A program made the translations under genes and the position numbers. A model generated the notes under the pieces. It saw only the letters and a list, made by a program, of their open reading frames with translations. It did no database searches and was not told the origin of the DNA. 64,000 nucleotides of DNA from Brevibacterium sanguinis (lineage in GTDB: Bacteria > Actinomycetota > Actinomycetes > Actinomycetales > Brevibacteriaceae), in NCBI RefSeq assembly GCF_003315415.1, contig NZ_QNSB01000001.1, forward strand, positions 372,001 to 436,000. The letters are read 5' to 3'. Of this stretch, positions 1 to 64,000 are shown in pieces; position 1 is the first letter of the stretch; each line of letters opens with the position of its first letter.

Positions 1-1930
1 AGACCGCCAGCCAGTCACTCGACGCGAGCGAGGAGTTGCGGGGCAGACTCGCGGCCGTGCCCGAAGCGAGCAGGTATTCCGCGTCCGAGGCGCTGCGCCG
101 TCTCGCGATCAGCTGCGGGAAGGAGAGGGCGACGATGAGACCGAGATCGTCCCCGGACAGAGAGGGCGCGCCTCCACCGCCCCCGGAATCTGCCGAGGCG
201 GCGCCTCTCGGCACAGCGGGAGTCGCCGTCGATGCGACAGCCTCGGTGGCCAACCGTGCGAACCGCGCCACCTCCTGACGGAAGCGGGGGTCGCCCGTCC
301 GGCGGCCTGATTCGCCTCCGGAACGGCTGCTTCCCGAACCGCTGCCCGCGCCGCGCAGCTCTCTGAGCTTCGCGACCAGGTCGGCGCCGGGGGCGCGCAG
401 GTCCGACTCGATCGTGGCGACCGCCTCGGCGGCCTGGGCTGCCGAGAGCATCGCGGCCCCGTCGAGCAGCCCGCGTGCCGACCAGGGGGAGGCGGGAATC
501 CGCGCGATCCGTCGACCGAGATCGGTGACACGGTACCTGGCGGTCGCGGTGTCGGACGATGCGCCGTCGCCGCGGGCGATGTCCGCCCGGTCTCCGATCG
601 GTTCGAGGGCACCCAGCGCCACGAGGTTGTCCTCGGCCAGCTTCCGCGGGCCGGTCGGCAGCGGATCCGGGAGCAGACTGGCATCGCCGCCCCAGACCGC
701 GAGGTCGAGGACCGCCGAGGTGAGATCCGAGGTGAGCACCTCGGGCGGGGAGTGCTCGGGCAGCGACGCCCAGTCCGCCTCGGACAGGCAGCGATAGACC
801 ACCCCAGGTCCCAGGCGGGCGGCACGACCGGCTCTCTGCGTGCCGGAGGCCTTTGATTCACGGGTCGTGACCAGGCCGGACATTCCGCGCCTGGTGTCGA
901 GGCGCGGGCCGCGGGCCAGACCGGAGTCGACGACGATCCGGACTCCCGGCACCGTCAGCGCGGACTCGGCGACGGATGTCGAGACGATCACCCGCCGGAC
1001 TCCGTCACCCGGGTGCGGGCGCAGGAGCGCGTCCTGCTCCCGCGCCGGGGTCCGCCCCGTCAGGGTATGGACCTCGATGCGGGCAGCGCGGCAGTGGGAC
1101 CTTCCGCCGTCCGCCGTGCCGGGTCGCGGATCCTCCAGTGGCAGTCGGGCGGAGATCCGTGCGGCGGTCTCCTCGACCTCCCGCAGTCCCGGTGCGAAGA
1201 CGAGCACATCGCCGTCCCGGTGCTCGGCGAGAGCCGTGAGGGTCGTCCGGGCCACGTGGTCGAGGAAGTCCCTCGTCACCCCGCGCGCGTCGAGCGGTCT
1301 CTGCGGCGACGGCTCCCACCGGACCTCGAGCGGATGGATCGCCGCCTCGACCCTAAGATGCGCAGCACCGAGGCGTGCGGCCCAGTCGCGGGCGTCGAAC
1401 GTCGCCGACATCACCACGAGACCGAGGTCGTCGCGCAGGTCGATGAGCTCCCGGCACATCGCGAACGCGAGGTCGGTGTCGAGGTGGCGCTCGTGCACCT
1501 CGTCGAGGACGACCGCCGCGACGCCGTCGAGCTCGGGATCGCCGAGCAGCCGGCGCACGAGCACACCGGTGGTGACGAATTCGATGAGCGTGCGCGCCGA
1601 GGTCATCGACTCGCCCCGGACGGTGAAGCCGATGTCCTCGCCGAGGCGGGTCCCCGTCAGCTGCGCGAGTCGCCTCGCCGCGGCGCGGGCGGCCATCCGG
1701 CGCGGCTGGGTGACGATGATGCGGCCCGACCGTCCGGGGGAGCCGGCACGAGCCCCACCTGCTGTGATGAGCTCGGCGATGAGCGGCGGCACCAGGGTCG
1801 TCTTGCCGGTGCCGGGCGGAGCCTCGACGACGAGGCGGGGGACCGGTCCGAGGCCGGTCCGTGCGGCCTCGTCGATGAGCGCGGCCGCCGGCAGCCCTGC
1901 GGCGATGCTCCTCAGATCGAAGTGGTGCAT
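1..1930 (-). CDS. hrpB: ATP-dependent helicase, HrpB-type (partial, C-terminus beyond window)
   Basis: DEAH-box superfamily 2 helicase of the HrpB group, predicted to unwind RNA using ATP. About 643 N-terminal residues are visible; HrpB proteins usually exceed 800, so the C-terminus lies left of the window. Walker A PPGTGKTT lies near residues 38-45 and the motif II box VLDEVHERH near residue 145; an MSAT motif III, a motif V stretch (STSVAESALTVPGVR) and the arginine-finger motif VI QRAGRAAR follow in the expected order. The ATG at 1928-1930 is chosen because a -10-like GACACT sits seven bases upstream with no Shine-Dalgarno, which suggests a leaderless mRNA. The cellular substrate of bacterial HrpB is unclear. 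Family assignment is firm, function is by family. Confidence 0.9.
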   Translation of the reverse strand, partial: MHHFDLRSIAAGLPAAALIDEAARTGLGPVPRLVVEAPPGTGKTTLVPPLIAELITAGGARAGSPGRSGRIIVTQPRRMAARAAARRLAQLTGTRLGEDIGFTVRGESMTSARTLIEFVTTGVLVRRLLGDPELDGVAAVVLDEVHERHLDTDLAFAMCRELIDLRDDLGLVVMSATFDARDWAARLGAAHLRVEAAIHPLEVRWEPSPQRPLDARGVTRDFLDHVARTTLTALAEHRDGDVLVFAPGLREVEETAARISARLPLEDPRPGTADGGRSHCRAARIEVHTLTGRTPAREQDALLRPHPGDGVRRVIVSTSVAESALTVPGVRIVVDSGLARGPRLDTRRGMSGLVTTRESKASGTQRAGRAARLGPGVVYRCLSEADWASLPEHSPPEVLTSDLTSAVLDLAVWGGDASLLPDPLPTGPRKLAEDNLVALGALEPIGDRADIARGDGASSDTATARYRVTDLGRRIARIPASPWSARGLLDGAAMLSAAQAAEAVATIESDLRAPGADLVAKLRELRGAGSGSGSSRSGGESGRRTGDPRFRQEVARFARLATEAVASTATPAVPRGAASADSGGGGGAPSLSGDDLGLIVALSFPQLIARRRSASDAEYLLASGTAASLPRNSSLASSDWLAV

Positions 1931-1937
1931 GTTCCCC

Positions 1938-1943
1938 AGTGTC
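1938..1943 (-). promoter_or_regulatory. Candidate -10 box of the HrpB-type gene (leaderless)
   Basis: On the minus strand GACACT is followed by seven bases and then the ATG of the helicase gene. No Shine-Dalgarno is seen. The arrangement matches several other genes in this window. Confidence 0.35.
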
Positions 1944-1955
1944 CCAGGCCAGGGC

Positions 1956-2309
1956 TCAGACCCCTGCCTCCTGTCGAGACGCGCGGGCCAGCCGGACGAC
2001 GAGGTCGTCGGGAATCGGCTTGCGCGGGGAGAAGGTGATGCCGGTCTTGGTGGCCTTGAGGCCGGCGGCCGCGATCTCCTCGGCGAGGGCGGCGATGGCA
2101 CCCGGGTGGAAGTACAGTCCGCACTGCCTGCTGAACGCCGCGTAGCCGGCGACGATCGTGCCCTCGATCCTGAAGCCGGGCATGTCGTAGGCGATGATCT
2201 CGTCCGCATCGGTCAGGGTGCGGGCGAGGACGATGCGCAGCCGGTGCAGCTCCGGCCGGAACGCCTCGGGAGCCGCGGCGATGTAGGCGTCGTGATCGGC
2301 TGCGGTCAT
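1956..2309 (-). CDS. DUF1801 / YdhG-like protein
   Basis: A 117-residue protein with the DUF1801 (YdhG-like, frataxin-fold) pattern: an N-terminal segment on a Y-I-A-A-A-P theme, the conserved YDMPGF segment, a FHPGA segment and the C-terminal RKPIPDDLV stretch. The related Bacillus protein Fra has been linked to iron delivery, but many members are uncharacterised, so no role is asserted here. It is probably a soluble cytoplasmic protein. A GAGGGA element lies a few bases before the ATG. It follows no evident operon partner: the next minus-strand gene, the helicase, begins 26 bases beyond its stop and appears to have its own start signal. Confidence 0.8.
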   Translation of the reverse strand: MTAADHDAYIAAAPEAFRPELHRLRIVLARTLTDADEIIAYDMPGFRIEGTIVAGYAAFSRQCGLYFHPGAIAALAEEIAAAGLKATKTGITFSPRKPIPDDLVVRLARASRQEAGV

Positions 2310-2402
2310 GGTGGTCCCTCACTTCTCGTGGCCGGTCGGATCGTCGATCCCTCTCCCATGGTAGACGCGGAGGTCCGGCGGGACCGGCGAGTCGGCGGTG
2401 AC

Positions 2403-2408
2403 TAGACT
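2403..2408 (+). promoter_or_regulatory. Candidate -10 box TAGACT, leaderless start of the FAH gene
   Basis: TAGACT ends six bases before the ATG at 2415, and no Shine-Dalgarno intervenes. This spacing places the transcription start at or near the start codon, as in leaderless actinobacterial mRNAs. Confidence 0.55.
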
Positions 2409-2414
2409 GGCCCC

Positions 2415-3221
2415 ATGCGAATTGCCAGATTTGTGCACCAGGACGAACCCAAGTACGGAGTGGTCGAAGGCGAAGTCCCCGACATCGTTGATGGTCGGTG
2501 GGACACCTCGGGGCTCAGCCTCGCCGTCCTCGACTCGGACCCCTTCTTCTCTCCCGCCCAGTCGACGGGGGAGCGGCTGAAGTTCGACGACGTCCGCCTG
2601 CTCAGCCCGATCCTGCCGCGGTCCAAGGTCATCGGAGTGGGCCGCAACTTCGCCGATCACGCCGCCGAGCTCGGCAACGAGGTTCCCGTCAGCCCGCTGA
2701 CGTTCTTCAAGCCCAACACCTCGGTGATCGGCCCCGGTGACCCGATCCGGCTGCCCGCGATCAGCGAGCGCGTCTCCTACGAGGCGGAGCTGGCCGTCAT
2801 CATCGGGCGCGTGTCGAAGGGCGTCAAGGCCGAGAACGCGTATGACCATGTGCTCGGCTACACGGCGGGCAACGACGTGACCATGCGCGACATCCAGAAA
2901 TCGGACAAGCAGTGGTCGCGGGCGAAGGGCTTCGACACCTCGTGCCCCCTCGGTCCGTGGATCGAGACGGAGCTCGAGGTCGACCACCTCGCCATCCGCT
3001 CGTGGGTCGACGGCGAGCTCAAACAGGACGGGAACACCGAGGACTTCATCTTCGACATCCCGACCCTCATCGAGCACCTGTCCGAGACCATCACCCTGCT
3101 GCCCGGTGACGTCATCCTCACCGGCACTCCCGCCGGTGTCGGCCGGATCGTCGCCGGCAACCGCGTCGACATCGCCATCGACGGCCTCGGTGTGCTCTCC
3201 AACCCCGTCATGGACGCCTGA
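2415..3221 (+). CDS. Fumarylacetoacetate hydrolase (FAH) family protein
   Basis: A 268-residue cytosolic FAH-fold enzyme. The core motifs are present: GVGRNFADHAAELG near residue 75, the acidic metal-binding segment SYEAELAVIIGR near residues 119-130, YTAGNDVTMRDIQ near 150-162 and the C-terminal GDVILTGTPAGVG. The family hydrolyses or decarboxylates C-C bonds of acylpyruvates and related 2-oxo acids with a divalent metal; the substrate here cannot be read from sequence. Its stop is 42 bases before gltX, an adjacency common in actinobacteria, which probably reflects co-transcription rather than a shared pathway. The start is supported by a -10-like TAGACT six bases upstream. It could be an oxaloacetate decarboxylase or acylpyruvase. 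Confidence 0.9.
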   Translation: MRIARFVHQDEPKYGVVEGEVPDIVDGRWDTSGLSLAVLDSDPFFSPAQSTGERLKFDDVRLLSPILPRSKVIGVGRNFADHAAELGNEVPVSPLTFFKPNTSVIGPGDPIRLPAISERVSYEAELAVIIGRVSKGVKAENAYDHVLGYTAGNDVTMRDIQKSDKQWSRAKGFDTSCPLGPWIETELEVDHLAIRSWVDGELKQDGNTEDFIFDIPTLIEHLSETITLLPGDVILTGTPAGVGRIVAGNRVDIAIDGLGVLSNPVMDA

Positions 3222-3263
3222 GCCGGCGTCCGCACCACCCACCACTGATCCAGAAGGACAACT

Positions 3264-4730
3264 GTGAGCGTCAAAGTTCGTTTCTGCCCATCGCCCACCG
3301 GCACCCCGCACGTCGGCATGGTCCGCACCGCCCTGTTCAACTGGGCGTACGCGAAGCACACCGGCGGGACCTTCGTCTTCCGCATCGAGGACACCGACGC
3401 CGCCCGCGACTCCGAGGAGAGCTTCTCCCAGGTCGTCGAGGCGATGAAGTGGCTCGGCCTCGACTGGGACGAGGGCATCGAGGTGGGCGGGCCCGACGGA
3501 CCCTACCGCCAGTCCCAGCGCGGCGACATCTACGCCGAGGTGATCGAGAAGCTCAAAGCCGGTGGGCACATCTACGAGTCGTACTCGAGCAACGAGGAGG
3601 TCGAGGCCCGGCACAGGGCCGCCGGCCGCGACCCCAAGCTCGGCTACGACGGGTACGACCGGGACCTCACGCCCGAGCAGATCGCCGCGTTCCGGGCCGA
3701 GGGACGCGAACCCGTGTGGCGGGTGCGGATGCCCGACGAGGACATCACGTTCACCGACCTCGTGCGCGGGGAGATCACCTTCCGCGCCGGCACGATCCCC
3801 GACTTCGTCGTCGTCCGTGCCAACGGTCAGCCGCTCTACACGCTGGTCAACCCCGTCGACGACGCGCTCATGGGCATCACCCATGTGCTGCGCGGCGAGG
3901 ACCTGCTCTCCTCGACCCCGCGCCAGATCGTCCTCTACGAAGCGCTCAAGTCGATCGGCATCGCCGCGGCGACCCCCGAGTTCGGCCACCTGCCCTACGT
4001 CATGGGCGAGGGCAACAAGAAGCTGTCGAAGCGCGACCCCGAATCGAACCTGTTCCTCCACCGCGACAACGGGTTCATCCCCGAAGGATTCATCAATTAC
4101 CTCGCCCTCCTCGGCTGGTCGATCGGACCCGACCGCGATGTGTTCTCCGTCGACGAGTTCGTCTCCGCCTTCGACATCCACGACGTGCTGCCCAACCCGG
4201 CCCGCTTCGACGTCAAGAAGGCCACGGCCATCAACGCCGACCACATCCGACTCCTCGATCCGACCGACTTCCGGGACCGTCTCGTGCCCCACCTCCAGGC
4301 CGCCGAGGTGCTTCCCGCAGAGCCGAGCGCCGAGCAGCTGACGATCCTCGACCAGGCCGCACCGCTCGTCCAGACCCGGATGAATCTGCTCGGGGAAGCC
4401 CCCGACCTCCTCGGATTCCTCTTCACCCCGGATGCCGAGCTCGTCATCGCCGAGGACGGGCTGAAGACGCTCAAGGACTCCGCCCCCGAGGTCCTCGATG
4501 CGTCTCTCGGCGTCCTCGAGGGACTCGAGGACTGGACGACCGAGAAGCTCCAGGAGGTCCTGCAGGCGAAGCTCGTCGACGAGATGGGGATCAAGCCGCG
4601 TCTGGCGTATGGCCCGCTGCGGGTGGCCGTCTCCGGCCGCCGGGTCTCGCCGCCGCTGTTCGAGTCGATGGAGATCCTCGGCAGGGAGTCGTCCCTGCAC
4701 CGGCTGCGGGCGTTGAGGGATCGCCTGTGA
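3264..4730 (+). CDS. gltX: Glutamate--tRNA ligase
   Basis: Class I aminoacyl-tRNA synthetase, 488 residues, charging tRNA-Glu with glutamate. In actinobacteria lacking GlnRS the enzyme also misacylates tRNA-Gln, which the GatCAB amidotransferase then corrects; that this enzyme is non-discriminating is inferred. Visible signatures are the HIGH-equivalent [10 protein letters not shown] near residues 9-18, the [15 protein letters not shown] segment, [13 protein letters not shown] and the KMSKS-equivalent KLSKRDPE near residue 253. The GTG start at 3264 has an AGAAGG Shine-Dalgarno about seven bases upstream. tRNA-Gln and tRNA-Glu lie 1.5 kb downstream, so the enzyme and its substrates are neighbours. 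The 3' end overlaps the next gene by four bases (GTGA). Confidence 0.98.
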
Positions 4731-5998
4731 TCGCAGTCGATCGGTGGCAGCGCGGCGGCCTCCACTTCCGCGACGTCAGCCTCGACGTCCCGTTCGACCA
4801 CTTCGGCGCCGGCGGGGAGGGGACGCTGACCGTGTTCGCCCGGATCATGGCCACCGAGGCGGAGAGCACGAAGCCCCTTCTCGTCTTCCTCCAGGGCGGA
4901 CCGGGCTTCGAAGCCCCGCGCCCCACCACCCCGGTGAGTGCGAGCACCTGGCAGGCACGGGCGCTTGAGGACTTCCAAGTCGTGCTGCTCGACCAGCGGG
5001 GCACCGGCAGGTCGAGCCCGATCGGCTCCGTCGACGGCGCGATCACGGGACTTCTCGACCCCACGGCCGACCCGTCCGCGGTCGCCGATCAGCTCAGCCG
5101 CTACAGGGCCGACTCCATCGTCGAGGACGCGGAACTCCTGCGCGCCGAACTCGGCATCGAGAAGTGGTCGCTGCTGGGGCAGTCCTTCGGCGGATTCACG
5201 GCACTGCGCTATGTCTCCGCCCACTCGGAGTCGCTCGACGAGGTGTACTTCACCGGCGGGCTGCCCGCCCTCGGCGTCGATCCCGCCACCGTGTACGCGA
5301 CCACCTGGGAGGGCATGAAGCGGAAGTCGGAGCAGCACTACCGCGCGTTCCCCGGCGACCGGGAGAGGATGGCCCGGCTGATCGACCTCGCCGAGTCCGA
5401 AGGCGGAATCGCCCTTCCCGGCGGCGCACGAGCGACGACCGAACGGCTGCGGCTGCTCGGGCACCACCTCGGCGCCTCCGACGGATCCGAGAAGCTCCAC
5501 CACCTGCTCGACCTCGACCCCGCCTCGGCGGCCTTCCGGCACGACCTCGCGGCCGGCCTGCCCTTCTCCGGCCGCAATCCGCTCTACGCGGTCATCCACG
5601 AGTCCTGCTGGGCCGATGGCACGACCACCGAGTGGGCGGCCAGACGGGCGATGCCCGCCGACGTCCGCGCGGACCCGACCCTCCTGGCCGGCGAGCACGC
5701 GGGCCCGGAGTCGTTCGTCGAAGATCCGGAGCTCGCTCCCTTCGCGGACGTCGCCGAGGCGATCGCCCGGCGGCAGTGGCCGGCGCTCTACGATGTGGCC
5801 GCCCTCGAGGCCTCGCCGGTGCGCGGGGCGGCGGCCGTGTACTTCGAGGACGCCTACGTGCCGGTCGAGCATTCGCTGGCGACGGCGGAGCACCTCGGCG
5901 GGGTGAGGGCCTGGGTGACGAACGAGTACGAGCACAACGGGCTGCGCGCCGACGGGTACAGGGTGCTCGACCGGCTCATCGGGCTGGCCCGCGGCTGA
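4727..5998 (+). CDS. Proline iminopeptidase-like alpha/beta hydrolase (S33)
   Basis: A 423-residue alpha/beta-hydrolase of the larger prolyl aminopeptidase type, predicted to remove N-terminal proline from peptides in the cytoplasm. The oxyanion segment LQGGPGFE lies near residue 52, [11 protein letters not shown] near 88, the nucleophile elbow GQSFGG near 149-154, a candidate catalytic Asp in YFEDAYVP near 372 and the His in NEYEHNGLR near 401. The start is the GTG that overlaps the gltX stop (GTGA), implying translational coupling; the open frame extends further upstream inside gltX but that part is only an out-of-frame reading of gltX. No signal peptide is seen. Esterase activity cannot be excluded. 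Confidence 0.88.
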
Positions 5999-6152
5999 GA
6001 CCCGTGGGCGGGAGATCGCCCGCGGCCGAGGCCCAGATAGGGAGGCCGCCCGCGGTGGGCCGGGGTGACGGGCGCAGAGCCGGACCGAGAAGCCGTGGTG
6101 AGGCCCCCAACCGGGCAGTGTCGGAGGTCACATTGAAAACCGGCTTCTCGAT

Positions 6153-6182
6153 TTGTCTCCCGGCGAAGGCGTTGTGTAGAGT
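6153..6182 (+). promoter_or_regulatory. Candidate promoter for the tRNA-Gln/tRNA-Glu unit
   Basis: TTGTCT at 6153-6158 and TAGAGT at 6177-6182 are separated by 18 bases and lie 50 bases before tRNA-Gln. The rest of the 5999-6232 gap shows GC-rich imperfect inverted repeats just after the peptidase stop but no gene. Confidence 0.4.
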
Positions 6183-6232
6183 TATATCTCGTTGCTGACG
6201 AGCGAATCCGCGAGGAAGAGCTTGTAACGCAT

Positions 6233-6304
6233 TGGGGTATGGTGTAATTGGCAGCACGAGTGATTCTGGTTCACTTAGTCTAGGTTCAAGTCCTGGTACC
6301 CCAG
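6233..6304 (+). tRNA. tRNA-Gln (anticodon CTG)
   Basis: A 72-base cloverleaf: acceptor arms TGGGGTA and TACCCCA pair, the anticodon stem AGTGA/TCACT encloses loop TTCTGGT with anticodon CTG, and the T arm CTAGG-TTCAAGT-CCTGG is intact. The discriminator base is G. CCA is not encoded. It lies downstream of gltX, whose product probably charges it with Glu before amidation (inference). Confidence 0.97.
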
Positions 6305-6342
6305 CGGACAGCTTCGGAAGTTCGCTTCCGGGATTGTCTTCG

Positions 6343-6415
6343 GCCCCCGTCGTCTAGTGGCCTAGGACGCCGCCCTCTCAAGGCGGTAACGGCAGTTCGA
6401 ATCTGCTCGGGGGTA
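6343..6415 (+). tRNA. tRNA-Glu (anticodon CTC)
   Basis: A 73-base cloverleaf with acceptor arms GCCCCCG and CGGGGGT, anticodon stem CCGCC/GGCGG enclosing CTCTCAA (anticodon CTC), and a T arm containing GTTCGAATC. The discriminator is A. It is 38 bases after tRNA-Gln, probably on the same transcript, and is a substrate of the nearby GltX. Confidence 0.97.
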
Positions 6416-6420
6416 CGGTT

Positions 6421-6452
6421 GAGCCCCGCATCGTTGAATCGGTGCGGGGCTC
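6421..6452 (+). terminator. Hairpin terminator after tRNA-Glu
   Basis: GAGCCCCGCA and its exact complement TGCGGGGCTC form a 10-bp stem with a 12-base loop, six bases after tRNA-Glu. There is no long T tract, as usual for the hairpins in this genome. Confidence 0.75.
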
Positions 6453-6505
6453 ACTCTAATTCACGACCCGATTGCTCTGGCAGTTCCCCTTCTTCGGGCA
6501 TTTCC

Positions 6506-6552
6506 GCAGTGCGAGAACGGCACGGTCCTCTGCGAGAAGCTCGGTCCACTGC
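6506..6552 (+). repeat. Weaker stem-loop carrying a second copy of the hairpin arm sequence
   Basis: GCAGTG-CGAG at 6506-6515 can pair with CTCG and CACTGC at 6540-6552, with three unpaired bases between the latter two. Its loop holds GGCACGGTCCTCT (6519-6531), an exact 13-base copy of the sequence at 6579-6591 that forms the outer arm of the strong hairpin downstream. Confidence 0.4.
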
Positions 6553-6580
6553 GATCGGCACCTGTCTCTTCACACAATGG

Positions 6581-6636
6581 CACGGTCCTCTCTGCAGGGC
6601 ACTGTTCGCAAACAGTGCCCTGCAGAGAAGACCGTG
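6581..6636. repeat. Long near-perfect hairpin between tRNA-Glu and the DUF4282 gene
   Basis: Arms 6581-6606 and 6611-6636 are complementary over 26 positions with one mismatch (6588 versus 6629), and the inner 17 bp from CTCTGCAGGGCACTGTT are perfect. The loop is only CGCA. It sits in a 250-base gene-free gap between the tRNA terminator and the end of the minus-strand DUF4282 gene. It may be a bidirectional terminator, a small structured RNA or a mobile-element relic; the sequence alone does not decide. Confidence 0.85.
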
Positions 6637-6665
6637 CTGTGTTTCGAGGGAGGCGGCTCAGCGAC

Positions 6666-7394
6666 TCACCGGCCGACCGAGTCGGCGATCCTCCTCGTGT
6701 GCTGCGCGGTCCTGACCGAGGAGACGACGAGCTCGAGGACGAGGCGGACGAAGATCACCCACAGCAGCGGAACGATCCAGCCGAGGAGGATGGCGAGGAT
6801 CAGCGGCCAGGGATTGAATCCGGGCGCGTCGGTGTAGAAGTCGCCGGAATAGAAGGTCGTCGCGGCACTCGCGGCGAGTCCGACCATGATCGAACTGAGG
6901 ATCGTGCCGATCCACGACAGGACGGCGATGACGATCGTGATGATGTAGATGATCCCCGCCCAGCGCACGGCGATGAAGTCATCGAAGCGGAAGTCGAACA
7001 GGGACTTGAAGAAGCCGGGGCGCTTGCCCTGACCGGGGTTCGCACCCTGTCCGCCGTATGGGTTCTGGCCCTGCTGGGCGACATATGGTCCGGGAGTGTC
7101 CGCGGCGTACGGGTGCGACGGGTACTGACCGGACTGGTACTGGGCCGCGTTCGCCGCCGAGTACGGATCCGATTGGTGCTGCCCCTGGGGCTGACCCGGC
7201 TGGTACTGGCCCGGCTGGGGGTGGACAGACTGGTGCTGCCCCTGGGCCTGGCTGGACTGACCGCTCGCCGAACCGTAGAGATCATCGCCGAGGTGGCTCG
7301 ACGAGTTCGATTCGGACTGGCTGGGCCGAGGGTCGCCGGCCTGCGAACCGCGGGATCGGTCTGCTGTGCCGTTCGGATCCTGGGGAGTGGACAT
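6666..7394 (-). CDS. DUF4282 membrane protein with Gln/Gly/Pro/Tyr-rich N-terminus
   Basis: A 242-residue protein. Residues 1-130 are low complexity, rich in Q, G, P, Y and S, with repeated QGQHQS, QYQSGQYP and PGQYQPGQPQ-like units. Residues 130-240 hold the DUF4282 pattern: an amphipathic FFKSLFDFRFDDFIAVRW segment, then two membrane helices (about 150-172 and 195-220) flanking a short loop. Function is unknown; the disordered arm is probably cytoplasmic. The ATG at 7394 is preceded by a perfect AAGGAGGA Shine-Dalgarno six bases away, which decides the start although the frame is open to 7976. A TTGACA promoter lies 40 bases further upstream, so it is probably monocistronic. Confidence 0.85.
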   Translation of the reverse strand: MSTPQDPNGTADRSRGSQAGDPRPSQSESNSSSHLGDDLYGSASGQSSQAQGQHQSVHPQPGQYQPGQPQGQHQSDPYSAANAAQYQSGQYPSHPYAADTPGPYVAQQGQNPYGGQGANPGQGKRPGFFKSLFDFRFDDFIAVRWAGIIYIITIVIAVLSWIGTILSSIMVGLAASAATTFYSGDFYTDAPGFNPWPLILAILLGWIVPLLWVIFVRLVLELVVSSVRTAQHTRRIADSVGR

Positions 7395-7432
7395 GGAATC
7401 CTCCTTCGATCGAGGTGAGTCCGGACACCTGC

Positions 7433-7460
7433 AACCTATCAGGAGGCCCTGTCGTGTCAA
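7433..7460 (-). promoter_or_regulatory. Promoter of the DUF4282 gene
   Basis: On the minus strand a perfect TTGACA (7460-7455) is followed after 16 bases by TAGGTT (7438-7433). It lies in the 197-base gap after the IclR regulator gene and points to the DUF4282 start, about 40 bases away. Nothing else was found in this gap. Confidence 0.6.
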
Positions 7461-7591
7461 CGGAGTCTGCGCACCTCTGCCGTACCCCGACCCGGCCGGC
7501 CTGGGCCCGGGCGACCCGGGCCTGGGCGTTCCGGCGTCCCTCGAAGCTCGGCCCCGATCCGACCACCCACGGACCAGGCGTCCAGGCCCGA

Positions 7592-8308
7592 CTACCCCCG
7601 GACCAGCGCCTCGGTCAGCGTCCGGGCGGCCTCGACGACGGACTTCGCGTGGAGCCGGCCGGGCTGGCGGGTGAGACGGTCGACGGGGCCGGAGATCGAC
7701 ACGGCGGCGACGACCCGATTGCTCGGACCGCGGACGGGAGCCGAGACGGAGGCGACTCCGCGCTCGCGCTCGGCGATCGACTGCGCCCAGCCCCGGCGCC
7801 TGACGCCGGAGAGCATCGTCGCGGAGAACCGGGCTCCGCGCAGTCCGGTGTGGAGTCGGTCGGGCTCCTCCCAGGCCAGGAGCACCTGGGCGGCGGATCC
7901 GGCGCGCATGCTCAGGGTCGCCCCGATCGGCACGGAGTCGCGCAGTCCCACGGGGCGCTCGGCCGCCGCGACGCACAGGCGCAGGTCGCCCTGGCGGCGG
8001 AAGAGCTGCGCGGACTCACCGGTCTGATCGCGCAGCTGGGCCAGCACGGGGCCGGCCGCGGCGAGCAGCCGGTCCTCACCGGCGGCCGAGGACAGCTCGG
8101 CCAGCCGCGGGCCGAGCACGAAGCGCCCCTGGAGGTCGCGGCCGACGATGCGGTGGAATTCGAGGGCAACGGCGAGGCGATGCGCGGTGGGGCGAGCCAG
8201 TCCGGTCAATGAGACGAGCTCTGCGAGAGAGGCGGGTCCGGCCTCGAGGGCGGAGAGAACCATTGCGGCCTTGTCGATGACCCCGACGCCGCTACCATTG
8301 CTTGTCAT
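7592..8308 (-). CDS. ndgR: IclR-family regulator, NdgR/LtbR-like
   Basis: A 238-residue IclR-family transcription factor: an N-terminal winged HTH (about residues 8-60, with SLAELVSLTGLARPTAHRL) and a C-terminal effector-binding domain ending in SISGPVDRLT. It is divergent from leuCD; in Corynebacterium (LtbR) and Streptomyces (NdgR) the regulator at this position controls leuCD, so the same role is inferred. The ATG at 8308 is preferred over upstream starts at 8317 and 8353 because CACAAT ends seven bases before it, which would place the upstream starts in the promoter. The leuCD-facing gap holds a short palindrome that could be the operator. Confidence 0.85.
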   Translation of the reverse strand: MTSNGSGVGVIDKAAMVLSALEAGPASLAELVSLTGLARPTAHRLAVALEFHRIVGRDLQGRFVLGPRLAELSSAAGEDRLLAAAGPVLAQLRDQTGESAQLFRRQGDLRLCVAAAERPVGLRDSVPIGATLSMRAGSAAQVLLAWEEPDRLHTGLRGARFSATMLSGVRRRGWAQSIAERERGVASVSAPVRGPSNRVVAAVSISGPVDRLTRQPGRLHAKSVVEAARTLTEALVRG

Positions 8309-8315
8309 AGACACC

Positions 8316-8345
8316 ATTGTGCGCGTCTCAGTGGGCGAGATGCAA
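8316..8345 (-). promoter_or_regulatory. Candidate promoter of the IclR regulator (leaderless)
   Basis: On the minus strand TTGCAT (8345-8340) and CACAAT (8321-8316) are 18 bases apart, and CACAAT ends seven bases before the ATG at 8308. Confidence 0.45.
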
Positions 8346-8347
8346 GT

Positions 8348-8358
8348 TCGCATTGCGA
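8348..8358. promoter_or_regulatory. Candidate operator in the ndgR-leuC gap
   Basis: TCGCATTGCGA is an 11-base palindrome with one central base. It lies beside the regulator's -35 box in the divergent gap, a position where an IclR-type repressor could control both directions. No consensus match is claimed. Confidence 0.35.
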
Positions 8359-8482
8359 TACGGGCGAGTAGATTCCTCTTACGGCCACCACGGGTGTGCC
8401 GGAAAATGTTGCTGAGGGCCGAACAACGGCGCTCGAGGAAGGACAGCAGGTGCGGGAAACGTCTGCACCGGCGGGAGGAATC

Positions 8483-9958
8483 ATGTCACGCACTTTGGCC
8501 GAGAAGGTCTGGGCCGATCACGTCGTCTCTCAGGGCGAGGACGGTGCGCCGGATCTCATCTACATCGATCTCCACCTCGTCCACGAGGTGACGAGCCCGC
8601 AGGCCTTCGACGGACTCCGTCACGCCGGGCGCCCCGTGCGCCGCCCCGACCTGACGATCGCCACCGAGGACCACAACACCCCGACCTGGGACATCGACAA
8701 GCCGATCGCCGAACCGACCTCGCGCACGCAGATCGACACCCTGCGGAAGAACGCGGAGGAGTTCGGCATCCGCCTGCACAGCCTCGGCGACGCCGAGCAG
8801 GGGATCGTCCACGTCGTCGGCCCGCAGCTGGGCCTGACCCAGCCCGGCACGACCGTGGTCTGCGGCGACTCCCACACCTCGACCCACGGCGCCTTCGGGG
8901 CGCTGGCCTTCGGCATCGGCACCTCCGAGGTAGAGCACGTGCTCGCCACCCAGACGCTCAGCCTCAAGCCCTTCAAGACGATGTCGATCACCGTCGACGG
9001 CGAACTGCCCGAGGGCTCGAGCGCGAAGGACATCATCCTCGCCATCATCGCGAAGATCGGCACCGGCGGCGGACAGGGCTATGTCCTCGAATACCGCGGC
9101 TCGGCCATCCGCGCGCTGTCGATGGAGGCGCGGATGACGATCTGCAACATGTCGATCGAGGCCGGTGCGCGCGCCGGCATGGTCGCCCCCGACGAGACCA
9201 CCTTCGAGTACGTCAAGGGCCGCCCCCACGCCCCCCAGGGCGAGGACTGGGACGCCGCCGTCGAGTACTGGAAGACCCTCTACACCGACGAGGACGCGGT
9301 CTTCGACGCCGAGGTGGTGCTCAAGGCCGAGGACATCGAGCCGTTCGTGACCTGGGGGACCAACCCCGGCCAAGGCCTGCCGCTGTCGGCCTCCGTGCCC
9401 GACCCCGACGACTTCGCCGACGAGAACGACAAGGTCGCCGCCCGCAACGCCCTGGCCTACATGGGACTGACCCCGGGCACCCCGCTGCGCGAGATCGCCG
9501 TCGACACCGTGTTCCTCGGCTCGTGCACGAACTCGCGGATCGAGGACCTCCGGGCCGCCGCCGAGGTGGTCCGGGGCCGGAAGAAGGCCGAGGGTGTGCG
9601 CTTCATGGTCGTCCCCGGCTCCGCCAAGGTCCGCCTGCAGGCCGAGGCCGAGGGCCTCGACCGGATCTTCAAGGACTTCGGCGGGGAATGGCGCTTCGCC
9701 GGCTGCTCGATGTGCCTGGGCATGAATCCGGACCAGCTGGCCGAGGGGGAGCGCTGCGCCTCGACCTCCAACCGCAACTTCGAGGGCCGCCAGGGCAAGG
9801 GCGGGCGGACCCACCTCGTGTCCCCACTGGTGGCCGCGGCCACCGCCGTCAGGGGGACGCTGTCCTCCCCGGCCGACGTCGCCGACGTGCCGCGCGACGC
9901 CGAGCCCGTGAAGTGGGACCCCAGCCAGGGGCTGACCCTGACCACGTCGAACGCCTGA
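8483..9958 (+). CDS. leuC: 3-isopropylmalate dehydratase large subunit
   Basis: Aconitase-family subunit, 491 residues, which with LeuD converts 2-isopropylmalate to 3-isopropylmalate in leucine synthesis. The conserved [20 protein letters not shown] segment is present, and the three [4Fe-4S] cysteines lie in GSCTNSR (about 347) and GCSMCLGMN (about 407 and 410). The ATG at 8483 is chosen from a longer open frame because GGGAGGA ends two to three bases before it and because [10 protein letters not shown] is the usual LeuC N-terminus. leuD follows after 26 bases. Expression is probably controlled by the divergent IclR regulator. Confidence 0.97.
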
Positions 9959-9984
9959 GCCACGCCCGAGGAGACCTGACAACC

Positions 9985-10584
9985 ATGGAAGCTTTCACCA
10001 CTCACACCGGCATCGGCGTGCCCCTGCGCCGCTCGAACGTCGACACCGACCAGATCATCCCCGCGAAGTTCCTCAAGCGGGTCACCCGCACCGGGTTCGA
10101 GGACGCGCTGTTCTACCGCTGGCGCACCGCCGAGGACTTCGTCCTCAACGATCCGGACTTCGCGGCCGGCTCCGTGCTCGTGGCCGGTCCGGACTTCGGC
10201 ACGGGCTCGTCGCGTGAGCATGCCGTCTGGGCGCTCAAGGACTACGGCTTCAGGGTCGTGCTGTCGTCGCGCTTCGGCGACATCTTCCGCGGCAACGCCG
10301 GCAAGGAGGGACTGCTCGCCGCCCAGCTCAAGCAGGACGACATCGAGCTCATCTGGAAGATCCTCGAGAACCATCCCGGGACGTCGATCACGGTCGATCT
10401 GGGTGAGAAAACCGTCACGTGCGACACGGTCACCGTGTCGTTCCAGATCGACGACTACACGCGCTGGCGCCTGCTCGAGGGCTACGACGACATCAGCCTG
10501 ACCCTGGCGAAAGAGGAGCTCATCGCCGATTTCGAGGCGAAGCGGCCGGGCTTCAAGCCCCGCACCCTGCCCGCCCGGACCTGA
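9985..10584 (+). CDS. leuD: 3-isopropylmalate dehydratase small subunit
   Basis: The 199-residue swivel-domain partner of LeuC. The N-terminal [22 protein letters not shown], the [17 protein letters not shown] active-site segment and the [16 protein letters not shown]-terminal stretch are typical. The ATG has GAGGAG about eleven bases upstream. The length matches the family. It is the second gene of the leuCD operon; after it come 160 bases with no gene, which hold a short CCGGGG-A-CCCCGG palindrome and the murA upstream region. Confidence 0.97.
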
Positions 10585-10744
10585 TCCGGGGACCCCGGTG
10601 AGGAGGGCTCGGCGCTGAGGAGGGCGCAGCGGCACCTGCGCTAGTCTTGGACGAGTTCGCAATCGTCGGCGGCGACCAGGTCGTCGCAGACGTCCGCGCT
10701 CGTCAGCGGTGAGTGCGCTGTCCAAGAGTGACGCAGGGAGAGAT

Positions 10745-12061
10745 ATGCTCGAAGTTCGCGGCGGGAACCCGCTCGGTGGAACCGTCCAGGTCCGCGGTGC
10801 CAAGAACCTGGTGCCCAAGGCCATGGTCGCCTCCCTCCTGGGAGACACCCCCTCGGTGCTGCGCGGGGTGCCGAAGATCAGGGACGTGGAGATCGTCACC
10901 GGCCTGCTCGAACTTCACGGAGTGCGCGTCACGCCCGGACCCGACGGCGATCAGCCCGACGGTGAGCTCCACCTCGACCCCTACGACGTCGCCCAGGGAT
11001 CGATCGTCGACATCGACGCCCACGCCGGTTCCTCGCGGATCCCGATCCTCTTCTGCGGTCCGCTGCTCCACCGGCTCGGCCAGGCCTTCATCCCCGACCT
11101 CGGCGGATGCCACATCGGCGACCGTCCGATCAACTTCCACCTCGACGTGCTGCGGAAGTTCGGCGCCGAGGTGGACAAGACCCCGGGCGGCATCATGCTC
11201 AAGGCCGAGAGCCGGCTGCAGGGCACGAAGGTCAAGCTGCCCTTCCCGTCCGTGGGCGCCACCGAGCAGGTCCTCCTCACCGCCGTCCGCGCCGACGGGG
11301 TGACCGAGCTGCGCAACGCGGCCATCGAACCCGAGATCATGGACCTCATCGCCCTGCTCCAGAAGATGGGCGCGATCATCACCGTCGACACCGACCGCGT
11401 CGTGCGCATCGAAGGCGTCGAGAGCCTCGGCGGATTCGTCCACCGGGCGCTGCCCGACCGCAACGAGACCGCCTCCTGGGCGTGCGCGGCGCTGGCCACC
11501 GGCGGCGACATCGTCGTCGAGGGCGCCTCGCAGCCCGAGCTCATCACCTTCCTCAACGTCTTCCGCAAGATCGGCGGCGAGTTCGACGTCTCGGAGACCG
11601 GCATCCGCTTCCGCCATCCCGGCGGGCGGCTCTCGTCCTTCGCCCTGGAGACCGACGTCCACCCGGGCTTCATGACCGACTGGCAGCAGCCCCTCGTCGT
11701 CGCGATGACCCAGGCCGAAGGGCTGTCGATCATCCACGAGACCGTCTACGAGAACCGCTTCGGGTTCACCGACGCGCTCGTCGAGATGGGGGCGAAGATC
11801 CAGCTCTACCGCGAATGCCTCGGCGGCACCCCCTGCCGATTCGGGCGGCGCAACTACAAGCACTCGGCCGTGGTCTCCGGCCCCACCGAGTTGCACGGCG
11901 CCCGCATCGACGTCCCCGACCTCCGCGGCGGCTTCAGCCACCTCATCGCCGCACTGGCCGCTCGCGGGACCTCCGAGGTGCACGGGATCGAGCTCATCAA
12001 CCGCGGATACGAGAACTTCCTCGACAAGCTCCTGGCCCTGGGGGCCGAGGTCGCGGCATGA
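10745..12061 (+). CDS. murA: UDP-N-acetylglucosamine 1-carboxyvinyltransferase
   Basis: EPSP-synthase-fold enzyme of 438 residues that transfers enolpyruvate from PEP to UDP-GlcNAc, the first committed cytoplasmic step of peptidoglycan synthesis. VRGAKNLVPKAMVASLL near residues 16-32 and GGCHIGDRPINFH near 120 are diagnostic. The fosfomycin-reactive cysteine is present (Cys122), unlike the Asp of mycobacterial MurA. The ATG at 10745 follows a GGGAG and gives the usual N-terminus; an in-frame GTG at 10709 would add twelve residues. The gene overlaps plsC by four bases (ATGA), giving a murA-plsC-gpsA unit. Confidence 0.95.
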   Translation: MLEVRGGNPLGGTVQVRGAKNLVPKAMVASLLGDTPSVLRGVPKIRDVEIVTGLLELHGVRVTPGPDGDQPDGELHLDPYDVAQGSIVDIDAHAGSSRIPILFCGPLLHRLGQAFIPDLGGCHIGDRPINFHLDVLRKFGAEVDKTPGGIMLKAESRLQGTKVKLPFPSVGATEQVLLTAVRADGVTELRNAAIEPEIMDLIALLQKMGAIITVDTDRVVRIEGVESLGGFVHRALPDRNETASWACAALATGGDIVVEGASQPELITFLNVFRKIGGEFDVSETGIRFRHPGGRLSSFALETDVHPGFMTDWQQPLVVAMTQAEGLSIIHETVYENRFGFTDALVEMGAKIQLYRECLGGTPCRFGRRNYKHSAVVSGPTELHGARIDVPDLRGGFSHLIAALAARGTSEVHGIELINRGYENFLDKLLALGAEVAA

Positions 12062-12798
12062 GCGGCGACGCACTCGTCTCCTTCGACCCGGCCGCGGTGC
12101 GCTCCCAGCGCCGCGTCGCCTTCGCCGTCGCGACGACCGCCTACGGCGCCTTCCGGCTGACGTCGAAGATCAGGGTGGAGAACCCGGAGAACCTGCCGCA
12201 GCGCACCGGCGCGATCGTCGCGGCGTACCACTCCAACCACCTCGACCCGATCCTCGTCGGGCTCGCCGTGTGGCGCAACGGGCGGCTGCCGCACTTCCTC
12301 GCGAAGTCGAGCCTGTTCAGCGGTGCGCTCGGCGCGGTGCTCAAAGGACTCGGGCAGATCCCGGTGCTGCGCGCCTCGGCGCAGGCGGGGGACTCGCTCG
12401 AGTACGCCAAGGAGGCCCTGCGGCGCGGGGAGGTCGTCGTCATCTACCCCGAGGGAACGCTGACGAAGGACGAGGAGTTCTGGCCCCAGCACTTCAAGAC
12501 CGGCACCGCCCGGCTCGCCCTCGAGACCGCCGCCCCGATCATCCCCGTCGCCCACTGGGGCCTCGAGGAGGTCAAACCGCGGGGACGGATGGTGCCGCGG
12601 CCCAGGCCGTTGCGCCACACCTCGGTGGTCCGGTTCGGCGAGCCGATCGAGTACCACGACCTGTGGCAGTCCCGTGAGGACAACCGGTCGAAGACGATCC
12701 TCACCCGCCGACTGACGAACACGATCGCGGCCATGGTCGCCGACCTCTCCGGCCGCCCGCTCCCACAGAGATTCATGACCGAGGAGGTAGGCGAGTGA
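12058..12798 (+). CDS. plsC: 1-acyl-sn-glycerol-3-phosphate acyltransferase (PlsC-like)
   Basis: A 246-residue lysophospholipid acyltransferase-family protein, acylating lysophosphatidate on the inner face of the membrane. The catalytic HX4D motif is HSNHLD near residues 59-64, and the motif III YPEGTLT lies near 139. A GKGLGQIPVLR-like motif II segment and the VAHWG segment are also in place. It starts with the ATG overlapping the murA stop and overlaps gpsA, so its product and the GpsA product, which makes glycerol-3-phosphate, act in the same phospholipid pathway. The exact acyl acceptor is by family only. Confidence 0.9.
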   Translation: MSGDALVSFDPAAVRSQRRVAFAVATTAYGAFRLTSKIRVENPENLPQRTGAIVAAYHSNHLDPILVGLAVWRNGRLPHFLAKSSLFSGALGAVLKGLGQIPVLRASAQAGDSLEYAKEALRRGEVVVIYPEGTLTKDEEFWPQHFKTGTARLALETAAPIIPVAHWGLEEVKPRGRMVPRPRPLRHTSVVRFGEPIEYHDLWQSREDNRSKTILTRRLTNTIAAMVADLSGRPLPQRFMTEEVGE

Positions 12799-13808
12799 GC
12801 ATGCCGAGGACCGCAGTGCTGGGTGCGGGATCATGGGGCACGACGTACGCCGCCGTCATCGCCGATGCCGGGTTCCCGGTCACCCTCTGGGCCCGGCGCG
12901 ACGACGTCGCCGAGGAGATCAACACGTCCCGCACCAACTCCCGCTACCTGGGGCGGCGTCGACTGCCGGAGCTGCTCACCGCCACCAGCGACGACATCGC
13001 CGCCGTCACCGACGCCGAGGTGATCATCCTCGCCGTTCCCGCCCAGACCCTGCGCGCGAACCTCGGCCGGTGGAAGCCGCACCTGCGTCCCGGCGTCCGC
13101 CTCGTCAGCCTGATGAAGGGCATCGAGGTCGAGACCGGCAGGCGCATGTCCGAGCTCATCGCCGAGGTCGCGGAGGTCGACTCCTCGCGGATCGCCGTCG
13201 TCTCCGGACCCAACCTCGCCCGCGAGATCGCCGACCGCCAGCCCACGGCCACCGTCGTCGCCTCGGAGAGCATCGAGACCGCCGAGGTGGTCGCCGAGCT
13301 GTCCGCGAACTCCTACTTCCGTCCCTACACGAACACCGACGTCGTCGGCGTCGAGATGGGCGGGGCCGTGAAGAACGTCATCGCCCTGGCCGTGGGGATC
13401 GCCGACGGGCAGAGCCTCGGCGACAACTCGAAGGCCTCGATCATCACCCGCGGACTCGCCGAGACCTCACGGCTGGCCGTGGCGATGGGCGCCGAGGCGC
13501 ACACGCTCTCAGGGCTCGCCGGGCTCGGCGACCTCGTCGCCACCTGCGCCTCGCCGCTGTCGCGCAATCGCACCTTCGGCCGTCACCTCGGCGAGGGGAT
13601 GAGCCTCGAGGACGTCATCGCGCACACCTCGCAGACGGCGGAAGGCGTGAAGTCGGCCCCCGCCGTCCTCGCACTGGGGAGGAAGCACGGCGTCGACCTG
13701 CCGATCACCGAATCCGTCTGCGCCGTCCTCGCCGGTCGGCTCAGGGTTGACGAACTCGCGGCTTTGCTGTTGTCTCGGAAGCGTAAGCACGAAGGACCCA
13801 CCGCCTGA
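12795..13808 (+). CDS. gpsA: Glycerol-3-phosphate dehydrogenase [NAD(P)+]
   Basis: A 337-residue Rossmann-fold enzyme reducing dihydroxyacetone phosphate to sn-glycerol-3-phosphate for phospholipid synthesis. The nucleotide-binding GAGSWGTTYA is near residue 9, SGPNLAREIA near 138, the catalytic Lys is in GGAVKNVIALAVG near 193 and NSKASIITRGLAE follows. The GTG at 12795 is preferred over an ATG two codons later because GAGGAGGT lies six bases before it. It overlaps plsC by four bases. The PEBP-family gene follows 11 bases after its stop. Confidence 0.96.
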   Translation: MSMPRTAVLGAGSWGTTYAAVIADAGFPVTLWARRDDVAEEINTSRTNSRYLGRRRLPELLTATSDDIAAVTDAEVIILAVPAQTLRANLGRWKPHLRPGVRLVSLMKGIEVETGRRMSELIAEVAEVDSSRIAVVSGPNLAREIADRQPTATVVASESIETAEVVAELSANSYFRPYTNTDVVGVEMGGAVKNVIALAVGIADGQSLGDNSKASIITRGLAETSRLAVAMGAEAHTLSGLAGLGDLVATCASPLSRNRTFGRHLGEGMSLEDVIAHTSQTAEGVKSAPAVLALGRKHGVDLPITESVCAVLAGRLRVDELAALLLSRKRKHEGPTA

Positions 13809-13819
13809 AGGAGACACCC

Positions 13820-14353
13820 ATGAGCGCCAACTCACCGTTCTTCAACCTCCCGGAACTTCCCACCTTCACCCTCACGAGCACCGACGTCTCCGACGGTGAG
13901 GTCCTGCCGGCGGCGCAGCTCTCGGGCATCATGGGAGTCCCCGGCGGTGAGGACAGGTCGCCGCAGCTGTCCTGGTCCGGCTTCCCCGCGGAGACCCAGG
14001 CCTTCGCGGTGACCTGCTACGATCCGGATGCTCCCACGGGATCGGGATTCTGGCACTGGGTCGTCACCGACCTCGACGCCTCCACCACGTCGCTGCCCAC
14101 GGACGCGGGCAACCCCGCGGCCGACCTGCTCCCCGCGGGCACCGTGACCCTGCGCAACGACGCCGGAGAACCGCGCTTCATCGGCGCCGCTCCGCCTGCC
14201 GGACACGGACCGCACCGCTACTTCTTCATCGTCACCGCCCTGTCCGAGAAGCTCGGCCTCGACGAGTCCGCCTCTCCCGCCTACGCCGGATTCACCATGT
14301 TCTTCAAGGGCATCGGGCGGGCGTGGCTGGAGTGCACCTACGAGGCCTCCTGA
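13820..14353 (+). CDS. YbhB/YbcL-type PEBP family protein
   Basis: A 177-residue phosphatidylethanolamine-binding-protein (Raf kinase inhibitor-like) family member. Visible motifs are SPQLSWSGFPAETQAFAVTCYDPDAP, the FWHWVVTDLD segment and GPHRYFFIVTALS. No signal peptide is seen, so it is predicted to be cytoplasmic. Bacterial members have no settled function. A GAAGGAG Shine-Dalgarno lies seven bases before the ATG. It may be co-transcribed with gpsA, from which it is separated by 11 bases. Confidence 0.92.
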   Translation: MSANSPFFNLPELPTFTLTSTDVSDGEVLPAAQLSGIMGVPGGEDRSPQLSWSGFPAETQAFAVTCYDPDAPTGSGFWHWVVTDLDASTTSLPTDAGNPAADLLPAGTVTLRNDAGEPRFIGAAPPAGHGPHRYFFIVTALSEKLGLDESASPAYAGFTMFFKGIGRAWLECTYEAS

Positions 14354-14411
14354 GCTAGAGTTTTCGAGTCCGCGCACTCGAGCCCGGACCCGCAGTCGAC
14401 CAAGGACAGAT

Positions 14412-15527
14412 ATGCCAGACACCGATCCCCGGCCACTCGTCGCAGTTCTCTTCGGGGGACGATCCAGCGAACACTCCGTCAGCTGCGTCACCGCCGCCGG
14501 CGTGATCGGTGCGATCGACGAGAGCGCCTACCGGGTGCTGCCCATCGGGATCACGAGGACCGGAGTCTGGCGCATCGTCGACGACTGGGCGGACATGCGC
14601 TTCGACCCGGCGAACATGCCCGAGGTGACCGAGAACGGCACCGAGGTGATCCCGCACGTCTCGGCCACCGGAGCCCCGCTGCTCCAGCGCGACGGATCCG
14701 GGACCGTGACCGAGCTCGATCCCGTCGACGTGTTCTTCCCGCTGCTGCACGGGCAGTTCGGTGAGGACGGGACGATCCAGGGCCTGTTCGAGCTCAGCGG
14801 CACCGCGTTCGTCGGCTCCGGCGTGTTCGCCTCGGCGGCGAGCATGGACAAGCACTACACGAAATCGCTCCTGGCCCAGGCCGGCGTCCCCACCTGCCCG
14901 TGGGAGCTCGTCACCGCGGCGATGTGGGACGCGAACCGCGGCGACGCCGAGGAGCGGGTCGCGGGCCTGGGGTTCCCCGTCTTCGTCAAGCCCGCCCGGG
15001 CCGGCTCGTCGATGGGGGTCAGCCGGGTCGAGTCGGCCGCCGGCCTCGAGGCGGCGCTGCGGTCCGCGTTCGAGCACGACACGAAGGTCATCGTCGAACC
15101 CCAGGTGATCGGCCGGGAGATCGAATGCGCCGTGCTCGGGTCGCTCCACGACGCCGAGGTGCGCACCTCGCTGCCGGGGGAGATCGAGGTTTCCGGCGAT
15201 CACGACTTCTACGACTTCGAGGCGAAGTACCTCGACCTCGCCGACGCCGAGCTGACATGCCCCGCCCGCATCGACGAGGCGACGACCGCACGCATCCGCG
15301 AGCTCTCCGCCCAGGTGTTCCAGCTCTTCGACTGCACGGGGCTGTCCCGGGTCGACACCTTCGTCACCGGGGAAGGCGAGGTGCTCATCAACGAGATCAA
15401 CACCCTGCCCGGGTTCACCCCCACCTCGGCGTACCCCTTCATGTGGGCCCACTCGGGCCTCGACTACCCGCAGCTGATCAGCGAGCTCATCGCCATCGCC
15501 CAGCGCGACCACGCCCGCGGGCGCTGA
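14412..15527 (+). CDS. ddl: D-alanine--D-alanine ligase
   Basis: ATP-grasp ligase, 371 residues, joining two D-alanines for peptidoglycan. The N-terminal VAVLFGGRSSEHSVSCVTA, the phosphate-binding KPARAGSSMGVSRV near residue 195, EIECAVLG near 237 and the C-terminal LINEINTLPGFT Mg-binding segment are present. The ATG follows AAGGACA by a few bases. It lies 58 bases after the PEBP gene, and TAGAGT at 14355-14360 could be its own -10 box. Its 3' end faces the convergent DUF3515 gene with only 15 bases between them. Confidence 0.97.
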   Translation: MPDTDPRPLVAVLFGGRSSEHSVSCVTAAGVIGAIDESAYRVLPIGITRTGVWRIVDDWADMRFDPANMPEVTENGTEVIPHVSATGAPLLQRDGSGTVTELDPVDVFFPLLHGQFGEDGTIQGLFELSGTAFVGSGVFASAASMDKHYTKSLLAQAGVPTCPWELVTAAMWDANRGDAEERVAGLGFPVFVKPARAGSSMGVSRVESAAGLEAALRSAFEHDTKVIVEPQVIGREIECAVLGSLHDAEVRTSLPGEIEVSGDHDFYDFEAKYLDLADAELTCPARIDEATTARIRELSAQVFQLFDCTGLSRVDTFVTGEGEVLINEINTLPGFTPTSAYPFMWAHSGLDYPQLISELIAIAQRDHARGR

Positions 15528-15542
15528 GGCCGCGGGCAGGGC

Positions 15543-16067
15543 TCAGCCCTCGAGGTCCTCGGCACCGACGCATCTCGCCTCGGCGGGCATCCGCTCGAGC
15601 GCGGGGGACACGGAGGCGAGCACATCGGCACCCGGTCCGGCCTTGCGGTTGACGAGCACCTCGACGGCGGGGGTGCGGCCGTAGCTGGTGAACTGCCAGG
15701 TGTCGCCGTCCTCGGAGGGGCGCGAGATCCAGTCGACGTCGCCCACGCTCACGCAGGGATCGGTCGTCGGCCCGGGAGGCGTGACGCCGCAGCGCAGGAC
15801 CGCGACGCTCGGATCCCCCCACGCCTTCGTCGCCTGCGAGGAGGTCTTGCGCTCCTTCTCCCCGGAGACCTCGTCGGGCAGACTGAGCATGATGTCCGCG
15901 CACAGCGGGTTCTGCGCATCCGGGGCCGGCTCGACGATGACCGTCGGCGCGCAGCCGGCGAGACCGGCGACCCCCGCGAGGATTCCCGCCATCAGCGCCC
16001 GGCGGCTCCCGGGACGCGCCGATCGGCTCCGGTTCGGGGAGGGCGCAGGGACACGGCGTGAAGTCAT
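15543..16067 (-). CDS. DUF3515 lipoprotein
   Basis: A 174-residue predicted lipoprotein: an Arg-rich N-terminus, a hydrophobic stretch and the lipobox LAGC near residues 36-39, so the mature protein would be anchored outside the membrane at this Cys. The remainder matches the actinobacterial DUF3515 family (cysteines in NPLCADIM, VLRCGVTPPGP and the C-terminal EARCVG). Function is unknown. In many actinobacteria a DUF3515 gene lies next to thiL and ddl as here. The start codon is 33 bases from the divergent thiL start, and TACGGT sits six bases upstream of the ATG, which suggests a leaderless mRNA. Confidence 0.85.
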   Translation of the reverse strand: MTSRRVPAPSPNRSRSARPGSRRALMAGILAGVAGLAGCAPTVIVEPAPDAQNPLCADIMLSLPDEVSGEKERKTSSQATKAWGDPSVAVLRCGVTPPGPTTDPCVSVGDVDWISRPSEDGDTWQFTSYGRTPAVEVLVNRKAGPGADVLASVSPALERMPAEARCVGAEDLEG

Positions 16068-16073
16068 GGTTCT

Positions 16074-16079
16074 ACCGTA
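16074..16079 (-). promoter_or_regulatory. Candidate -10 box TACGGT, leaderless start of DUF3515 gene
   Basis: On the minus strand TACGGT ends exactly six bases before the ATG, within the 33-base divergent gap shared with thiL. Confidence 0.5.
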
Positions 16080-16088
16080 TCTCCCGGA

Positions 16089-16094
16089 TAACCT
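16089..16094 (+). promoter_or_regulatory. Candidate -10 box TAACCT, leaderless start of thiL
   Basis: TAACCT ends exactly six bases before the thiL ATG at 16101; no Shine-Dalgarno is visible. Confidence 0.5.
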
Positions 16095-16100
16095 TGGACC

Positions 16101-17198
16101 ATGACCCGACTGTCCGAACTTGGCGAATCACACGTCCTCTCCCGCATCCTCGGCCACAACCGCGACGGGGCGCACGTGATCGTCGGACCGGGGGACGATG
16201 CGGCGGTCACCGCGCTGAGCGGGAACCTCGTGTCGACGGCCGACATGCTCGTCGAGAACGAGGACTTCACCCGCGACTGGCTCGACTGGCACCGGCTGGG
16301 CATCAAGGCGGCCGCCCAGAACCTCGCCGACGTCTGCGCGATGGGAGCCGTGCCCCACGGACTGCTCGTCTCCCTGGCCGTGCCGGATGACACGGACATC
16401 GCGGATCTCGAGGCCCTGTTCACCGGCATCCTCGCCGAGGCCTCCCGTGCCGGGTCCGAACTCGGCTGCGAGGTGCCGATCGTCGGGGGCGACCTGTCCT
16501 CGTCCGGGCTCATCGTCGTCGCGATCACCGCCCTGGGGACGGTCGGGCCCGGCGCGGCGCTCACCCGGTCCGGCGCCCGGCCGGGGGACGCGATCCATCT
16601 CGCGGGAACCGTCGGCCGCGCGGCCGCCGGGCTCGATCTGCTCTTCGCCCGGGACGAGCTCAGGGAACGCGCACTGAGCGAGATCACCGCGCCGGACCCC
16701 GCCTCGACCGTGCGCTCGCGGCTCACCGACACCGGTGAGCCGGAACTGGCCCGACTCATCGCCGCACAGCTGGCCGCGCAGCCCGACTATGCCGCGGTCC
16801 CGCGGATGGCAGGGCGCGCCTCGGCGATGATCGATGTCTCCGACGGACTGAGCACCGATCTGCGTCGCATCGCCGACGCCTCCGGGGTTCATGCGGCGCT
16901 CGAGAGCGCAGCCCTGGACGAACTCGTCGACGACCTCATGCCGGCAGTCCGGTTCCTCTTCGGCGACGGCACGGATGCCGAGGATCGCGCGGCACCCGGA
17001 TCCGCGGCGGCACGGAGGGAATTCGCCCTCGAGTGGGTGCTCAACGGGGGAGAGGACCACGGGTTCGTGGCGACCGCCGCGCCGGACCTGCCGCCTCCGG
17101 TAGGCTGGCGGAGAATCGGAGAGGTGACGGCCGGCAGCGGACTCAGCCTCGACGGCGACGACCTGCCGACGAGCGGTTTCAGCCATTTCGGGAAGTGA
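16101..17198 (+). CDS. thiL: Thiamine-monophosphate kinase
   Basis: PurM/AIR-synthase-fold kinase, 365 residues, that phosphorylates thiamine monophosphate to the diphosphate cofactor in the cytoplasm. The N-terminal GPGDDAAV near residues 30-37, TADMLVENEDF, the KAAAQNLADVCAMGA helix, IVGGDLSSS and the DVSDGLSTDLRRIA segment near 248 are diagnostic. It is some 40 residues longer than E. coli ThiL, mainly from an acidic and alanine-rich stretch near residues 290-310 (DGTDAEDRAAPGSAAA). The gene starts a run thiL-DAK2-recG-rsmD; the DAK2 gene follows after one base. Confidence 0.94.
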   Translation: MTRLSELGESHVLSRILGHNRDGAHVIVGPGDDAAVTALSGNLVSTADMLVENEDFTRDWLDWHRLGIKAAAQNLADVCAMGAVPHGLLVSLAVPDDTDIADLEALFTGILAEASRAGSELGCEVPIVGGDLSSSGLIVVAITALGTVGPGAALTRSGARPGDAIHLAGTVGRAAAGLDLLFARDELRERALSEITAPDPASTVRSRLTDTGEPELARLIAAQLAAQPDYAAVPRMAGRASAMIDVSDGLSTDLRRIADASGVHAALESAALDELVDDLMPAVRFLFGDGTDAEDRAAPGSAAARREFALEWVLNGGEDHGFVATAAPDLPPPVGWRRIGEVTAGSGLSLDGDDLPTSGFSHFGK

Positions 17199-17199
17199 C

Positions 17200-18813
17200 A
17201 TGAACGGATCGAATCTTGCGATCGGGCTCAACGGCCGCCTGGCCGCCCGCTGGGCCCGACGCGCCGTCGACCGTCTGCGCAAGGAGCGCGCGGAGATCGA
17301 CGAGCTCAACGTCTTCCCCGTCCCCGACGGCGACACCGGGACGAACATGTACCACACGCTGCGCAGCGCCTACCTCGCCGTCGAGGAGCTCACCGGACCG
17401 GTCACCCTGCCCGAGGTCGTCTCCGCGGTCGCGACCGGTGCGAGCCGCGGGGCCCGTGGCAACTCCGGCCTCATCCTCTCCGTGGCCCTGCGGGGGGTCG
17501 CCGACGCCCTCGAGGGCGTGACCGTCGCCGATTCCGAGTCGATGGCCGAGGCCCTCGAACTCGCCTCGATCCGCGCCCGCCGGGCCGTGGCCCGACCGGT
17601 CGACGGCACGATGCTCACCGTCCTCGACGCCATGGCCGAGGAAGCGCGCGAGATGGCCGACTCCGGGGCCGACCTCGTCGCCCTCGTCTCCGCGGTCCGG
17701 CAGCGCTCGCGCAGCGCCCTGCGCGAGACCACCTCCCAGCTCGGGGTGCTCAGCGAAGCCGACGTCGTCGATGCGGGCTCGACCGGCATCGTCGAGCTCT
17801 TCGACCTCCTCTACGCGACGGTCACCGGCCGCACCCCGCAGGACTCGATGCTCTCCGAGGTCGCGAAGAGCCCGCGCATCATCCACCCGGCCCGAGCCGA
17901 CGAACTCGAGATCGTCGCGATCCTCGCCGACGACTGCCCACCCACCCTCGGGGCGACGCTCGACGCGGCAGGCGGCACGTCGATCGTCGTCGACGGGCCG
18001 AAGGTCCATGTCCACGTCGAGGACGAGACACGGGCGGCCGCGGTCCTCGACCTCCTCGGCGAGACCGGGATCGCCCGCCTGGACATGGAGGACCTGCGCC
18101 TGCACGAGGAGGACGGGGAGACCCGCCTCGTCGCCGTGGTCGCCGGCACCGGGCTCCTCATGCACTGCGCCCTCAACGGAGCCACCGCCCTGGCCCCGGG
18201 CCCGGGGGAGCCCGCCGAGGCGGTGGCCGAGATCGTCGCCGCCGAGGACCGGGACGTCATCGTCGTCCCGAGCTCGACGACGAGGCTGAAGACGCTGAGC
18301 GGGGTGCGCGGGGCCCGCGTCGTGCGCTCCCGCAACGTCGCCACCCTGCTCTCGGCGCTCGCCGTCTACGATCCCTTCGCCCCGAGCGACGAGATCTTCG
18401 CCGACATGACCGAGGCCGCGAGCTCGACGAGGGTCGGCACGATCGTCTCCGCCGAGCAGCTGGCGACGAACCCGCCGACCGGGGCGCTGCCCCTCATCGA
18501 CGCGCAGATGCTCGAGACCGGGGCGCATCCGTCCGACGAGCATCCCTCCCACCAGCCCGCGCAGTTCTACCGCGTCCTCATCGACGGCAGACCGAAGTCG
18601 CAGAGCACCGAACTGACCTCGCTGGTCGAGAAGCTCGCCGAGCGGCTCCTCGGCGCCGGCGGCGAACTCCTCACCGTCGTCACCGGCACGACGTGCCCGG
18701 CCGACGTGCTCACTCATCTGCGCCGGTGGCTGGGCAAATCGCATCCCCACGTGCGACTGCAGGAGATCGACGCCCGGGACGCCTCGACGCTGCTCATCAT
18801 GGGAGTCGAATGA
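17200..18813 (+). CDS. DAK2-domain protein (FakA/YloV-like)
   Basis: A 537-residue protein. Residues 10-200 form a DAK2 (DhaL-like) ATP-binding domain with NVFPVPDGDTGTNMYHT and GARGNSGLI; the remainder matches the YloV/FakA C-terminal region. In Firmicutes FakA phosphorylates FakB-bound fatty acids; whether actinobacterial homologues do so is not established, so the function is tentative. Its position between thiL and recG is conserved, as is yloV-recG in Bacillus. It begins one base after the thiL stop and its stop overlaps the recG start by four bases (ATGA), pointing to translational coupling. No fakB gene is in the window. Confidence 0.85.
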   Translation: MNGSNLAIGLNGRLAARWARRAVDRLRKERAEIDELNVFPVPDGDTGTNMYHTLRSAYLAVEELTGPVTLPEVVSAVATGASRGARGNSGLILSVALRGVADALEGVTVADSESMAEALELASIRARRAVARPVDGTMLTVLDAMAEEAREMADSGADLVALVSAVRQRSRSALRETTSQLGVLSEADVVDAGSTGIVELFDLLYATVTGRTPQDSMLSEVAKSPRIIHPARADELEIVAILADDCPPTLGATLDAAGGTSIVVDGPKVHVHVEDETRAAAVLDLLGETGIARLDMEDLRLHEEDGETRLVAVVAGTGLLMHCALNGATALAPGPGEPAEAVAEIVAAEDRDVIVVPSSTTRLKTLSGVRGARVVRSRNVATLLSALAVYDPFAPSDEIFADMTEAASSTRVGTIVSAEQLATNPPTGALPLIDAQMLETGAHPSDEHPSHQPAQFYRVLIDGRPKSQSTELTSLVEKLAERLLGAGGELLTVVTGTTCPADVLTHLRRWLGKSHPHVRLQEIDARDASTLLIMGVE

Positions 18814-20975
18814 GCGCGCGACTCGAGGACTACTTCACCAGGCGCGACCTCGGCTTCCTCCGCAAGCGCGGGATCGACACCGTGGGCGACCTCTTCCGCT
18901 TCTTCCCCAGGCGGTTCCTCGTCCCTGGGGAGAAGACCCCGTTCGGCGGACTGCCGATCGGCGAGACCGCGATCGTCCAGGCCGAGGTGCTCTCCGTCGA
19001 CACCCGGCTGCTCGAACGCAGGACGGGCCAGAAGAGCAAGCGCCCGCCGAGCCTGACCACGGTGCTCATCAACGACGGAACGCAGTCGATGAAGATCGCG
19101 TTCTTCAACCAGCAGTGGCTGCAGCAGCAGCTGGCGCCGGGACTCGTCGTCGTCTTCGCCGGCACCGTCGAGGAGTTCCGCGGGCAGCTGACCCTGAAGT
19201 CTCCGGTGTGGCTCAACCGCGACGAGCACGACGAGACCTGGACCCCGGAGGACCTCGACTCGCCGTTCCCCGTCTACCCCCGGGTCAAGGGCATCGCCCA
19301 GTCCCGGCTGTGGAAGGCGATCAAGGTGCTCCTCGACGTCGCCGATCCGGTCGAGTTCGAGGACCCGCTGCCGACCGGGATGCGCGAGCAGCTCGACCTC
19401 CCGGACCTGCGGACGGCGTTGAACGACATGCACCGGCCCCGGACGCAGGCGGCCATGGAACGGGCCCGGGAACGCTGGAAGTGGGAGGAGGCGCTCGCCC
19501 TCCAGACCGAGCTCGTCTCCCGCCGCGCCGACTACGAGCAGCTCTCGGCCACGCCCCTGCTCGACCTCGGTGCCAGGAGCAGGCGCTTCGACGCCGACCT
19601 GCCGTTCGCGCTCACCGCCTCCCAGATCCGGGTCGGTGAGGAGATCGCCCACGACCTCGCGCGCAGCACCGCGATGCACCGGCTGCTCCACGGCGATGTG
19701 GGATCGGGCAAGACGGTCGTGGCGCTGCGAGCCATGCTCATCGCCGTCGATTCGGGAGCCCAGGCGGCGATGCTCGCCCCCACCGAGGTGCTCGCCACCC
19801 AGCATTTCCGCTCGATCGAGAGGCTCCTCGGCGACCAGATGGCGCTGAGCCCGCTGCTCGCCGACGACGACCAGGTCCGGGTGGCCCTGATGACGGGGTC
19901 GATGCCGGCCAGGGAGCGTCGGCAGCTGGCCCTCGACCTGGCGGCGGGACAGATCGACATCGTCGTCGGCACCCACGCGCTGATGTCGGAGACGACGATG
20001 TTCGCCCAGCTCGGGCTCATCGTCGTCGACGAGCAGCACCGGTTCGGCGTCGAGCAGCGCGAGGCCCTGCGGTCGAAGGCGGGACTGACGGTGCCCCACA
20101 CCCTCGTCATGTCCGCGACGCCCATCCCGCGCACCGTCGCGATGACCGTGTTCGCCGACCTCGACGTGTCCACCCTCGAGGAGATGCCGGCCGGGCCCAA
20201 GGACATCACCACCCATGCCGTGTCCCTGGCCGATCATCCGGCGTGGCTCTCGCGGATCCACCAGCTCCTCGCCGACACCGTCCGCCGAGGCGAGGGAGGG
20301 TTCGTCGTGGCGCCGCGGATCGAGAACACCGAGGTCGAGGACCCGGAGACGGGGCGGATCGAGGAGTTCATCGGCGTCGAGGAGATCCAGGAGCGGATGC
20401 GCCGCGCTCCCGAGCTGACGGGACTGTCGATCGGGCTCATGCACGGGAGGATGCCGATGGTCGACAAGGACCGGGTGATGGACGACTTCCTCTCCGGGGA
20501 GATCGACGTGCTCGTCGCCACGACCGTCATCGAGGTGGGCATCGACGTGCCGCGAGCGACGATGATGATCATCCACGAGGCCGACCGGTTCGGCGTCGCC
20601 CAGCTCCACCAGCTGCGGGGCAGGGTCGGTCGCGACGGGCGAGCCGCGACCTGCTTCCTGCTCACCAACCGGCCCGAGGTCGAACCGGGCTTCGACCGCA
20701 TCCGGGCCGTGGCCGGCACTCTCGACGGCTTCGCCCTGGCCGAATACGATCTCGACAGCAGGGGAGAGGGCGACGTCCTCGGCGCCTCCCAATGGGGAGG
20801 ATCGTCTCTGCGCCACCTGTCGGTGCTCCGCGACGCCGCGGTCATCGAACGGGCGCGGGCCTTCGCGGAGAAGATCGTCGCCGTCGACCCCGACCTGTCG
20901 GCCCTGCCGGGACTGCGCACCCTGATCAGACGGGTGCTTCCGGCGGAGTCGGCGCACTTCATCGAGGCGAGCTGA
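18810..20975 (+). CDS. recG: ATP-dependent DNA helicase RecG
   Basis: A 721-residue helicase that remodels stalled replication forks and Holliday junctions. An N-terminal wedge (OB-fold) domain is followed by the helicase core: Walker A HGDVGSGKTVVAL near residue 296, the DEQH box VVDEQHRFGVEQ, MSATPIPRT, and in the second lobe HGRMPMVDKDRVM, TTVIEVGIDVPRAT and QLRGRVGRDG. The ATG at 18810 overlaps the DAK2 stop; the frame is open further upstream but that is DAK2 sequence out of frame. rsmD follows ten bases after the stop. Confidence 0.97.
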   Translation: MSARLEDYFTRRDLGFLRKRGIDTVGDLFRFFPRRFLVPGEKTPFGGLPIGETAIVQAEVLSVDTRLLERRTGQKSKRPPSLTTVLINDGTQSMKIAFFNQQWLQQQLAPGLVVVFAGTVEEFRGQLTLKSPVWLNRDEHDETWTPEDLDSPFPVYPRVKGIAQSRLWKAIKVLLDVADPVEFEDPLPTGMREQLDLPDLRTALNDMHRPRTQAAMERARERWKWEEALALQTELVSRRADYEQLSATPLLDLGARSRRFDADLPFALTASQIRVGEEIAHDLARSTAMHRLLHGDVGSGKTVVALRAMLIAVDSGAQAAMLAPTEVLATQHFRSIERLLGDQMALSPLLADDDQVRVALMTGSMPARERRQLALDLAAGQIDIVVGTHALMSETTMFAQLGLIVVDEQHRFGVEQREALRSKAGLTVPHTLVMSATPIPRTVAMTVFADLDVSTLEEMPAGPKDITTHAVSLADHPAWLSRIHQLLADTVRRGEGGFVVAPRIENTEVEDPETGRIEEFIGVEEIQERMRRAPELTGLSIGLMHGRMPMVDKDRVMDDFLSGEIDVLVATTVIEVGIDVPRATMMIIHEADRFGVAQLHQLRGRVGRDGRAATCFLLTNRPEVEPGFDRIRAVAGTLDGFALAEYDLDSRGEGDVLGASQWGGSSLRHLSVLRDAAVIERARAFAEKIVAVDPDLSALPGLRTLIRRVLPAESAHFIEAS

Positions 20976-20985
20976 GGAGGCGGCC

Positions 20986-21567
20986 ATGAGGATCATCGCA
21001 GGAGCGCACAAGGGCTGCCGGCTCGTCACCCCCGGCGGGGCGAACACCCGCCCCACCTCCGACCGGGTGAAGGAGTCGCTGTTCTCGATGCTCGACGGGT
21101 ACGGCGTCGTCGCCGCCGCCAACGTCCTCGACCTCTTCGCGGGCTCGGGCGGGCTCGGGCTCGAGGCGATGTCGCGCGGTGCCGCCGAGGCCGACTTCGT
21201 CGACTCGGCCGCGGCGTCCGCCCGCGCGATCGGCGCGAACGCGCAGAAGATGGGCGTCGGTCACTCCGTGCGGATCCACACGGTCGACGTCATCACGTTC
21301 CTCGCCGGACTCCGGGGGAGGGGAGCAGAGGACGAGCGGGTGTTCGACCTCGTCTTCATGGACCCGCCCTACCCGCTCGGCGAGGATGCGGTGACGCAGA
21401 CACTGGGGCTCGTCAGCGGGCTGCTCGACGAGGAGTCCATCGTCGTCCTCGAACGCTCGACGCGGTCCCCGGAGCCGACGATGCCCTCCGGTCTCGAGAT
21501 CTTCCGCACGAAGGCCTTCGGGGAGACCACCATCCACTTCGTCCAGCTCGTCGCACCCGGGGACTGA
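20986..21567 (+). CDS. rsmD: 16S rRNA (guanine(966)-N(2))-methyltransferase
   Basis: SAM-dependent methyltransferase, 193 residues, modifying G966 of 16S rRNA. MRIIAGAHKGCRL is the standard N-terminus, DRVKESLFSML follows, LDLFAGSGGLGLEAMSRGA near residue 46 binds SAM and the catalytic MDPPYPLG lies near 125. GAGGAGG lies just before the ATG. In most actinobacteria rsmD is followed directly by coaD; here the four-gene ehu cluster lies between them on the other strand. Confidence 0.96.
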   Translation: MRIIAGAHKGCRLVTPGGANTRPTSDRVKESLFSMLDGYGVVAAANVLDLFAGSGGLGLEAMSRGAAEADFVDSAAASARAIGANAQKMGVGHSVRIHTVDVITFLAGLRGRGAEDERVFDLVFMDPPYPLGEDAVTQTLGLVSGLLDEESIVVLERSTRSPEPTMPSGLEIFRTKAFGETTIHFVQLVAPGD

Positions 21568-21602
21568 GCAGAACCGGTCGGACAGCGGCGAGGAGCTGAC
21601 GC

Positions 21603-22382
21603 CTACTGCACGCTGGAGAGGAACGTCCGGGTCCTCTCGTGGCGGGGTGAGGAGAAGATCTGGCTCGGCGGTCCCTCCTCGAGCACCTGACCGCCGTCGA
21701 ACATCATCACCCGGTCGGAGACCTCGCGGGCGAACTGCATCTCGTGGGTGACGAGCAGCATCGTGATGTCCGTGGTCTCGGCGATCCTCCGCAGCACCGC
21801 GAGAACATCGCCGACGAGCTCCGGGTCCAGCGCCGAGGTGACCTCGTCGAGGAGGAGGATCTCCGGGCTCATCGCCAGCGCGCGGGCGATCGCCACCCGC
21901 TGCTGCTGACCGCCGGAGAGCCGGGAGGGGTGCTCGTCGGCCTTCTCTCCCAGACCGACCTTGTCGAGCAGCTCCCGGGCGTCCCTCACGGCTTCGTCCT
22001 TCGACTTCTTCAGCACGTGGATGGGCGCCTCGATGATGTTCTCGAGCACCGTCATGTTGGGGAAGAGGTTGAACTGCTGGAAGACCATGCCGATGCGCGT
22101 GGTGATGGCCCGCGTGGTCTTCGACGGCAGCTCGACCCGCTTGCCGTTCCTCTCGGTGTGGGTCAGGGGCCTGCCGTCGATGAAGATGTAGCCGTCGGTG
22201 AGCTCCTCCAGGGTCATGATCAGGCGCAGGATCGTCGTCTTCCCCGAACCGCTCGGTCCGATGAGCGTGACGCGCTCGCCGGGACTGATCGTGAAGTTGA
22301 GGTTCTTGAGCACGGTGGTGGCTCCGAACCGCTTCTCGACGTCCGTGAACTCGATCGCCGGAGTGTTCTCAGTAGGTGGCAA
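21603..22382 (-). CDS. ehuA: Ectoine/hydroxyectoine ABC transporter ATP-binding protein
   Basis: A 259-residue polar-amino-acid-type ABC ATPase. Walker A GPSGSGKTT near residues 38-46, the Q-loop VFQQFNLFPNMT, the signature LSGGQQQRVAIARAL and Walker B LLLDEVTSALD are intact. It energises the two permeases encoded just upstream; assignment to ectoine import rests on the EhuB-like binding protein in the same operon. The start is TTG at 22382, with GGAG seven bases upstream, and the gene overlaps the preceding permease by 14 bases. It is the last gene of ehuBCDA and converges on rsmD across 35 bases. General amino acid import is the alternative. Confidence 0.88.
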   Translation of the reverse strand: MPPTENTPAIEFTDVEKRFGATTVLKNLNFTISPGERVTLIGPSGSGKTTILRLIMTLEELTDGYIFIDGRPLTHTERNGKRVELPSKTTRAITTRIGMVFQQFNLFPNMTVLENIIEAPIHVLKKSKDEAVRDARELLDKVGLGEKADEHPSRLSGGQQQRVAIARALAMSPEILLLDEVTSALDPELVGDVLAVLRRIAETTDITMLLVTHEMQFAREVSDRVMMFDGGQVLEEGPPSQIFSSPRHERTRTFLSSVQ

Positions 22383-23028
22383 GGCGCCGCTCCAATCTCT
22401 GGATGAGCAGTGATGTCGGGTAACTGGCGGCCAGGAAGATGAGACCGGCCAGGGTGAAGGCCTCCGTGTACGCGAACTTCGCGGCCCCGAACTGCTGGGC
22501 GGTGGTGACGAGCTCGACGACGGAGATCGCGAAGAGGAACGGGGTGTCCTTGAACATCGCCACCGCGTAGTTGCCCAGCGACGGGATGGTCGCCCGCAGG
22601 GCCTGCGGGAGGATCACCGCGGTGAACGTCCGCACGGGTGGCAGGGACAGGGCGATCGCCGCTTCCCGCTGCCCCGGCGGCACCGCGTCGATGCCGGCCC
22701 GGTAGCTCTCCGACATGTAGGTGGCGTAGTGGACGCCGATGACGATGATGCCGATGACCAGGGCAGGCACGTCGACGAGACCCGGAATGCCCGCGAACAG
22801 GTAGTAGATGAAGAGGAGCTGGACGACCAGGGGAGTGTTGCGGATGAACGCCTGGAGCAGGCGGACGATCCAGTTGACCGACCGGGGCAGTCCGCGGATC
22901 GCGACGGCGATGACGAGCCCGAGGATCGCGGCGATGATCGTGCCCACGACGGTGGCGATGAGGGTGTTGCCGAAGCCGCGCAGCAGCAGCGGCAGGGCCT
23001 CGGCGGCGAAGTCCCAGTTCCAGATCAT
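22369..23028 (-). CDS. ehuD: Ectoine/hydroxyectoine ABC transporter permease (EhuD-like)
   Basis: A 219-residue inner-membrane permease of the HisM/GlnP family. Five to six hydrophobic helices are visible, and the ATPase-contacting EAA loop reads ESYRAGIDAVPPGQREAAIALS-like between residues 110 and 140. The FIRNTPLVVQLLFIYY segment is characteristic of polar amino acid and ectoine permeases. The ATG at 23028 is chosen from a frame open much further upstream; the upstream part is ehuC read in another frame. It overlaps ehuC by four bases. The C versus D label is by gene order only. Confidence 0.85.
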   Translation of the reverse strand: MIWNWDFAAEALPLLLRGFGNTLIATVVGTIIAAILGLVIAVAIRGLPRSVNWIVRLLQAFIRNTPLVVQLLFIYYLFAGIPGLVDVPALVIGIIVIGVHYATYMSESYRAGIDAVPPGQREAAIALSLPPVRTFTAVILPQALRATIPSLGNYAVAMFKDTPFLFAISVVELVTTAQQFGAAKFAYTEAFTLAGLIFLAASYPTSLLIQRLERRLATY

Positions 23029-23753
23029 GCCCGAACCTCCCCGCGCGCGAGCCGGCGGGCCCGCCGGCGCTCGGTCCGGGAGTTCGGGCGCTTGCGACCC
23101 AGGCGGGCGGTGGCCCGGCGCTCGAGGAGGTTCATCAGCTCCTGCAGCAGCCAGGCGATGACGAAGTAGATGACCAGCCCCGCGGTGTAGGAGAAGATCG
23201 TGTCGTTCGTCGACATGCGCAGCTGATTGATCTTGTCGGTGAGGTCCTGCAGGGTGATGAAGGAGACGACCGCCGTGCCCTTGAGGAGCTGGATGAGCAG
23301 CGTCGCCAGTGACGGGATCATCAGCGCCCAGGCCTGCGGGAAGATGACGCGGACCATCCGTCGGGCCGGCGAGAGGCTGAGCGCGATCGAGGCCTCCCAC
23401 TGGCCGCGGTCGACGGTGACGATCGAGGAGCGGACCACCTCGGCGGAGTAGGCGCCGTAGTTGAGCGCCAGCGCCCCGATGCCGCACGACATCGGGTCGA
23501 GTTCGACGCCGAGCAGCGGGAGGACGTAGAAGAGCCAGAACAGCTGGACGAGCAGAGAGGTGCCGCGGAAGAATTCGACGACGATCCGCGCGGGGATCCG
23601 CAGCCAGCCGTGCGATGAGGTCATCAGCAGTCCGAGGACGAGCGCGATGACCATCGCCCCGAGCGCTCCGGCGATCGTGAGGATGAGCGTGACCTGGATT
23701 CCCTCCCACAGCTGCGGGAGGAAGTCCAGGAGTGATGTGAAGTTGCCGGTCAT
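23025..23753 (-). CDS. ehuC: Ectoine/hydroxyectoine ABC transporter permease (EhuC-like)
   Basis: A 242-residue permease paired with the following EhuD-like protein. Membrane helices start near residues 20, 60, 95, 150 and 185; FFRGTSLLVQLFWLFYVLPLLG is split over residues 61-82, and an EAA-type loop (DRGQWEASIALSLSPARRM) lies near 113-131. A basic 35-residue tail (RKRPNSRTERRRARRLARG) would be cytoplasmic. It starts 24 bases after the ehuB stop, on the same strand. Ectoine specificity is inferred from ehuB. Confidence 0.85.
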   Translation of the reverse strand: MTGNFTSLLDFLPQLWEGIQVTLILTIAGALGAMVIALVLGLLMTSSHGWLRIPARIVVEFFRGTSLLVQLFWLFYVLPLLGVELDPMSCGIGALALNYGAYSAEVVRSSIVTVDRGQWEASIALSLSPARRMVRVIFPQAWALMIPSLATLLIQLLKGTAVVSFITLQDLTDKINQLRMSTNDTIFSYTAGLVIYFVIAWLLQELMNLLERRATARLGRKRPNSRTERRRARRLARGEVRA

Positions 23754-23777
23754 GGCGGACGGGCCCTCAGCGCCGGG

Positions 23778-24659
23778 CTATGACTGCGCTCCGGGCAGGT
23801 CTCCCGCGCACAGCTGCTCGGTGGTGATCGAACCGTCGGGTCGCTCCTCGGCGGTGAAGCCGTAGTCGCCGACGATGCTCAGGTACTCCTCCTCGCTGGA
23901 CACGATCTTGTCGAGCTCGGCGTTCCAGGCGTCCTTGAGCTCGGTGTCCGCGGTGCGGAAGACCGTGGCGCCGGCGCCGACCTGCGGGACCCCGTCGATC
24001 TCCTGGACGAACGACTCGGTCACCTCGACGTCGGCCTCGGGGTTGTTCTTCGCCATCCAGTTGAGCGAGATGCCGGTCAGCGCGAAGGCGTCGGCGCGAC
24101 CGGTGGTCACGGCGTCCATGCCGTCCTGCGGGGTGCCGACCTGCATGGCCTCGATGCCCAGGGACTTCGCGTAGTCGGATTCGATGGCGCCGGTCATCGT
24201 CGCGAGCGTCGCGCCCTTCGCCTTGACGTCGTCGAGGGTCTTCAGCCCCTCCGGGTTGCCCTTCTTCGTCATCAGGGCGGTCGTGTACATGAACTCCGGA
24301 TTGCCGAAGGCAGCCTGCTCGCAGCGCTCGGGAAGGATCGACATCCCGGCGGAGATGACGTCGAAGCGCTCGGCGTTGAGCCCGGGGATCAGCGAACCGA
24401 ACTCCGTGTTGACCCCGTCGACCTCCTCGACGCCGAGGCGCTTGAAGATCTCCTTCGCGAGCGCGACGGACGCCCCCGTGAGCTCTCCGCCCTCTTCGAA
24501 GCTGTAGGGTGCCTCACCGGCGAAGCCGACGGTGACCGTCCCGTCGTCGATGGCCTGCTGGAGCGTGCTCTTCTCGGAGTCGCTGCCGCCGCAGGCACCC
24601 AGGGTGAGGGTGAGTGCGAGGGCCGAGGTCGCTGCGGCAATCCTCTTCGTGGCGTTCAT
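23778..24659 (-). CDS. ehuB: Ectoine/hydroxyectoine-binding lipoprotein EhuB-like
   Basis: A 293-residue solute-binding protein with a lipoprotein signal: hydrophobic residues 8-21 and the lipobox LGAC followed by GGSDSE. The mature part matches the EhuB pattern more closely than general amino acid binding proteins: TVGFAGEAPYSFEE, then TEFGSLIPGLNAERFDVIS, AGMSILPERCEQAAF and GAIESDYAKSLG. It captures ectoine or hydroxyectoine outside the membrane for EhuCDA (by homology). It is the first gene of ehuBCDA. An AAAGGGAAAG lies just before the ATG, and an inverted repeat GAGTGA-N6-TCACTC is 34 bases upstream. Confidence 0.88.
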   Translation of the reverse strand: MNATKRIAAATSALALTLTLGACGGSDSEKSTLQQAIDDGTVTVGFAGEAPYSFEEGGELTGASVALAKEIFKRLGVEEVDGVNTEFGSLIPGLNAERFDVISAGMSILPERCEQAAFGNPEFMYTTALMTKKGNPEGLKTLDDVKAKGATLATMTGAIESDYAKSLGIEAMQVGTPQDGMDAVTTGRADAFALTGISLNWMAKNNPEADVEVTESFVQEIDGVPQVGAGATVFRTADTELKDAWNAELDKIVSSEEEYLSIVGDYGFTAEERPDGSITTEQLCAGDLPGAQS

Positions 24660-24692
24660 TGCTTTCCCTTTCGGTTGGGCAGAGGCACTGAT

Positions 24693-24710
24693 GAGTGACG
24701 TACCTCACTC
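24693..24710. promoter_or_regulatory. Inverted repeat GAGTGA-N6-TCACTC upstream of ehuB
   Basis: Perfect 6-bp arms with a 6-base centre, extended by GAT/ATC with one bulged base. It lies in the 152-base divergent gap between ehuB and coaD, 34 bases before the ehuB start, where a repressor of ectoine uptake could bind. Confidence 0.4.
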
Positions 24711-24799
24711 CATCTTCGAAGCACCACACGCCCTGCAAGCGGCATTGTCCGCCATCGTTATGCAATCGTGTCCGTCGATCGACCGTCTCCGCCGCGGGA

Positions 24800-24805
24800 T
24801 ACGAT
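24800..24805 (+). promoter_or_regulatory. Candidate -10 box TACGAT, leaderless start of coaD
   Basis: TACGAT ends exactly six bases before the coaD ATG at 24812, and no Shine-Dalgarno is present. Confidence 0.5.
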
Positions 24806-24811
24806 GGGGCC

Positions 24812-25306
24812 ATGAAGGTCGTCTGCCCCGGATCCTATGACCCGATCACGATGGGTCACCTCGATATCATCGCCCGCAGCGCGCGGATGTTCGCCGAGGT
24901 GGTCGTCGCCGTCGTCCACAACCCGGCGAAGTCCGGCCGCTTCGATCCCGAGCGGCGCGCGGATCTCATCGGGGCGAGCCTGGCCGCCGACGAGCGCACC
25001 CGGGAGGCCGGCAACATCTCCATCGACCTCGTCCCCGGCGGCCTCCTCGTCGACTACTGCACTTCGATCGGCGCCCCCGCCGTCGTCAAGGGCCTGCGGT
25101 CGGGCACCGACTTCGCCTACGAGCTGCCCATGGCGCTGATGAACAAGCACCTGTCCGACCTCGAGACGATCTTCGTCCCCGGCAGCCCCGAGTTCGAGCA
25201 CGTCTCCTCCTCCCTCATCAAGGAGGTCCATGACGGGGGCGGGGACATCCGCGGACTCGTCCCCGATCCCGTCATGACCGCCCTCGGCGCCGCAGGCGCC
25301 CGGTAG
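24812..25306 (+). CDS. coaD: Phosphopantetheine adenylyltransferase
   Basis: A 164-residue nucleotidyltransferase that converts 4'-phosphopantetheine and ATP to dephospho-CoA, the penultimate step of CoA synthesis. VCPGSYDPITMGHLDII (residues 4-20) contains the T/HxGH nucleotide-binding site, VVKGLRSGTDFAYELPMALMN near 92 binds the substrate and the C-terminal VSSSLIKEV carries the ISSxxxR-like motif. The ATG at 24812 gives the family length; the open frame upstream is not conserved. An MFS gene follows three bases after its stop. Confidence 0.96.
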   Translation: MKVVCPGSYDPITMGHLDIIARSARMFAEVVVAVVHNPAKSGRFDPERRADLIGASLAADERTREAGNISIDLVPGGLLVDYCTSIGAPAVVKGLRSGTDFAYELPMALMNKHLSDLETIFVPGSPEFEHVSSSLIKEVHDGGGDIRGLVPDPVMTALGAAGAR

Positions 25307-25309
25307 GCG

Positions 25310-26497
25310 ATGAGCGCAGCGCCACCGTCCTCCCGCTTCTGGTTCGCCGGACTCGTCAGCCACACCGTCCTCGCACATGCCACCTACAACGGCGTGCGGG
25401 TCCTCATCTCCTATCGCACCCTCGAGCTGGGCGGCTCCGGCGTCGTCCTCGGTCTCATGACCGCCTGTTACTCACTCGTCCCGCTGCTCACCGCGCTCTT
25501 CGTCGGCCGCCTCGTCGACCGCGGCTACGCGACGGCGGTGCTGTGGACGGGCACAGTGCTCTCGATCGTCCCCGTCGCGCTCGCGGCGATCGCCCCCAAC
25601 CTCGGCGTGCTCCTCATCGCGACGATGAGCCTGGGCTTCGGGCAGCTGCTGACGACGGTCGCCTCGCAGGCGCTCATCCCGCAGAGCTTCCCCGCCTCGC
25701 GGCTGACGGCGAAGTTCGGCCATCTCACCCTCGGGGTCTCGATCGGGCAGACGATCGGCCTGCCGATCGCCGGTCTCGTCGCCGACGCCACGGCCGGCGC
25801 CCCGCAGATCTCGACGGCGCTGTGGTTCATGACCGCCCTGTCCTCCCTGACCCTGCTCGCCACCGTCGTCGTCATGCTGCGCGGGCGGACCCCGCACGTC
25901 TCCCGCGCCGAGGCGGCCAGGAGCGTCCGCACGCCCTGGTCGCTGCTGTCGATGCGGGGGATGAAGCCGGCGATCTTCGCGTCGATGACGACCCTGGCCG
26001 CGGTCGACCTGATGACCGCCTACCTCCCGCTCATCGGCGAGCAGAACGGACTGTCGGTGACGACGGTGACGTGGCTGCTCACCCTGCGCACCCTCGCCTC
26101 CGTCCTCTCCCGCCTGGTCATCGGGGTCCTCACCCGCCGGTGGCACTTGCTCTCCCTGCTGTGGACCGCCTCGGCGGCGTCCGGGGCCTGCGTCATCCTC
26201 ATCCCGGTGCTCACGGCTCCGTGGGCGCTGGCGATCCTCCTGCTCCTCGCGGGATTCTGCTTCGGCCTGACCCAGCCGCTGACGATGTCGTGGGTCTCGA
26301 CGCTCGCCGACCCGGCCAACCGGGCGGCGGTGCTCTCGATCCGGCTCGCCGGCAATCGGCTCAGCCAGGTGGCGATCCCCTCGGCGGCCTCGCTGCTCAC
26401 GGTCGTCGCCGGGGCGGGGATCGTCTTCACGATCTCCGGGGCGCTGCTCCTGCTCGCCGGGGGAGTGACCTGGCGGATGCGGCACGAGAGATGGTGA
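25310..26497 (+). CDS. MFS transporter
   Basis: A 395-residue major facilitator superfamily protein with about twelve hydrophobic helices in two halves. The loop 2-3 motif A is recognisable as GRLVDRGYATAVLW near residue 66. The substrate is unknown; drug or metabolite export is possible. It starts three bases after coaD, so it is probably read from the coaD transcript, although the functions are unrelated. After its stop come 129 bases that carry the promoter of the next operon and no gene. Confidence 0.85.
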   Translation: MSAAPPSSRFWFAGLVSHTVLAHATYNGVRVLISYRTLELGGSGVVLGLMTACYSLVPLLTALFVGRLVDRGYATAVLWTGTVLSIVPVALAAIAPNLGVLLIATMSLGFGQLLTTVASQALIPQSFPASRLTAKFGHLTLGVSIGQTIGLPIAGLVADATAGAPQISTALWFMTALSSLTLLATVVVMLRGRTPHVSRAEAARSVRTPWSLLSMRGMKPAIFASMTTLAAVDLMTAYLPLIGEQNGLSVTTVTWLLTLRTLASVLSRLVIGVLTRRWHLLSLLWTASAASGACVILIPVLTAPWALAILLLLAGFCFGLTQPLTMSWVSTLADPANRAAVLSIRLAGNRLSQVAIPSAASLLTVVAGAGIVFTISGALLLLAGGVTWRMRHERW

Positions 26498-26540
26498 GCG
26501 GTCCGTGACGAGGAGCACACCGCGGGGAGCCCGGCGGCAG

Positions 26541-26570
26541 TTGGTAAAGGCCCGGCTTCATGACTAGAAT
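26541..26570 (+). promoter_or_regulatory. Candidate promoter of the DUF177-rpmF-rnc-mutM operon
   Basis: TTGGTA at 26541-26546 and TAGAAT at 26565-26570 are 18 bases apart, about 57 bases before the DUF177 start. Confidence 0.55.
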
Positions 26571-26626
26571 GGTGAGTCGCGTGTGAACGTAGGAGCAGCT
26601 TCCTGTTTCACGGAAGGAGGGCGAGC

Positions 26627-27145
26627 ATGAAGAAGCGATCGGAGTTCGTTTACGATCTCAGGTCCATGGGATTGCTCGGTCGACCCGGTGAATGGGAGAG
26701 GGTGAATGCCACTCTGCCGGCTCCTGCGGACCTGAAGATCGAAGTGATCGGGGTCGCCGAGGGTTCGCCTCTGACGCTCGAGCTGATGTTCGAGAGCGTG
26801 TCGGAGGGGATCTACGTGTCGGGCAGCGTCTCGACCGTGGCCCGGGGCGAGGACGTGCGGACTCTCGACGAGATCGAGCTGCCCATAGATGTCGACATCA
26901 ACGAGATGTACGTCTATGAGCAGGCCGATGGCGATGAGGAGTCCTATGTCATCGACCGTGATCAGCTCGACCTCGAGCCCGCGATCAGAGATGCTGTGGT
27001 GATGGCTCTTCCGTTCAGTCCGGTTGCGGACGACAGCGAGGAGTTCAGCTTCACCCTGGGTGAAGACCTGGAGGTCGAAGCCGGCGAGAGCGAATCGCCG
27101 TTCGCAGCACTGAAGGACCTATTGGATGAGAAGAAAGAGAGCTAG
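26627..27145 (+). CDS. DUF177 (YceD) family protein
   Basis: A 172-residue acidic protein of the YceD/DUF177 family, the conserved neighbour of rpmF. In several bacteria YceD is tied to 23S rRNA or L32 metabolism; the biochemical role is not settled. Visible are the N-terminal [17 protein letters not shown], the [13 protein letters not shown]-like core near 60-70 and the C-terminal [16 protein letters not shown]. The CxxC pair found in many homologues is absent, matching the Cys-free L32 encoded next. A GGAAGGAGG Shine-Dalgarno lies shortly before the ATG, and rpmF follows two bases after the stop. Confidence 0.9.
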
Positions 27146-27147
27146 AC

Positions 27148-27351
27148 GTGGCTGTTCCCAAGCGTAAGATGTCGCGCAGCAACACCCGCCACCGTCGTTC
27201 GCAGTGGAAGGCGCAGGCGCCCAACCTCGTCAAGACTGTGGAGAACGGTCGCGTTGTGTACTCGCGCCCTCACCAGGCCAAAGTCGTCGAAGACTCAGCA
27301 GGCACCCCGCTGTACCTCGAGTACAAGGGACGCAAGGTCGCTGACGTCTGA
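27148..27351 (+). CDS. rpmF: 50S ribosomal protein L32 (cysteine-free form)
   Basis: A 67-residue basic ribosomal protein starting [24 protein letters not shown] is the universal N-terminus (split here as residues 1-20 and following). The two CxxC zinc-binding pairs of the zinc form are missing: the protein contains no Cys, so it is the zinc-independent version, as usual in Micrococcales. It is the second gene of the DUF177-rpmF-rnc-mutM unit. Confidence 0.97.
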
Positions 27352-27354
27352 GCT

Positions 27355-28059
27355 GTGGAGACTGATACCACAGCAGCCTTGATGGAGAGTCTCGGGATCG
27401 ACATCGATCCCGAGACTCTTCGTCTTGCCCTGACCCACCGCTCCTTCGCCTTCGAGGCCGGCGGGATCCCCACGAACGAGCGCCTCGAGTTCCTCGGCGA
27501 CTCCGTGCTCGGACTCGTCGCCACCGAATCGCTCTACTACGACAACCCCGACCTGGCCGAAGGGGCGCTGGCGAAGATGCGCTCGGCCGTGGTCAACACC
27601 CGCGCGCTGGCCGCGATCGCCCGGGCCCACGGCATCGGCCGGCACATCCTGCTCGGCAGGGGCGAGGAGCTCACGGGAGGCCGGAACAAGGACTCGATCC
27701 TCGCCGACACCGTCGAGGCCCTCATCGGCGCGACCTACGTCTCCTCGGGGCGCGAGGCGGCCTTCGCCTTCGTCCACCGGCTCATCGACGACATGCTCGT
27801 CGACGCCGTCAACCTCGGCGCCGGGATGGACTACAAGACGACTCTGCAGGAGGCCGCGGCCGACCTCGGGCTGGGCGCCGTGAGCTACGAGATCACCTCG
27901 TCGGGTCCCGACCATGCCATGGTCTTCACCGCGACCGCCCTGCTCGGCGGGAACGGCTGGGGCAGCGGCGACGGCACGTCGAAGAAGGCCGCCGAGGCGG
28001 CAGCCGCGGAGGTCGCGGTCAAGGCGATCCGCACGATCTACCCCGACTACAAGCGCTGA
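27355..28059 (+). CDS. rnc: Ribonuclease III
   Basis: A 234-residue double-strand-specific endoribonuclease that processes rRNA precursors and mRNAs. The catalytic signature NERLEFLGDSVLGLV lies near residues 40-54, a second acidic cluster DSILADTVEALIGA near 105-118, and a C-terminal dsRNA-binding domain spans about 160-232 (YKTTLQEAAADLG to SKKAAEAAAAEVAVKAI). The start is GTG at 27355, three bases after the rpmF stop; an ATG at 27382 would shorten it by nine residues, and neither has a good Shine-Dalgarno. Confidence 0.96.
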   Translation: METDTTAALMESLGIDIDPETLRLALTHRSFAFEAGGIPTNERLEFLGDSVLGLVATESLYYDNPDLAEGALAKMRSAVVNTRALAAIARAHGIGRHILLGRGEELTGGRNKDSILADTVEALIGATYVSSGREAAFAFVHRLIDDMLVDAVNLGAGMDYKTTLQEAAADLGLGAVSYEITSSGPDHAMVFTATALLGGNGWGSGDGTSKKAAEAAAAEVAVKAIRTIYPDYKR

Positions 28060-28121
28060 GCGCGTGACCGAGACTCTCCCTGGCACCACGCCGAGGACGG
28101 CGTGCCCGCGAGGATCCGGCG

Positions 28122-29036
28122 ATGCCTGAGCTGCCCGAGGTCGAGAGCGTCCGTCGCGGCGTCCATGAGTGGACCGCCGGCGCGACGATCACCCGCGCCG
28201 AGGTGCTCGACCCGCGGATCCTCGGCACCACCTCCCAGCGGCGGGTGTCTCCCGACGCCGTCGCCGACTTCGTCGATGCCGTCACCGGTCGGAGCATCCG
28301 TGCGGCCGAGAGGCGCGGGAAGTTCATGTGGCTGACCCTCGGCGAGGACCGGCTCAGCCTCATCGTCCACCTCGGGATGAGCGGTCAGCTGCGCGTCCAC
28401 GCCGCCGCCGATCCCCGGCACCGGCACACCCGGGCCGTGTTCGCCCTCGAGCGGGCGGGCGAGACCTACGAGATGCGGTTCGTCGATCAGCGGATCTTCG
28501 GTCACCTCGGCGTCGCACCCCTGACCTGGTCGCAGGGTCGGCTCGTGCCCGCCTCGGCCTCCCACATCGCCGCCGACCCCCTCGAGGAGGCCTTCGACGC
28601 CGAGGCGGCCGTCTCCCTGCTGTCGACGAAGCGGACCGCGCTCAAGGCCGCGCTGCTCGACCAGGGCCTCGTCAGCGGGATCGGCAACATCTACGCCGAC
28701 GAGGCGCTGTTCCGCGCGCGGGTCCATCCCCTCGCGATCCCGGCACGGACGAGGAGATCACGGCTCGTCGCGGTGCTCGAGTCCGCGGCGAGCGTGATGA
28801 GCGATGCCTTGCTCGTCGGCGGAACGAGCTTCGACTCCCTCTATGTCAACGTCAACGGCGAGTCCGGCTACTTCGACCGTGCGCTGCTCGCCTACGGTCG
28901 CGAGGGTCAGGAGTGCGTGCGGTGTGGCACCCCGATCCGGCGTCTCGTCATCGGCGGTCGCTCCTCCCACTTCTGCCCGAAGTGCCAGAAGGCCCCGACC
29001 GCCCCGAAGCCGCTGAGGCCGGTGCCCGGGCGCTGA
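28122..29036 (+). CDS. mutM: Formamidopyrimidine-DNA glycosylase
   Basis: Bifunctional DNA glycosylase/AP lyase, 304 residues, excising oxidised purines such as 8-oxoguanine. The N-terminal MPELPEVESVRRG supplies the catalytic Pro and Glu. A central LKAALLDQGLVSGIGNIYADEALF-type H2TH segment lies near residues 170-195 and a C-terminal zinc finger uses CVRC and CPKC near 266-288. The ATG follows GAGGA by a few bases. rnc lies 62 bases upstream, an adjacency conserved in actinobacteria. Confidence 0.97.
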   Translation: MPELPEVESVRRGVHEWTAGATITRAEVLDPRILGTTSQRRVSPDAVADFVDAVTGRSIRAAERRGKFMWLTLGEDRLSLIVHLGMSGQLRVHAAADPRHRHTRAVFALERAGETYEMRFVDQRIFGHLGVAPLTWSQGRLVPASASHIAADPLEEAFDAEAAVSLLSTKRTALKAALLDQGLVSGIGNIYADEALFRARVHPLAIPARTRRSRLVAVLESAASVMSDALLVGGTSFDSLYVNVNGESGYFDRALLAYGREGQECVRCGTPIRRLVIGGRSSHFCPKCQKAPTAPKPLRPVPGR

Positions 29037-29075
29037 CCGATCGCGTCTTGCCAGCCGGCGAGCCGCGGTAGTGGG

Positions 29076-29081
29076 TAGGAT
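29076..29081 (+). promoter_or_regulatory. Candidate -10 box TAGGAT, leaderless start
   Basis: TAGGAT ends exactly six bases before the ATG at 29088 of the DinB-like protein; no Shine-Dalgarno is seen. Confidence 0.5.
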
Positions 29082-29087
29082 CAGGTC

Positions 29088-29726
29088 ATGACCGCCACCT
29101 GGAATGCCATCCATGCCGAGCGCGCACGACTGGCGACCCTGCTCGACGATCTCACCGCCGAGCAGTGGAGGGCACGCTCCCTCTGCGCCGAGTGGACGGT
29201 CGAAGACGTCGTCGCCCATCTCAGCGCGGCCGCGAGCACGACGACCCTGCGCTGGCTGGTGAGCATCGCGGGAGCCGGTTTCAATGCCGACCGGCACAAT
29301 GCCCGGGCCCTGAGCCGCCACCTCGGCGACGATCCCGCGGCGACGCTGGCCGAGTACCGCCGCACGATCCCCCTGACGATCGCGCCGACGAAGGACCTGG
29401 CCGCATTCCTGGGAGAGGTCATCGTCCACGGTCAGGACATCGCTCAGCCTCTCGGGATCGCATTGGTTCCCAACCGGACCGCGCTGAGCGAGGTCGCCGA
29501 GTTCTACGCCGCCAGGGACTTCGCGGTCAACAGCAGAACCCTCGTCAAGGGGCTGCGCCTCGAGGCCGACGACGCCGACTTCGCCACCGGCGAGGGCCCG
29601 CTCGTGCGCGGAGGCCTCCTCGCCCTGGTCATGGCCATGGCAGGCCGCGACGTGTCGCTGGACTGCCTCGAGGGCGACGGTGTCGAGGAGCTGAAGCGGC
29701 GCCTGGGAGGATCGCTCGCGGCCTGA
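29088..29726 (+). CDS. Maleylpyruvate-isomerase-like (DinB-fold, TIGR03083) protein
   Basis: A 212-residue helical protein of the mycothiol-dependent maleylpyruvate isomerase/DinB-like group. The N-terminal helix pattern ARLATLLDDLTAEQW, the SLCAEWTVEDVVAHLS segment (residues 38-54) with a metal-ligand-type His, and the second conserved GEVIVHGQDIAQPL near residue 107 are typical. Members are thiol- and metal-dependent enzymes with varied, mostly unknown substrates; actual maleylpyruvate isomerase activity is doubtful. It is not part of an aromatic-degradation cluster here. It is followed by 76 bases without a gene, then the converging BCCT gene. Confidence 0.82.
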   Translation: MTATWNAIHAERARLATLLDDLTAEQWRARSLCAEWTVEDVVAHLSAAASTTTLRWLVSIAGAGFNADRHNARALSRHLGDDPAATLAEYRRTIPLTIAPTKDLAAFLGEVIVHGQDIAQPLGIALVPNRTALSEVAEFYAARDFAVNSRTLVKGLRLEADDADFATGEGPLVRGGLLALVMAMAGRDVSLDCLEGDGVEELKRRLGGSLAA

Positions 29727-29802
29727 GCCGAACGCCGAACGGCGGCCTCCCAGCGGCAGGTGAGTGCCGGTGACAGACCGCCGTGGCGAATCGGAGCCGG
29801 CG

Positions 29803-31659
29803 TCAGAGCGGGTCGTCGGCGGTGCTCCGGGACCGTGTCGCAGCGGATTCGGTCGTGGCTCCCGGGCCTGTCGCCGAATCCGACCCCTCGGCCCGCTTGA
29901 GATCCTCCTCCGACACCACCGACATCTCCTGGGTGGACAGACCGAACACCTCGCCGTCGTACTCGTCGACCGCCGTGGCGACGGTCTCGTCGAGCAGATG
30001 GGTGGCGAGCTCCCGCTTGATGATGAGCGGATCACGACGCAGGTCCTTCCACAGCGCCACGCAGAGCAGGAGCATGACGAGGACGAACGGCAGCGCGGAG
30101 ACGATCGTGATGTTCTTCAGACCGTTGAGCGCAGCCGCCGGGTCCTCGCCTCCGGCCAGGAGCATCACCGCCGCAACCGCACCGGTGGCCACACCCCAGA
30201 AGATCACCGTCTTCTTCCGCGGTTCGATCGCCCCGTTCTCACTCAGCCCGCCCATGACGATCGACGCCGAGTCGGCACCGGTGACGAAGAAGATCCCGAT
30301 GAGGACGACGGTGACGACCATGAGGATGACCCCGATGATCCCCGGCAGGGGCAGAGCACGCAGCAGGTCGAAGAGGATGAGGTCGAAGTTGATGTCCGGC
30401 ACCCCGTCGACGACGTTCGCCAGGGCCTCCACGGTGCCCTCACCGCGTTCGGCCCGCTCCTGCAGGCCGATGGCGCCACCGCCGAAGATCGCGAACCAGA
30501 TGAGCGAGATGACGGACGGGACGATGAGCACACCGGTGACGAACTGGCGGATGGTGCGGCCCCGCGAGATGCGGGCGATGAACAGGCCGACGAAGGGCGA
30601 CCAGGAGATCCACCACGCCCAGTAGAAGACGGTCCAGCTCGAGAGCCAGTCGGAGACGGTCTGTCCGCCGTCCGCGGCGGTGCGGGAGGCCATCTCCGGA
30701 AGATCCGAGATGAAGGCGCCGACGGCGGACGGGACGACGTTGAGGATGAAGAGCGTCGGCCCGCCGATGAAGACGATGATGGCGAGGATGACGGCGAGCA
30801 CCATGTTGATGTTCGACAGCCACTGGATGCCCTTCTCGACACCGGACACCGCCGAGGCGACGAAGGCCGCGGTGAGGATCGCGATGATGATGACGAGGAC
30901 CGGGGAGGTGACATCGCTGAGGAATCCGGCCGATTCGATGCCGCCGCCGATCTGGATCGCGCCGAGGCCCAGCGAGCATGCGGAGCCGAAGAGGGTGGCG
31001 AGGATCGCGAGGATGTTGATGAGCTTCCCGCCGGCGCCGTGGACGGCGCGTTCGCCGAAGAGCGGGGTGAACATCGAGGAGAAGAGCTGCGAGCGGCCGA
31101 GGCGGAAGGTGCCGTAGGCGACCCCGAGTCCGACGATCGCGTACATCGCCCACGGGAAGAGGGTCCAGTGGAACAGCGTCGTTCCCATGGCGACGTCCAG
31201 GGCCTCGGGGCTGGAGCCCTCGACGGTGCCCGGCGGCGGGGACATGTAGAAGTAGAGCGGCTCGCCGACACCGTAGAACACGAGCCCGATGCCCATACCG
31301 GTGGCGAACATCATCGCGATCCACGAGGAGGTCTTGAATTCGGGGACCTCGTCGTCCTTGCCCAGGGGGATCCGCCCGAACTTGCTCACCGCGACGACGA
31401 TGACGAAGATCGTGAAGATCGTGGCGGCGATGACGAAGAGCCAGCCGAAGTTGTCCATCACGCCGGTCAGGGCGGCGGTCGCGACGCTGCCGAGTCCGCT
31501 GGGGGAGATGAAGCCCCATGCCACGAAGGCGATGGCGAGCACAGCGGCGGTTCCGAAGACGACCGGATCGAGTCCCTTCGGCTTGAAGGGCCGCAGCTTC
31601 GTGGTCGGATTCTTGAGGAACTCGATGAGCTCTCGAGTCTTGTCCTGTTCTCTATTCAT
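29803..31659 (-). CDS. betP: BCCT family transporter (glycine betaine, BetP-like)
   Basis: A 618-residue sodium- or proton-coupled carrier with twelve membrane helices. The glycine-rich MGIG motif, in FATGMGIGLVFYGVGEP near residues 108-124, and the TM8 aromatic segment YWAWWISWSPFVGLF near 315 match betaine carriers such as corynebacterial BetP. The C-terminal tail of about 90 residues is charged, as in BetP, where it participates in osmosensing (family knowledge). Choline or ectoine cannot be excluded as substrates. The gene is monocistronic on the minus strand. Confidence 0.9.
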   Translation of the reverse strand: MNREQDKTRELIEFLKNPTTKLRPFKPKGLDPVVFGTAAVLAIAFVAWGFISPSGLGSVATAALTGVMDNFGWLFVIAATIFTIFVIVVAVSKFGRIPLGKDDEVPEFKTSSWIAMMFATGMGIGLVFYGVGEPLYFYMSPPPGTVEGSSPEALDVAMGTTLFHWTLFPWAMYAIVGLGVAYGTFRLGRSQLFSSMFTPLFGERAVHGAGGKLINILAILATLFGSACSLGLGAIQIGGGIESAGFLSDVTSPVLVIIIAILTAAFVASAVSGVEKGIQWLSNINMVLAVILAIIVFIGGPTLFILNVVPSAVGAFISDLPEMASRTAADGGQTVSDWLSSWTVFYWAWWISWSPFVGLFIARISRGRTIRQFVTGVLIVPSVISLIWFAIFGGGAIGLQERAERGEGTVEALANVVDGVPDINFDLILFDLLRALPLPGIIGVILMVVTVVLIGIFFVTGADSASIVMGGLSENGAIEPRKKTVIFWGVATGAVAAVMLLAGGEDPAAALNGLKNITIVSALPFVLVMLLLCVALWKDLRRDPLIIKRELATHLLDETVATAVDEYDGEVFGLSTQEMSVVSEEDLKRAEGSDSATGPGATTESAATRSRSTADDPL

Positions 31660-31929
31660 GGGGTGTGGTCCGAGCCGGCAGCGGCCAAGGATGATGTCCG
31701 GGCTCGGCGCTCCTTCCAGCGACTCGACTCCCTTGGCCAGTAATCAAAGGTAACCCAGCTCACGGTGCTTTCGCCCAATTTGGCGATACTTCTCACCTTC
31801 CGGACCCGCAGGTTTGCGCACGATCATCGTCACAAAATCAGTGGGATGCGGGCCTGGTTCCCCGTGGACGGAGGGCGGAGCACAGGGCCGTCGGCCCGGA
31901 TCCGTGGGGTGTTCGCGTCGGATGCGACG
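31660..31929. other. Gene-free region upstream of betP
   Basis: About 270 bases between the betP start and the tRNA-Asn terminator. It is less GC-rich than the surroundings and presumably carries the betP promoter; TTGGGC and TTACCT on the minus strand at a 19-base spacing are a weak candidate. ACGATCATCGT at 31820-31830 is a short palindrome. No ORF with coding character is seen. Confidence 0.5.
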
Positions 31930-31957
31930 AAGGCCCCGTCGCGAACGACGGGGCCTT
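31930..31957 (-). terminator. Terminator hairpin after tRNA-Asn
   Basis: AAGGCCCCGTC and GACGGGGCCTT form a perfect 11-bp stem with a 6-base loop, starting seven bases beyond the 3' end of tRNA-Asn on the minus strand. Confidence 0.8.
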
Positions 31958-31963
31958 GAGATG

Positions 31964-32036
31964 CTCCCCCGGCTGGGCTCGAACCAGCGACCCTTCGATT
32001 AACAGTCGAATGCTCTGCCAACTGAGCTACGGAGGA
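31964..32036 (-). tRNA. tRNA-Asn (anticodon GTT)
   Basis: A 73-base cloverleaf on the minus strand: acceptor TCCTCCG pairs with CGGGGGA (one T-G pair), the anticodon stem TTCGA/TCGAA encloses CTGTTAA with anticodon GTT, and GGTTCGAGCC forms the T loop. The discriminator is G. It stands alone, followed by its own terminator. Confidence 0.97.
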
Positions 32037-32128
32037 CCGGCGCTGCTGCCAGCGCACGAGTCCCCATCGTATCAAACGATCATGGTCGCGTCGTCCTCGC
32101 CGCATGCCGTGACGATCCGCCGCCGACC

Positions 32129-32857
32129 TCATCGGCTCCGCCTCCTCAGGGACAGCGAGCCCAGGGTGAGGAGGAGCACGACGAATCCGCCGAGCACCGC
32201 GTCGTCGACCGCCACCGCACGCAGATCGGGAGCGGCGGCGGTCACCTCGGTGAGGGCGTCGAAGGCATACGTCATCGGCATCAGGTGAGCGAGGATCTCG
32301 AGCGCCCGCGGCAGCTGATCGGTGGGCAGGAAGAGCCCGGCGAGCAGGATCTGCGGGAAGACGAAGGCGGGCATGAACTGAACCGCCTGGAACTCGGTGG
32401 CGGCGAAGGCGCTCGCGAAGAGCCCGAATGCCGTGCCGAGGATGCCGTTGAGCATCGTGGTGGCGACGAAGACGACGAGATGGTCGCCGGGGTCGAATCC
32501 GCAGACGAGGACCGCCCAGCTCACGCAGATGATCGACTGGACCAGGGCGAGCAGACCGAAGGCGAGGGCATAGCCGAGGATGAAGTCGGCCTTGGACAGG
32601 GGCATCGTCAGCAGGCGCTCGAGAGTGCCCGAGCGTCGTTCGCGCAGGGTCGCGATCGAGGTGACGAGAAACATCGTGACGAACGGGAACATGGCGATCA
32701 GCTGTCCCGCGATCCGGTCGAAGACCGGCGTCTCGGTGAATATCCAGGCGACGAGCCCGATGAGCAGGGCGGGAACGATGAGGAGCAGGGCCAGCGTCCG
32801 CCGGTCGTGGACGACCTGGGCGAGCACCCGTCGGGAGGTCGCGATCGTGCGGTTCAT
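32129..32857 (-). CDS. ABC-2 type transporter permease
   Basis: A 242-residue membrane protein with six hydrophobic helices of the ABC-2 exporter type: a basic N-terminus, RRTLALLLIVPALLIG near residue 19, the ATLRERRSGTLERLLTMPLS coupling segment near 69-88 and the FVFPQILLAGLFLP helix near 166. With the ATPase encoded upstream it would form an exporter; the substrate is unknown. It starts four bases inside the ATPase gene's end (overlap), so the two are translationally coupled. The gap of 92 bases to tRNA-Asn holds no gene. Confidence 0.9.
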   Translation of the reverse strand: MNRTIATSRRVLAQVVHDRRTLALLLIVPALLIGLVAWIFTETPVFDRIAGQLIAMFPFVTMFLVTSIATLRERRSGTLERLLTMPLSKADFILGYALAFGLLALVQSIICVSWAVLVCGFDPGDHLVVFVATTMLNGILGTAFGLFASAFAATEFQAVQFMPAFVFPQILLAGLFLPTDQLPRALEILAHLMPMTYAFDALTEVTAAAPDLRAVAVDDAVLGGFVVLLLTLGSLSLRRRSR

Positions 32858-33573
32858 GACCGACCTCCCCGGGCGCAGCTGATGAATGCCTCCTCGATCG
32901 AGTCCGTCCCGGTCTCCTCGATGAGACCGGTGGGTGTGCCGTGGGCGAGGAGCCGGCCGGCCGAGAGCAGCAGCAGGTCGTCGCAGCGGGTGGCCTCATC
33001 CATGACATGGCTGGACACGAGGAGCGTGGTACCCGAGGAGGCGAGCCGGTGGAACAGATCCCACAGGGAGGCCCGCAGGATCGGGTCGAGCCCGACCGTC
33101 GGTTCGTCGAGCACGAGCACCTCCGGTCCCCCGAGGAGGGCCGCGGCCAGGGACACCCGTGAGCGCTGTCCCCCAGAGAGATCGCCGACCGGTCGGTTCG
33201 CGACGTCGGTGAGATCGGTCGCCTCGATGACGGACTCGATGTCCCCGGTCCCGAGGACCGCCGCGAAGTACCTGAGGTTCTGCCGGACGCTGAGGTCGTC
33301 GTAGACGCTCGCGGACTGGGTGACATAGGCCAGGCGCGTGCGCAGCCGCTTGTCGCCGGCGGCGAGTCCGAGCACCGTGACGCTGCCGCTGGTGATCCTC
33401 TGCGTCCCGACGATCGAGCGCATCAGGGTGGTCTTGCCCGAGCCCGAGGGCCCGAGCAGCCCGGTGATGGCTCCCCGCTCGACGCTCAGGCTGAGTCCGT
33501 CGAGGACCGTGGTGCGCCCGCGGACCACGACGAGATCGGCGATGCCGATGGCGGGCGACTGATTATTCATCAT
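32854..33573 (-). CDS. ABC transporter ATP-binding protein (exporter)
   Basis: A 239-residue ABC ATPase: Walker A GPSGSGKTT near residues 36-44, a Q-loop VTQSASVYDDL, the signature LSGGQRSRVSLAAALLGG, Walker B LVLDEPTVGLDP and the switch His in VSSHVMDEA. It drives the ABC-2 permease encoded downstream. It starts at the first of two tandem ATGs, with GGAGG about twelve bases upstream, and overlaps the tetR 3' end by eleven bases. The start lies inside a large palindrome (33561-33586), so binding of the upstream-encoded TetR protein there is plausible. Confidence 0.92.
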   Translation of the reverse strand: MMNNQSPAIGIADLVVVRGRTTVLDGLSLSVERGAITGLLGPSGSGKTTLMRSIVGTQRITSGSVTVLGLAAGDKRLRTRLAYVTQSASVYDDLSVRQNLRYFAAVLGTGDIESVIEATDLTDVANRPVGDLSGGQRSRVSLAAALLGGPEVLVLDEPTVGLDPILRASLWDLFHRLASSGTTLLVSSHVMDEATRCDDLLLLSAGRLLAHGTPTGLIEETGTDSIEEAFISCARGGRS

Positions 33574-33586
33574 GTGATGAATAATC
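33561..33586. promoter_or_regulatory. 12-bp-arm palindrome at the tetR/ABC-ATPase junction (candidate TetR operator)
   Basis: GATTATTCATCA and TGATGAATAATC are perfect inverted repeats separated by two bases. The site is AT-rich against a GC-rich background and covers the last codons and stop of tetR and the first codons of the ATPase gene. Confidence 0.7.
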
Positions 33587-34309
33587 CTCCCGGACGGATG
33601 CGATGTCAATGGTCGGCGGCTCCGTCTCCTCGCCGGCCACCGACTGCGGATCCCCATCGGCCCGAGCGGATCCTTGTCCGTCCGGCCGCGGTCCCAAAGC
33701 AGACGCGAATGCCGAGTCGAGCATCGGACCGAACGTCGCGGCCACCTCGGCGGCGCTCATGGCGGTGAGGCCGTGAGGCCGCACGAGGTAGCGGTCGACG
33801 AGGATGCCGACCATGAATGCGTGGAACCGGACGAACAGCGCGTCCCTGCGAGCCGTGTCGAGGTCGAGCCCTTCGACGATGAGTGCGAAGAGCCGATCGC
33901 GGACGAACTCCTCCATCATCGAGGACACACCCGAGTCGTCGAGGATCGATCGCACGATCGCCGTCAGCCGTGCCGAGACCTCCGGTCGATCCCAGATGGG
34001 CACGACGACCCTGAGCAGCTCCGTCCCGAAGGACTCGACCTCGGCGGGATCGGGCAGCGAGGCGCGCAGGATCTCGACCGGATTGACCGGCAGAGCCAGC
34101 GAAGCGAGGAACAGGTCCTCCTTGTTCCTGAAGTAGTGATGGACGAGCGCCGGATCCACTCCCGCCGAGCGCGCGATCTGACGCAGCGAGGTGCGGGCGA
34201 AACCGCCGGAGGCGAACTCCTTCGCCGCGGCCGCCACGATCGCCTCCCGGCGGTCGGTGGGGGAATCCGCGCGGGGCCGACCTGGCCGTCGTCGAGGTGC
34301 TTGACTCAT
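33563..34309 (-). CDS. TetR/AcrR family transcriptional regulator
   Basis: A 248-residue regulator. After a basic, Pro/Arg-rich arm, residues 20-66 form the TetR HTH (IVAAAAKEFASGGFARTSLRQIA then SAGVDPALVHHYFRNKEDLF), followed by a helical ligand-binding domain. The acidic C-terminal 40 residues are unlike the core. It heads a tetR-ATPase-permease unit and probably represses it. The ATG at 34309 is chosen because it precedes the HTH by a normal distance and CACGAT lies six bases upstream; the frame is open further back into smc. It is divergent from smc across 49 bases. Confidence 0.92.
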   Translation of the reverse strand: MSQAPRRRPGRPRADSPTDRREAIVAAAAKEFASGGFARTSLRQIARSAGVDPALVHHYFRNKEDLFLASLALPVNPVEILRASLPDPAEVESFGTELLRVVVPIWDRPEVSARLTAIVRSILDDSGVSSMMEEFVRDRLFALIVEGLDLDTARRDALFVRFHAFMVGILVDRYLVRPHGLTAMSAAEVAATFGPMLDSAFASALGPRPDGQGSARADGDPQSVAGEETEPPTIDIASVREDYSSHDE

Positions 34310-34315
34310 TCCCCT

Positions 34316-34321
34316 ATCGTG
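34316..34321 (-). promoter_or_regulatory. Candidate -10 box CACGAT, leaderless start of tetR
   Basis: On the minus strand CACGAT ends exactly six bases before the tetR ATG at 34309. Confidence 0.35.
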
Positions 34322-34358
34322 CCGCATCCCCGCACCGGGCCGATATGCTGGACGGACG

Positions 34359-37300
34359 ATGCATCTGAAAAGCCTGACCCTGAGAGGATTCAAGTCCTTC
34401 GCCTCGGCCACGACCCTCAAGTTCGAGCCGGGCATCACGTGCGTCGTCGGACCCAACGGCTCCGGCAAGTCCAATGTCGTCGACGCCCTGTCGTGGGTGA
34501 TGGGGGAGCAGGGGGCGAAGAACCTGCGCGGCGGGAAGATGGACGACGTCATCTTCGCCGGCACCTCCAAACGCCAGGCGCTCGGGCGCGCCGAGGTGAC
34601 GCTGACGATCGACAACACCGACGGCGCCATCCCCGTCGACTACACCGAGGTGACGATCTCCCGCACGCTCTTCCGCAGCGGGGGCAGCGAGTACGCGGTC
34701 AACGGCGCCCCGGCCCGCCTCCTCGACATCCAGGAGCTCCTCAACGACTCGGGCCTCGGCAAGGAGATGCACGTCATCGTCGGGCAGGGGCGCCTCGACG
34801 CGATCCTCCACGCCGACCCCCTCGAACGCCGCAGCTTCATCGAGGAGGCGGCGGGCGTGCTCAAGCACCGGCGCCGGAAGGACAAGGCGGTGCGCAAGCT
34901 CACCGGCCTGCAGACGAATCTCGACCGCCTCGGCGATCTGCGCACCGAGCTCAACCGCCAGCTGGGCCCCCTCGGGCGGCAGGCGCAGGCCGCGCAGAAG
35001 GCCGCGACCGTCCAGGCGAAGCTCCGCGATGCCACCGCCCGTCTGCTCGCCGACGACGCCGTGCGGCTCCAGGCCTCCCTGTTCGCCGCGACGAACGGTG
35101 ACGACGACCAGCGCGAGCGCATCGCCGAGCTCGACCGCCGGCGGGCCGAGGCCGAGGCCCGCCGCGGTGAGATCGAGACCCGACTGGGCGCGGTCGAGGC
35201 CGAGCTCGAGGCGCTGCGGACCGCGGAGTCGCGCACCCAGACCCATGTCGTGCGGGCGCAGGGGATCGCCCAGCGCGCCGAGGACAAACGCTCCCACCTC
35301 CTCTCCGAGGTCGCGGGCCTCTCGACCCGGTCGGCGAAGTCCCCCGACGAGCTCCGCCGACAGGCCGAGGGGCTGCGGACGGAGCTGACGACCGCCGAGC
35401 AGGAGGTCGACGCCGCGGCGACGGCGCTCGCCGCCGCGCAGCAGCGCAAGGAGGACCTGGCAGCGGAGCTCGCCCGCGCCGAGGCCGAGGTGAAGGCCGC
35501 GCAGCTCGCCGTCACCGAGGCGGTGCGGAACCGTTCGTCGCTCGAGTCGAAGCGCACCCATGCCCGGGAGCGGGCCGCCGACCTCACCGCCCGGATCGAG
35601 GCCAACCGCGCCGAGATCGACTCCATGGGCACCCGGATCGCCGAGCGCGAACGGCAGCTGGCCGACGCCGAGGCCGCCGTGGTCGGGGTCGAGGAGGGCG
35701 AGAGCCGCCTCGACGAGGAGTACGAACGGGCCAAGGCGGCGCAGACCGACATCGAGGACGGCCTCGGACGACTCCGGGAGGAGCGGGCCGACGCCGTCTC
35801 CCGCCTCGCCTCGGCGCGGGCCCGGGCCGAGGCACTGGCTCTCGGCACCGCTCTCGAAGCCGACCTCGAGGAGATCGTCAACGCGAACCTGCCGGGAGTC
35901 GGGACCGCGGTGACCGAGCGGCTGAGCGTGGCCCAGGGGTTCGAGATGGCGGTGGCCGCGGCGCTGTCGAACACGGTCAGCGGCGTCCTCGTCGACTCCC
36001 GGCACGCCGCCCTCGAGGTGCTCGACCACCTCGGCGAGGACACGAACGTCACCCTGACTATCCCCTCGGGGGTCACGGCGGCCGGCACGAACGGCGCAAG
36101 CGCGAACGGCGCCGGTGTCGGCGGGGCGAGCGCGGACGGTGCAATCGCGAACGGCGACGGTGGGCACGGCGGCGATGGAAACGGTGGGGATGGAAACGTG
36201 ATCGCTGCGCCCGTGCGCCGGCTCGGCGAGCTCGTCGACAGCGACATCCCCGAGCTCGATGCCCTGCTCAAGACGGCGCTCGCCTCGGTCGTGTGCACCG
36301 AGGACGCGCAGCAGGCCCTGACGGTCATCGACGAGCGCCCCGACCTCACCGTCGTCACCGTCACCGGGGAGGTCATCACCCCGACCCGGGTCAGCCGCGC
36401 CCGCACCGCGACGGGCACGCGACTGGCCTCCCGGACCGCTCTCGAGGAGACCCGGGCCGCCGGCGCCGAGCTCGAGGAGACCATCGCCGGCCTCGACGCC
36501 GAACTCGAGCGCCTCGAACCCGCTCTGGCCCGGGCGCAGGAGCGCACGACGGGCGCACTCGAGGCCCTGCACGCCTCCGACGCCGCGATCATGGCCGCCG
36601 CCGAGGAGGTCTCCCGAATCACCGGAGACCTCGAGACGGCCCGCACCCGGCTCGACCGTGCCCGCGAGAACGAGGCCGAGCTGCTCAGCCGCCTCGAGGC
36701 CGCCACCCGTGAGGCGCAGGCCGCCGAGGACGCGCTCGCCGGAACCGGAGAGGTCGACGAGGTCGTCGACACCACCGTCCGCGATGACCTCAGCCGGCAG
36801 GTCTCCCAGACCTCCGAGGACGTCATCGAGACCCGCATCGCGCACAAGGCCGCGACCGATCGGGCCCGGTTCCTGTCCGACCGCGTCGAATCGCTGCTGC
36901 GCTCGGCCGCGGCGGAGGAGGCGGCACGGGAGCAGGCGCAGAGGACGATCGCGAGGAAGAAGCACGCCGCCGCCTCGGCGCAGGCGATCTCCGAGGTCGC
37001 CGCGGCCGCCGCGCGCACCGCCGAGGCCACGGTCGGCGAACTCGGCGCCGACGTCGCCGTCCTCGTCGACGAACGCTCGGGCCTCAGGGGGGAGAGGGAC
37101 CGCCTCGGCGAGGAGCTGAGCTCCACTGTCGCGGAGCTCGGGCGGCTGCGGGACGCCGCGCAGGAGGCCGAACTCGCCCGCGAGCGGCACCGCCTCCGCC
37201 TCGAGGAGGTCGAGCACCGCGCCGAGGAGGAGACCGGGCTCGGGCTCGACCGCCTCATCGAGCTCTACGGTCCCGACACCTCGGTGCCCGGGTTCGACGA

Positions 37301-37985
37301 GGGCGAGGAGGAGCGGCCCTTCGTCCGAGCCGAGGTCGAGAAGAGGCAGAAGCAGGCCGCGGCCGCGCTCAAGCGCATCGGCACCGTCAACCCGCTGGCC
37401 CTCGAGGAGTACGAGGCGCTCAAGGAGCGGCACCAGTTCCTCGAGAAGCAGATCGCCGACATCGAGGCCTCGAGGAGGGACCTGATGAAGCTCGTCGAGG
37501 AGGTCGACCGTCACGTCGAACGCGTCTTCGCCGAGGCGTACGCCGACACCGCCCGCGAGTTCGAGGACATCTTCTCCCGCCTGTTCCCCGGCGGTGAGGG
37601 CTCGCTGAGCCTCACCGACCCCGAGGACATGCTCACCACCGGCGTCGACGTCCATGCCCGGCCGGCGGGGAAGAAGGTCAAGCGCCTGTCCCTGCTCTCG
37701 GGCGGGGAGCGCTCCCTCGTGGCCGTCGCGATGCTCGTCGCGATCTTCAAGGCCCGGCCCAGCCCCTTCTACGTCATGGACGAGGTCGAGGCGGCGCTCG
37801 ACGACCTCAACCTCTCCCGGCTGCTCACCGTGTTCACGGAGCTGCAGGACTCCTCCCAGCTCATCGTCATCACCCACCAGAAGCGGACGATGGAGATCGC
37901 CGATGCCCTCTACGGGGTGACGATGCACGGCGACGGCGTCTCCAAGGTGATCTCCCAGAGGATCCCGCGCACCGCCGACGAGTGA
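34359..37985 (+). CDS. smc: Chromosome segregation protein SMC
   Basis: A 1208-residue condensin ATPase that organises and segregates the chromosome. The N-terminal head has MHLKSLTLRGFKSFA and Walker A GPNGSGKS (residues 31-38); long Ala/Glu/Arg-rich coiled coils flank a hinge at about 500-680; the C-terminal head carries LSLLSGGERSLVAVAM near 1110 and Walker B YVMDEVEAALDD near 1138. Within the hinge, residues about 568-615 form a Gly/Asn/Ala/Asp low-complexity insert built of ANGAG- and GGDGN-like units, not usual for SMC. TATGCT lies nine bases before the ATG and there is no Shine-Dalgarno. Confidence 0.97.
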   Translation: MHLKSLTLRGFKSFASATTLKFEPGITCVVGPNGSGKSNVVDALSWVMGEQGAKNLRGGKMDDVIFAGTSKRQALGRAEVTLTIDNTDGAIPVDYTEVTISRTLFRSGGSEYAVNGAPARLLDIQELLNDSGLGKEMHVIVGQGRLDAILHADPLERRSFIEEAAGVLKHRRRKDKAVRKLTGLQTNLDRLGDLRTELNRQLGPLGRQAQAAQKAATVQAKLRDATARLLADDAVRLQASLFAATNGDDDQRERIAELDRRRAEAEARRGEIETRLGAVEAELEALRTAESRTQTHVVRAQGIAQRAEDKRSHLLSEVAGLSTRSAKSPDELRRQAEGLRTELTTAEQEVDAAATALAAAQQRKEDLAAELARAEAEVKAAQLAVTEAVRNRSSLESKRTHARERAADLTARIEANRAEIDSMGTRIAERERQLADAEAAVVGVEEGESRLDEEYERAKAAQTDIEDGLGRLREERADAVSRLASARARAEALALGTALEADLEEIVNANLPGVGTAVTERLSVAQGFEMAVAAALSNTVSGVLVDSRHAALEVLDHLGEDTNVTLTIPSGVTAAGTNGASANGAGVGGASADGAIANGDGGHGGDGNGGDGNVIAAPVRRLGELVDSDIPELDALLKTALASVVCTEDAQQALTVIDERPDLTVVTVTGEVITPTRVSRARTATGTRLASRTALEETRAAGAELEETIAGLDAELERLEPALARAQERTTGALEALHASDAAIMAAAEEVSRITGDLETARTRLDRARENEAELLSRLEAATREAQAAEDALAGTGEVDEVVDTTVRDDLSRQVSQTSEDVIETRIAHKAATDRARFLSDRVESLLRSAAAEEAAREQAQRTIARKKHAAASAQAISEVAAAAARTAEATVGELGADVAVLVDERSGLRGERDRLGEELSSTVAELGRLRDAAQEAELARERHRLRLEEVEHRAEEETGLGLDRLIELYGPDTSVPGFDEGEEERPFVRAEVEKRQKQAAAALKRIGTVNPLALEEYEALKERHQFLEKQIADIEASRRDLMKLVEEVDRHVERVFAEAYADTAREFEDIFSRLFPGGEGSLSLTDPEDMLTTGVDVHARPAGKKVKRLSLLSGGERSLVAVAMLVAIFKARPSPFYVMDEVEAALDDLNLSRLLTVFTELQDSSQLIVITHQKRTMEIADALYGVTMHGDGVSKVISQRIPRTADE

Positions 37986-38212
37986 GTCACGATCGGGTAC
38001 CGCGACGGTCACGCATATGGACTACGGGCGTCATCGACTGCCCAGGGGAGTCACAGCGAATTCCCCAGAAGCCACGCACCGGCCGCGCGCGAACCGGTTC
38101 GGGCAGGCCTATAGACTGATGCCTTGGGAAATGTTGTCTGCAGAAGTGTTGTCGGTATGAGGAGCGAGACGTCCATGTCCTTGACGACGGCGCGGCGAGG
38201 TGGTTCGAGGGC

Positions 38213-38614
38213 ATGAATGCTGTACTGGTCGTCATCCTCGGACTCGCCGTCTCCTTCGCCCTCGCACTCATCGTCGTGCTCCTCGTCGCCCTTCCCGGGC
38301 TGCGGGCCGAAGGCCGCCTCCGCTACTCCTCCGACGTCCAGCGCTTCCGGCTGCCCCGCGAATGGACCGGCTACGACGACGAGGTCCACGAGTTCTTCGG
38401 CCACGACGACGGCACCTCGCACCTGGCCACCCGCGAACAGGCGGCGGTCACCGCGATCCGCGACCACTCCTATGTGCTCCGCCCCCAGCCGCGCCGGCAC
38501 GCCGCCCCCTCGCTGCTGACGTTCCGCCCCCGCACCCGCCACTGGAAGATCCCGGAGTCGGGAACCGGATGGAGGACCACCGCGGAGCTGCTCTTCGGCT
38601 CCCGCGGCGCCTGA
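38213..38614 (+). CDS. Small membrane-anchored protein of unknown function
   Basis: A 133-residue protein between smc and ftsY that I do not recognise. Residues 4-27 form one strongly hydrophobic N-terminal helix (VLVVILGLAVSFALALIVVLL) followed by a basic, soluble domain with PREWTGYDDEVHEFFGHDD near 48-66 and two TFRPRTRHWKIPE-like segments near the end; a cytoplasmic C-terminus is likely. The hydrophobic helix, the codon pattern and the +-strand position in a run of core genes support a real gene. A DUF2550-like membrane protein was considered but not established. The 227-base gap before it holds TATAGACT at 38110 as a possible -10 box. Confidence 0.65.
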   Translation: MNAVLVVILGLAVSFALALIVVLLVALPGLRAEGRLRYSSDVQRFRLPREWTGYDDEVHEFFGHDDGTSHLATREQAAVTAIRDHSYVLRPQPRRHAAPSLLTFRPRTRHWKIPESGTGWRTTAELLFGSRGA

Positions 38615-38730
38615 CCGCGCCCGGACGCCCCGAGAGCGTGTGCTCCGCGGGCCCGCTCCGCCCCTGCCGATCCCCCGTCGGGTAGATTCGAGGGTCGGAG
38701 CAACTGAGAGTCGAAGGAGGACGGACGTCC

Positions 38731-39876
38731 ATGGATCAGCCGATCGTGATGCTCATCGTCATAGGCATCGTATTCATCCTCGTGGTCGGGGTCGGCATCG
38801 GCCTGCGCGTCAACGCCAGGCAGAAGGACCTGCGGCGGAGGCGGGGAATCGACGCCGATGTCACCGGCGAGACCGCGACGATCGAAGAGACTCCCGAGGC
38901 GGTCGTCGAGGAGAGGGCCGCCGTCTCGGGCACCGAGGTTCCCACCGAACCCTCGAGCCGCCTCGTCAGACTGCGCGAGCGCCTGGCGAAGTCGAACTCG
39001 GGACTCGGTCGGGGCCTGCTCAACCTGCTCTCCCGCGACAACCTCGACGAATCCGCCTGGGAGGAGATCGAGGACACGCTCATCCTCGCCGACGTCGGGG
39101 TCGAGCCGACCACCGAGCTCGTCGACACCCTGCGGGAGCGGGTCAAGGTGCTCGGCACCCGGGATCCCGAGGTCGTCCGGCAGCTGCTGCGGGACGAGCT
39201 CGTCGCACTCGTCGACCCGACCATGGACCGCAGTCTCGCGACGTCGCGCACCGCCGATGAGCCGGCCGTCATGCTCGTCGTCGGCGTCAACGGCGCCGGC
39301 AAGACGACCACGGTGGGCAAGATCGCGCGCGTGCTCGTGGCCGAGGGCCAGTCCGTCCTCCTCGGCGCCGCCGACACCTTCCGCGCCGCCGCGGCCGAAC
39401 AGCTCGCGACCTGGGGCAGCCGGGTCGGCGTCGAGACGGTGCGCAGTCACGAGGGGGCCGATCCCGCATCCGTCGCGTACTCCGCCGTCGAACGCGGCAA
39501 GGCCGAGGGCACCGACGTCGTCCTCATCGACACCGCGGGCCGGCTGCAGAACAAGGTCGGGCTCATGGACGAGCTCGGCAAGGTCAAGCGGGTGGCCACC
39601 CGCCCCCTCGGCGAGGGCCACGACATCGACGAGGTGCTCCTCGTCCTCGACGCCACGACCGGCCAGAACGGAATGCAGCAGGCGAAGGTCTTCGCCGAGG
39701 CGGTCGACATCACCGGGATCGTGCTGACCAAGCTCGACGGCACCGCCAAGGGCGGGATCGTCGTCGCCGTCCAGCGCGCGCTCGGCGTGCCCGTCAAGCT
39801 CATCGGGCTCGGCGAGGGCGCGGACGACCTCGCGCCATTCACCGCGGAGGGCTTCGTCGACGCGCTCCTCGAGTGA
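38731..39876 (+). CDS. ftsY: Signal recognition particle receptor FtsY
   Basis: A 381-residue SRP receptor GTPase that docks Ffh-bound ribosomes at the membrane. It begins with a hydrophobic helix (residues 5-25), then an acidic A-domain-like linker, then the NG domain: GVNGAGKTTTVGK near 184, DTFRAAAAEQL, LIDTAGRLQNK, TKLDGTAKGG and the closing GLGEGADDLAPFTAEGF. The N-terminal membrane helix is typical of actinobacterial FtsY. GAAGGAGGA lies nine bases before the ATG. It lies between smc and amt, a conserved position. Confidence 0.97.
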   Translation: MDQPIVMLIVIGIVFILVVGVGIGLRVNARQKDLRRRRGIDADVTGETATIEETPEAVVEERAAVSGTEVPTEPSSRLVRLRERLAKSNSGLGRGLLNLLSRDNLDESAWEEIEDTLILADVGVEPTTELVDTLRERVKVLGTRDPEVVRQLLRDELVALVDPTMDRSLATSRTADEPAVMLVVGVNGAGKTTTVGKIARVLVAEGQSVLLGAADTFRAAAAEQLATWGSRVGVETVRSHEGADPASVAYSAVERGKAEGTDVVLIDTAGRLQNKVGLMDELGKVKRVATRPLGEGHDIDEVLLVLDATTGQNGMQQAKVFAEAVDITGIVLTKLDGTAKGGIVVAVQRALGVPVKLIGLGEGADDLAPFTAEGFVDALLE

Positions 39877-39981
39877 GCTTCACATTCTCGAAACATCTCC
39901 GACTCACCGCTGTGACATGCGTCATGGACACTGTCAGTGGTCGGTCCCGACAGGGGACCGCACGAACACGTGGAGTCGGAC

Positions 39982-41229
39982 ATGGAACTCGATGCAGCGA
40001 ATGTGTGGATGATGGTCGCCGCCGGCCTCGTCCTCCTCATGACGCCGGGAGTGGCGTTCTTCTACGGCGGGATGACGCGGATCACCTCGAGCATCAACAT
40101 GATGATGATGGTGTTCTCGGCGATGGCCGTCGCCGGTCTCGTCTGGGTGCTCTACGGCTACGGACTGAGCTCGGGGGACTCGATCGCGGGGGTGTTCGGC
40201 AGCCCCGCCGCCCAGATCGGCCTCGCCGAGGCGGTGGCCGAGTCACCGGAGACGCTCATCGCGATCGGCTACTCGGCGACCTTCGCGATGATCGCGATCT
40301 CCCTCATCGCCGGGGCTGTCGCCGACCGCGCCCGGTTCTCCACCTGGCTCGTCTTCTCCGCCCTGTGGGTGACCATCGTCTACTGCCCGCTCGCGTTCAT
40401 GGTCTGGGGCGGCGGGCTCCTCGGTGAGGGCGGGGCGATCGCCGAGCTGCTCGGACCGGCGATCGACTTCGCCGGCGGCACCGTCGTCCACATCAACGCC
40501 GGCGTCTCCGCGCTCGTCCTCGTCGTCGTCATGGGACGTCGAGCCCGCTTCTCGACCCCGCACCGGCCGCACAACATCCCCGTCACCGTGATCGGCACCG
40601 CGCTGCTGTGGTTCGGCTGGTTCGGCTTCAACGGGGGAGCCGCGGCAAACGTCGAGCAGGCCGGCCTGATCTGGATCAACACCCTCGTCGCTCCCGCAGC
40701 GGGCATGCTCACCTGGATCGTCGTCGAATGGATGCGCGCCCACCGGCCGAGCAGCATCGGGTGCGTGTCCGGGGCGATCGCCGGTCTCGTCGCCATCACC
40801 CCCGCCTGCGCCGACGTCGAGCCCGTGGCCGCGATCGCCATCGGGATCGCCGCCGGCGCCGGAGCCGTCCTCGCCGTCGCGGTGAAGAACCGCCTGCGCT
40901 ACGACGACGCCCTCGACGTCGTCGGCGTCCACCTCGTCGCCGGCGTCATCGGCACCGTGCTCATCGGGGTGTTCGCGGTTCCCTCGGACTCCTCCGCCGG
41001 CGGTCTGCTCCACGGCGGCGGGGCCGGACTGCTCGTCTCCCAGATCGTCGCGACTCTCGTCGCCCTCGTCTACGCCGGTGCTCTCACCTGGGTCATCGCC
41101 GTCGTCCTGCGGGCGACGATGGGACTGCGGATCGACCACCGGCAGGAGATGCGCGGCATCGACGCCTTCGAGCACGCCGAGCAGGCGTACTCGTTCGAGA
41201 CGACGGGCACGGCCCGCTCGCCGCGCTGA
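39982..41229 (+). CDS. amt: Ammonium transporter
   Basis: A 415-residue Amt/MEP/Rh channel with eleven membrane helices conducting ammonium. The twin histidines are present: one in VVHINAGVSALVL near residue 170 and one in DDALDVVGVHLVAGVIGT near 318; the FYGGMTR segment near 27 and DFAGGTVVHI are standard. GGAG lies seven bases before the ATG; the frame is open upstream without conservation. In many actinobacteria amt is followed by glnK and glnD before ffh; here ffh follows directly after a terminator, so the usual PII partner is missing at this site. Confidence 0.95.
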   Translation: MELDAANVWMMVAAGLVLLMTPGVAFFYGGMTRITSSINMMMMVFSAMAVAGLVWVLYGYGLSSGDSIAGVFGSPAAQIGLAEAVAESPETLIAIGYSATFAMIAISLIAGAVADRARFSTWLVFSALWVTIVYCPLAFMVWGGGLLGEGGAIAELLGPAIDFAGGTVVHINAGVSALVLVVVMGRRARFSTPHRPHNIPVTVIGTALLWFGWFGFNGGAAANVEQAGLIWINTLVAPAAGMLTWIVVEWMRAHRPSSIGCVSGAIAGLVAITPACADVEPVAAIAIGIAAGAGAVLAVAVKNRLRYDDALDVVGVHLVAGVIGTVLIGVFAVPSDSSAGGLLHGGGAGLLVSQIVATLVALVYAGALTWVIAVVLRATMGLRIDHRQEMRGIDAFEHAEQAYSFETTGTARSPR

Positions 41230-41238
41230 GGGACGGAG

Positions 41239-41275
41239 GCGGGGGAGCGGCCGTGTGAGGCGCCCGCTCCCTCGC
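41239..41275 (+). terminator. Hairpin terminator after amt
   Basis: Arms 41239-41250 and 41264-41275 pair over 12 positions with one G-T pair, ten bases after the amt stop. No long T tract follows. Confidence 0.65.
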
Positions 41276-41404
41276 CGACCACCTCGGCGCACGCTCCCGA
41301 GGAGCCGGTGGTTCTGTGCACATTCACGGGTGAGGGGTTTCTGTCGCGGGTGGGGAGCTTGCTAGTCTAGAGAGTCGACCAATCATCGTGAAGAAGGCTT
41401 GCAG

Positions 41405-42991
41405 GTGTTCAATACTCTTTCCGACAGGCTCACCGCGACATTCAAGAATCTGCGGGGCAAGGGACGGCTGTCCGAGGCCGACGTGGATGCGACCATCCGC
41501 GAGATCCGCAGGGCCCTGCTCGACGCGGACGTGGCGCTGCCCGTCGTCCGCGCCTTCACCGGCCGGATCCGTGAGAGGGCGCTGTCCGAGGAGGTCTCCG
41601 GAGCGCTCAACCCCGGCCAGCAGGTCGTCAAGATCGTCAACGACGAGCTCGTCGGCATCCTCGGGGGGCAGACCCGTCGCCTGACCTTCGCCAAGCGGCC
41701 GCCGACGGTCATCATGCTCGCCGGCCTCCAGGGTGCGGGCAAGACGACGCTGGCGGGCAAGCTCGCCCATTGGCTGAAGTCCGAGGGGCACCGGCCGATG
41801 CTCGTCGCCGCCGACCTCCAGCGCCCGAACGCGGTCAACCAGCTGCAGATCGTCGGTGAGCGGGCCGGAGCCTTCGTCTACGCGCCCGAGGAGGGCAACG
41901 GCGTCGGCGATCCGGTCCAGGTCGCCAAGGACTCGATCGACGTCGCGAAGTCGAAGCTCCACGACGTCGTCATCGTCGACACCGCGGGCCGTCTCGGCAT
42001 CGACGAGGAGCTCATGCAGCAGGCCTCGGACATCCGCGCCGCCGTCGATCCGGACGAGGTCCTGTTCGTCATCGACGCGATGATCGGCCAGGACGCGGTC
42101 AAGACCGCCGAGGCGTTCCTCGCCGGCGTCGACTTCACCGGCGTCGTCCTGTCGAAGCTCGACGGCGATTCGCGCGGCGGTGCCGCGCTGTCCGTCGCCG
42201 AGGTGACCGGCAAGCCGATCATGTTCGCCTCGACCGGCGAGTCGATGAAGGACTTCGAGCAGTTCCATCCCGACCGGATGGCCGACCGCATCCTCGACAT
42301 GGGCGACATCCTCACCCTCATCGAGCAGGCGGAGCGGACCTTCGACGAGAAGGAGACGGAGAAGCTCAAGAAGAAGGTCGAAGCCGGCGAGGACTTCGAC
42401 CTCAACGACTTCCTCACCCAGATGTCGAGCCTGAAGAAGATGGGCTCGATGAAGAAGATGCTGTCGATGATGCCGGGCATGAGCCAGTACAAGGACGCCA
42501 TCGAGGCTTTCGACGACCGTGAGGTCGATCGGGTCGAGGCCATTGTGAGATCGATGACACCGGCCGAGCGCAGCAACCCGAAGATCCTCAACGGCTCCCG
42601 CCGGGCGCGCATCGCCAAGGGTGCGGGGACCACGGTCACCGCCGTCAACCAGCTCATGGAGCGGTTCACCCAGGCGCAGAAGATGATGCGCGGGCTCGGC
42701 AAGGGCGCAGGCATGCCGGGCATGCCCGGGATGCCCGCCATGCCGGGAGGGATGCCCGGTGGCACGGCGAACCGGAAGAAGAAGGCGACCGGGAAGAAGA
42801 AGGCCCGCAAGGGCGGCCAGTCGGGCAACCCGGCCAAGCGCGCGCAGCAGGCGCAGGAGAAGAGGACCGGGAAGACCAAGGATCCGGTCGGCTCCGCCTT
42901 CGGCGGCGTCGATCTCGGCTCCGACGAGGACTTCGACCTCGGCAACCTGCCGAAGGGATTCGGCGGGATGTTCTCAGGTGGCAGGAAATAG
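41405..42991 (+). CDS. ffh: Signal recognition particle protein Ffh
   Basis: A 528-residue SRP GTPase that binds signal peptides and 4.5S RNA. The N domain is followed by the G domain with AGLQGAGKTTLAGKLA near 106, DLQRPNAVNQL, VDTAGRLGIDEELM and LSKLDGDSRGGAAL; the Met-rich M domain runs from about 330, with a Gly/Met/Pro-rich stretch (MPGMPGMPAMPGGMPGG) and a Lys-rich tail. The GTG at 41405 is chosen over the TTG two codons earlier because GAAGAAGG ends seven bases before it and MFNTLSDRLTATF matches other Ffh N-termini. Confidence 0.97.
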   Translation: MFNTLSDRLTATFKNLRGKGRLSEADVDATIREIRRALLDADVALPVVRAFTGRIRERALSEEVSGALNPGQQVVKIVNDELVGILGGQTRRLTFAKRPPTVIMLAGLQGAGKTTLAGKLAHWLKSEGHRPMLVAADLQRPNAVNQLQIVGERAGAFVYAPEEGNGVGDPVQVAKDSIDVAKSKLHDVVIVDTAGRLGIDEELMQQASDIRAAVDPDEVLFVIDAMIGQDAVKTAEAFLAGVDFTGVVLSKLDGDSRGGAALSVAEVTGKPIMFASTGESMKDFEQFHPDRMADRILDMGDILTLIEQAERTFDEKETEKLKKKVEAGEDFDLNDFLTQMSSLKKMGSMKKMLSMMPGMSQYKDAIEAFDDREVDRVEAIVRSMTPAERSNPKILNGSRRARIAKGAGTTVTAVNQLMERFTQAQKMMRGLGKGAGMPGMPGMPAMPGGMPGGTANRKKKATGKKKARKGGQSGNPAKRAQQAQEKRTGKTKDPVGSAFGGVDLGSDEDFDLGNLPKGFGGMFSGGRK

Positions 42992-43147
42992 GGCTTTCTG
43001 GCACAATTGACTCTTGTACTTTTGCTCTCGGCGCGGGCCCTCTCTTCCGGGCCGGGGTGATAGTCCAGGACACGGATTCCCGCAGAACAACCCCACGCTC
43101 TGTGGAACCTCTGTGCAACAAAGAAGACAAAAGGAGACACCACTAAA

Positions 43148-43555
43148 GTGGCAGTCAAGATTCGCCTGACCCGCATGGGCAAGATCCGTGCACCGTTCTA
43201 CCGTGTCGTCGTCGCCGATTCGCGCACTCGTCGCGACGGCAAGGCCATCGAACAGATCGGCATCTACCACCCGACCCGTGAGCCCTCGGTCATCGAGATC
43301 GATTCCGAGCGCGCACAGCACTGGCTCTCCGTCGGCGCTCAGCCCACCGATCAGGTCCGCAACCTGCTCAAGCTGACCGGCGACTGGCAGAAGTTCACCG
43401 GTGAGGGCGAGGCGGTGAACACTGTCAAGCCGCAGGTGGAGAAGACCCCGTACGTCGCTCCCTCCGCCGAATCGGTGATCCGCGAGGCGATCACCCGCAA
43501 GGGCAAGGCCGAGGACTCGGCCGAGGAGCCTGCTGAGGAAAGCGCTGAAGCCTGA
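43148..43555 (+). CDS. rpsP: 30S ribosomal protein S16
   Basis: A 135-residue small-subunit protein. [29 protein letters not shown] covers residues 3-31 and is typical. The last 15 residues form an acidic [13 protein letters not shown] tail common in actinobacterial S16. It starts GTG, with AAAGGAGAC about ten bases upstream. The 156-base leader after ffh contains a GGGCCC-N8-GGGCC imperfect hairpin. It is the first gene of rpsP-khpA. Confidence 0.97.
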
Positions 43556-43556
43556 G

Positions 43557-43787
43557 ATGTTGGCTGAATCGCTCGAACACCTGGTCCGCGGCATCGTCGA
43601 CAATCCCGACGATGTGGCGGTGCGATCCCGGTCGTCCCACCGGGGGACCACGCTTGAGGTTCGAGTTCATCCGGACGATCTCGGGCGCGTGATCGGTCGC
43701 GCGGGCAGAACCGCGAAGGCCCTGCGCACCGTGATCAACTCACTTGCCGGACGCGAGTCGGTGCGAGTGGACCTCATCGAGGCGTGA
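43557..43787 (+). CDS. khpA: KH-domain RNA-binding protein KhpA
   Basis: A 76-residue single KH domain. The GxxG RNA-binding loop is GRAG in VIGRAGRTAKALRTV near residues 44-58. Homologues (YlqC/KhpA) bind RNA with KhpB and affect growth and envelope homeostasis in Gram-positives. It starts one base after rpsP and precedes rimM, a conserved rpsP-khpA-rimM-trmD order. A strong hairpin follows the stop by 14 bases. Confidence 0.95.
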   Translation: MLAESLEHLVRGIVDNPDDVAVRSRSSHRGTTLEVRVHPDDLGRVIGRAGRTAKALRTVINSLAGRESVRVDLIEA

Positions 43788-43801
43788 TCGTCTGAGAGCG
43801 T

Positions 43802-43831
43802 GAGGGGGCGTGGCACAGGCCACGCCCCCTC
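43802..43831 (+). terminator. Hairpin terminator after khpA
   Basis: GAGGGGGCGTGGC and its exact complement form a 13-bp stem with the 4-base loop ACAG. This separates rpsP-khpA from rimM-trmD. Confidence 0.8.
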
Positions 43832-43903
43832 AAGCGCATTCACGCGGCGGTTCGCGCGGCGTCGCCTCGGACCGAGACGCACCGCCGGCCCCGGCTAGAC
43901 TGT

Positions 43904-43923
43904 GCTCGGCTCGGCTCGGCTCG
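43904..43923 (+). repeat. Four tandem GCTCG units before rimM
   Basis: Four perfect copies of GCTCG lie about 60 bases before the rimM start, immediately downstream of a possible -10 box TAGACT (43896-43901). The run would fall in the 5' end of the rimM-trmD transcript. Confidence 0.8.
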
Positions 43924-43985
43924 GCGCCGGAGCACGACTTTGGACAACGGCCGCCCACCGGCGGCAGAGAACGTGAAGGAGCAGT

Positions 43986-44483
43986 ATGGACACGGTGTTC
44001 GCCCGCTTGGGGAAACCGCACGGCATCAGAGGGGAATTCACCGTCGAGGTGCGCACCGACCGTCCCGACGAACGGCTCGTGCCGGGTCGGACCTACTCCA
44101 CCGATCCCGACATCGGCTCGCTGACCCTGAAGACGGCGCGGTGGCACCGGGACCGGCTGCTGCTCAGCTTCGAGGAGATCACCGACCGCACCCGCGCCGA
44201 GGAGGTCCGCAACACCCTGATCCTCGGCGAGGCCGCCGAGGAGGACGAGGACGATGCGTGGTACCTCGACGATCTCGTCGACCTCGACGTCTACGAGGGC
44301 GAGACCAAGGTCGGCACGATCACCGACGTCACCAACGGCGTGGCACAGGATCTCCTCCACATGGAGCACGTCGACGGGCACGAGGTGCTCATCCCGTTCG
44401 TCACGGCCATCGTCCCCGAGGTCGACCTCGAGGCCGGCCGGATCGTCGTCACCCCTCCGGCCGGACTGTTCGACGCCGAATGA
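43986..44483 (+). CDS. rimM: Ribosome maturation factor RimM
   Basis: A 165-residue 30S assembly factor that binds S19. The N-terminal [19 protein letters not shown] domain and the C-terminal PRC-barrel with [15 protein letters not shown] and [16 protein letters not shown] are clear. GAAGGAG lies seven bases before the ATG. Its stop overlaps the trmD start by three bases, so the pair is translationally coupled. Confidence 0.96.
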
Positions 44484-45364
44484 GCCCTGCCATGAGAATC
44501 GACGTCGTCTCGATCTTCCCCGAGTACCTCGAGGGCCTGCGGCTCTCGCTCATCGGCAAGGCGATCGACCAGGGCCTGCTCGAACTCGGCGTCCACGATC
44601 TGCGCGCATTCACCGTCGACCGCCACCGCACCGTCGACGACACCCCCTACGGGGGCGGTGCCGGAATGGTCATGAAAGCCGAACCCTGGGCGCTGGCACT
44701 CGAGCGCATCCTCGACGCGGCCGCGGCCCCGGGATCCCTGGCACCGCGCGACCGCCTCGGCGAGGCCGACGAGGCCGCTCCTGCCGACGAAGCCGCTGCT
44801 GCCGACGCGGAGACCGCCGACGCGGTGACCGCCGCGGGGAAGCCCGTGCTCATCGTGCCCAGCCCCGCGGGGCCCGTCTTCGACCAACGCACCGCCGAGG
44901 AGCTGGCGCACGCCGATCATCTCGTCTTCGCCTGCGGACGCTACGAGGGCATCGACCAGCGCGTCCTCGACTGGGCGCAGGAGCGCTTCGAGTGCCGGCC
45001 GATGAGCATCGGCGACTACGTCCTCAATGGGGGAGAGGTCGCGTCGATGGTGATGATCGAAGCCGTCACCCGACTCATCCCGGGTGTCATCGGCAACCCC
45101 GAGTCGCTGGCGGAGGAGAGCCACGAGGACGGGCTCCTCGAATACCCCATCTACACGAAGCCCGCGAGCTGGCGCGGCCACGAGGTGCCCGAGGTGCTGC
45201 TCAGCGGCAACCACCAGGCGATCGCCCGCTGGCGGAGGGATCGGCGCCTCGAGCGCACCGCCGAGGTGCGACCCGACCTGCTCGCACGCCTCGACGACCT
45301 CGACCGCGGCGACCGTGAGGCGCTCGACCGGTTTGAGTCCCGAGGCGAAACCATGACAGAATAG
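44480..45364 (+). CDS. trmD: tRNA (guanine(37)-N(1))-methyltransferase
   Basis: A 294-residue SPOUT methyltransferase adding m1G37 to tRNAs, which prevents frameshifting. [27 protein letters not shown] near residue 56, [12 protein letters not shown] and [11 protein letters not shown] (the trefoil-knot SAM site) are present. It is longer than the usual 230-250 residues because an acidic Ala-rich insert of about 35 residues ([20 protein letters not shown]) lies near 92-118. The ATG at 44480 overlaps the rimM stop; a second in-frame ATG at 44492 is equally possible and gives the usual [10 protein letters not shown]. Confidence 0.96.
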
Positions 45365-45379
45365 ATCGTCGCGTTTGTT

Positions 45380-45410
45380 GGCGCCCACCTGCTTCAGGGG
45401 GATGGGCGCC
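45380..45410 (+). promoter_or_regulatory. Leader hairpin between trmD and rplS
   Basis: GGCGCCCA and TGGGCGCC form a perfect 8-bp stem around a 15-base loop that can add a CCT/AGG pairing. It lies 16 bases after trmD and 125 bases before rplS; it may end the trmD transcript or be part of an L19 leader. Confidence 0.5.
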
Positions 45411-45535
45411 CAGCACAGATCGCCGGGATCCTCCCGGCGCATCGGGGAGCAGTCCCGGCAGACGATCCACACACCGGTTCGACCGGTCTGACATGCGTGT
45501 CGACGTCCTGAAGCGGAAGACACAGGAGAACAACC

Positions 45536-45877
45536 ATGCAGAAGCTCGATGTTGTCGATGCAGCCTCGCTGAAGTCCGACATTCCCGCGTTCCGCGCCGG
45601 TGACACCCTCAACGTCCACGTTCGCGTGGTCGAGGGCAGCCGTTCGCGTATCCAGGTCTTCAAGGGAATCGTCATCCGCCGCCAGGGCGACGGAATCCGC
45701 GAGACGTTCACCGTTCGCAAGATCAGCTTCGGCGTCGGAGTCGAGCGCACCCTCCCGGTGCACTCGCCCATCGTCGAGAAGATCGAGGTCCTCAGCCGCG
45801 GTGACGTCCGCCGTGCGAAGCTGTACTACCTGCGCAACCTCCGCGGCAAGGCCGCTCGCATCCGCGAAAAGGCCTGA
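45536..45877 (+). CDS. rplS: 50S ribosomal protein L19
   Basis: A 113-residue ribosomal protein at the subunit interface. [30 protein letters not shown] and [19 protein letters not shown] are standard. AGGAG lies seven bases before the ATG. The 171-base leader contains the hairpin at 45380-45410. The signal peptidase gene begins three bases after its stop. Confidence 0.98.
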
Positions 45878-45880
45878 TAC

Positions 45881-46516
45881 TTGCCCGGCACTGCGCCGAA
45901 CGATCACGAGAACGCGACCTTCGGGTCGCGTTTTCGCATCTCGCCGAGGTGGACCAAGGCGATCGCCGTCCTCGCCGTCGTCATCGTGGTCCTCGGCGGA
46001 TCGGTGCGCGGCTTCGTCTTCCAGCGATTCACCATCCCCAGTGAGTCGATGGCGCCGACCCTCGACGTCGGCGACGAGATCTCCGTGTGGCGACCCGACG
46101 CCCTGCGCGGGACGATCGACCGCGGGGACGTCGTCGTCTTCGACGGTCGCGGCTCCTTCGTCGACGCAGCCCTCCCGACGCCCCTGCAGAAGATGGGCTC
46201 CTGGGTGGGCCTCGGCGACCGCGACGTCTACTACGTCAAGAGGGTCATCGCCCTCGGCGGGGACACCCTCGAGTGCTGCGACGCCCAGGGCCGTCTCCTC
46301 CTCGACGGCGAACCCCTCGACGAGGACTACGCCGCCGCGCCCGCCTCGAGCGTCGAGTTCGCGGTCGAGGTTCCCGCCGGGACGATGTGGGTGATGGGCG
46401 ACAACCGCGCCGACTCCGCCGACTCGAGGGCACTGCTGGGGAGGCCCGGCGGTGGCTTCATCCCGCTCGACCGGGTCGTCGGCCCCGTCATCGGCCACGG
46501 TTCGTCCATCGACTGA
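45881..46516 (+). CDS. lepB: Signal peptidase I (first copy)
   Basis: A 211-residue type I signal peptidase with one N-terminal membrane helix (about residues 28-45). The catalytic Ser is in IPSESMAPTL near 55, the general-base Lys in YYVKRVIALGGD near 118, and MGDNRADSADSR follows. It cleaves signal peptides of exported proteins on the outer face of the membrane. The segment LECCDAQGRLLLDGEPL carries an adjacent Cys pair also found in the next gene. The start is TTG, three bases after rplS. The paralogue starts 128 bases later. Confidence 0.93.
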   Translation: MPGTAPNDHENATFGSRFRISPRWTKAIAVLAVVIVVLGGSVRGFVFQRFTIPSESMAPTLDVGDEISVWRPDALRGTIDRGDVVVFDGRGSFVDAALPTPLQKMGSWVGLGDRDVYYVKRVIALGGDTLECCDAQGRLLLDGEPLDEDYAAAPASSVEFAVEVPAGTMWVMGDNRADSADSRALLGRPGGGFIPLDRVVGPVIGHGSSID

Positions 46517-46643
46517 GCAGGCGATGGCAGCCGCCGGTGTCAACCCGCCCTGCTGCCCACTCACGCTGGGAGTCCGCGCCGACGTCGGCTGATACGCTCA
46601 ATCCAGTCCTGCCGCGTGTGGCCTGGTCGAAGAAAGCGAACGA

Positions 46644-47345
46644 ATGTCATCCGAATCAGCAGCCTCCCCATCACCCTCGCGGAGGCTCGTCCGCGGGCTC
46701 CTCGAGACCCTCGCCATCATCGTCGTCGCGGTTCTCATCTCGACGGCGCTGCGCGCATGGGTGATGCGTTCGTTCTACATCCCGTCGGGATCCATGGAGC
46801 AGACCCTGCAGGTCGACGATCGGGTGCTCGTCAACCAGCTCGCCCCCCGCTTCGACCCGCCCGACCGCGGAGACATCATCGTCTTCGACGACCCCGCCGA
46901 CTGGCTCTCCGACGACCAGGTCTCCTCATATCGTCCCAACCCGGTGCTCGAGTTCCTCGGGCTGGCGCCCTCGGACGCCGGCCAGCAGCTGATCAAGCGC
47001 GTCATCGGCCGCGGCGGGGACACCGTCGAGTGCTGCGACGCGCAGGGCCGGCTGCTCGTCAACGGCGAACCGATCACCGAGACCTACCTGGAGGCGGGGA
47101 TGGCGCCCTCGCAGATGGAGTTCTCCGTCACCGTCCCCGACGGCCACTACTGGGTGATGGGCGACAACCGGAGCAACTCCGCCGACTCGCGCTTCCACCA
47201 GGACACCGAGCCCTTCGTGCCGGCCGAGAACGTCGTCGGCACCGTGTTCCTCATCAACTGGCCCCTGAGCCACTTCACCTGGATGAGCAGCCCCGAGGAA
47301 GTCTTCGCACAGGTCCCCGAACCGGAAGGGATCACCGGCAGCTGA
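46644..47345 (+). CDS. lepB: Signal peptidase I (second copy)
   Basis: A 233-residue paralogue of the preceding gene. A membrane helix spans about residues 17-38; the catalytic Ser is in IPSGSMEQTL near 50 and Lys in QLIKRVIGRGGD near 119; MGDNRSNSADSRFHQD follows. The same VECCDAQGRLLVNGEPI segment is kept. Two tandem copies are common in high-GC actinobacteria and may differ in substrate range. Its stop overlaps the rnhB start (TGATG). Confidence 0.95.
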   Translation: MSSESAASPSPSRRLVRGLLETLAIIVVAVLISTALRAWVMRSFYIPSGSMEQTLQVDDRVLVNQLAPRFDPPDRGDIIVFDDPADWLSDDQVSSYRPNPVLEFLGLAPSDAGQQLIKRVIGRGGDTVECCDAQGRLLVNGEPITETYLEAGMAPSQMEFSVTVPDGHYWVMGDNRSNSADSRFHQDTEPFVPAENVVGTVFLINWPLSHFTWMSSPEEVFAQVPEPEGITGS

Positions 47346-48157
47346 TGACCGCGGAGAGGACGACCACGACGAGGAGAACGACCCGGCGGGCGGCTGCTGC
47401 GGCGACCGCTGCTCCGGGAGCGCCACGGCGGGCGACCTCGAGGCGGCGGACGGCTCTCGGTCTGACCGACCTCGGCGTCGAGGCCGCTCTGCGCTCCGAG
47501 GGCTTCGACGTCGTCATCGGCGTCGACGAGGTCGGGCGCGGGGCCCTGGCCGGACCGGTCAGCGTCGGAGCCGCCCTCTTCGACCTCGGCGAACTCCTCG
47601 ACGGCGAGGTTCCCGCCGGCATCCACGACTCCAAGCAGCTCACCGCCGCGGCACGACGGACCGCCACCGAGAGGGTCACGGGATGGGCACGGGCCACCGC
47701 CGTCGCCTCGGCGTCACCGACCGAGATCGACGTGCTCGGCATGACCATGGCACTCAACCTGGCCGGACGGCGCGCCCTCGCCGAGGTGCTCGCCGCGGTG
47801 CCCGAGACCGCGCGTCGCATCATCCTCCTCGACGGCAAGCACGACTGGCTCTCGGTTCCACTCACGCTCGACTGTCTGGGGATATTCGGACCCTGCGCCG
47901 ACCTCCACATCCCCGCCGTGCGCACGATCATCAAGGGCGATGGCCGGGTCCCGGTCATCGCGGCGGCGAGCATCGTGGCCAAGGTCACCCGCGATGAGGA
48001 GATGATCGGCCTCGCCGCGGCGCACCCGCAGTATGGTTGGGAGTCGAACGTCGGATACGGAACGCTCCACCATCGACAGGGGATCGCCGAGTTCGGTGCG
48101 AGCATCCACCATCGGAAGAGCTTCCGACTGAACACGAACGAGGACATGTTGGCATGA
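47345..48157 (+). CDS. rnhB: Ribonuclease HII
   Basis: A 270-residue endonuclease that nicks RNA in RNA-DNA hybrids and at single ribonucleotides in DNA. The catalytic core GVDEVGRGALAGPVSVGA is near residues 57-74, with DSKQLTAAAR, the LDGKHDW Asp, and AASIVAKVTRDE near 210. The first 35 residues are an Arg/Thr/Ala-rich extension (TRRTTRRAAAAATAAPGAPR) absent from shorter homologues. The ATG overlaps the lepB stop by one base, and the DUF2469 gene overlaps the rnhB stop by four. Confidence 0.95.
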   Translation: MTAERTTTTRRTTRRAAAAATAAPGAPRRATSRRRTALGLTDLGVEAALRSEGFDVVIGVDEVGRGALAGPVSVGAALFDLGELLDGEVPAGIHDSKQLTAAARRTATERVTGWARATAVASASPTEIDVLGMTMALNLAGRRALAEVLAAVPETARRIILLDGKHDWLSVPLTLDCLGIFGPCADLHIPAVRTIIKGDGRVPVIAAASIVAKVTRDEEMIGLAAAHPQYGWESNVGYGTLHHRQGIAEFGASIHHRKSFRLNTNEDMLA

Positions 48158-48471
48158 GCACAGATGATCTGGACGACTACGAGGCACAGCTGGAGCTCCA
48201 GCTCTACAAGGAGTACAGGGACGTCGTCGGCCTGTTCGCCTACGTCGTCGAGACGGAGCGGCGCTTCTACCTGGCCAACCACGTCGACCTCAAGGCCCAC
48301 GCCGACTCCGGCGACGTGTACTTCGAGCTCACCCTGCGTGATGCCTGGGTCTGGGACAGCTATCGCTCGGCGCGATTCATCAAGACCGTGCATGTGCTCA
48401 CCTTCAAGGACGTCAACATCGAGGAGATCGCCAAGAGCGACCTCGAACCGCCCACCTCGATCGGGCGGTAG
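48154..48471 (+). CDS. DUF2469 family protein
   Basis: A 105-residue acidic actinobacterial protein, [19 protein letters not shown] at the N-terminus, then [15 protein letters not shown] and [14 protein letters not shown]. It is a conserved companion of rnhB and yraN in actinobacteria; function is unknown. It starts with an ATG overlapping the rnhB stop, so it is translationally coupled. Confidence 0.93.
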
Positions 48472-48608
48472 CCGAGACCGACTCGGGCTCGGGAGGCTGT
48501 GGAGGATCTGACGACTCGGGGGTGATCGGGCTGTGGACGGCCGGCGCCGATCCACAGCCCCGTCCTCCGCTCTGGCCCGCCGGTGAGGTTCGTGATGGGC
48601 TGGGCCGC

Positions 48609-48998
48609 ATGGGACGCTCAGACGTGAATGCGAGCCGCGGGGACCGGCAGCTGGCACTGGGGCGGCTGGGTGAGGACCTCGCCGTCGCCTACCTCGAGGA
48701 TCGGGGGATGACGATCGTCGAACGCAACTTCCGGTGCCCGCGCGGGGAGCTCGACATCATCGCCCGCGACGGGGACACCCTCGTCGTCGTCGAGGTCAAG
48801 ACCCGCCGGACCCTCGCGCTGGGCTCACCGCTCGAAGCGATCACCGTCGCGAAGCTGAGACGGATCAGGCTGCTCACCGCCCTCTGGCTGAGCCGGCAAT
48901 CCGAGTTCTTCTCAAGCGTCCGCATCGACGGCCTCGGCATCGTCACCCAGCCGCGGCCGCAGTATTTCTACGCGCCGGCCCTGCAGGATGCATCGTGA
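48609..48998 (+). CDS. UPF0102 (YraN) family protein
   Basis: A 129-residue endonuclease-like fold protein: [24 protein letters not shown], then the PD-(D/E)xK-like [25 protein letters not shown]. Biochemical function is unproven. The ATG at 48609 gives the family length; a GTG at 48522 in the same frame would add 29 non-conserved residues. It overlaps the comM-like gene by four bases, and the order yraN-comM-dprA is widely conserved. Confidence 0.9.
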
Positions 48999-50545
48999 GC
49001 ACGGAGGCCGCGATCAACGTCATCGGCCGGGCCTCGGCGGTGGCGCTGTGGGGGCTCGCGGGCAGGATCGTGTCCATCGAGGCATGCGTGAGCGCCGGCC
49101 TCCCCGGTATCGACATCGTCGGTCTGCCCGACGCCTCGGTGAGCGAATCGCGCAAGCGGCTGCGAGCGGCGCTCGCCTACCTCGGGGTTCCCGTCGCCAC
49201 CCAGCATCTGACCATCAACCTCACCCCGGGCACGGTGCCCAAGATCGGGACGGGTTTCGACCTCGGGATCGCCGTGGCCGTCCTCAAGGCCAGGGGCGTC
49301 ATCGGCCGCGCGGATACCGAATCGGTCATCCACTGCGGCGAACTCGGCCTCGACGGTCGGATCCGGCCCGTCACCGGGGTGCTGCCCAGCCTGCACAGCG
49401 GACTGCAGGCCGGGTTCGAGCGTTTCGTCGTGCCCGTCGGCAACTGCCACGAAGCCGCTCTGCTCGCCGGAGCACAGGTCAGGGCCATCGCCTCACTGGC
49501 CGAGCTCGTCAACGTCTACGGCGGGGATCTCACCGTTCCACCGCTGCCGCCGGTCGTCGAGTCGGTGTCGGTGCCCTCGCGAGCGCCCGAACGACACGAC
49601 CTCGCCGAGGTCCAGGGCCAGGACGAAGCCCGGTTCGGCCTCGAGGTCGCCGCCGCAGGCGGGCACAACCTCCTCATGCGCGGGACGCCCGGTGCGGGCA
49701 AGACACTCCTGGCCCAATGCCTGCCGGGCATCCTGCCGCCCCTCGACGACGCACAGGCGGTCGAGGTCGCGGCGGTGAAGTCCCTGCGCGGAGAGCTCGA
49801 GCCCGGCGAAGGGCTCGACCACCGACCACCGTTCGAGGCCCCGCACCACCGCAGCACCGCCTCGGCGATGGTGGGCGGACGCAAGCCGGGATCGATCGGC
49901 ATCCTCAGCCGCGCCCATCGCGGTGTCCTGTTCCTCGACGAAGCGCCCGAGTTCTCCCGCGACGTCCTCGAAGCGCTGCGCCAGCCCCTGGAGTCCCGGC
50001 AGGTCCAGATCCACCGGGCCTGGGGATCGATGGTGCTCCCCGCCGACTTCCAACTGGTGATGGCGGCCAACCCCTGCCCGTGCGGAGCCGGGATGGAGGG
50101 CGCGGAGACCAGCTGCCAGTGCACGCCCATGGACAAGCGCCGGTACCGCAACCGGCTGTCGGGGCCTCTCCTCGACCGGGTGGACCTGCAGCTCGAGCTG
50201 TTCCCCGTCTCTCCCGCCGACGTCCGCCTCGGCGGGAACCGGGAGTCGGGCGCGACCGTCGCCGAGAGGGTGATGGCCGCGCGCGGGAGGCAGGCCCACC
50301 GGTACGCCGAGTGCGAGTGGTCGCTCAACGCCAGGGCACCCGGGCCGTGGCTGCGCGAGCACTTCGGGCTCCGGCCACACGCCCTGCAGGACCTCGATCG
50401 TGCGCTGGACACCGGCAGGATCACGATGCGCGGCTACGACCGTGTGCTGCGCGTGGCCACGACCCTGGCCGACCTCGAGGGCGCGGAGGCACCGACGGCC
50501 GACAGGATCAGAACCGCGCTCGCGCTGAGGACGCAGGACTCCTGA
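48995..50545 (+). CDS. comM: YifB/ComM-type Mg-chelatase-like AAA+ ATPase
   Basis: A 516-residue protein. The N-terminal ChlI-like domain (residues 1-180, with [21 protein letters not shown]) precedes an AAA+ core: Walker [13 protein letters not shown] near 231, a Walker [16 protein letters not shown] near 311 and four cysteines in CPCGAGMEG...CQC near 363-375. In Vibrio ComM is a hexameric helicase that promotes branch migration in transformation; that role here is by homology. GTG start overlapping yraN. dprA follows 19 bases after the stop. Confidence 0.92.
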
Positions 50546-50564
50546 GCGGTGGGGAGCGGGACGG

Positions 50565-51920
50565 ATGAGGACTGAAGCGATGGATGAGGCAGAGCAGGGA
50601 CGGGACAGGCCCGATGGCGCGGGCATCGTGGGCGACGACGGCAGGGACGGCGACAGCAGGGGCGATCATGGCGTCGGCAGGGACAGCGACGTCAGTGATG
50701 GCGTCGGCAGGGACGGTCACGACGACGAGCGCCGCGCGGCGGTCGCGGCTCTGCTGCGGATCGGAGAGCCCGGAGACGGGCTGCTCCGGGCGCTCGTCGG
50801 TGAACTCGGCCCGCAGGCGGTGCTCGGCATCGTCGCCGCGGTCGCCGCCCGAGAGGCCTCGGCCGGGGAGGCGGCGGCAGGAATCTCAGCGACCGCGGGC
50901 GAGGTTCCCGGAGGAGGCCAGCTCGCCGACGCCCTGGCCCGGTGGGCGATGCGTGCCGGGGACGCCGACGGCACCCGTGACCTCGAGGCCATGCACCTGC
51001 TGTCCGGCCGCCTCGTCATCCCCGATGACCCCGAGTGGCCGACCGCCGTCTCGGACCTCGGCCCGGCGGCACCGTTGGGCCTGTGGGTGCGGGGCGAGGC
51101 CGACCTGCGGACCGCACTGCATCGGGCCGTGGCCATCGTCGGCGCCCGGGCTGCGAGCGGCTATGGCACGAAGTGCGCATCCGACCTCGCGTGGGACCTC
51201 GCGGCTCGTGGGATCACCGTCGTCTCCGGAGGCGCCTTCGGCATCGACGCCGCAGCCCATCGGGCGGCGATCGCTCGCGAGCACGTGACCGTCGCGTTCA
51301 TGGCCGGAGGCGTCGATCGGTTCTACCCGGCGGCCAACACGGAGATGTTCCGCCAGATGCTCCACGGGGGAGCGATCGTCTCCGAGACGGCACCGGGAAT
51401 GACGCCGATGAGGCATCGCTTCCTGCTGCGGAATCGGCTCATCGCCGCCTCGGCCGCCGCGACCGTCATCGTCGAGGCGGGATGGCGCTCGGGCGCCCTC
51501 AACACCGCCCGGCACGCACTCGAACTCTCCCGGGTCGTCGCCGCGTTCCCCGGGTCGGTGTACTCGGCGTCGTCGACCGGCTGCCACCGGCTGCTCCGGC
51601 TGCACGAGGCGGAGCTCGTGACCAACTGCGACGACGTCATGGAGCTCATCGACGCGGACGGGCAGCCGGGGCTGTTCGACGGTCCCTCCGTTCCCGACGG
51701 CCGCGCTGTTCCCGACGGGCCGGTCGACGCCCTGGCCGAGCGGGAGAGGATCTGCCTGAATGCGCTGTCGACGACACGACCCCTCGACCCCGGCACCGTG
51801 GCGAGCAGAGCCGGGCTGACGATCGCGGAGACCCTGGCGGCGCTCGCCGCACTCGAACTCGGCGGGCTGAGCGCCCGCCGCGATTCGGGGTGGGTGAAGC
51901 TGCGGCGGCAGAAGCGTTGA
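50565..51920 (+). CDS. dprA: DNA-processing protein DprA
   Basis: A 451-residue Rossmann-fold protein that binds ssDNA and loads RecA in transformation. The conserved core is near residues 185-380: AIVGARAASGYGTKCASDLA, VVSGGAFGIDAAAHRAA, MAGGVDRFYPAANTEMF and EAGWRSGALNTARHALEL. The C-terminal 60 residues form the winged-helix DML1-like domain. The first 50 residues are Asp/Gly/Arg-rich and partly repeated: a 17-base ATGGCGTCGGCAGGGAC unit occurs twice 30 bases apart (around 50668 and 50698). GGGGAG lies upstream of the ATG. Confidence 0.94.
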   Translation: MRTEAMDEAEQGRDRPDGAGIVGDDGRDGDSRGDHGVGRDSDVSDGVGRDGHDDERRAAVAALLRIGEPGDGLLRALVGELGPQAVLGIVAAVAAREASAGEAAAGISATAGEVPGGGQLADALARWAMRAGDADGTRDLEAMHLLSGRLVIPDDPEWPTAVSDLGPAAPLGLWVRGEADLRTALHRAVAIVGARAASGYGTKCASDLAWDLAARGITVVSGGAFGIDAAAHRAAIAREHVTVAFMAGGVDRFYPAANTEMFRQMLHGGAIVSETAPGMTPMRHRFLLRNRLIAASAAATVIVEAGWRSGALNTARHALELSRVVAAFPGSVYSASSTGCHRLLRLHEAELVTNCDDVMELIDADGQPGLFDGPSVPDGRAVPDGPVDALAERERICLNALSTTRPLDPGTVASRAGLTIAETLAALAALELGGLSARRDSGWVKLRRQKR

Positions 51921-51970
51921 GGTCGGAGTCAGGGTCTCCAGGCCGCGTGGGTCCCTGCCGCTCGTCGGCG

Positions 51971-51976
51971 TACCCT
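51971..51976 (+). promoter_or_regulatory. Candidate -10 box TACCCT before xerC
   Basis: TACCCT ends exactly six bases before the GTG at 51983. The spacer itself is GGAGGG, so a Shine-Dalgarno reading is possible but too close to the start to be ideal. Confidence 0.35.
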
Positions 51977-51982
51977 GGAGGG

Positions 51983-53056
51983 GTGACGGAATCGCAGAGC
52001 ATCGCCGAGGCGCTGGCCGGATACACGGGACACCTGCGCTCCCGCGCCGTCTCACCGCACACGGCGAAGGCGTACCTCTCCGATGTCAGGGACTTCCTCG
52101 GGCACGCCGGAGGACCACGGCCCGCGGACCTGCGGCTTGAGGACATCGACCTCACCCTCCTGCGCTCATGGCTCATCGCCCTCGACGACGCGGGTGCGGC
52201 GACGTCGACGGTGGCACGGAAGATCGCCGCTGTGAAGTCGTTCTTCGCCTACTGCGTGAGCAGCCGGGGGCTCTCGGCGAACCCTGCGGCCCGGCTGCGC
52301 ACCCCGAAGCGGGAATCCCGGCTGCCCACCGTGCTCAAACCCCAGCAGGCCGCCGATCTCATCGCGGCCGTGCCCACGACCGAGAAGCCCGCCCCCGAGC
52401 CTCGCGGCGACCAGGGGAGCTCATCCCGGGCATCCGACCGCGGAGCCTCCGAGCTCGCCACGACCGACGACGGCACTCCCGACGCCTCCGCCGTGGACAG
52501 ATCCGGCTCGCAGGATCCTGACCCGACCCACCCGGCCGACCCGATCGAACTCGCGAGATCGGCCAGGGACGCGGCGATCCTCGAACTGCTCTACGCCACG
52601 GCGGTGCGCGTCTCCGAACTGTGCGGACTGGACCGCCGAGACGTCGATCACGCGAGGTCGATGATCACGGTGCTCGGCAAGGGGAACAAGGAGCGAAGGG
52701 TGCCGTTCGGGGAACCGGCTCGCCGGGCCCTCGAGAGATGGCTCGGCATGCGCTCGCTGCTGGAGAACGAGCGCAGTGCCGACGCACTGTTCCTCGGCCT
52801 GCGAGGAGGGCGGATCGGCGCTCGTCAGGTGCGAGAGCTCGTCCACCGATACGGAGCGGCCCATCCGGACTCACCGGACATCGGTCCGCACGGGCTCAGG
52901 CATTCGGCAGCGACCCACATGCTCGATCGAGGAGCCGATCTGCGCCAGATCCAGGAGCTGCTGGGCCACTCCACCATGAGCAGCACGCAGATCTACACCC
53001 ATGTGTCGATGCAGCGACTCCACGACACGTACCGGCAGGCGCACCCCCGGGCATAG
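51983..53056 (+). CDS. xerC: Tyrosine recombinase XerC
   Basis: A 357-residue site-specific recombinase that with XerD resolves chromosome dimers at dif. The N-terminal SAM-like DNA-binding domain (residues 5-95) precedes the catalytic domain with Arg in TAVRVSELCGLDRRDV near 209, Lys in GKGNKERRVPFG near 231, HGLRHSAATHML near 303, LGHSTMSSTQIYTHV near 328 (His and the Tyr nucleophile). A 50-residue Ser/Asp/Pro-rich insert (about 137-187) lies between the two domains, making it longer than the usual 300. It follows dprA in the conserved order and is not a phage integrase. Its 3' end converges on the next gene across 67 bases. Confidence 0.95.
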   Translation: MTESQSIAEALAGYTGHLRSRAVSPHTAKAYLSDVRDFLGHAGGPRPADLRLEDIDLTLLRSWLIALDDAGAATSTVARKIAAVKSFFAYCVSSRGLSANPAARLRTPKRESRLPTVLKPQQAADLIAAVPTTEKPAPEPRGDQGSSSRASDRGASELATTDDGTPDASAVDRSGSQDPDPTHPADPIELARSARDAAILELLYATAVRVSELCGLDRRDVDHARSMITVLGKGNKERRVPFGEPARRALERWLGMRSLLENERSADALFLGLRGGRIGARQVRELVHRYGAAHPDSPDIGPHGLRHSAATHMLDRGADLRQIQELLGHSTMSSTQIYTHVSMQRLHDTYRQAHPRA

Positions 53057-53123
53057 CTGCGCAGCCCGGGACCGACCCAGGGACGACCCTCGGACACAGG
53101 ACCCGGACCTCAGCACCGGCCGT

Positions 53124-53792
53124 TCAGTCCTCGGTCTGGAGGAACCCTTCCAGGGCCTGCCGCAGGGGAGTGTCCCCGTCGGAGATGTCGAGCGAGAGCC
53201 CAGCGGTCCGGGGCTCCTCGAGAACCATCCGGATGAACTCCGCCACGGTGGCCCGGGCCGTCGTGACACCGCGGGATGAGCCGACTCCGACCTCTCCGGT
53301 TCCCGTCGCCGGTTCGTCCGTCAGCCGACCGGGCTTGACGATCGTGTAGGCGAGACCCGAGGAGATGAGCGCCTCATCGGCCTCCCTCTTGGCCTCCCAG
53401 TAGGCGGCGAAGACCGGGTCCGTGCCCTCGGGGACAGGGTCGGTGACGCCGATGAAGGAGATCTGGACGAACCTGCGGATCCCGATCTCGAGGCAGGCGT
53501 CGATCGACTTGAGCGAGCCGCCCAGATCGATGCCGCGCTTCGCCTCGATCGTCGACCCCGGGCCCGCGCCCGCAGCGAACACGAGCGCATCGGCTCCCGC
53601 GATCGCCGCGGCGAGCTCGGCGGCATCGGCGGTCTCGACATCGCAGACACGGGCCTGCGCGCCCAGAGCTTCGATCTCCTCGACCTGTTCGGGTCGACGG
53701 ATGATCGACGTCACCTCGTGGCCGGCCGTGAGGAGCAGTTCGGTGGCTTTGAGGGCGATCTGTCCGTGCCCTCCGACAATGGCGATATGCAT
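53124..53792 (-). CDS. NAD(P)H-binding atypical SDR protein
   Basis: A 222-residue Rossmann-fold protein of the atypical SDR group (NAD(P)-binding, YtfG/HSCARG-like). The N-terminal MHIAIVGGHGQIALKATELLL has the GxxGxxG pattern, DALVFAAGAGPGS lies near 71, and YTIVKPGRLTDEP near 157. It lacks the SDR YxxxK pair in clear form, so catalytic activity is doubtful; a nucleotide-sensing or reductase role is possible. The ATG at 53792 is preferred over a GTG two codons upstream because TAGAAC lies seven bases before it. Confidence 0.85.
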   Translation of the reverse strand: MHIAIVGGHGQIALKATELLLTAGHEVTSIIRRPEQVEEIEALGAQARVCDVETADAAELAAAIAGADALVFAAGAGPGSTIEAKRGIDLGGSLKSIDACLEIGIRRFVQISFIGVTDPVPEGTDPVFAAYWEAKREADEALISSGLAYTIVKPGRLTDEPATGTGEVGVGSSRGVTTARATVAEFIRMVLEEPRTAGLSLDISDGDTPLRQALEGFLQTED

Positions 53793-53819
53793 GGTCACAG
53801 TTCTATCGCACGAGTGTCC

Positions 53820-54833
53820 TCATTTCCTGAACTCCCAGTGCCAAGCCTCTGGGAGGGATCCGTTCTGCCGGGCCCAGCCCGGATGGATCCACCCGAATGT
53901 CGGGCCGTTCTCGCGCATCCACCGATGCTCGGCGGTGCCGAAGGAGTTGATGCCGCCGCCGAGATCGACGGCCAGGGCCCAGCCATGGTTGGACCGGCCC
54001 GGGGTGGCGGCCATCCGTCCCTTGCGCCGTTTGAGGATGACCTGCGTGTCGTAGTCCCGATAGGAGTCCGTGACCGAGATCGGCGTGCCGAAGCGGGTCT
54101 CGTAGGCATGGGAGAGACGATCGAACGCCTCCTGCGCGTCGCAGCGGAGCATGTGGCCGGGCGCCGTCTTCAGGGGACACATCGCCGAAGCGGGGATCCG
54201 CCCGTTCCGGTGCCCGCCCCAGGCGCCGGCTCCCGAACTCGAGGAGCCCTCGGCGGGCTCGTCCGAGGGCTTGCGCGCCAGCGGCAGCAGCAGAGAGCTC
54301 TCCTGACCGAAGAACCGGGCGGGGTCGACGTACCGGCGGTCGCTGTCGGTCGGCCACACCCCGATGTGGAGGCACGAGTCGCTGCAATGGGCACCGGCGG
54401 CGACCTCTCCGATCGTCTCGCCGGCGGCGAACCTCTCGCCCTTGTCCAGAGTCGAGGTCGCGGGCTGGAACGAGACGACGAACCCCGATTCCGTCTCGAT
54501 GCTCACCGTCGCCGCTCCGGCCACCGCCCCGCGGAAGCGCAGTGTCCCCGCCGTCGGAGCCCGCAGGGGCTCGCCGACCACGGCGAGGACATCGATGCCA
54601 CGGTGGCCGGCGAGCCAGGTCTCCGCGGGCGGGTCGAAGGCCTCGACGATCTCCATCGCGGGGACCAGCGAGACCCACGCCGGCTCGTCCCTCGGCGCGG
54701 CGACGGCACGATCCCCCGGGACCGGGAGGACCGCCCCGGCGACGATCGTCGCGAAGAGCAGCAGCAACGCGGCGAAGGCCGCGGCGCGGAAGCGATGACG
54801 ATGGGCTCGCACGGGGGAGTCGATGGGCTGCAT
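53820..54833 (-). CDS. Two-domain peptidoglycan peptidase: M23 (LytM) plus VanY-like M15
   Basis: A 337-residue exported protein. A basic N-terminus and hydrophobic residues 16-36 (AAFAALLLLFATIVAGAVLP) form the signal peptide or anchor. Residues 65-185 are an M23 domain with GHRGIDVLA near 77; the usual HxH is CLHIG near 153, with Cys in place of the first His. Residues 200-337 are VanY-like: SDSYRDYDTQ-type segment, SNHGWALAVDLGG (zinc His and Asp) and the terminal HWEF. It would cut peptidoglycan cross-links and D-Ala termini outside the cell. The family is commonly encoded beside rpsB in actinobacteria, usually without the VanY part. Confidence 0.9.
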   Translation of the reverse strand: MQPIDSPVRAHRHRFRAAAFAALLLLFATIVAGAVLPVPGDRAVAAPRDEPAWVSLVPAMEIVEAFDPPAETWLAGHRGIDVLAVVGEPLRAPTAGTLRFRGAVAGAATVSIETESGFVVSFQPATSTLDKGERFAAGETIGEVAAGAHCSDSCLHIGVWPTDSDRRYVDPARFFGQESSLLLPLARKPSDEPAEGSSSSGAGAWGGHRNGRIPASAMCPLKTAPGHMLRCDAQEAFDRLSHAYETRFGTPISVTDSYRDYDTQVILKRRKGRMAATPGRSNHGWALAVDLGGGINSFGTAEHRWMRENGPTFGWIHPGWARQNGSLPEAWHWEFRK

Positions 54834-55177
54834 GGACCCATCGAAGTCCACGGGGCGGCTCGACGTCACGGCTCCGGAATAGCCCTGTGGAACGAGGTTC
54901 AGCGTCCACAGGCGATCCGAGGACGAGTCGCCCGGCGATCCACAGGGCGAAGCACCCGAGTCGCCGACGCGGCATTGAGCCGAGACTCGACCGCCGGACC
55001 TGCCGACACGAGGGAAGGGGAGAGGGGAGGAGATCCCGATTCCTCGGGATTCTCCACGGGGCCAGGGCCGGCCGGCCATCGGTGGAGCGAGGCCGCCCCC
55101 GACCCCGGTCGGAGCATCCACAGTGCTGCGCGCACGAGTCATCCCCTGGGACAGCGGAGCACGACCCCACGAACGTC

Positions 55178-55241
55178 GACCCGACGGGCCGGGGACCCCA
55201 ATCCGACGGGCGGAGGCCTGGACCCGACGGCCGGGGACCCC
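55178..55241. repeat. Imperfect tandem GC-rich repeat upstream of rpsB
   Basis: The 22-base run starting GACCCGACGGGCCGGGG at 55178 recurs at 55221 with one G missing, and the spacer between them carries a third, diverged ATCCGACGGGCGG copy. Confidence 0.6.
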
Positions 55242-55331
55242 GGGATCGGCCGCAGGAAGCGACGGTGTGCGACTCCGCCCGAGGGACTCGACACCTGCGG
55301 CACGACCGAGGGGCTGGGGGACCTGCGGCGA

Positions 55332-55362
55332 TTGGAAAACAATTGGTCGGGAGGGATACACT
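55332..55362 (+). promoter_or_regulatory. Candidate rpsB promoter
   Basis: TTGGAA at 55332-55337 and TACACT at 55357-55362, 19 bases apart, lie in the only AT-rich patch of the region, about 210 bases before rpsB. Confidence 0.35.
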
Positions 55363-55571
55363 GGGCTCAGCAGAAGCGTGTCTTCTGACTACGCGTATCC
55401 GAACTCTTCTCCACCCCGAGGTGCAGGCGGTCCGTTGCTGACGGCCTGTGGGGTGCGCGGACCGGATGCCAGGAATCAACCGAAACCGTCACCGTCGTCG
55501 GCCGCGTGCGAACGCTGTCGATTCACTGTGACTCAGTGCGCCGTCCAGGCGCAAGAGAAAGGAGCGTCGGC

Positions 55572-56468
55572 ATGGCCGTCGTCACCATCCGCCAGCTGCT
55601 CGACAGCGGCGTCCACTTCGGACACCAGACCCGCCGTTGGAACCCGAAGATGAAGCGCTTCATCTTCACCGAGCGCAACGGCATCTACATCATCGACCTG
55701 CAGAAGTCGCTGGGCTACATCGACACCGCGTACGAGTTCGTCAAGGAGACCGTGTCCCACGGGGGCTCGATCCTCTTCGTCGGCACCAAGAAGCAGGCTC
55801 AGGAATCGATCGCCGAGCAGGCCAAGCGCGTCGGCCAGCCCTTCGTCAACCAGCGTTGGCTCGGCGGCATGCTCACCAACTTCCAGACCATCTCGCTGCG
55901 TCTGGCTCGCCTCAAGGAGCTCGAGGAGATCGACTTCGACGACGTCGCAGGCTCGTCGCACACGAAGAAGGAACTCCTCATCCTCCGTCGCGAGAAGGAC
56001 AAGCTGGAGAAGACCCTCGGCGGCATCCGCGACATGCAGCGGACCCCGTCGGCCGTGTGGATCGTCGACACCAAGAAGGAGCACCTCGCCGTCGACGAGG
56101 CGAAGAAGCTGGGCATCCCGGTCATCGCGATCCTCGACACCAACTGCGATCCCGATGACGTCACCTACCCGATCCCGGGCAACGACGACGCCATCCGTTC
56201 GGTGTCCCTGCTCACCCGCGTGATCGCCGACGCCGTGGCCGAGGGCCTCATCGCCCGCCACTCCTCGGACGAGGGCGGCGAGAAGAACGTCTCCGCCGTC
56301 GAGCCGATGCCCGAGTGGGAGCGTGAACTGCTCGAGGGCAGCGCACCCGCCGGTGAAGAGGGCCCCGCGGGCGAAGCGGCAGAGGCTGCCGAGGCAGCGC
56401 CCGCCGACGAGGCGACGCAGGAGCCCGCAGCGGCCGGTGCCGACTCCACCGAGTCCGCACAGTCCTGA
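55572..56468 (+). CDS. rpsB: 30S ribosomal protein S2
   Basis: A 298-residue ribosomal protein: [50 protein letters not shown] and [16 protein letters not shown] are typical. The last 50 residues form an Ala/Glu-rich acidic tail, as in other actinobacterial S2 proteins. AAAGGAG lies six bases before the ATG. tsf follows after 33 bases, as in nearly all bacteria. Confidence 0.98.
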
Positions 56469-56501
56469 TTTCCTTCAACTCCACCACCAATAGGAGAAAG
56501 C

Positions 56502-57329
56502 ATGGCAAACTACACTGCCGCTGACATCAAGGCATTGCGCGAGAAGACCGGCGCCGGAATGATGGACGTCAAGAAGGCCCTCGACGAGGCCGACGGCGAC
56601 CAGGCGAAGGCCGTCGAGATCCTCCGCGTCAAGGGTCTCAAGGGCGCCACCAAGCGTGAGGGACGCTCCACCACCGACGGCCTCGTGGCCACCCACGTCG
56701 ACGGTGGAGTCGGAACGATGATCGAGCTCAACTCCGAGACCGACTTCGTCGCCAAGTCCGACCGCTTCATCGCCCTCGCCGATGAGGTCCTCAACCTGGC
56801 AGTGGCCAACAAGGCCGATTCCGCCGAGGCTCTCCTCGAGTCCGAGGTCGACGGCAAGCCCGTCTCCCAGTTCGTCACCGAGAGCGGCGCCGCCCTGGGC
56901 GAGAAGGTCGCCCTGCGCCGGGTCGGACGCATCGAGGGTGGCAAGGTCGAGTCGTACCTGCACCGCACGAACAAGGACCTGCCGCCGCAGGTCGGCGTCC
57001 TGCTCGCCTACGAGGGTGACGACTCCGCCGTCGCCCACGACGTGGCCGTGCACATCGCCGCGATGAGCCCGAAGTACTTCTCGCGTGACGATGTCCCCGC
57101 CGACCTCGTCGAGAACGAGCGTCGCATCGCCGAGGACACTGCGAAGAACGAAGGCAAGCCCGAGAAGGCTCTGCCGAAGATCATCGAGGGCCGCGTCAAC
57201 GGCTTCTTCAAGGAGAACTGCCTGCTCGACCAGGGATTCGCCAAGGATCCCAAGCAGTCCGTGGGCAAGGTCCTCGAAGCTGCCGGAGTCAAGGCGACCG
57301 GCTTCCTGCGCTTCCGCGTCGGAGCCTGA
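56502..57329 (+). CDS. tsf: Elongation factor Ts
   Basis: A 275-residue guanine-nucleotide exchange factor for EF-Tu. KALREKTGAGMMDVKKALDEADGD, the TDFVAKSDRF core and YLHRTNKDLPPQVGVLL match the family. AGGAG lies five bases before the ATG. The gene ends in two successive hairpin terminators before pyrH. Confidence 0.98.
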   Translation: MANYTAADIKALREKTGAGMMDVKKALDEADGDQAKAVEILRVKGLKGATKREGRSTTDGLVATHVDGGVGTMIELNSETDFVAKSDRFIALADEVLNLAVANKADSAEALLESEVDGKPVSQFVTESGAALGEKVALRRVGRIEGGKVESYLHRTNKDLPPQVGVLLAYEGDDSAVAHDVAVHIAAMSPKYFSRDDVPADLVENERRIAEDTAKNEGKPEKALPKIIEGRVNGFFKENCLLDQGFAKDPKQSVGKVLEAAGVKATGFLRFRVGA

Positions 57330-57342
57330 ACCACGACCGATT

Positions 57343-57381
57343 CCTCCGCCGATGCTCACCATGCGTGGGCATCGGCGGAGG
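57343..57381 (+). terminator. First hairpin terminator after tsf
   Basis: CCTCCGCCGATGC and its exact complement form a 13-bp stem with a 13-base loop, 13 bases after the tsf stop. No T tract follows. Confidence 0.75.
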
Positions 57382-57418
57382 TCCGGAAAGAGCCTGAGAG
57401 TGATCTCATAAGCGCCTG

Positions 57419-57451
57419 ACGGGGTCGGACCATGGGGTCCGGCCCCGTTTT
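57419..57451 (+). terminator. Second hairpin terminator between tsf and pyrH, with T tract
   Basis: ACGGGGTCGGACC and GGTCCGGCCCCGT pair over 13 positions with one T-G pair and a 4-base loop, followed by TTT. It is the most canonical intrinsic terminator in the window. Confidence 0.8.
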
Positions 57452-57497
57452 CGCTAAACTGTCAACGACCATCGTGCCCGCACGGAAGAAGGACTCA

Positions 57498-58250
57498 ATG
57501 ACAACAAGCCCGGTTCACGAATCGTCCCACGCCAGCAGACCGGTGCGCAACCACCGTCGCCGTGTGCTCCTCAAGCTGTCCGGCGAGGTGTTCGGAGGCG
57601 GGAAGATCGGCGTGGATCCCGATGTCGTCGCGGCCGTGGCCAGAGAAGTCGCTCCCACCGTCGACGAGGTTGAGGTCAGCATCGTCGTCGGAGGCGGCAA
57701 CTTCTTCCGTGGAGCCGAGCTCTCGCAGCGGGGCATGGATCGCACCCGCGCCGACTACATGGGCATGCTCGGCACGGTGATGAACTGCCTGGCGCTGCAG
57801 GACTTCCTCGAGCAGCTGGGCGTCGACACGCGCGTCCAGACCGCGATCCCCATGTCCCAGGTCGCCGAGTCCTACATCCCCCGGCGGGCCATGCGCCACA
57901 TGGAGAAGAACCGGGTCGTCATCTTCGGCGCCGGTGCCGGGCTGCCCTACTTCTCCACCGACACCGTCGCCGCCCAGCGTGCCCTCGAGATCCATGCCGA
58001 CGAGGTGCTCATCGCCAAGAACGGCGTCGACGGCGTCTACACCGCGGATCCCAAGATCGATCCGGAGGCGAAGAAGATCAACGAGATCACCTACGAGGAG
58101 GCCCTGATCTCCGGCCTCAAGGTCGTCGACGCGACCGCGTTCTCCCTGTGCATGGACAACAAGCTGCCGATGCACGTCTTCGGCATGGAGGGCGAGGGGA
58201 ACCTGCGCAAGGCCATCGCCGGCGAGAAGATCGGCACCGTCGTCAAGTAG
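57498..58250 (+). CDS. pyrH: UMP kinase
   Basis: A 250-residue amino-acid-kinase-fold enzyme phosphorylating UMP to UDP, hexameric and allosteric. [19 protein letters not shown] near residues 20-38, [26 protein letters not shown] and [20 protein letters not shown] are conserved. AGAAGGA lies five bases before the ATG at 57498; the frame is open upstream through the terminator but is not conserved. The pyrH-frr-cdsA-rlmN order is standard. Confidence 0.97.
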
Positions 58251-58497
58251 GCCGGCCCCGAGGCGGCCCGATTCCACCGAAGCTCCGGGCCGTGGGCACC
58301 TCGTCCCACGTCCTCCGCCATCCGCGCCGCCCCGCTGTCGGCGCCGCCGGACGAGTCCGCCGCGACACGACAGCCCGGACCATGTCCCGAGGCAGTCATG
58401 CCTGCCCGGGAGGGTCCCGCGGTGCGTGCAGTGCGGCAAATGTGACCCAAGACCCATAGAATGAATCCAAAGTTCCCATCGACGGAAAGAGTGAGTC

Positions 58498-59055
58498 GTG
58501 ATTGAAGAAACGCTGGCCGAGGCCAGGGAGAAGATGGACAAGGCCGTGGAGTTCACCCAGGAGGACTTCGGGTCGATCCGCACCGGCCGGGCCAATCCCG
58601 CGCTGTTCGCGAACATCGAGATCGAGTACTACGGCGCCCCGACTCCTCTGCAGCAGCTGGCCTCGTTCCAGACCCCTGAGGCCCGGACGATCCTCGTCAC
58701 TCCCTATGACCGCGGAGCCCTCGGCGACATCGAGACCGCCCTGCGCAACTCGGACATCGGTGCGAACCCCGCCAACGACGGAAACGTCATCCGCGTCGTG
58801 CTCCCGGAACTCACCGAGGAGAGGCGCAAGGAGTACGTGAAGATCGTCAAGAGCAAGGCCGAGGACGGCAAGGTCTCCATCCGCAACATCCGCCGGCACT
58901 CGAAGGACACCCTCGAGCGCATCAAGAAGGACGGCGAGGCCGGCGAGGACGAGGTCACTCGCGCCATCGCCGAGCTCGACGAACTGACGAAGAGCAAGGT
59001 GGAGAGCATCGACAGACTGCTCGCCAAGAAGGAAGCCGAGCTGCTCGAGGTCTGA
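58498..59055 (+). CDS. frr: Ribosome recycling factor
   Basis: A 185-residue factor that with EF-G splits post-termination ribosomes. [38 protein letters not shown] and [16 protein letters not shown] are conserved. It starts GTG at 58498. The 247-base gap after pyrH holds no gene; TAGAAT at 58457-58462 may be a -10 box. Its stop overlaps the cdsA start by one base (TGATG). Confidence 0.97.
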
Positions 59056-60182
59056 TGATCGCGTTGACCGGGCCCGACAGTCCCTCTTCCGGTCCGGCTC
59101 CCGCTGGGGAGCCGGACGGGTCGTCGTTGCCGGAGGCCGGGCCGCAGCAGCCCGGCCTCCGGCACGTCGGCCGGGATCCCGAGGACGACCACCGGGCCTC
59201 CGACACCCCCGGATCCGCCGACGCCCCGACCTCGGGACCGACCGACGTGGTCTACCCCCGACGCCGCGACCTGCGCGCCTCGGGGAAGGAGTACGTCCCC
59301 GACGACCCGAACTCGGGCCCCGTGCCCGAGACCGCGGAGGACGCCGAGGCGGAGGCGCCGCAGAAGGACTACGGCAAGGCCGGGCGCAACCTGCCCGCGG
59401 CGATCGGCATCGGCCTCCTCCTCGGTGGAGCGGTGCTCGCCTCGCTCATCATCTTCCCGACCTCGTTCCTCTTCATCATCCTCGTCGCGATCGTCGCGGC
59501 CATGTGGGAGCTGGGCAACGCGCTGTCCCGGTCCGGTTCGCTCGTCTCCCGCGTGCCCACCGTCGTCGCAGCCGCATGCATGGTCGTGGCGACCTACTTC
59601 GGCGGACGCGAGGCCCTGTGGGTGACCTTCGTCGCCGGGGCGGGTGCGGTCATGCTGTTCACGATGGTCGAACGTCGCAAGAACGCGGTCAAGGACGTCT
59701 CCCTGTCCCTGTTCGCGCTCACCTATGTCGGCCTCATGGCCTGCTTCGTCGTCTTCCTCCTCACCGAGCCCGACGGCAACCTCTACGTCATCCTGTTCCT
59801 CGCCAGCGTCGTCGCCTCCGACACCGGCGGCTACATCTTCGGCGTCGTCTGGGGCAAGCACCCCATCGCGCCGAGCATCTCGCCGAAGAAGTCATGGGAG
59901 GGCTACCTCGGCTCGGTCGTCTTCACCACCGCCGTCGCGGTGATCCTCGCGCTCACCGTCTTCGGCGCCCCGTTCTGGACCGGATTCGTCATCGGCGTGA
60001 TCATCCCCGCCTTCGCCACCCTCGGCGACTTCAGCGAGTCGATGATCAAGCGCGACCTCGACCTCAAGGACATGGGCACTCTGCTTCCCGGCCACGGAGG
60101 GGTCATGGACCGCCTCGATTCGATCCTGCCCACCGCCCCCGTGGCACTCGTCCTCTTCTCGGTGCTGCCCGGATACCTCTAG
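59055..60182 (+). CDS. cdsA: Phosphatidate cytidylyltransferase
   Basis: A 375-residue membrane enzyme making CDP-diacylglycerol from phosphatidate and CTP. About 110 N-terminal residues are disordered and rich in Pro, Ser, Gly and Asp; from there some eight membrane helices follow. The C-terminal signature (SMIKRDLDLKDMGTLLPGHG then GGVMDRLDS near residues 330-355) identifies the family. The start is the ATG overlapping the frr stop; a shorter start is possible within the disordered arm. rlmN follows 58 bases later. Confidence 0.95.
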   Translation: MIALTGPDSPSSGPAPAGEPDGSSLPEAGPQQPGLRHVGRDPEDDHRASDTPGSADAPTSGPTDVVYPRRRDLRASGKEYVPDDPNSGPVPETAEDAEAEAPQKDYGKAGRNLPAAIGIGLLLGGAVLASLIIFPTSFLFIILVAIVAAMWELGNALSRSGSLVSRVPTVVAAACMVVATYFGGREALWVTFVAGAGAVMLFTMVERRKNAVKDVSLSLFALTYVGLMACFVVFLLTEPDGNLYVILFLASVVASDTGGYIFGVVWGKHPIAPSISPKKSWEGYLGSVVFTTAVAVILALTVFGAPFWTGFVIGVIIPAFATLGDFSESMIKRDLDLKDMGTLLPGHGGVMDRLDSILPTAPVALVLFSVLPGYL

Positions 60183-60228
60183 ACGCCGAGGTGGCCTCGC
60201 GCACAGAGCGTCGACGCCGCCTTCGTGA

Positions 60229-60234
60229 GACAAT
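60229..60234 (+). promoter_or_regulatory. Candidate -10 box GACAAT, leaderless start of rlmN
   Basis: GACAAT ends exactly six bases before the GTG at 60241. No clear Shine-Dalgarno is present, and the position supports this GTG over a downstream ATG at 60316. Confidence 0.4.
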
Positions 60235-60240
60235 GGACGG

Positions 60241-61527
60241 GTGAGTTCACCAGCAGGCAGCAGGCAAGTCAGACCCGTCGTCGAACATGCGGACGGGACG
60301 ACCTCGACGACCCCGATGCGTGACGGCCGTCCGCTCCTCAACTTCAAGTCGCCGCGGGTCAGTCAGCCGCAGCAGCACCTGGCGGACATGTCGATGGACG
60401 AACGCATCACCGCGGTCAGGGAGATGGGCCTGCCCGCGTTCCGCGCGAAGCAGCTCTCGACCCACTACTTCACGCACTACCAGACCGACGTCGAGTCGAT
60501 GACGGACCTGCCGAAGGACCTGCGCGAACCCCTGGGCGAGCGCTTCTTCCCGCACCTGCTCACCGAGGTGCGCCGGCTGACGACCGAGAACGGCGACACG
60601 ATCAAGTTCCTCTGGCGCCTGTTCGACGGAGCGCTCGTCGAATCCGTGCTCATGCGCTACCGCAACCGCGTCACCCTCTGCGTCTCCAGCCAGTGCGGCT
60701 GCGGGATGAACTGCCCGTTCTGCGCCACCGGGCAGCAGGGACTGACCCGCAACATGTCGACGGCCGAGATCGTCGAGCAGGTCATCCGCGCCAACCAGGT
60801 CATCGCGGCCGGCGAGCTGGCGCCGGCCGGCTCGGCGATCAGCGACGAGGTGGCGCTCGGCGCCGAAGCCGACGAAGAGCAGGGCGAAGCACCCGAGGGC
60901 GCCTGGTCGAGCACCTCGGCGAGCGGTCCCGAACGCGTGAGCAACATCGTCTTCATGGGCATGGGCGAACCACTGGCCAACTACAAGCGGGTGATGAACG
61001 CGGTCCGCCGCTTCGTCGAGCCGGCGCCCTCGGGACTGGGCATGTCCGCCCGCCGCATCACCGTCTCCACGGTCGGCCTCGTCCCCGGCATCAACAAGCT
61101 CGCCGCCGAGGACATCCCGGTCACCTTCGCGCTCAGCCTCCACGCGCCCGACGACGAGCTGCGCGATGAGATGATCCCGGTCAACACCCGATGGAAGGCG
61201 GACGAGGCGATCGACGCCGCCTACAACTACTACACGGTGACCGGCCGCCGCGTGAGCATCGAGTACGCGCTCATCAAGGACATGAACGACCATGCCTGGC
61301 GCGCCGATCTGCTCGCGAAGAAGCTCAACGCCCGCGGCCGCGGCTGGGTGCACGTCAACCCGATCCCGCTCAACCCCACCCCCGGGTCGGTGTGGACGGC
61401 GTCGGAGCCGGAGGTCGCGAACGAGTTCGTGCGCCGTCTCGTCGACGCCGGCATCCCGACGACCATCCGCGACACCCGCGGCTCGGACATCGACGGCGCC
61501 TGCGGCCAGCTCGCCGCGGCGGACTGA
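60241..61527 (+). CDS. rlmN: 23S rRNA (adenine(2503)-C(2))-methyltransferase
   Basis: A 428-residue radical-SAM enzyme methylating A2503 of 23S rRNA and A37 of some tRNAs. The radical-SAM CxxxCxxC is Cys154, Cys158 and Cys161 in [46 protein letters not shown] and [17 protein letters not shown] follow, and the catalytic Cys of the second pair lies near the C-terminus (DIDGACGQL). A 35-residue Ala/Glu/Ser-rich insert ([20 protein letters not shown] near residues 203-222) separates two conserved motifs. The GTG start is tentative. Confidence 0.95.
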
Positions 61528-61650
61528 GACCACCGGCGGCGGCCGGGACGCGCGGGGCGCTCCTGCGCCGCCCGCGGTGCGCACAAATCCCGGGCCCCCT
61601 GATTATCATGGTGGAAACGACACTGACGGCGATTCGCTCTTGGAGGAATA

Positions 61651-62211
61651 ATGGCGGACACCACTTTCCCGCGAATGTCCGGGTGGAAGAACGGCTACGA
61701 CCCGAAGCAGGTCGACAGCTTCTTCAAGCGCGCACGCGAATCCTTCGAGAGGGACACCCCGCAGCCCGGTGACCTCGACTCCCGCGCCGTGAGGACGGTC
61801 GGCTTCGACCTCGTCCGCAAGGGCTACCACGTCGCCGTCGTCGACGCCGCCCTCGACCGGCTCGAGGACGCGTTCGCGAAGCAGGCCCGTGACCGGCTCA
61901 TCGCGCAGTCCGGTCAGGACGCGTGGGTCCAGGAGCTCACCCGCGTCGCCGCCTCCCTGCGCAAGCGCCTCGTGCGCGAGCACGGTCAGCGCTTCGACAA
62001 TCCCGCACCGGGAGTCATCGGCTACGACATCGCCCAGGTCGACGAGATGTGCGACAAGGTCAACGCCTACTTCACCCAGGGCGTGGCGATGAGCGTCGAC
62101 CAGGTCCGCCGGGTCCTGTTCAAGACCGCCAAGGGGAACAAGGCCTACGACGAGGACCAGGTCGACGCCTTCATCGACCGTGTCGTGGAAGTGATGGCCT
62201 CCGTTGACTGA
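61651..62211 (+). CDS. DivIVA-domain protein
   Basis: A 186-residue protein with two DivIVA-type motifs: FPRMSGWKNGYDPKQVDSFF near residues 6-25 and GVIGYDIAQVDEMCDKVNAYF near 119-139, plus AYDEDQVDAFIDRVVEVM at the end. It lacks the long coiled coil of true DivIVA/Wag31, so a polar growth role is doubtful. GGAGGAATA lies just before the ATG. The 123-base gap after rlmN holds nothing recognisable. It overlaps the next gene by eight bases. Confidence 0.85.
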   Translation: MADTTFPRMSGWKNGYDPKQVDSFFKRARESFERDTPQPGDLDSRAVRTVGFDLVRKGYHVAVVDAALDRLEDAFAKQARDRLIAQSGQDAWVQELTRVAASLRKRLVREHGQRFDNPAPGVIGYDIAQVDEMCDKVNAYFTQGVAMSVDQVRRVLFKTAKGNKAYDEDQVDAFIDRVVEVMASVD

Positions 62212-63046
62212 CCTCCACTACTTCTCCAAGCCCACGGAGACCTCGCCCGGAACCTTCAATCCGGTGTTCGAGATCCTCGACCATCCGGTGGCGACGGGAG
62301 ACGCCGATGCCGTCGTCATCACCGGACCCGCCCCCGAGAAGCCCGTGCTCGACGGCCGCGAGGTCTCCGACCCGCGCCTCGTCAGGGCGCTGTCGACACC
62401 GGTGGAGATCACCCGCGCCGAGGCGCTCGACCGCAGCGCGAAGCTCGGCGGGGTCCTGCGCGCCCTCGGCATCGCCGCCGACGCCGCGGACGACACCAGT
62501 GACGACGGCCCGAGCTCCGAGGATTCAGTTCGCACGCAGGACCCGGCCGAGGAGCACGCCACCGGCGACGCCCGGCTGCTCATCGACGAGGGCGTGTCGC
62601 CCATCGCGCGGGCGCTGAGCGTCCTCGCCGCCGTCCGGGTCGGACTGCTCGTCGACGTGCGCTCGCCGCACACTCGCGGCACCGGCACCGATGCCGTCGT
62701 CACCACGCCGGCCGGCCCCGCCGCCGCGGAAGTCGTGTCCGAAGCGGGACTGATCGACGCCGAACCCCTCGAGGCGGGTCCCATCGTGCTCATCCACCCG
62801 ATCGACGCGGCACCGGTCGACCCGGGACGCGCCTCGGTGAAGGTCGTGCGGTCGCGCTTCGAAGGCGTCGGGATCACCATCGCGGGGGAGACGGCGAACC
62901 TCGATCAGGCGATGCGCGACTCCCGGGTCGAATCCGCCCAGGTCAGACCCCTCTCGCCGGAGACGCCGGTCATCCTCGACGACTCCGGAGCCGTCGACGC
63001 CCGCTCGAGTCTCGACTGGCTGCGCCGCGAGATCCTCACTGACTGA
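62204..63046 (+). CDS. Protein of unknown function, N-terminal acyl-CoA-synthetase-like
   Basis: A 280-residue protein I do not recognise as a family. Residues 18-30 (FNPVFEILDHPVA) and 60-90 (PVEITRAEALDRSAKLGGVLRALGI, split) resemble the start of ANL acyl-CoA synthetases, where YAELLDEVNRFAxALRALG and then ARIGAVHSVVF follow; here IARALSVLAAVRVGLLVDV near 140 fills the second place. The AMP-binding P-loop, the GRD-type motifs and the C-terminal Lys domain are all missing, so it is not an active synthetase. An acidic insert (DDTSDDGPSSEDS) interrupts it near 98-110. The TTG start overlaps the DivIVA-like gene, so the two are probably coupled. Confidence 0.7.
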   Translation: MTDLHYFSKPTETSPGTFNPVFEILDHPVATGDADAVVITGPAPEKPVLDGREVSDPRLVRALSTPVEITRAEALDRSAKLGGVLRALGIAADAADDTSDDGPSSEDSVRTQDPAEEHATGDARLLIDEGVSPIARALSVLAAVRVGLLVDVRSPHTRGTGTDAVVTTPAGPAAAEVVSEAGLIDAEPLEAGPIVLIHPIDAAPVDPGRASVKVVRSRFEGVGITIAGETANLDQAMRDSRVESAQVRPLSPETPVILDDSGAVDARSSLDWLRREILTD

Positions 63047-63077
63047 CCGAGGTCCCCACCGATCGACCGGGACCGGC

Positions 63078-63123
63078 GTCCGTCGGTGGGGCGTGGCGTC
63101 GCCGCCTCGCCCCACCGACGGAC
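63078..63123. terminator. Bidirectional hairpin terminator between convergent genes
   Basis: GTCCGTCGGTGGGGCG and its exact complement form a 16-bp stem with a 14-base loop, between the plus-strand unknown gene and the minus-strand dehydrogenase gene. Confidence 0.85.
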
Positions 63124-63142
63124 GACGTGGGGAACCGGACGC

Positions 63143-64000
63143 TCAGTTCGCGAACGCGTTGATGCCTGTCAGCGCCCGGCCGAGGGTGAGCTGGTGGACC
63201 TCATGGGTGCCCTCATAGGTGAGCACCGTCTCGAGGTTGACCGCGTGCCGCAGCGGCGGGTACTCGCTGGTGATCCCCGACCCGCCGAACAGCGCCCGCA
63301 GGTCGCGGCAGACGTTCATCGCGGTGTCGACATTGACCATCTTGCCCAGGCTGATCTGCTCGGGACGCACGCCGGCAGGGGAGTCCTTGAGCCTGCCCAG
63401 ATGCGCCGCGAGCAGCGTGATCTGCGAGTACTGGCCGAACGCCTTGGCCAGCTTCTGCTGAGTGATCTGGAACGACGAGATCGGACGCTGGAACTGGATC
63501 CGGGTGCCCGTGTACTCGAGCGCCGAGAGCAGAGCATCGCGTGCGGCACCGGTGACGCCGAAGACGATCCCGAACCGGGCCTCCGACAGGCAGCTGAGCG
63601 GACCCTTGAGCCCCTTCGCCTTCGGCAGCATCGCGTCCTCGGGCAGCCGGACGTCGTCGAGGACGATCTCGCCGGTGATCGAGGCGCGCAGGGAGATCTT
63701 GCGCCGGACCTCCGGGGTCTGCACGCCCTCGGCGTCGCTGGGGACGACGAACCCGCGGATGACCGGCCGGCCCTTGTCGTCGTGCTCCTCGGTCTTCGCC
63801 CACACGACCATGACATCGGAGACCGGTGAGTTCGTGATCCACATCTTCGCACCGTTGAGGATCCAGTCGCTGCCGTCGCGGCGGGCGGTGGTTGTCATCC
63901 CCGAGGGATCGGAGCCGACATCGGGTTCGGTGAGTCCGAAGCAGCCGATCGCCTTGCCGGAGGCCATGCGCGGCAGCCATTCCTCCTTCTGCGCCTCGGA
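63143..64000 (-). CDS. gcdH: Acyl-CoA dehydrogenase, glutaryl-CoA-dehydrogenase-like (partial, N-terminus beyond window)
   Basis: The C-terminal 285 residues of a flavin-dependent acyl-CoA dehydrogenase. CFGLTEPDVGSDPSGMTTTA is the substrate/FAD segment, GAKMWITNSPVSDV follows, and the C-terminal TYEGTHEVHQLTLGRALTG carries the catalytic Glu. The TYEGTHEVHQL form and the ITSEYPPLRHAVNLETVLT segment fit glutaryl-CoA dehydrogenases (lysine and tryptophan breakdown) better than general acyl-CoA dehydrogenases. The start is right of the window. No partner genes are visible. Confidence 0.88.
   Translation of the reverse strand, partial: SEAQKEEWLPRMASGKAIGCFGLTEPDVGSDPSGMTTTARRDGSDWILNGAKMWITNSPVSDVMVVWAKTEEHDDKGRPVIRGFVVPSDAEGVQTPEVRRKISLRASITGEIVLDDVRLPEDAMLPKAKGLKGPLSCLSEARFGIVFGVTGAARDALLSALEYTGTRIQFQRPISSFQITQQKLAKAFGQYSQITLLAAHLGRLKDSPAGVRPEQISLGKMVNVDTAMNVCRDLRALFGGSGITSEYPPLRHAVNLETVLTYEGTHEVHQLTLGRALTGINAFAN

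Follow-up and report, generated by a model that had tools for sequence, protein, structure and literature searches.

A palindrome spanning the end of tetR and the start of an ABC exporter gene as the probable operator of the adjacent TetR-type repressor

The 64-kb window (the whole stretch of DNA that was analysed) contains at 33561-33586 a perfect palindrome that serves, with a probability that we put at about 0.87, as operator for the TetR-type repressor of the adjacent gene, acting on a probably leaderless promoter of an efflux pump; this promoter would be embedded in the 3′-terminal part of tetR. The sequence reads GATTATTCATCA-TG-TGATGAATAATC, its two 12-bp arms being 100% complementary. 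It is located exactly where the initial annotation had placed it, that is, across the stop codon of tetR and the two successive ATGs with which the ATPase gene begins. Read on the minus strand, tetR terminates with TAA at 33565-33563 and the two ATGs lie at 33573-33571 and 33570-33568, the two reading frames overlapping by 11 bases. The gene order in the window is tetR, then ATPase, then permease. As the NCBIfam matches shown for the ATPase and the permease fall below the cut-offs, these two genes are given no finer name. The features of the region are the following:

33561..33586, no strand assigned: predicted palindromic operator (arms of 12 bp), with the conserved core ATTCATCACATGATGAAT spanning 33565-33582
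33563..34309, minus strand: tetR, a TetR_N + TetR_C_16 repressor of 248 aa, of which D242-E248 and the stop codon lie inside the palindrome
32854..33573, minus strand: ATPase of the ABC exporter, DrrA-like, with its MMNN start inside the palindrome
32129..32857, minus strand: permease of the ABC-2 exporter, DrrB-like
33604..33609, minus strand: -35 hexamer TTGACA, within tetR codons I234-D235-I236
33581..33586, minus strand: -10-like hexamer GATTAT, in the outer part of the upstream arm of the palindrome, after a 17-bp spacer
33573, minus strand: predicted transcription start at the A of the first ATG, from hexamer geometry only
33586..33591, minus strand: Shine-Dalgarno-like GGGAGG, 12 bases 5′ of the first ATG

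The window contains six distinct inverted repeats that are perfect over arms of at least 12 bases with a gap of at most 8, and the one at 33561-33586 is the only one of them in which A+T exceeds G+C (65% A+T). Twelve windows generated with a first-order Markov model contained 4 comparable repeats in total, none of them with 65% A+T. With the residues of tetR fixed as D-Y-S-S and codon usage taken from six genes of the window, the left arm would be expected with a probability of about 2.7e-5. On account of this value, the earlier claim that the symmetry is unlikely to have arisen by chance stands; the double coding constraint that was invoked with it does not hold as a general feature, being peculiar to the species. 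Genome-wide, TTCATCANNTGATGAA is present in a single mismatch-free copy and, with 2 mismatches, at three more places on other contigs. The source genome thus has one perfect site, and it has one TetR at E ≤1e-40 when searched with the TetR profile. The Rfam search at the palindrome returned no family, the one sub-threshold match being part of a nearby tRNA.

Some other sites of the genome and the window deserve mention in their own right. One of the three two-mismatch sites (L002:1501-1516, TTTATCACATGATGAG) encloses the ATG of a small regulatory gene that is ArsR-like by eye and whose divergent neighbour is SRPBCC-like by eye; here too a start codon appears to be covered by a repressor-like site. 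Further perfect inverted repeats with a terminator-like look are located at 6589-6628, 31930-31957, 43801-43832 and 59128-59164, the one at 31930-31957 adjoining tRNA-Asn (31963-32036). A perfect palindrome with 16-bp arms and a 2-bp centre (27386-27419) is situated some 30 bases inside gene 27355-28059. By eye, the product of this gene resembles RNase III, and the hairpin would make a plausible candidate site at which this product cleaves its own mRNA.

A promoter scan of 2.7 kb (32000-34700) gave a single sigma70-like match, TTGACA-17 bp-GATTAT on the minus strand, which agrees with the consensus at 10 of 12 positions, while shuffled sequences average 0.1 such matches. The A of the first ATG sits seven bases beyond GATTAT and, at this distance, the ATPase mRNA would begin at its start codon and is probably leaderless (for the prevalence of leaderless mRNAs, see PMC4681348). 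Since GGGAGG lies 12 bases before the first ATG, a leadered mRNA is also conceivable; the string could serve either that mRNA or a read-through one. Shine-Dalgarno-like strings are present at 40 of 134 related sites.

Conservation was examined within the genus in a sample of 30 loci fetched with tetR homologues. The pattern ATTCA[T/G]CNNATG[A/G]TGAAT stands at the ATPase start, in the identical register to the ATG, in 22 of the 30, and in all 22 TTGAC is found 26-27 bases upstream of the site. The ATPases of the 21 readable loci (in the remaining one the contig ends) are 59-100% identical to that of the window; upon excluding the window's own, identities are 59-86% for the ATPases and 30-70% for the tetRs. 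The tetR stop precedes the site by 34-205 bp in 21 of the 22 loci, the window being the exception. Since the site lies outside tetR in these 21 loci, its symmetry is independent of tetR coding. The initial annotation had called for a check of conservation in relatives where the codons are free to vary, and there the symmetry is kept (21 of 22), which leaves the proposal unrefuted. In L028, L029, L031 and L034 the site is absent at the tetR-homologue locus, and L030, L032 and L033 were left unevaluated as they gave no forward TetR match after orientation. At L027 (G032:C162:3239-3256), ATTCATCGGTTGATGAAT stands upstream of a tetR homologue that is 42-46% identical over part of its length, and because of this location the site may serve that repressor gene or its divergent neighbour. 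When the pattern was scanned in the genomes of the genus, 27 of 57 matched, the reversed control matching in 1 of 57.

Two relatives are informative about the history of the locus. In G051, whose orthologue is 71% identical, the tetR stop lies 108 bp ahead of the site, and the DNA from tetR to the site aligns, with gaps, to the extra tetR codons of the window. Judged from the sequences compared, the overlap of tetR and the site is peculiar to the window's species. The best natural experiment is G050, a close relative that, from its sequence, has lost tetR together with the site. Its smc and ATPase are, respectively, 99% and 83% identical to those of the window. Between these two genes tetR is absent, without any profile match genome-wide at E 1e-30; TTGAC is missing, and the palindrome is broken and reduced to TTCATCCTATGAATAC.

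At wider range, 35 of 396 genomes of the order and 48 of 394 of the class match the palindrome pattern, with 0 matches of the reversed control in each case. TTGAC is present at the expected distance in 30 of the 40 order and class sites that had not been selected for it. When TTGAC was included in the pattern and named genomes were scanned, at least 120 stretches matched. Among the matches listed, which comprise 80 loci, more than half are from Streptomyces, and Microbacterium, Nocardioides, Actinomadura, Jiangella, Leifsonia and others are also represented. Again among the matches listed, 71 of the 80 loci have a detected ABC ATPase homologue close to the site, six of the nine others looking like chance matches from unrelated phyla, and a TetR of the window's family was found in 20 of the 80 loci, each of which spans at most 8 kb; for the listed streptomycete loci with at least 5 kb upstream, a TetR homologue was found in 7 of 15. 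Longer stretches from a Streptomyces-type genus, g126 (L240-L242, L274-L282), assigned as such because its site stretches are identical to those of named records (for example L225 and L109), contain a TetR homologue in 12 of 12 cases. In 11 of them the homologue is encoded on the same strand at an upstream distance of about 5.5-9.1 kb, and in one it is adjacent and divergent. At the loci of genus g124 (L243, L283, L284) the site is present and no such TetR was found within 8-14 kb; all three genomes hold one elsewhere (E 5e-68 or better). At L067, a record titled as a Spirochaetaceae MAG, the promoter-site stretch is the same as that of L206 (G509, from the window's class), and the name or the binning of the record looks doubtful. 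A limited literature search did not find this wide distribution described, nor did searching by five full motifs, or by short letter strings among the papers listed, find anything on this system.

The association of TetR and site was also assessed independently of the motif, with the best 30 ATPase homologues from 248 genomes of the order, fetched by protein similarity. The site (at most 2 mismatches) is present in 12 of the 14 loci that have a TetR of the family in the fetched flank, and in 3 of the 16 that do not (Fisher p 6.8e-4; 1.5e-4 excluding L259). L259, which has the site and no TetR in the flank, was fetched with only 154 upstream bases, and the TetR of its genome is on another contig. 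L251 and L272 have an adjacent TetR, yet a site with 3-4 mismatches, and L254 and L255 have a site with 2 mismatches and no such TetR nearby; as for the genomes of these latter two loci, G041 has profile-matching TetRs elsewhere and G023 none at E 1e-30.

The repressors themselves were then compared by aligning 31 of the 34 located sequences together with that of the window. TetR_N and TetR_C_16 domains are found in 32 of 32, the window's included; most of the sequences are 27-36% identical to the window's, and one is a 74% orthologue. Residues R43, A46, A49, V51, D52, L55, H57 and H58 are invariant across the 32, and the recognition helix VDxxLVHH is nearly invariant in this comparison, which consists of site-bearing loci only. 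The AlphaFold2 model of the window TetR (32 sequences) shows an all-helical TetR fold with a mean pLDDT of 86. Its tail is of low confidence from about residue 211 (block means of 54, 57, 64 and 48), and the codons of this tail hold the -35 and -10 hexamers and the palindrome. The nearest solved structure, both by sequence and by Foldseek, is SCO0857 (PDB 2NP3, E 2.8e-6). The TetR fold is alike, but the identity is only about 30% and the TM-score 0.39-0.51; a literature search by the name SCO0857 found no paper. The related-locus search queried with the window TetR protein returned no relative.

A system with comparable features has been described in mycobacteria. The TetR protein MSMEG_3765/Rv1685c represses its own ABC exporter operon, and its deletion results in a 55-fold rise in expression (PMC5660060). 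According to that report, MSMEG_3765 binds in EMSA a 36-bp motif with a 34-bp palindrome, the latter overlapping a box located 10 bp ahead of the start and reaching into the coding region of the ATPase, and truncation of the motif on the coding side abolishes binding; tetR is downstream of the operator and hence co-repressed (PMC5660060). The M. smegmatis protein binds fragments of both M. smegmatis and M. tuberculosis (PMC5660060, PMC10663510). The 36-mer is printed in PMC10663510, where rifampicin and ciprofloxacin are reported to release MSMEG_3765 in EMSA, and further background on the pump and its regulator is available (PMC7744416, PMC3781026, PMC4872132). Upon comparing the published 36-mer with the 18-bp core of the window, two overlapping units were found that agree with it at 15 and 14 of 18 positions; none of 200,000 random 36-mers reached 15/18.

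The MSMEG_3762/63 (Rv1687c/86c) exporter and that of the window both consist of an ABC ATPase and an ABC-2 permease accompanied by a TetR-family repressor. The TetR subfamily is alike, as scanned on two homologues from genus g111 (L232, L233), and in both systems ATTCATY / GATGAAT half-sites lie over the -10 box and the first ATPase codons. They differ in that the mycobacteria have two overlapping palindromes (34 bp) and the window one, and in the gene order, which is ATPase-permease-tetR in the former. The wiring is also different: the mycobacterial repressor is co-repressed, whereas the tetR of the window would be outside the promoter's unit, with its tail reading into the operator. Loci of the mycobacterial layout were found in five genomes of genus g111 (L232-L236), where two overlapping palindromes stand at the start of an ATPase-permease-tetR operon, the doubled sites being identical to the published 36-mer at 27-31 of 36 positions and TetR, ATPase and permease being homologous to those of the window. 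The N-terminus of the g111 ATPase appears dictated by the operator (MMTSSHDEF in L232) and, at one g111 locus, the ORFs on the other side resemble, by eye, a DNA glycosylase and a tyrosyl-tRNA synthetase. By analogy, the window element would work like the MSMEG_3765 operator, but we file it as a variant and not as the mycobacterial subtype, because it has one palindrome, another gene order and another feedback wiring.

RaaS (Rv1219c), a TetR-type autorepressor associated with the exporter Rv1218c/Rv1217c (PMC3993263, PMC4155686), was considered as a case of the same operator and rejected. As far as it is described in those papers, RaaS is likewise a TetR-type repressor of an ABC exporter, with a site that flanks the -10 box and includes a start codon; the half-sites, however, are TGAAC...GTTCA and stand at the start of raaS, whereas the window has other half-sites at the far end of tetR. 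Given these differences in half-sites and location, RaaS is an analogue only.

Apart from a DNA operator, the initial annotation had suggested an RNA hairpin that would form in the read-through mRNA from tetR, hide the ATPase start codon and tune its translation. Such a mRNA would contain the whole palindrome, and the 26 nt of the window fold at -11.6 kcal/mol (z -4.2), but in a 91-nt context z is only -1.25 and the relatives are mostly weaker, with a median of -6.3 kcal/mol in 85 clustered sites and 8 of the 85 at -11 or below. The arm pairs were analysed leaving out six non-ABC loci and those that were too short; the positions fixed by the search patterns, namely the core columns, T+8 (most sites) and TTGAC (73 of 134), were excluded as evidence. 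Numbered outwards from the centre, pairs 8, 10 and 14 exceed the shuffled expectation by 1.9-2.3 SD, but pair 9 is 2.3 SD below it and pairs 11-13 are at it, so that beyond the core there is no clear excess of complementarity or sign of kept pairing. As for single positions, the two bases before the ATG, free in all patterns, are purine-pyrimidine in 85 of the 85 clustered sites, and 80 of the 85 retain A-9, a position that the patterns left free except in the genus set. Taking into account the arm pairs, the weaker relatives and the fact that a leaderless mRNA would be devoid of the left arm, hiding of the start codon by a hairpin is not favoured and we consider it improbable; the hairpin may be a minor extra effect in the window's species.

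It appears slightly less probable still that the operator belongs to some other regulator encoded in the genome and has nothing to do with the adjacent tetR. Some site-bearing loci do lack an adjacent TetR, but TetR and site co-occur with p 6.8e-4, G050 is devoid of both, the recognition helix is conserved, g126 has the homologue in the neighbourhood in 12 of 12 cases while the three g124 genomes have one elsewhere, and a cognate pair of TetR and operator has been published (PMC5660060). A palindrome arising by chance from AT-rich overlapping codons would agree with the limitation of conservation to the 18-bp core, and chance may indeed account for the outer arm pairs in the window. We nonetheless give this explanation hardly any credit, as the site is kept in relatives in which tetR does not overlap it, the control patterns are near zero and the codon probability of the left arm is 2.7e-5.

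The reading as a repressor-binding site is thus strongly supported by its conservation, by the underlying promoter, by the loss in G050 and by the published finding that a TetR binds these half-sites at the equivalent position of a similar gene pair. In the mechanism that we infer, from binding and start point to leaderless translation, ligand release and self-sparing wiring, the operator would extend from the -10 region over the start point to the first codons of the ATPase gene. With a TetR dimer bound there, RNA polymerase would be barred from the ATPase promoter and read-through from tetR would be obstructed, until a ligand, plausibly an exported compound, frees TetR from the site. Expression of tetR would be spared: no site match with at most 2 mismatches was found at the tetR start and, for this reason, the repressor would still be made while the pump is off. 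The suggestion that TetR could block the ABC genes without blocking itself fits this anatomy; it fails as a general rule, since the mycobacterial tetR is co-repressed.

We are inclined, if only slightly, to go further and to regard the element as an old actinobacterial "start-codon operator", in which ATG ATG AAY (MMN) has remained fixed while the repressor gene moved, the site was doubled in mycobacteria and, in the window, tetR came to encode its own operator. The repressor gene would then stand directly before the site, behind the permease gene, at a distance of 5-9 kb or without linkage, and in the window's species tetR would have lost its stop codon and would now encode the operator in its tail. 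The first codons of the ATPase would be held fixed because one half of the repressor site, itself placed on a leaderless promoter, coincides with them.

The analysis connects an anonymous palindrome with an operator whose biochemistry has been published, and it predicts the repressor, the promoter and the target of an efflux pump for many actinobacteria, including streptomycetes in which repressor and pump are kilobases apart. It would also provide a natural series of wirings built on one conserved operator (self-repressed, self-sparing, with the repressor distant, and with the repressor lost), as well as a case in which the N-terminus of a protein would be dictated by a DNA site.
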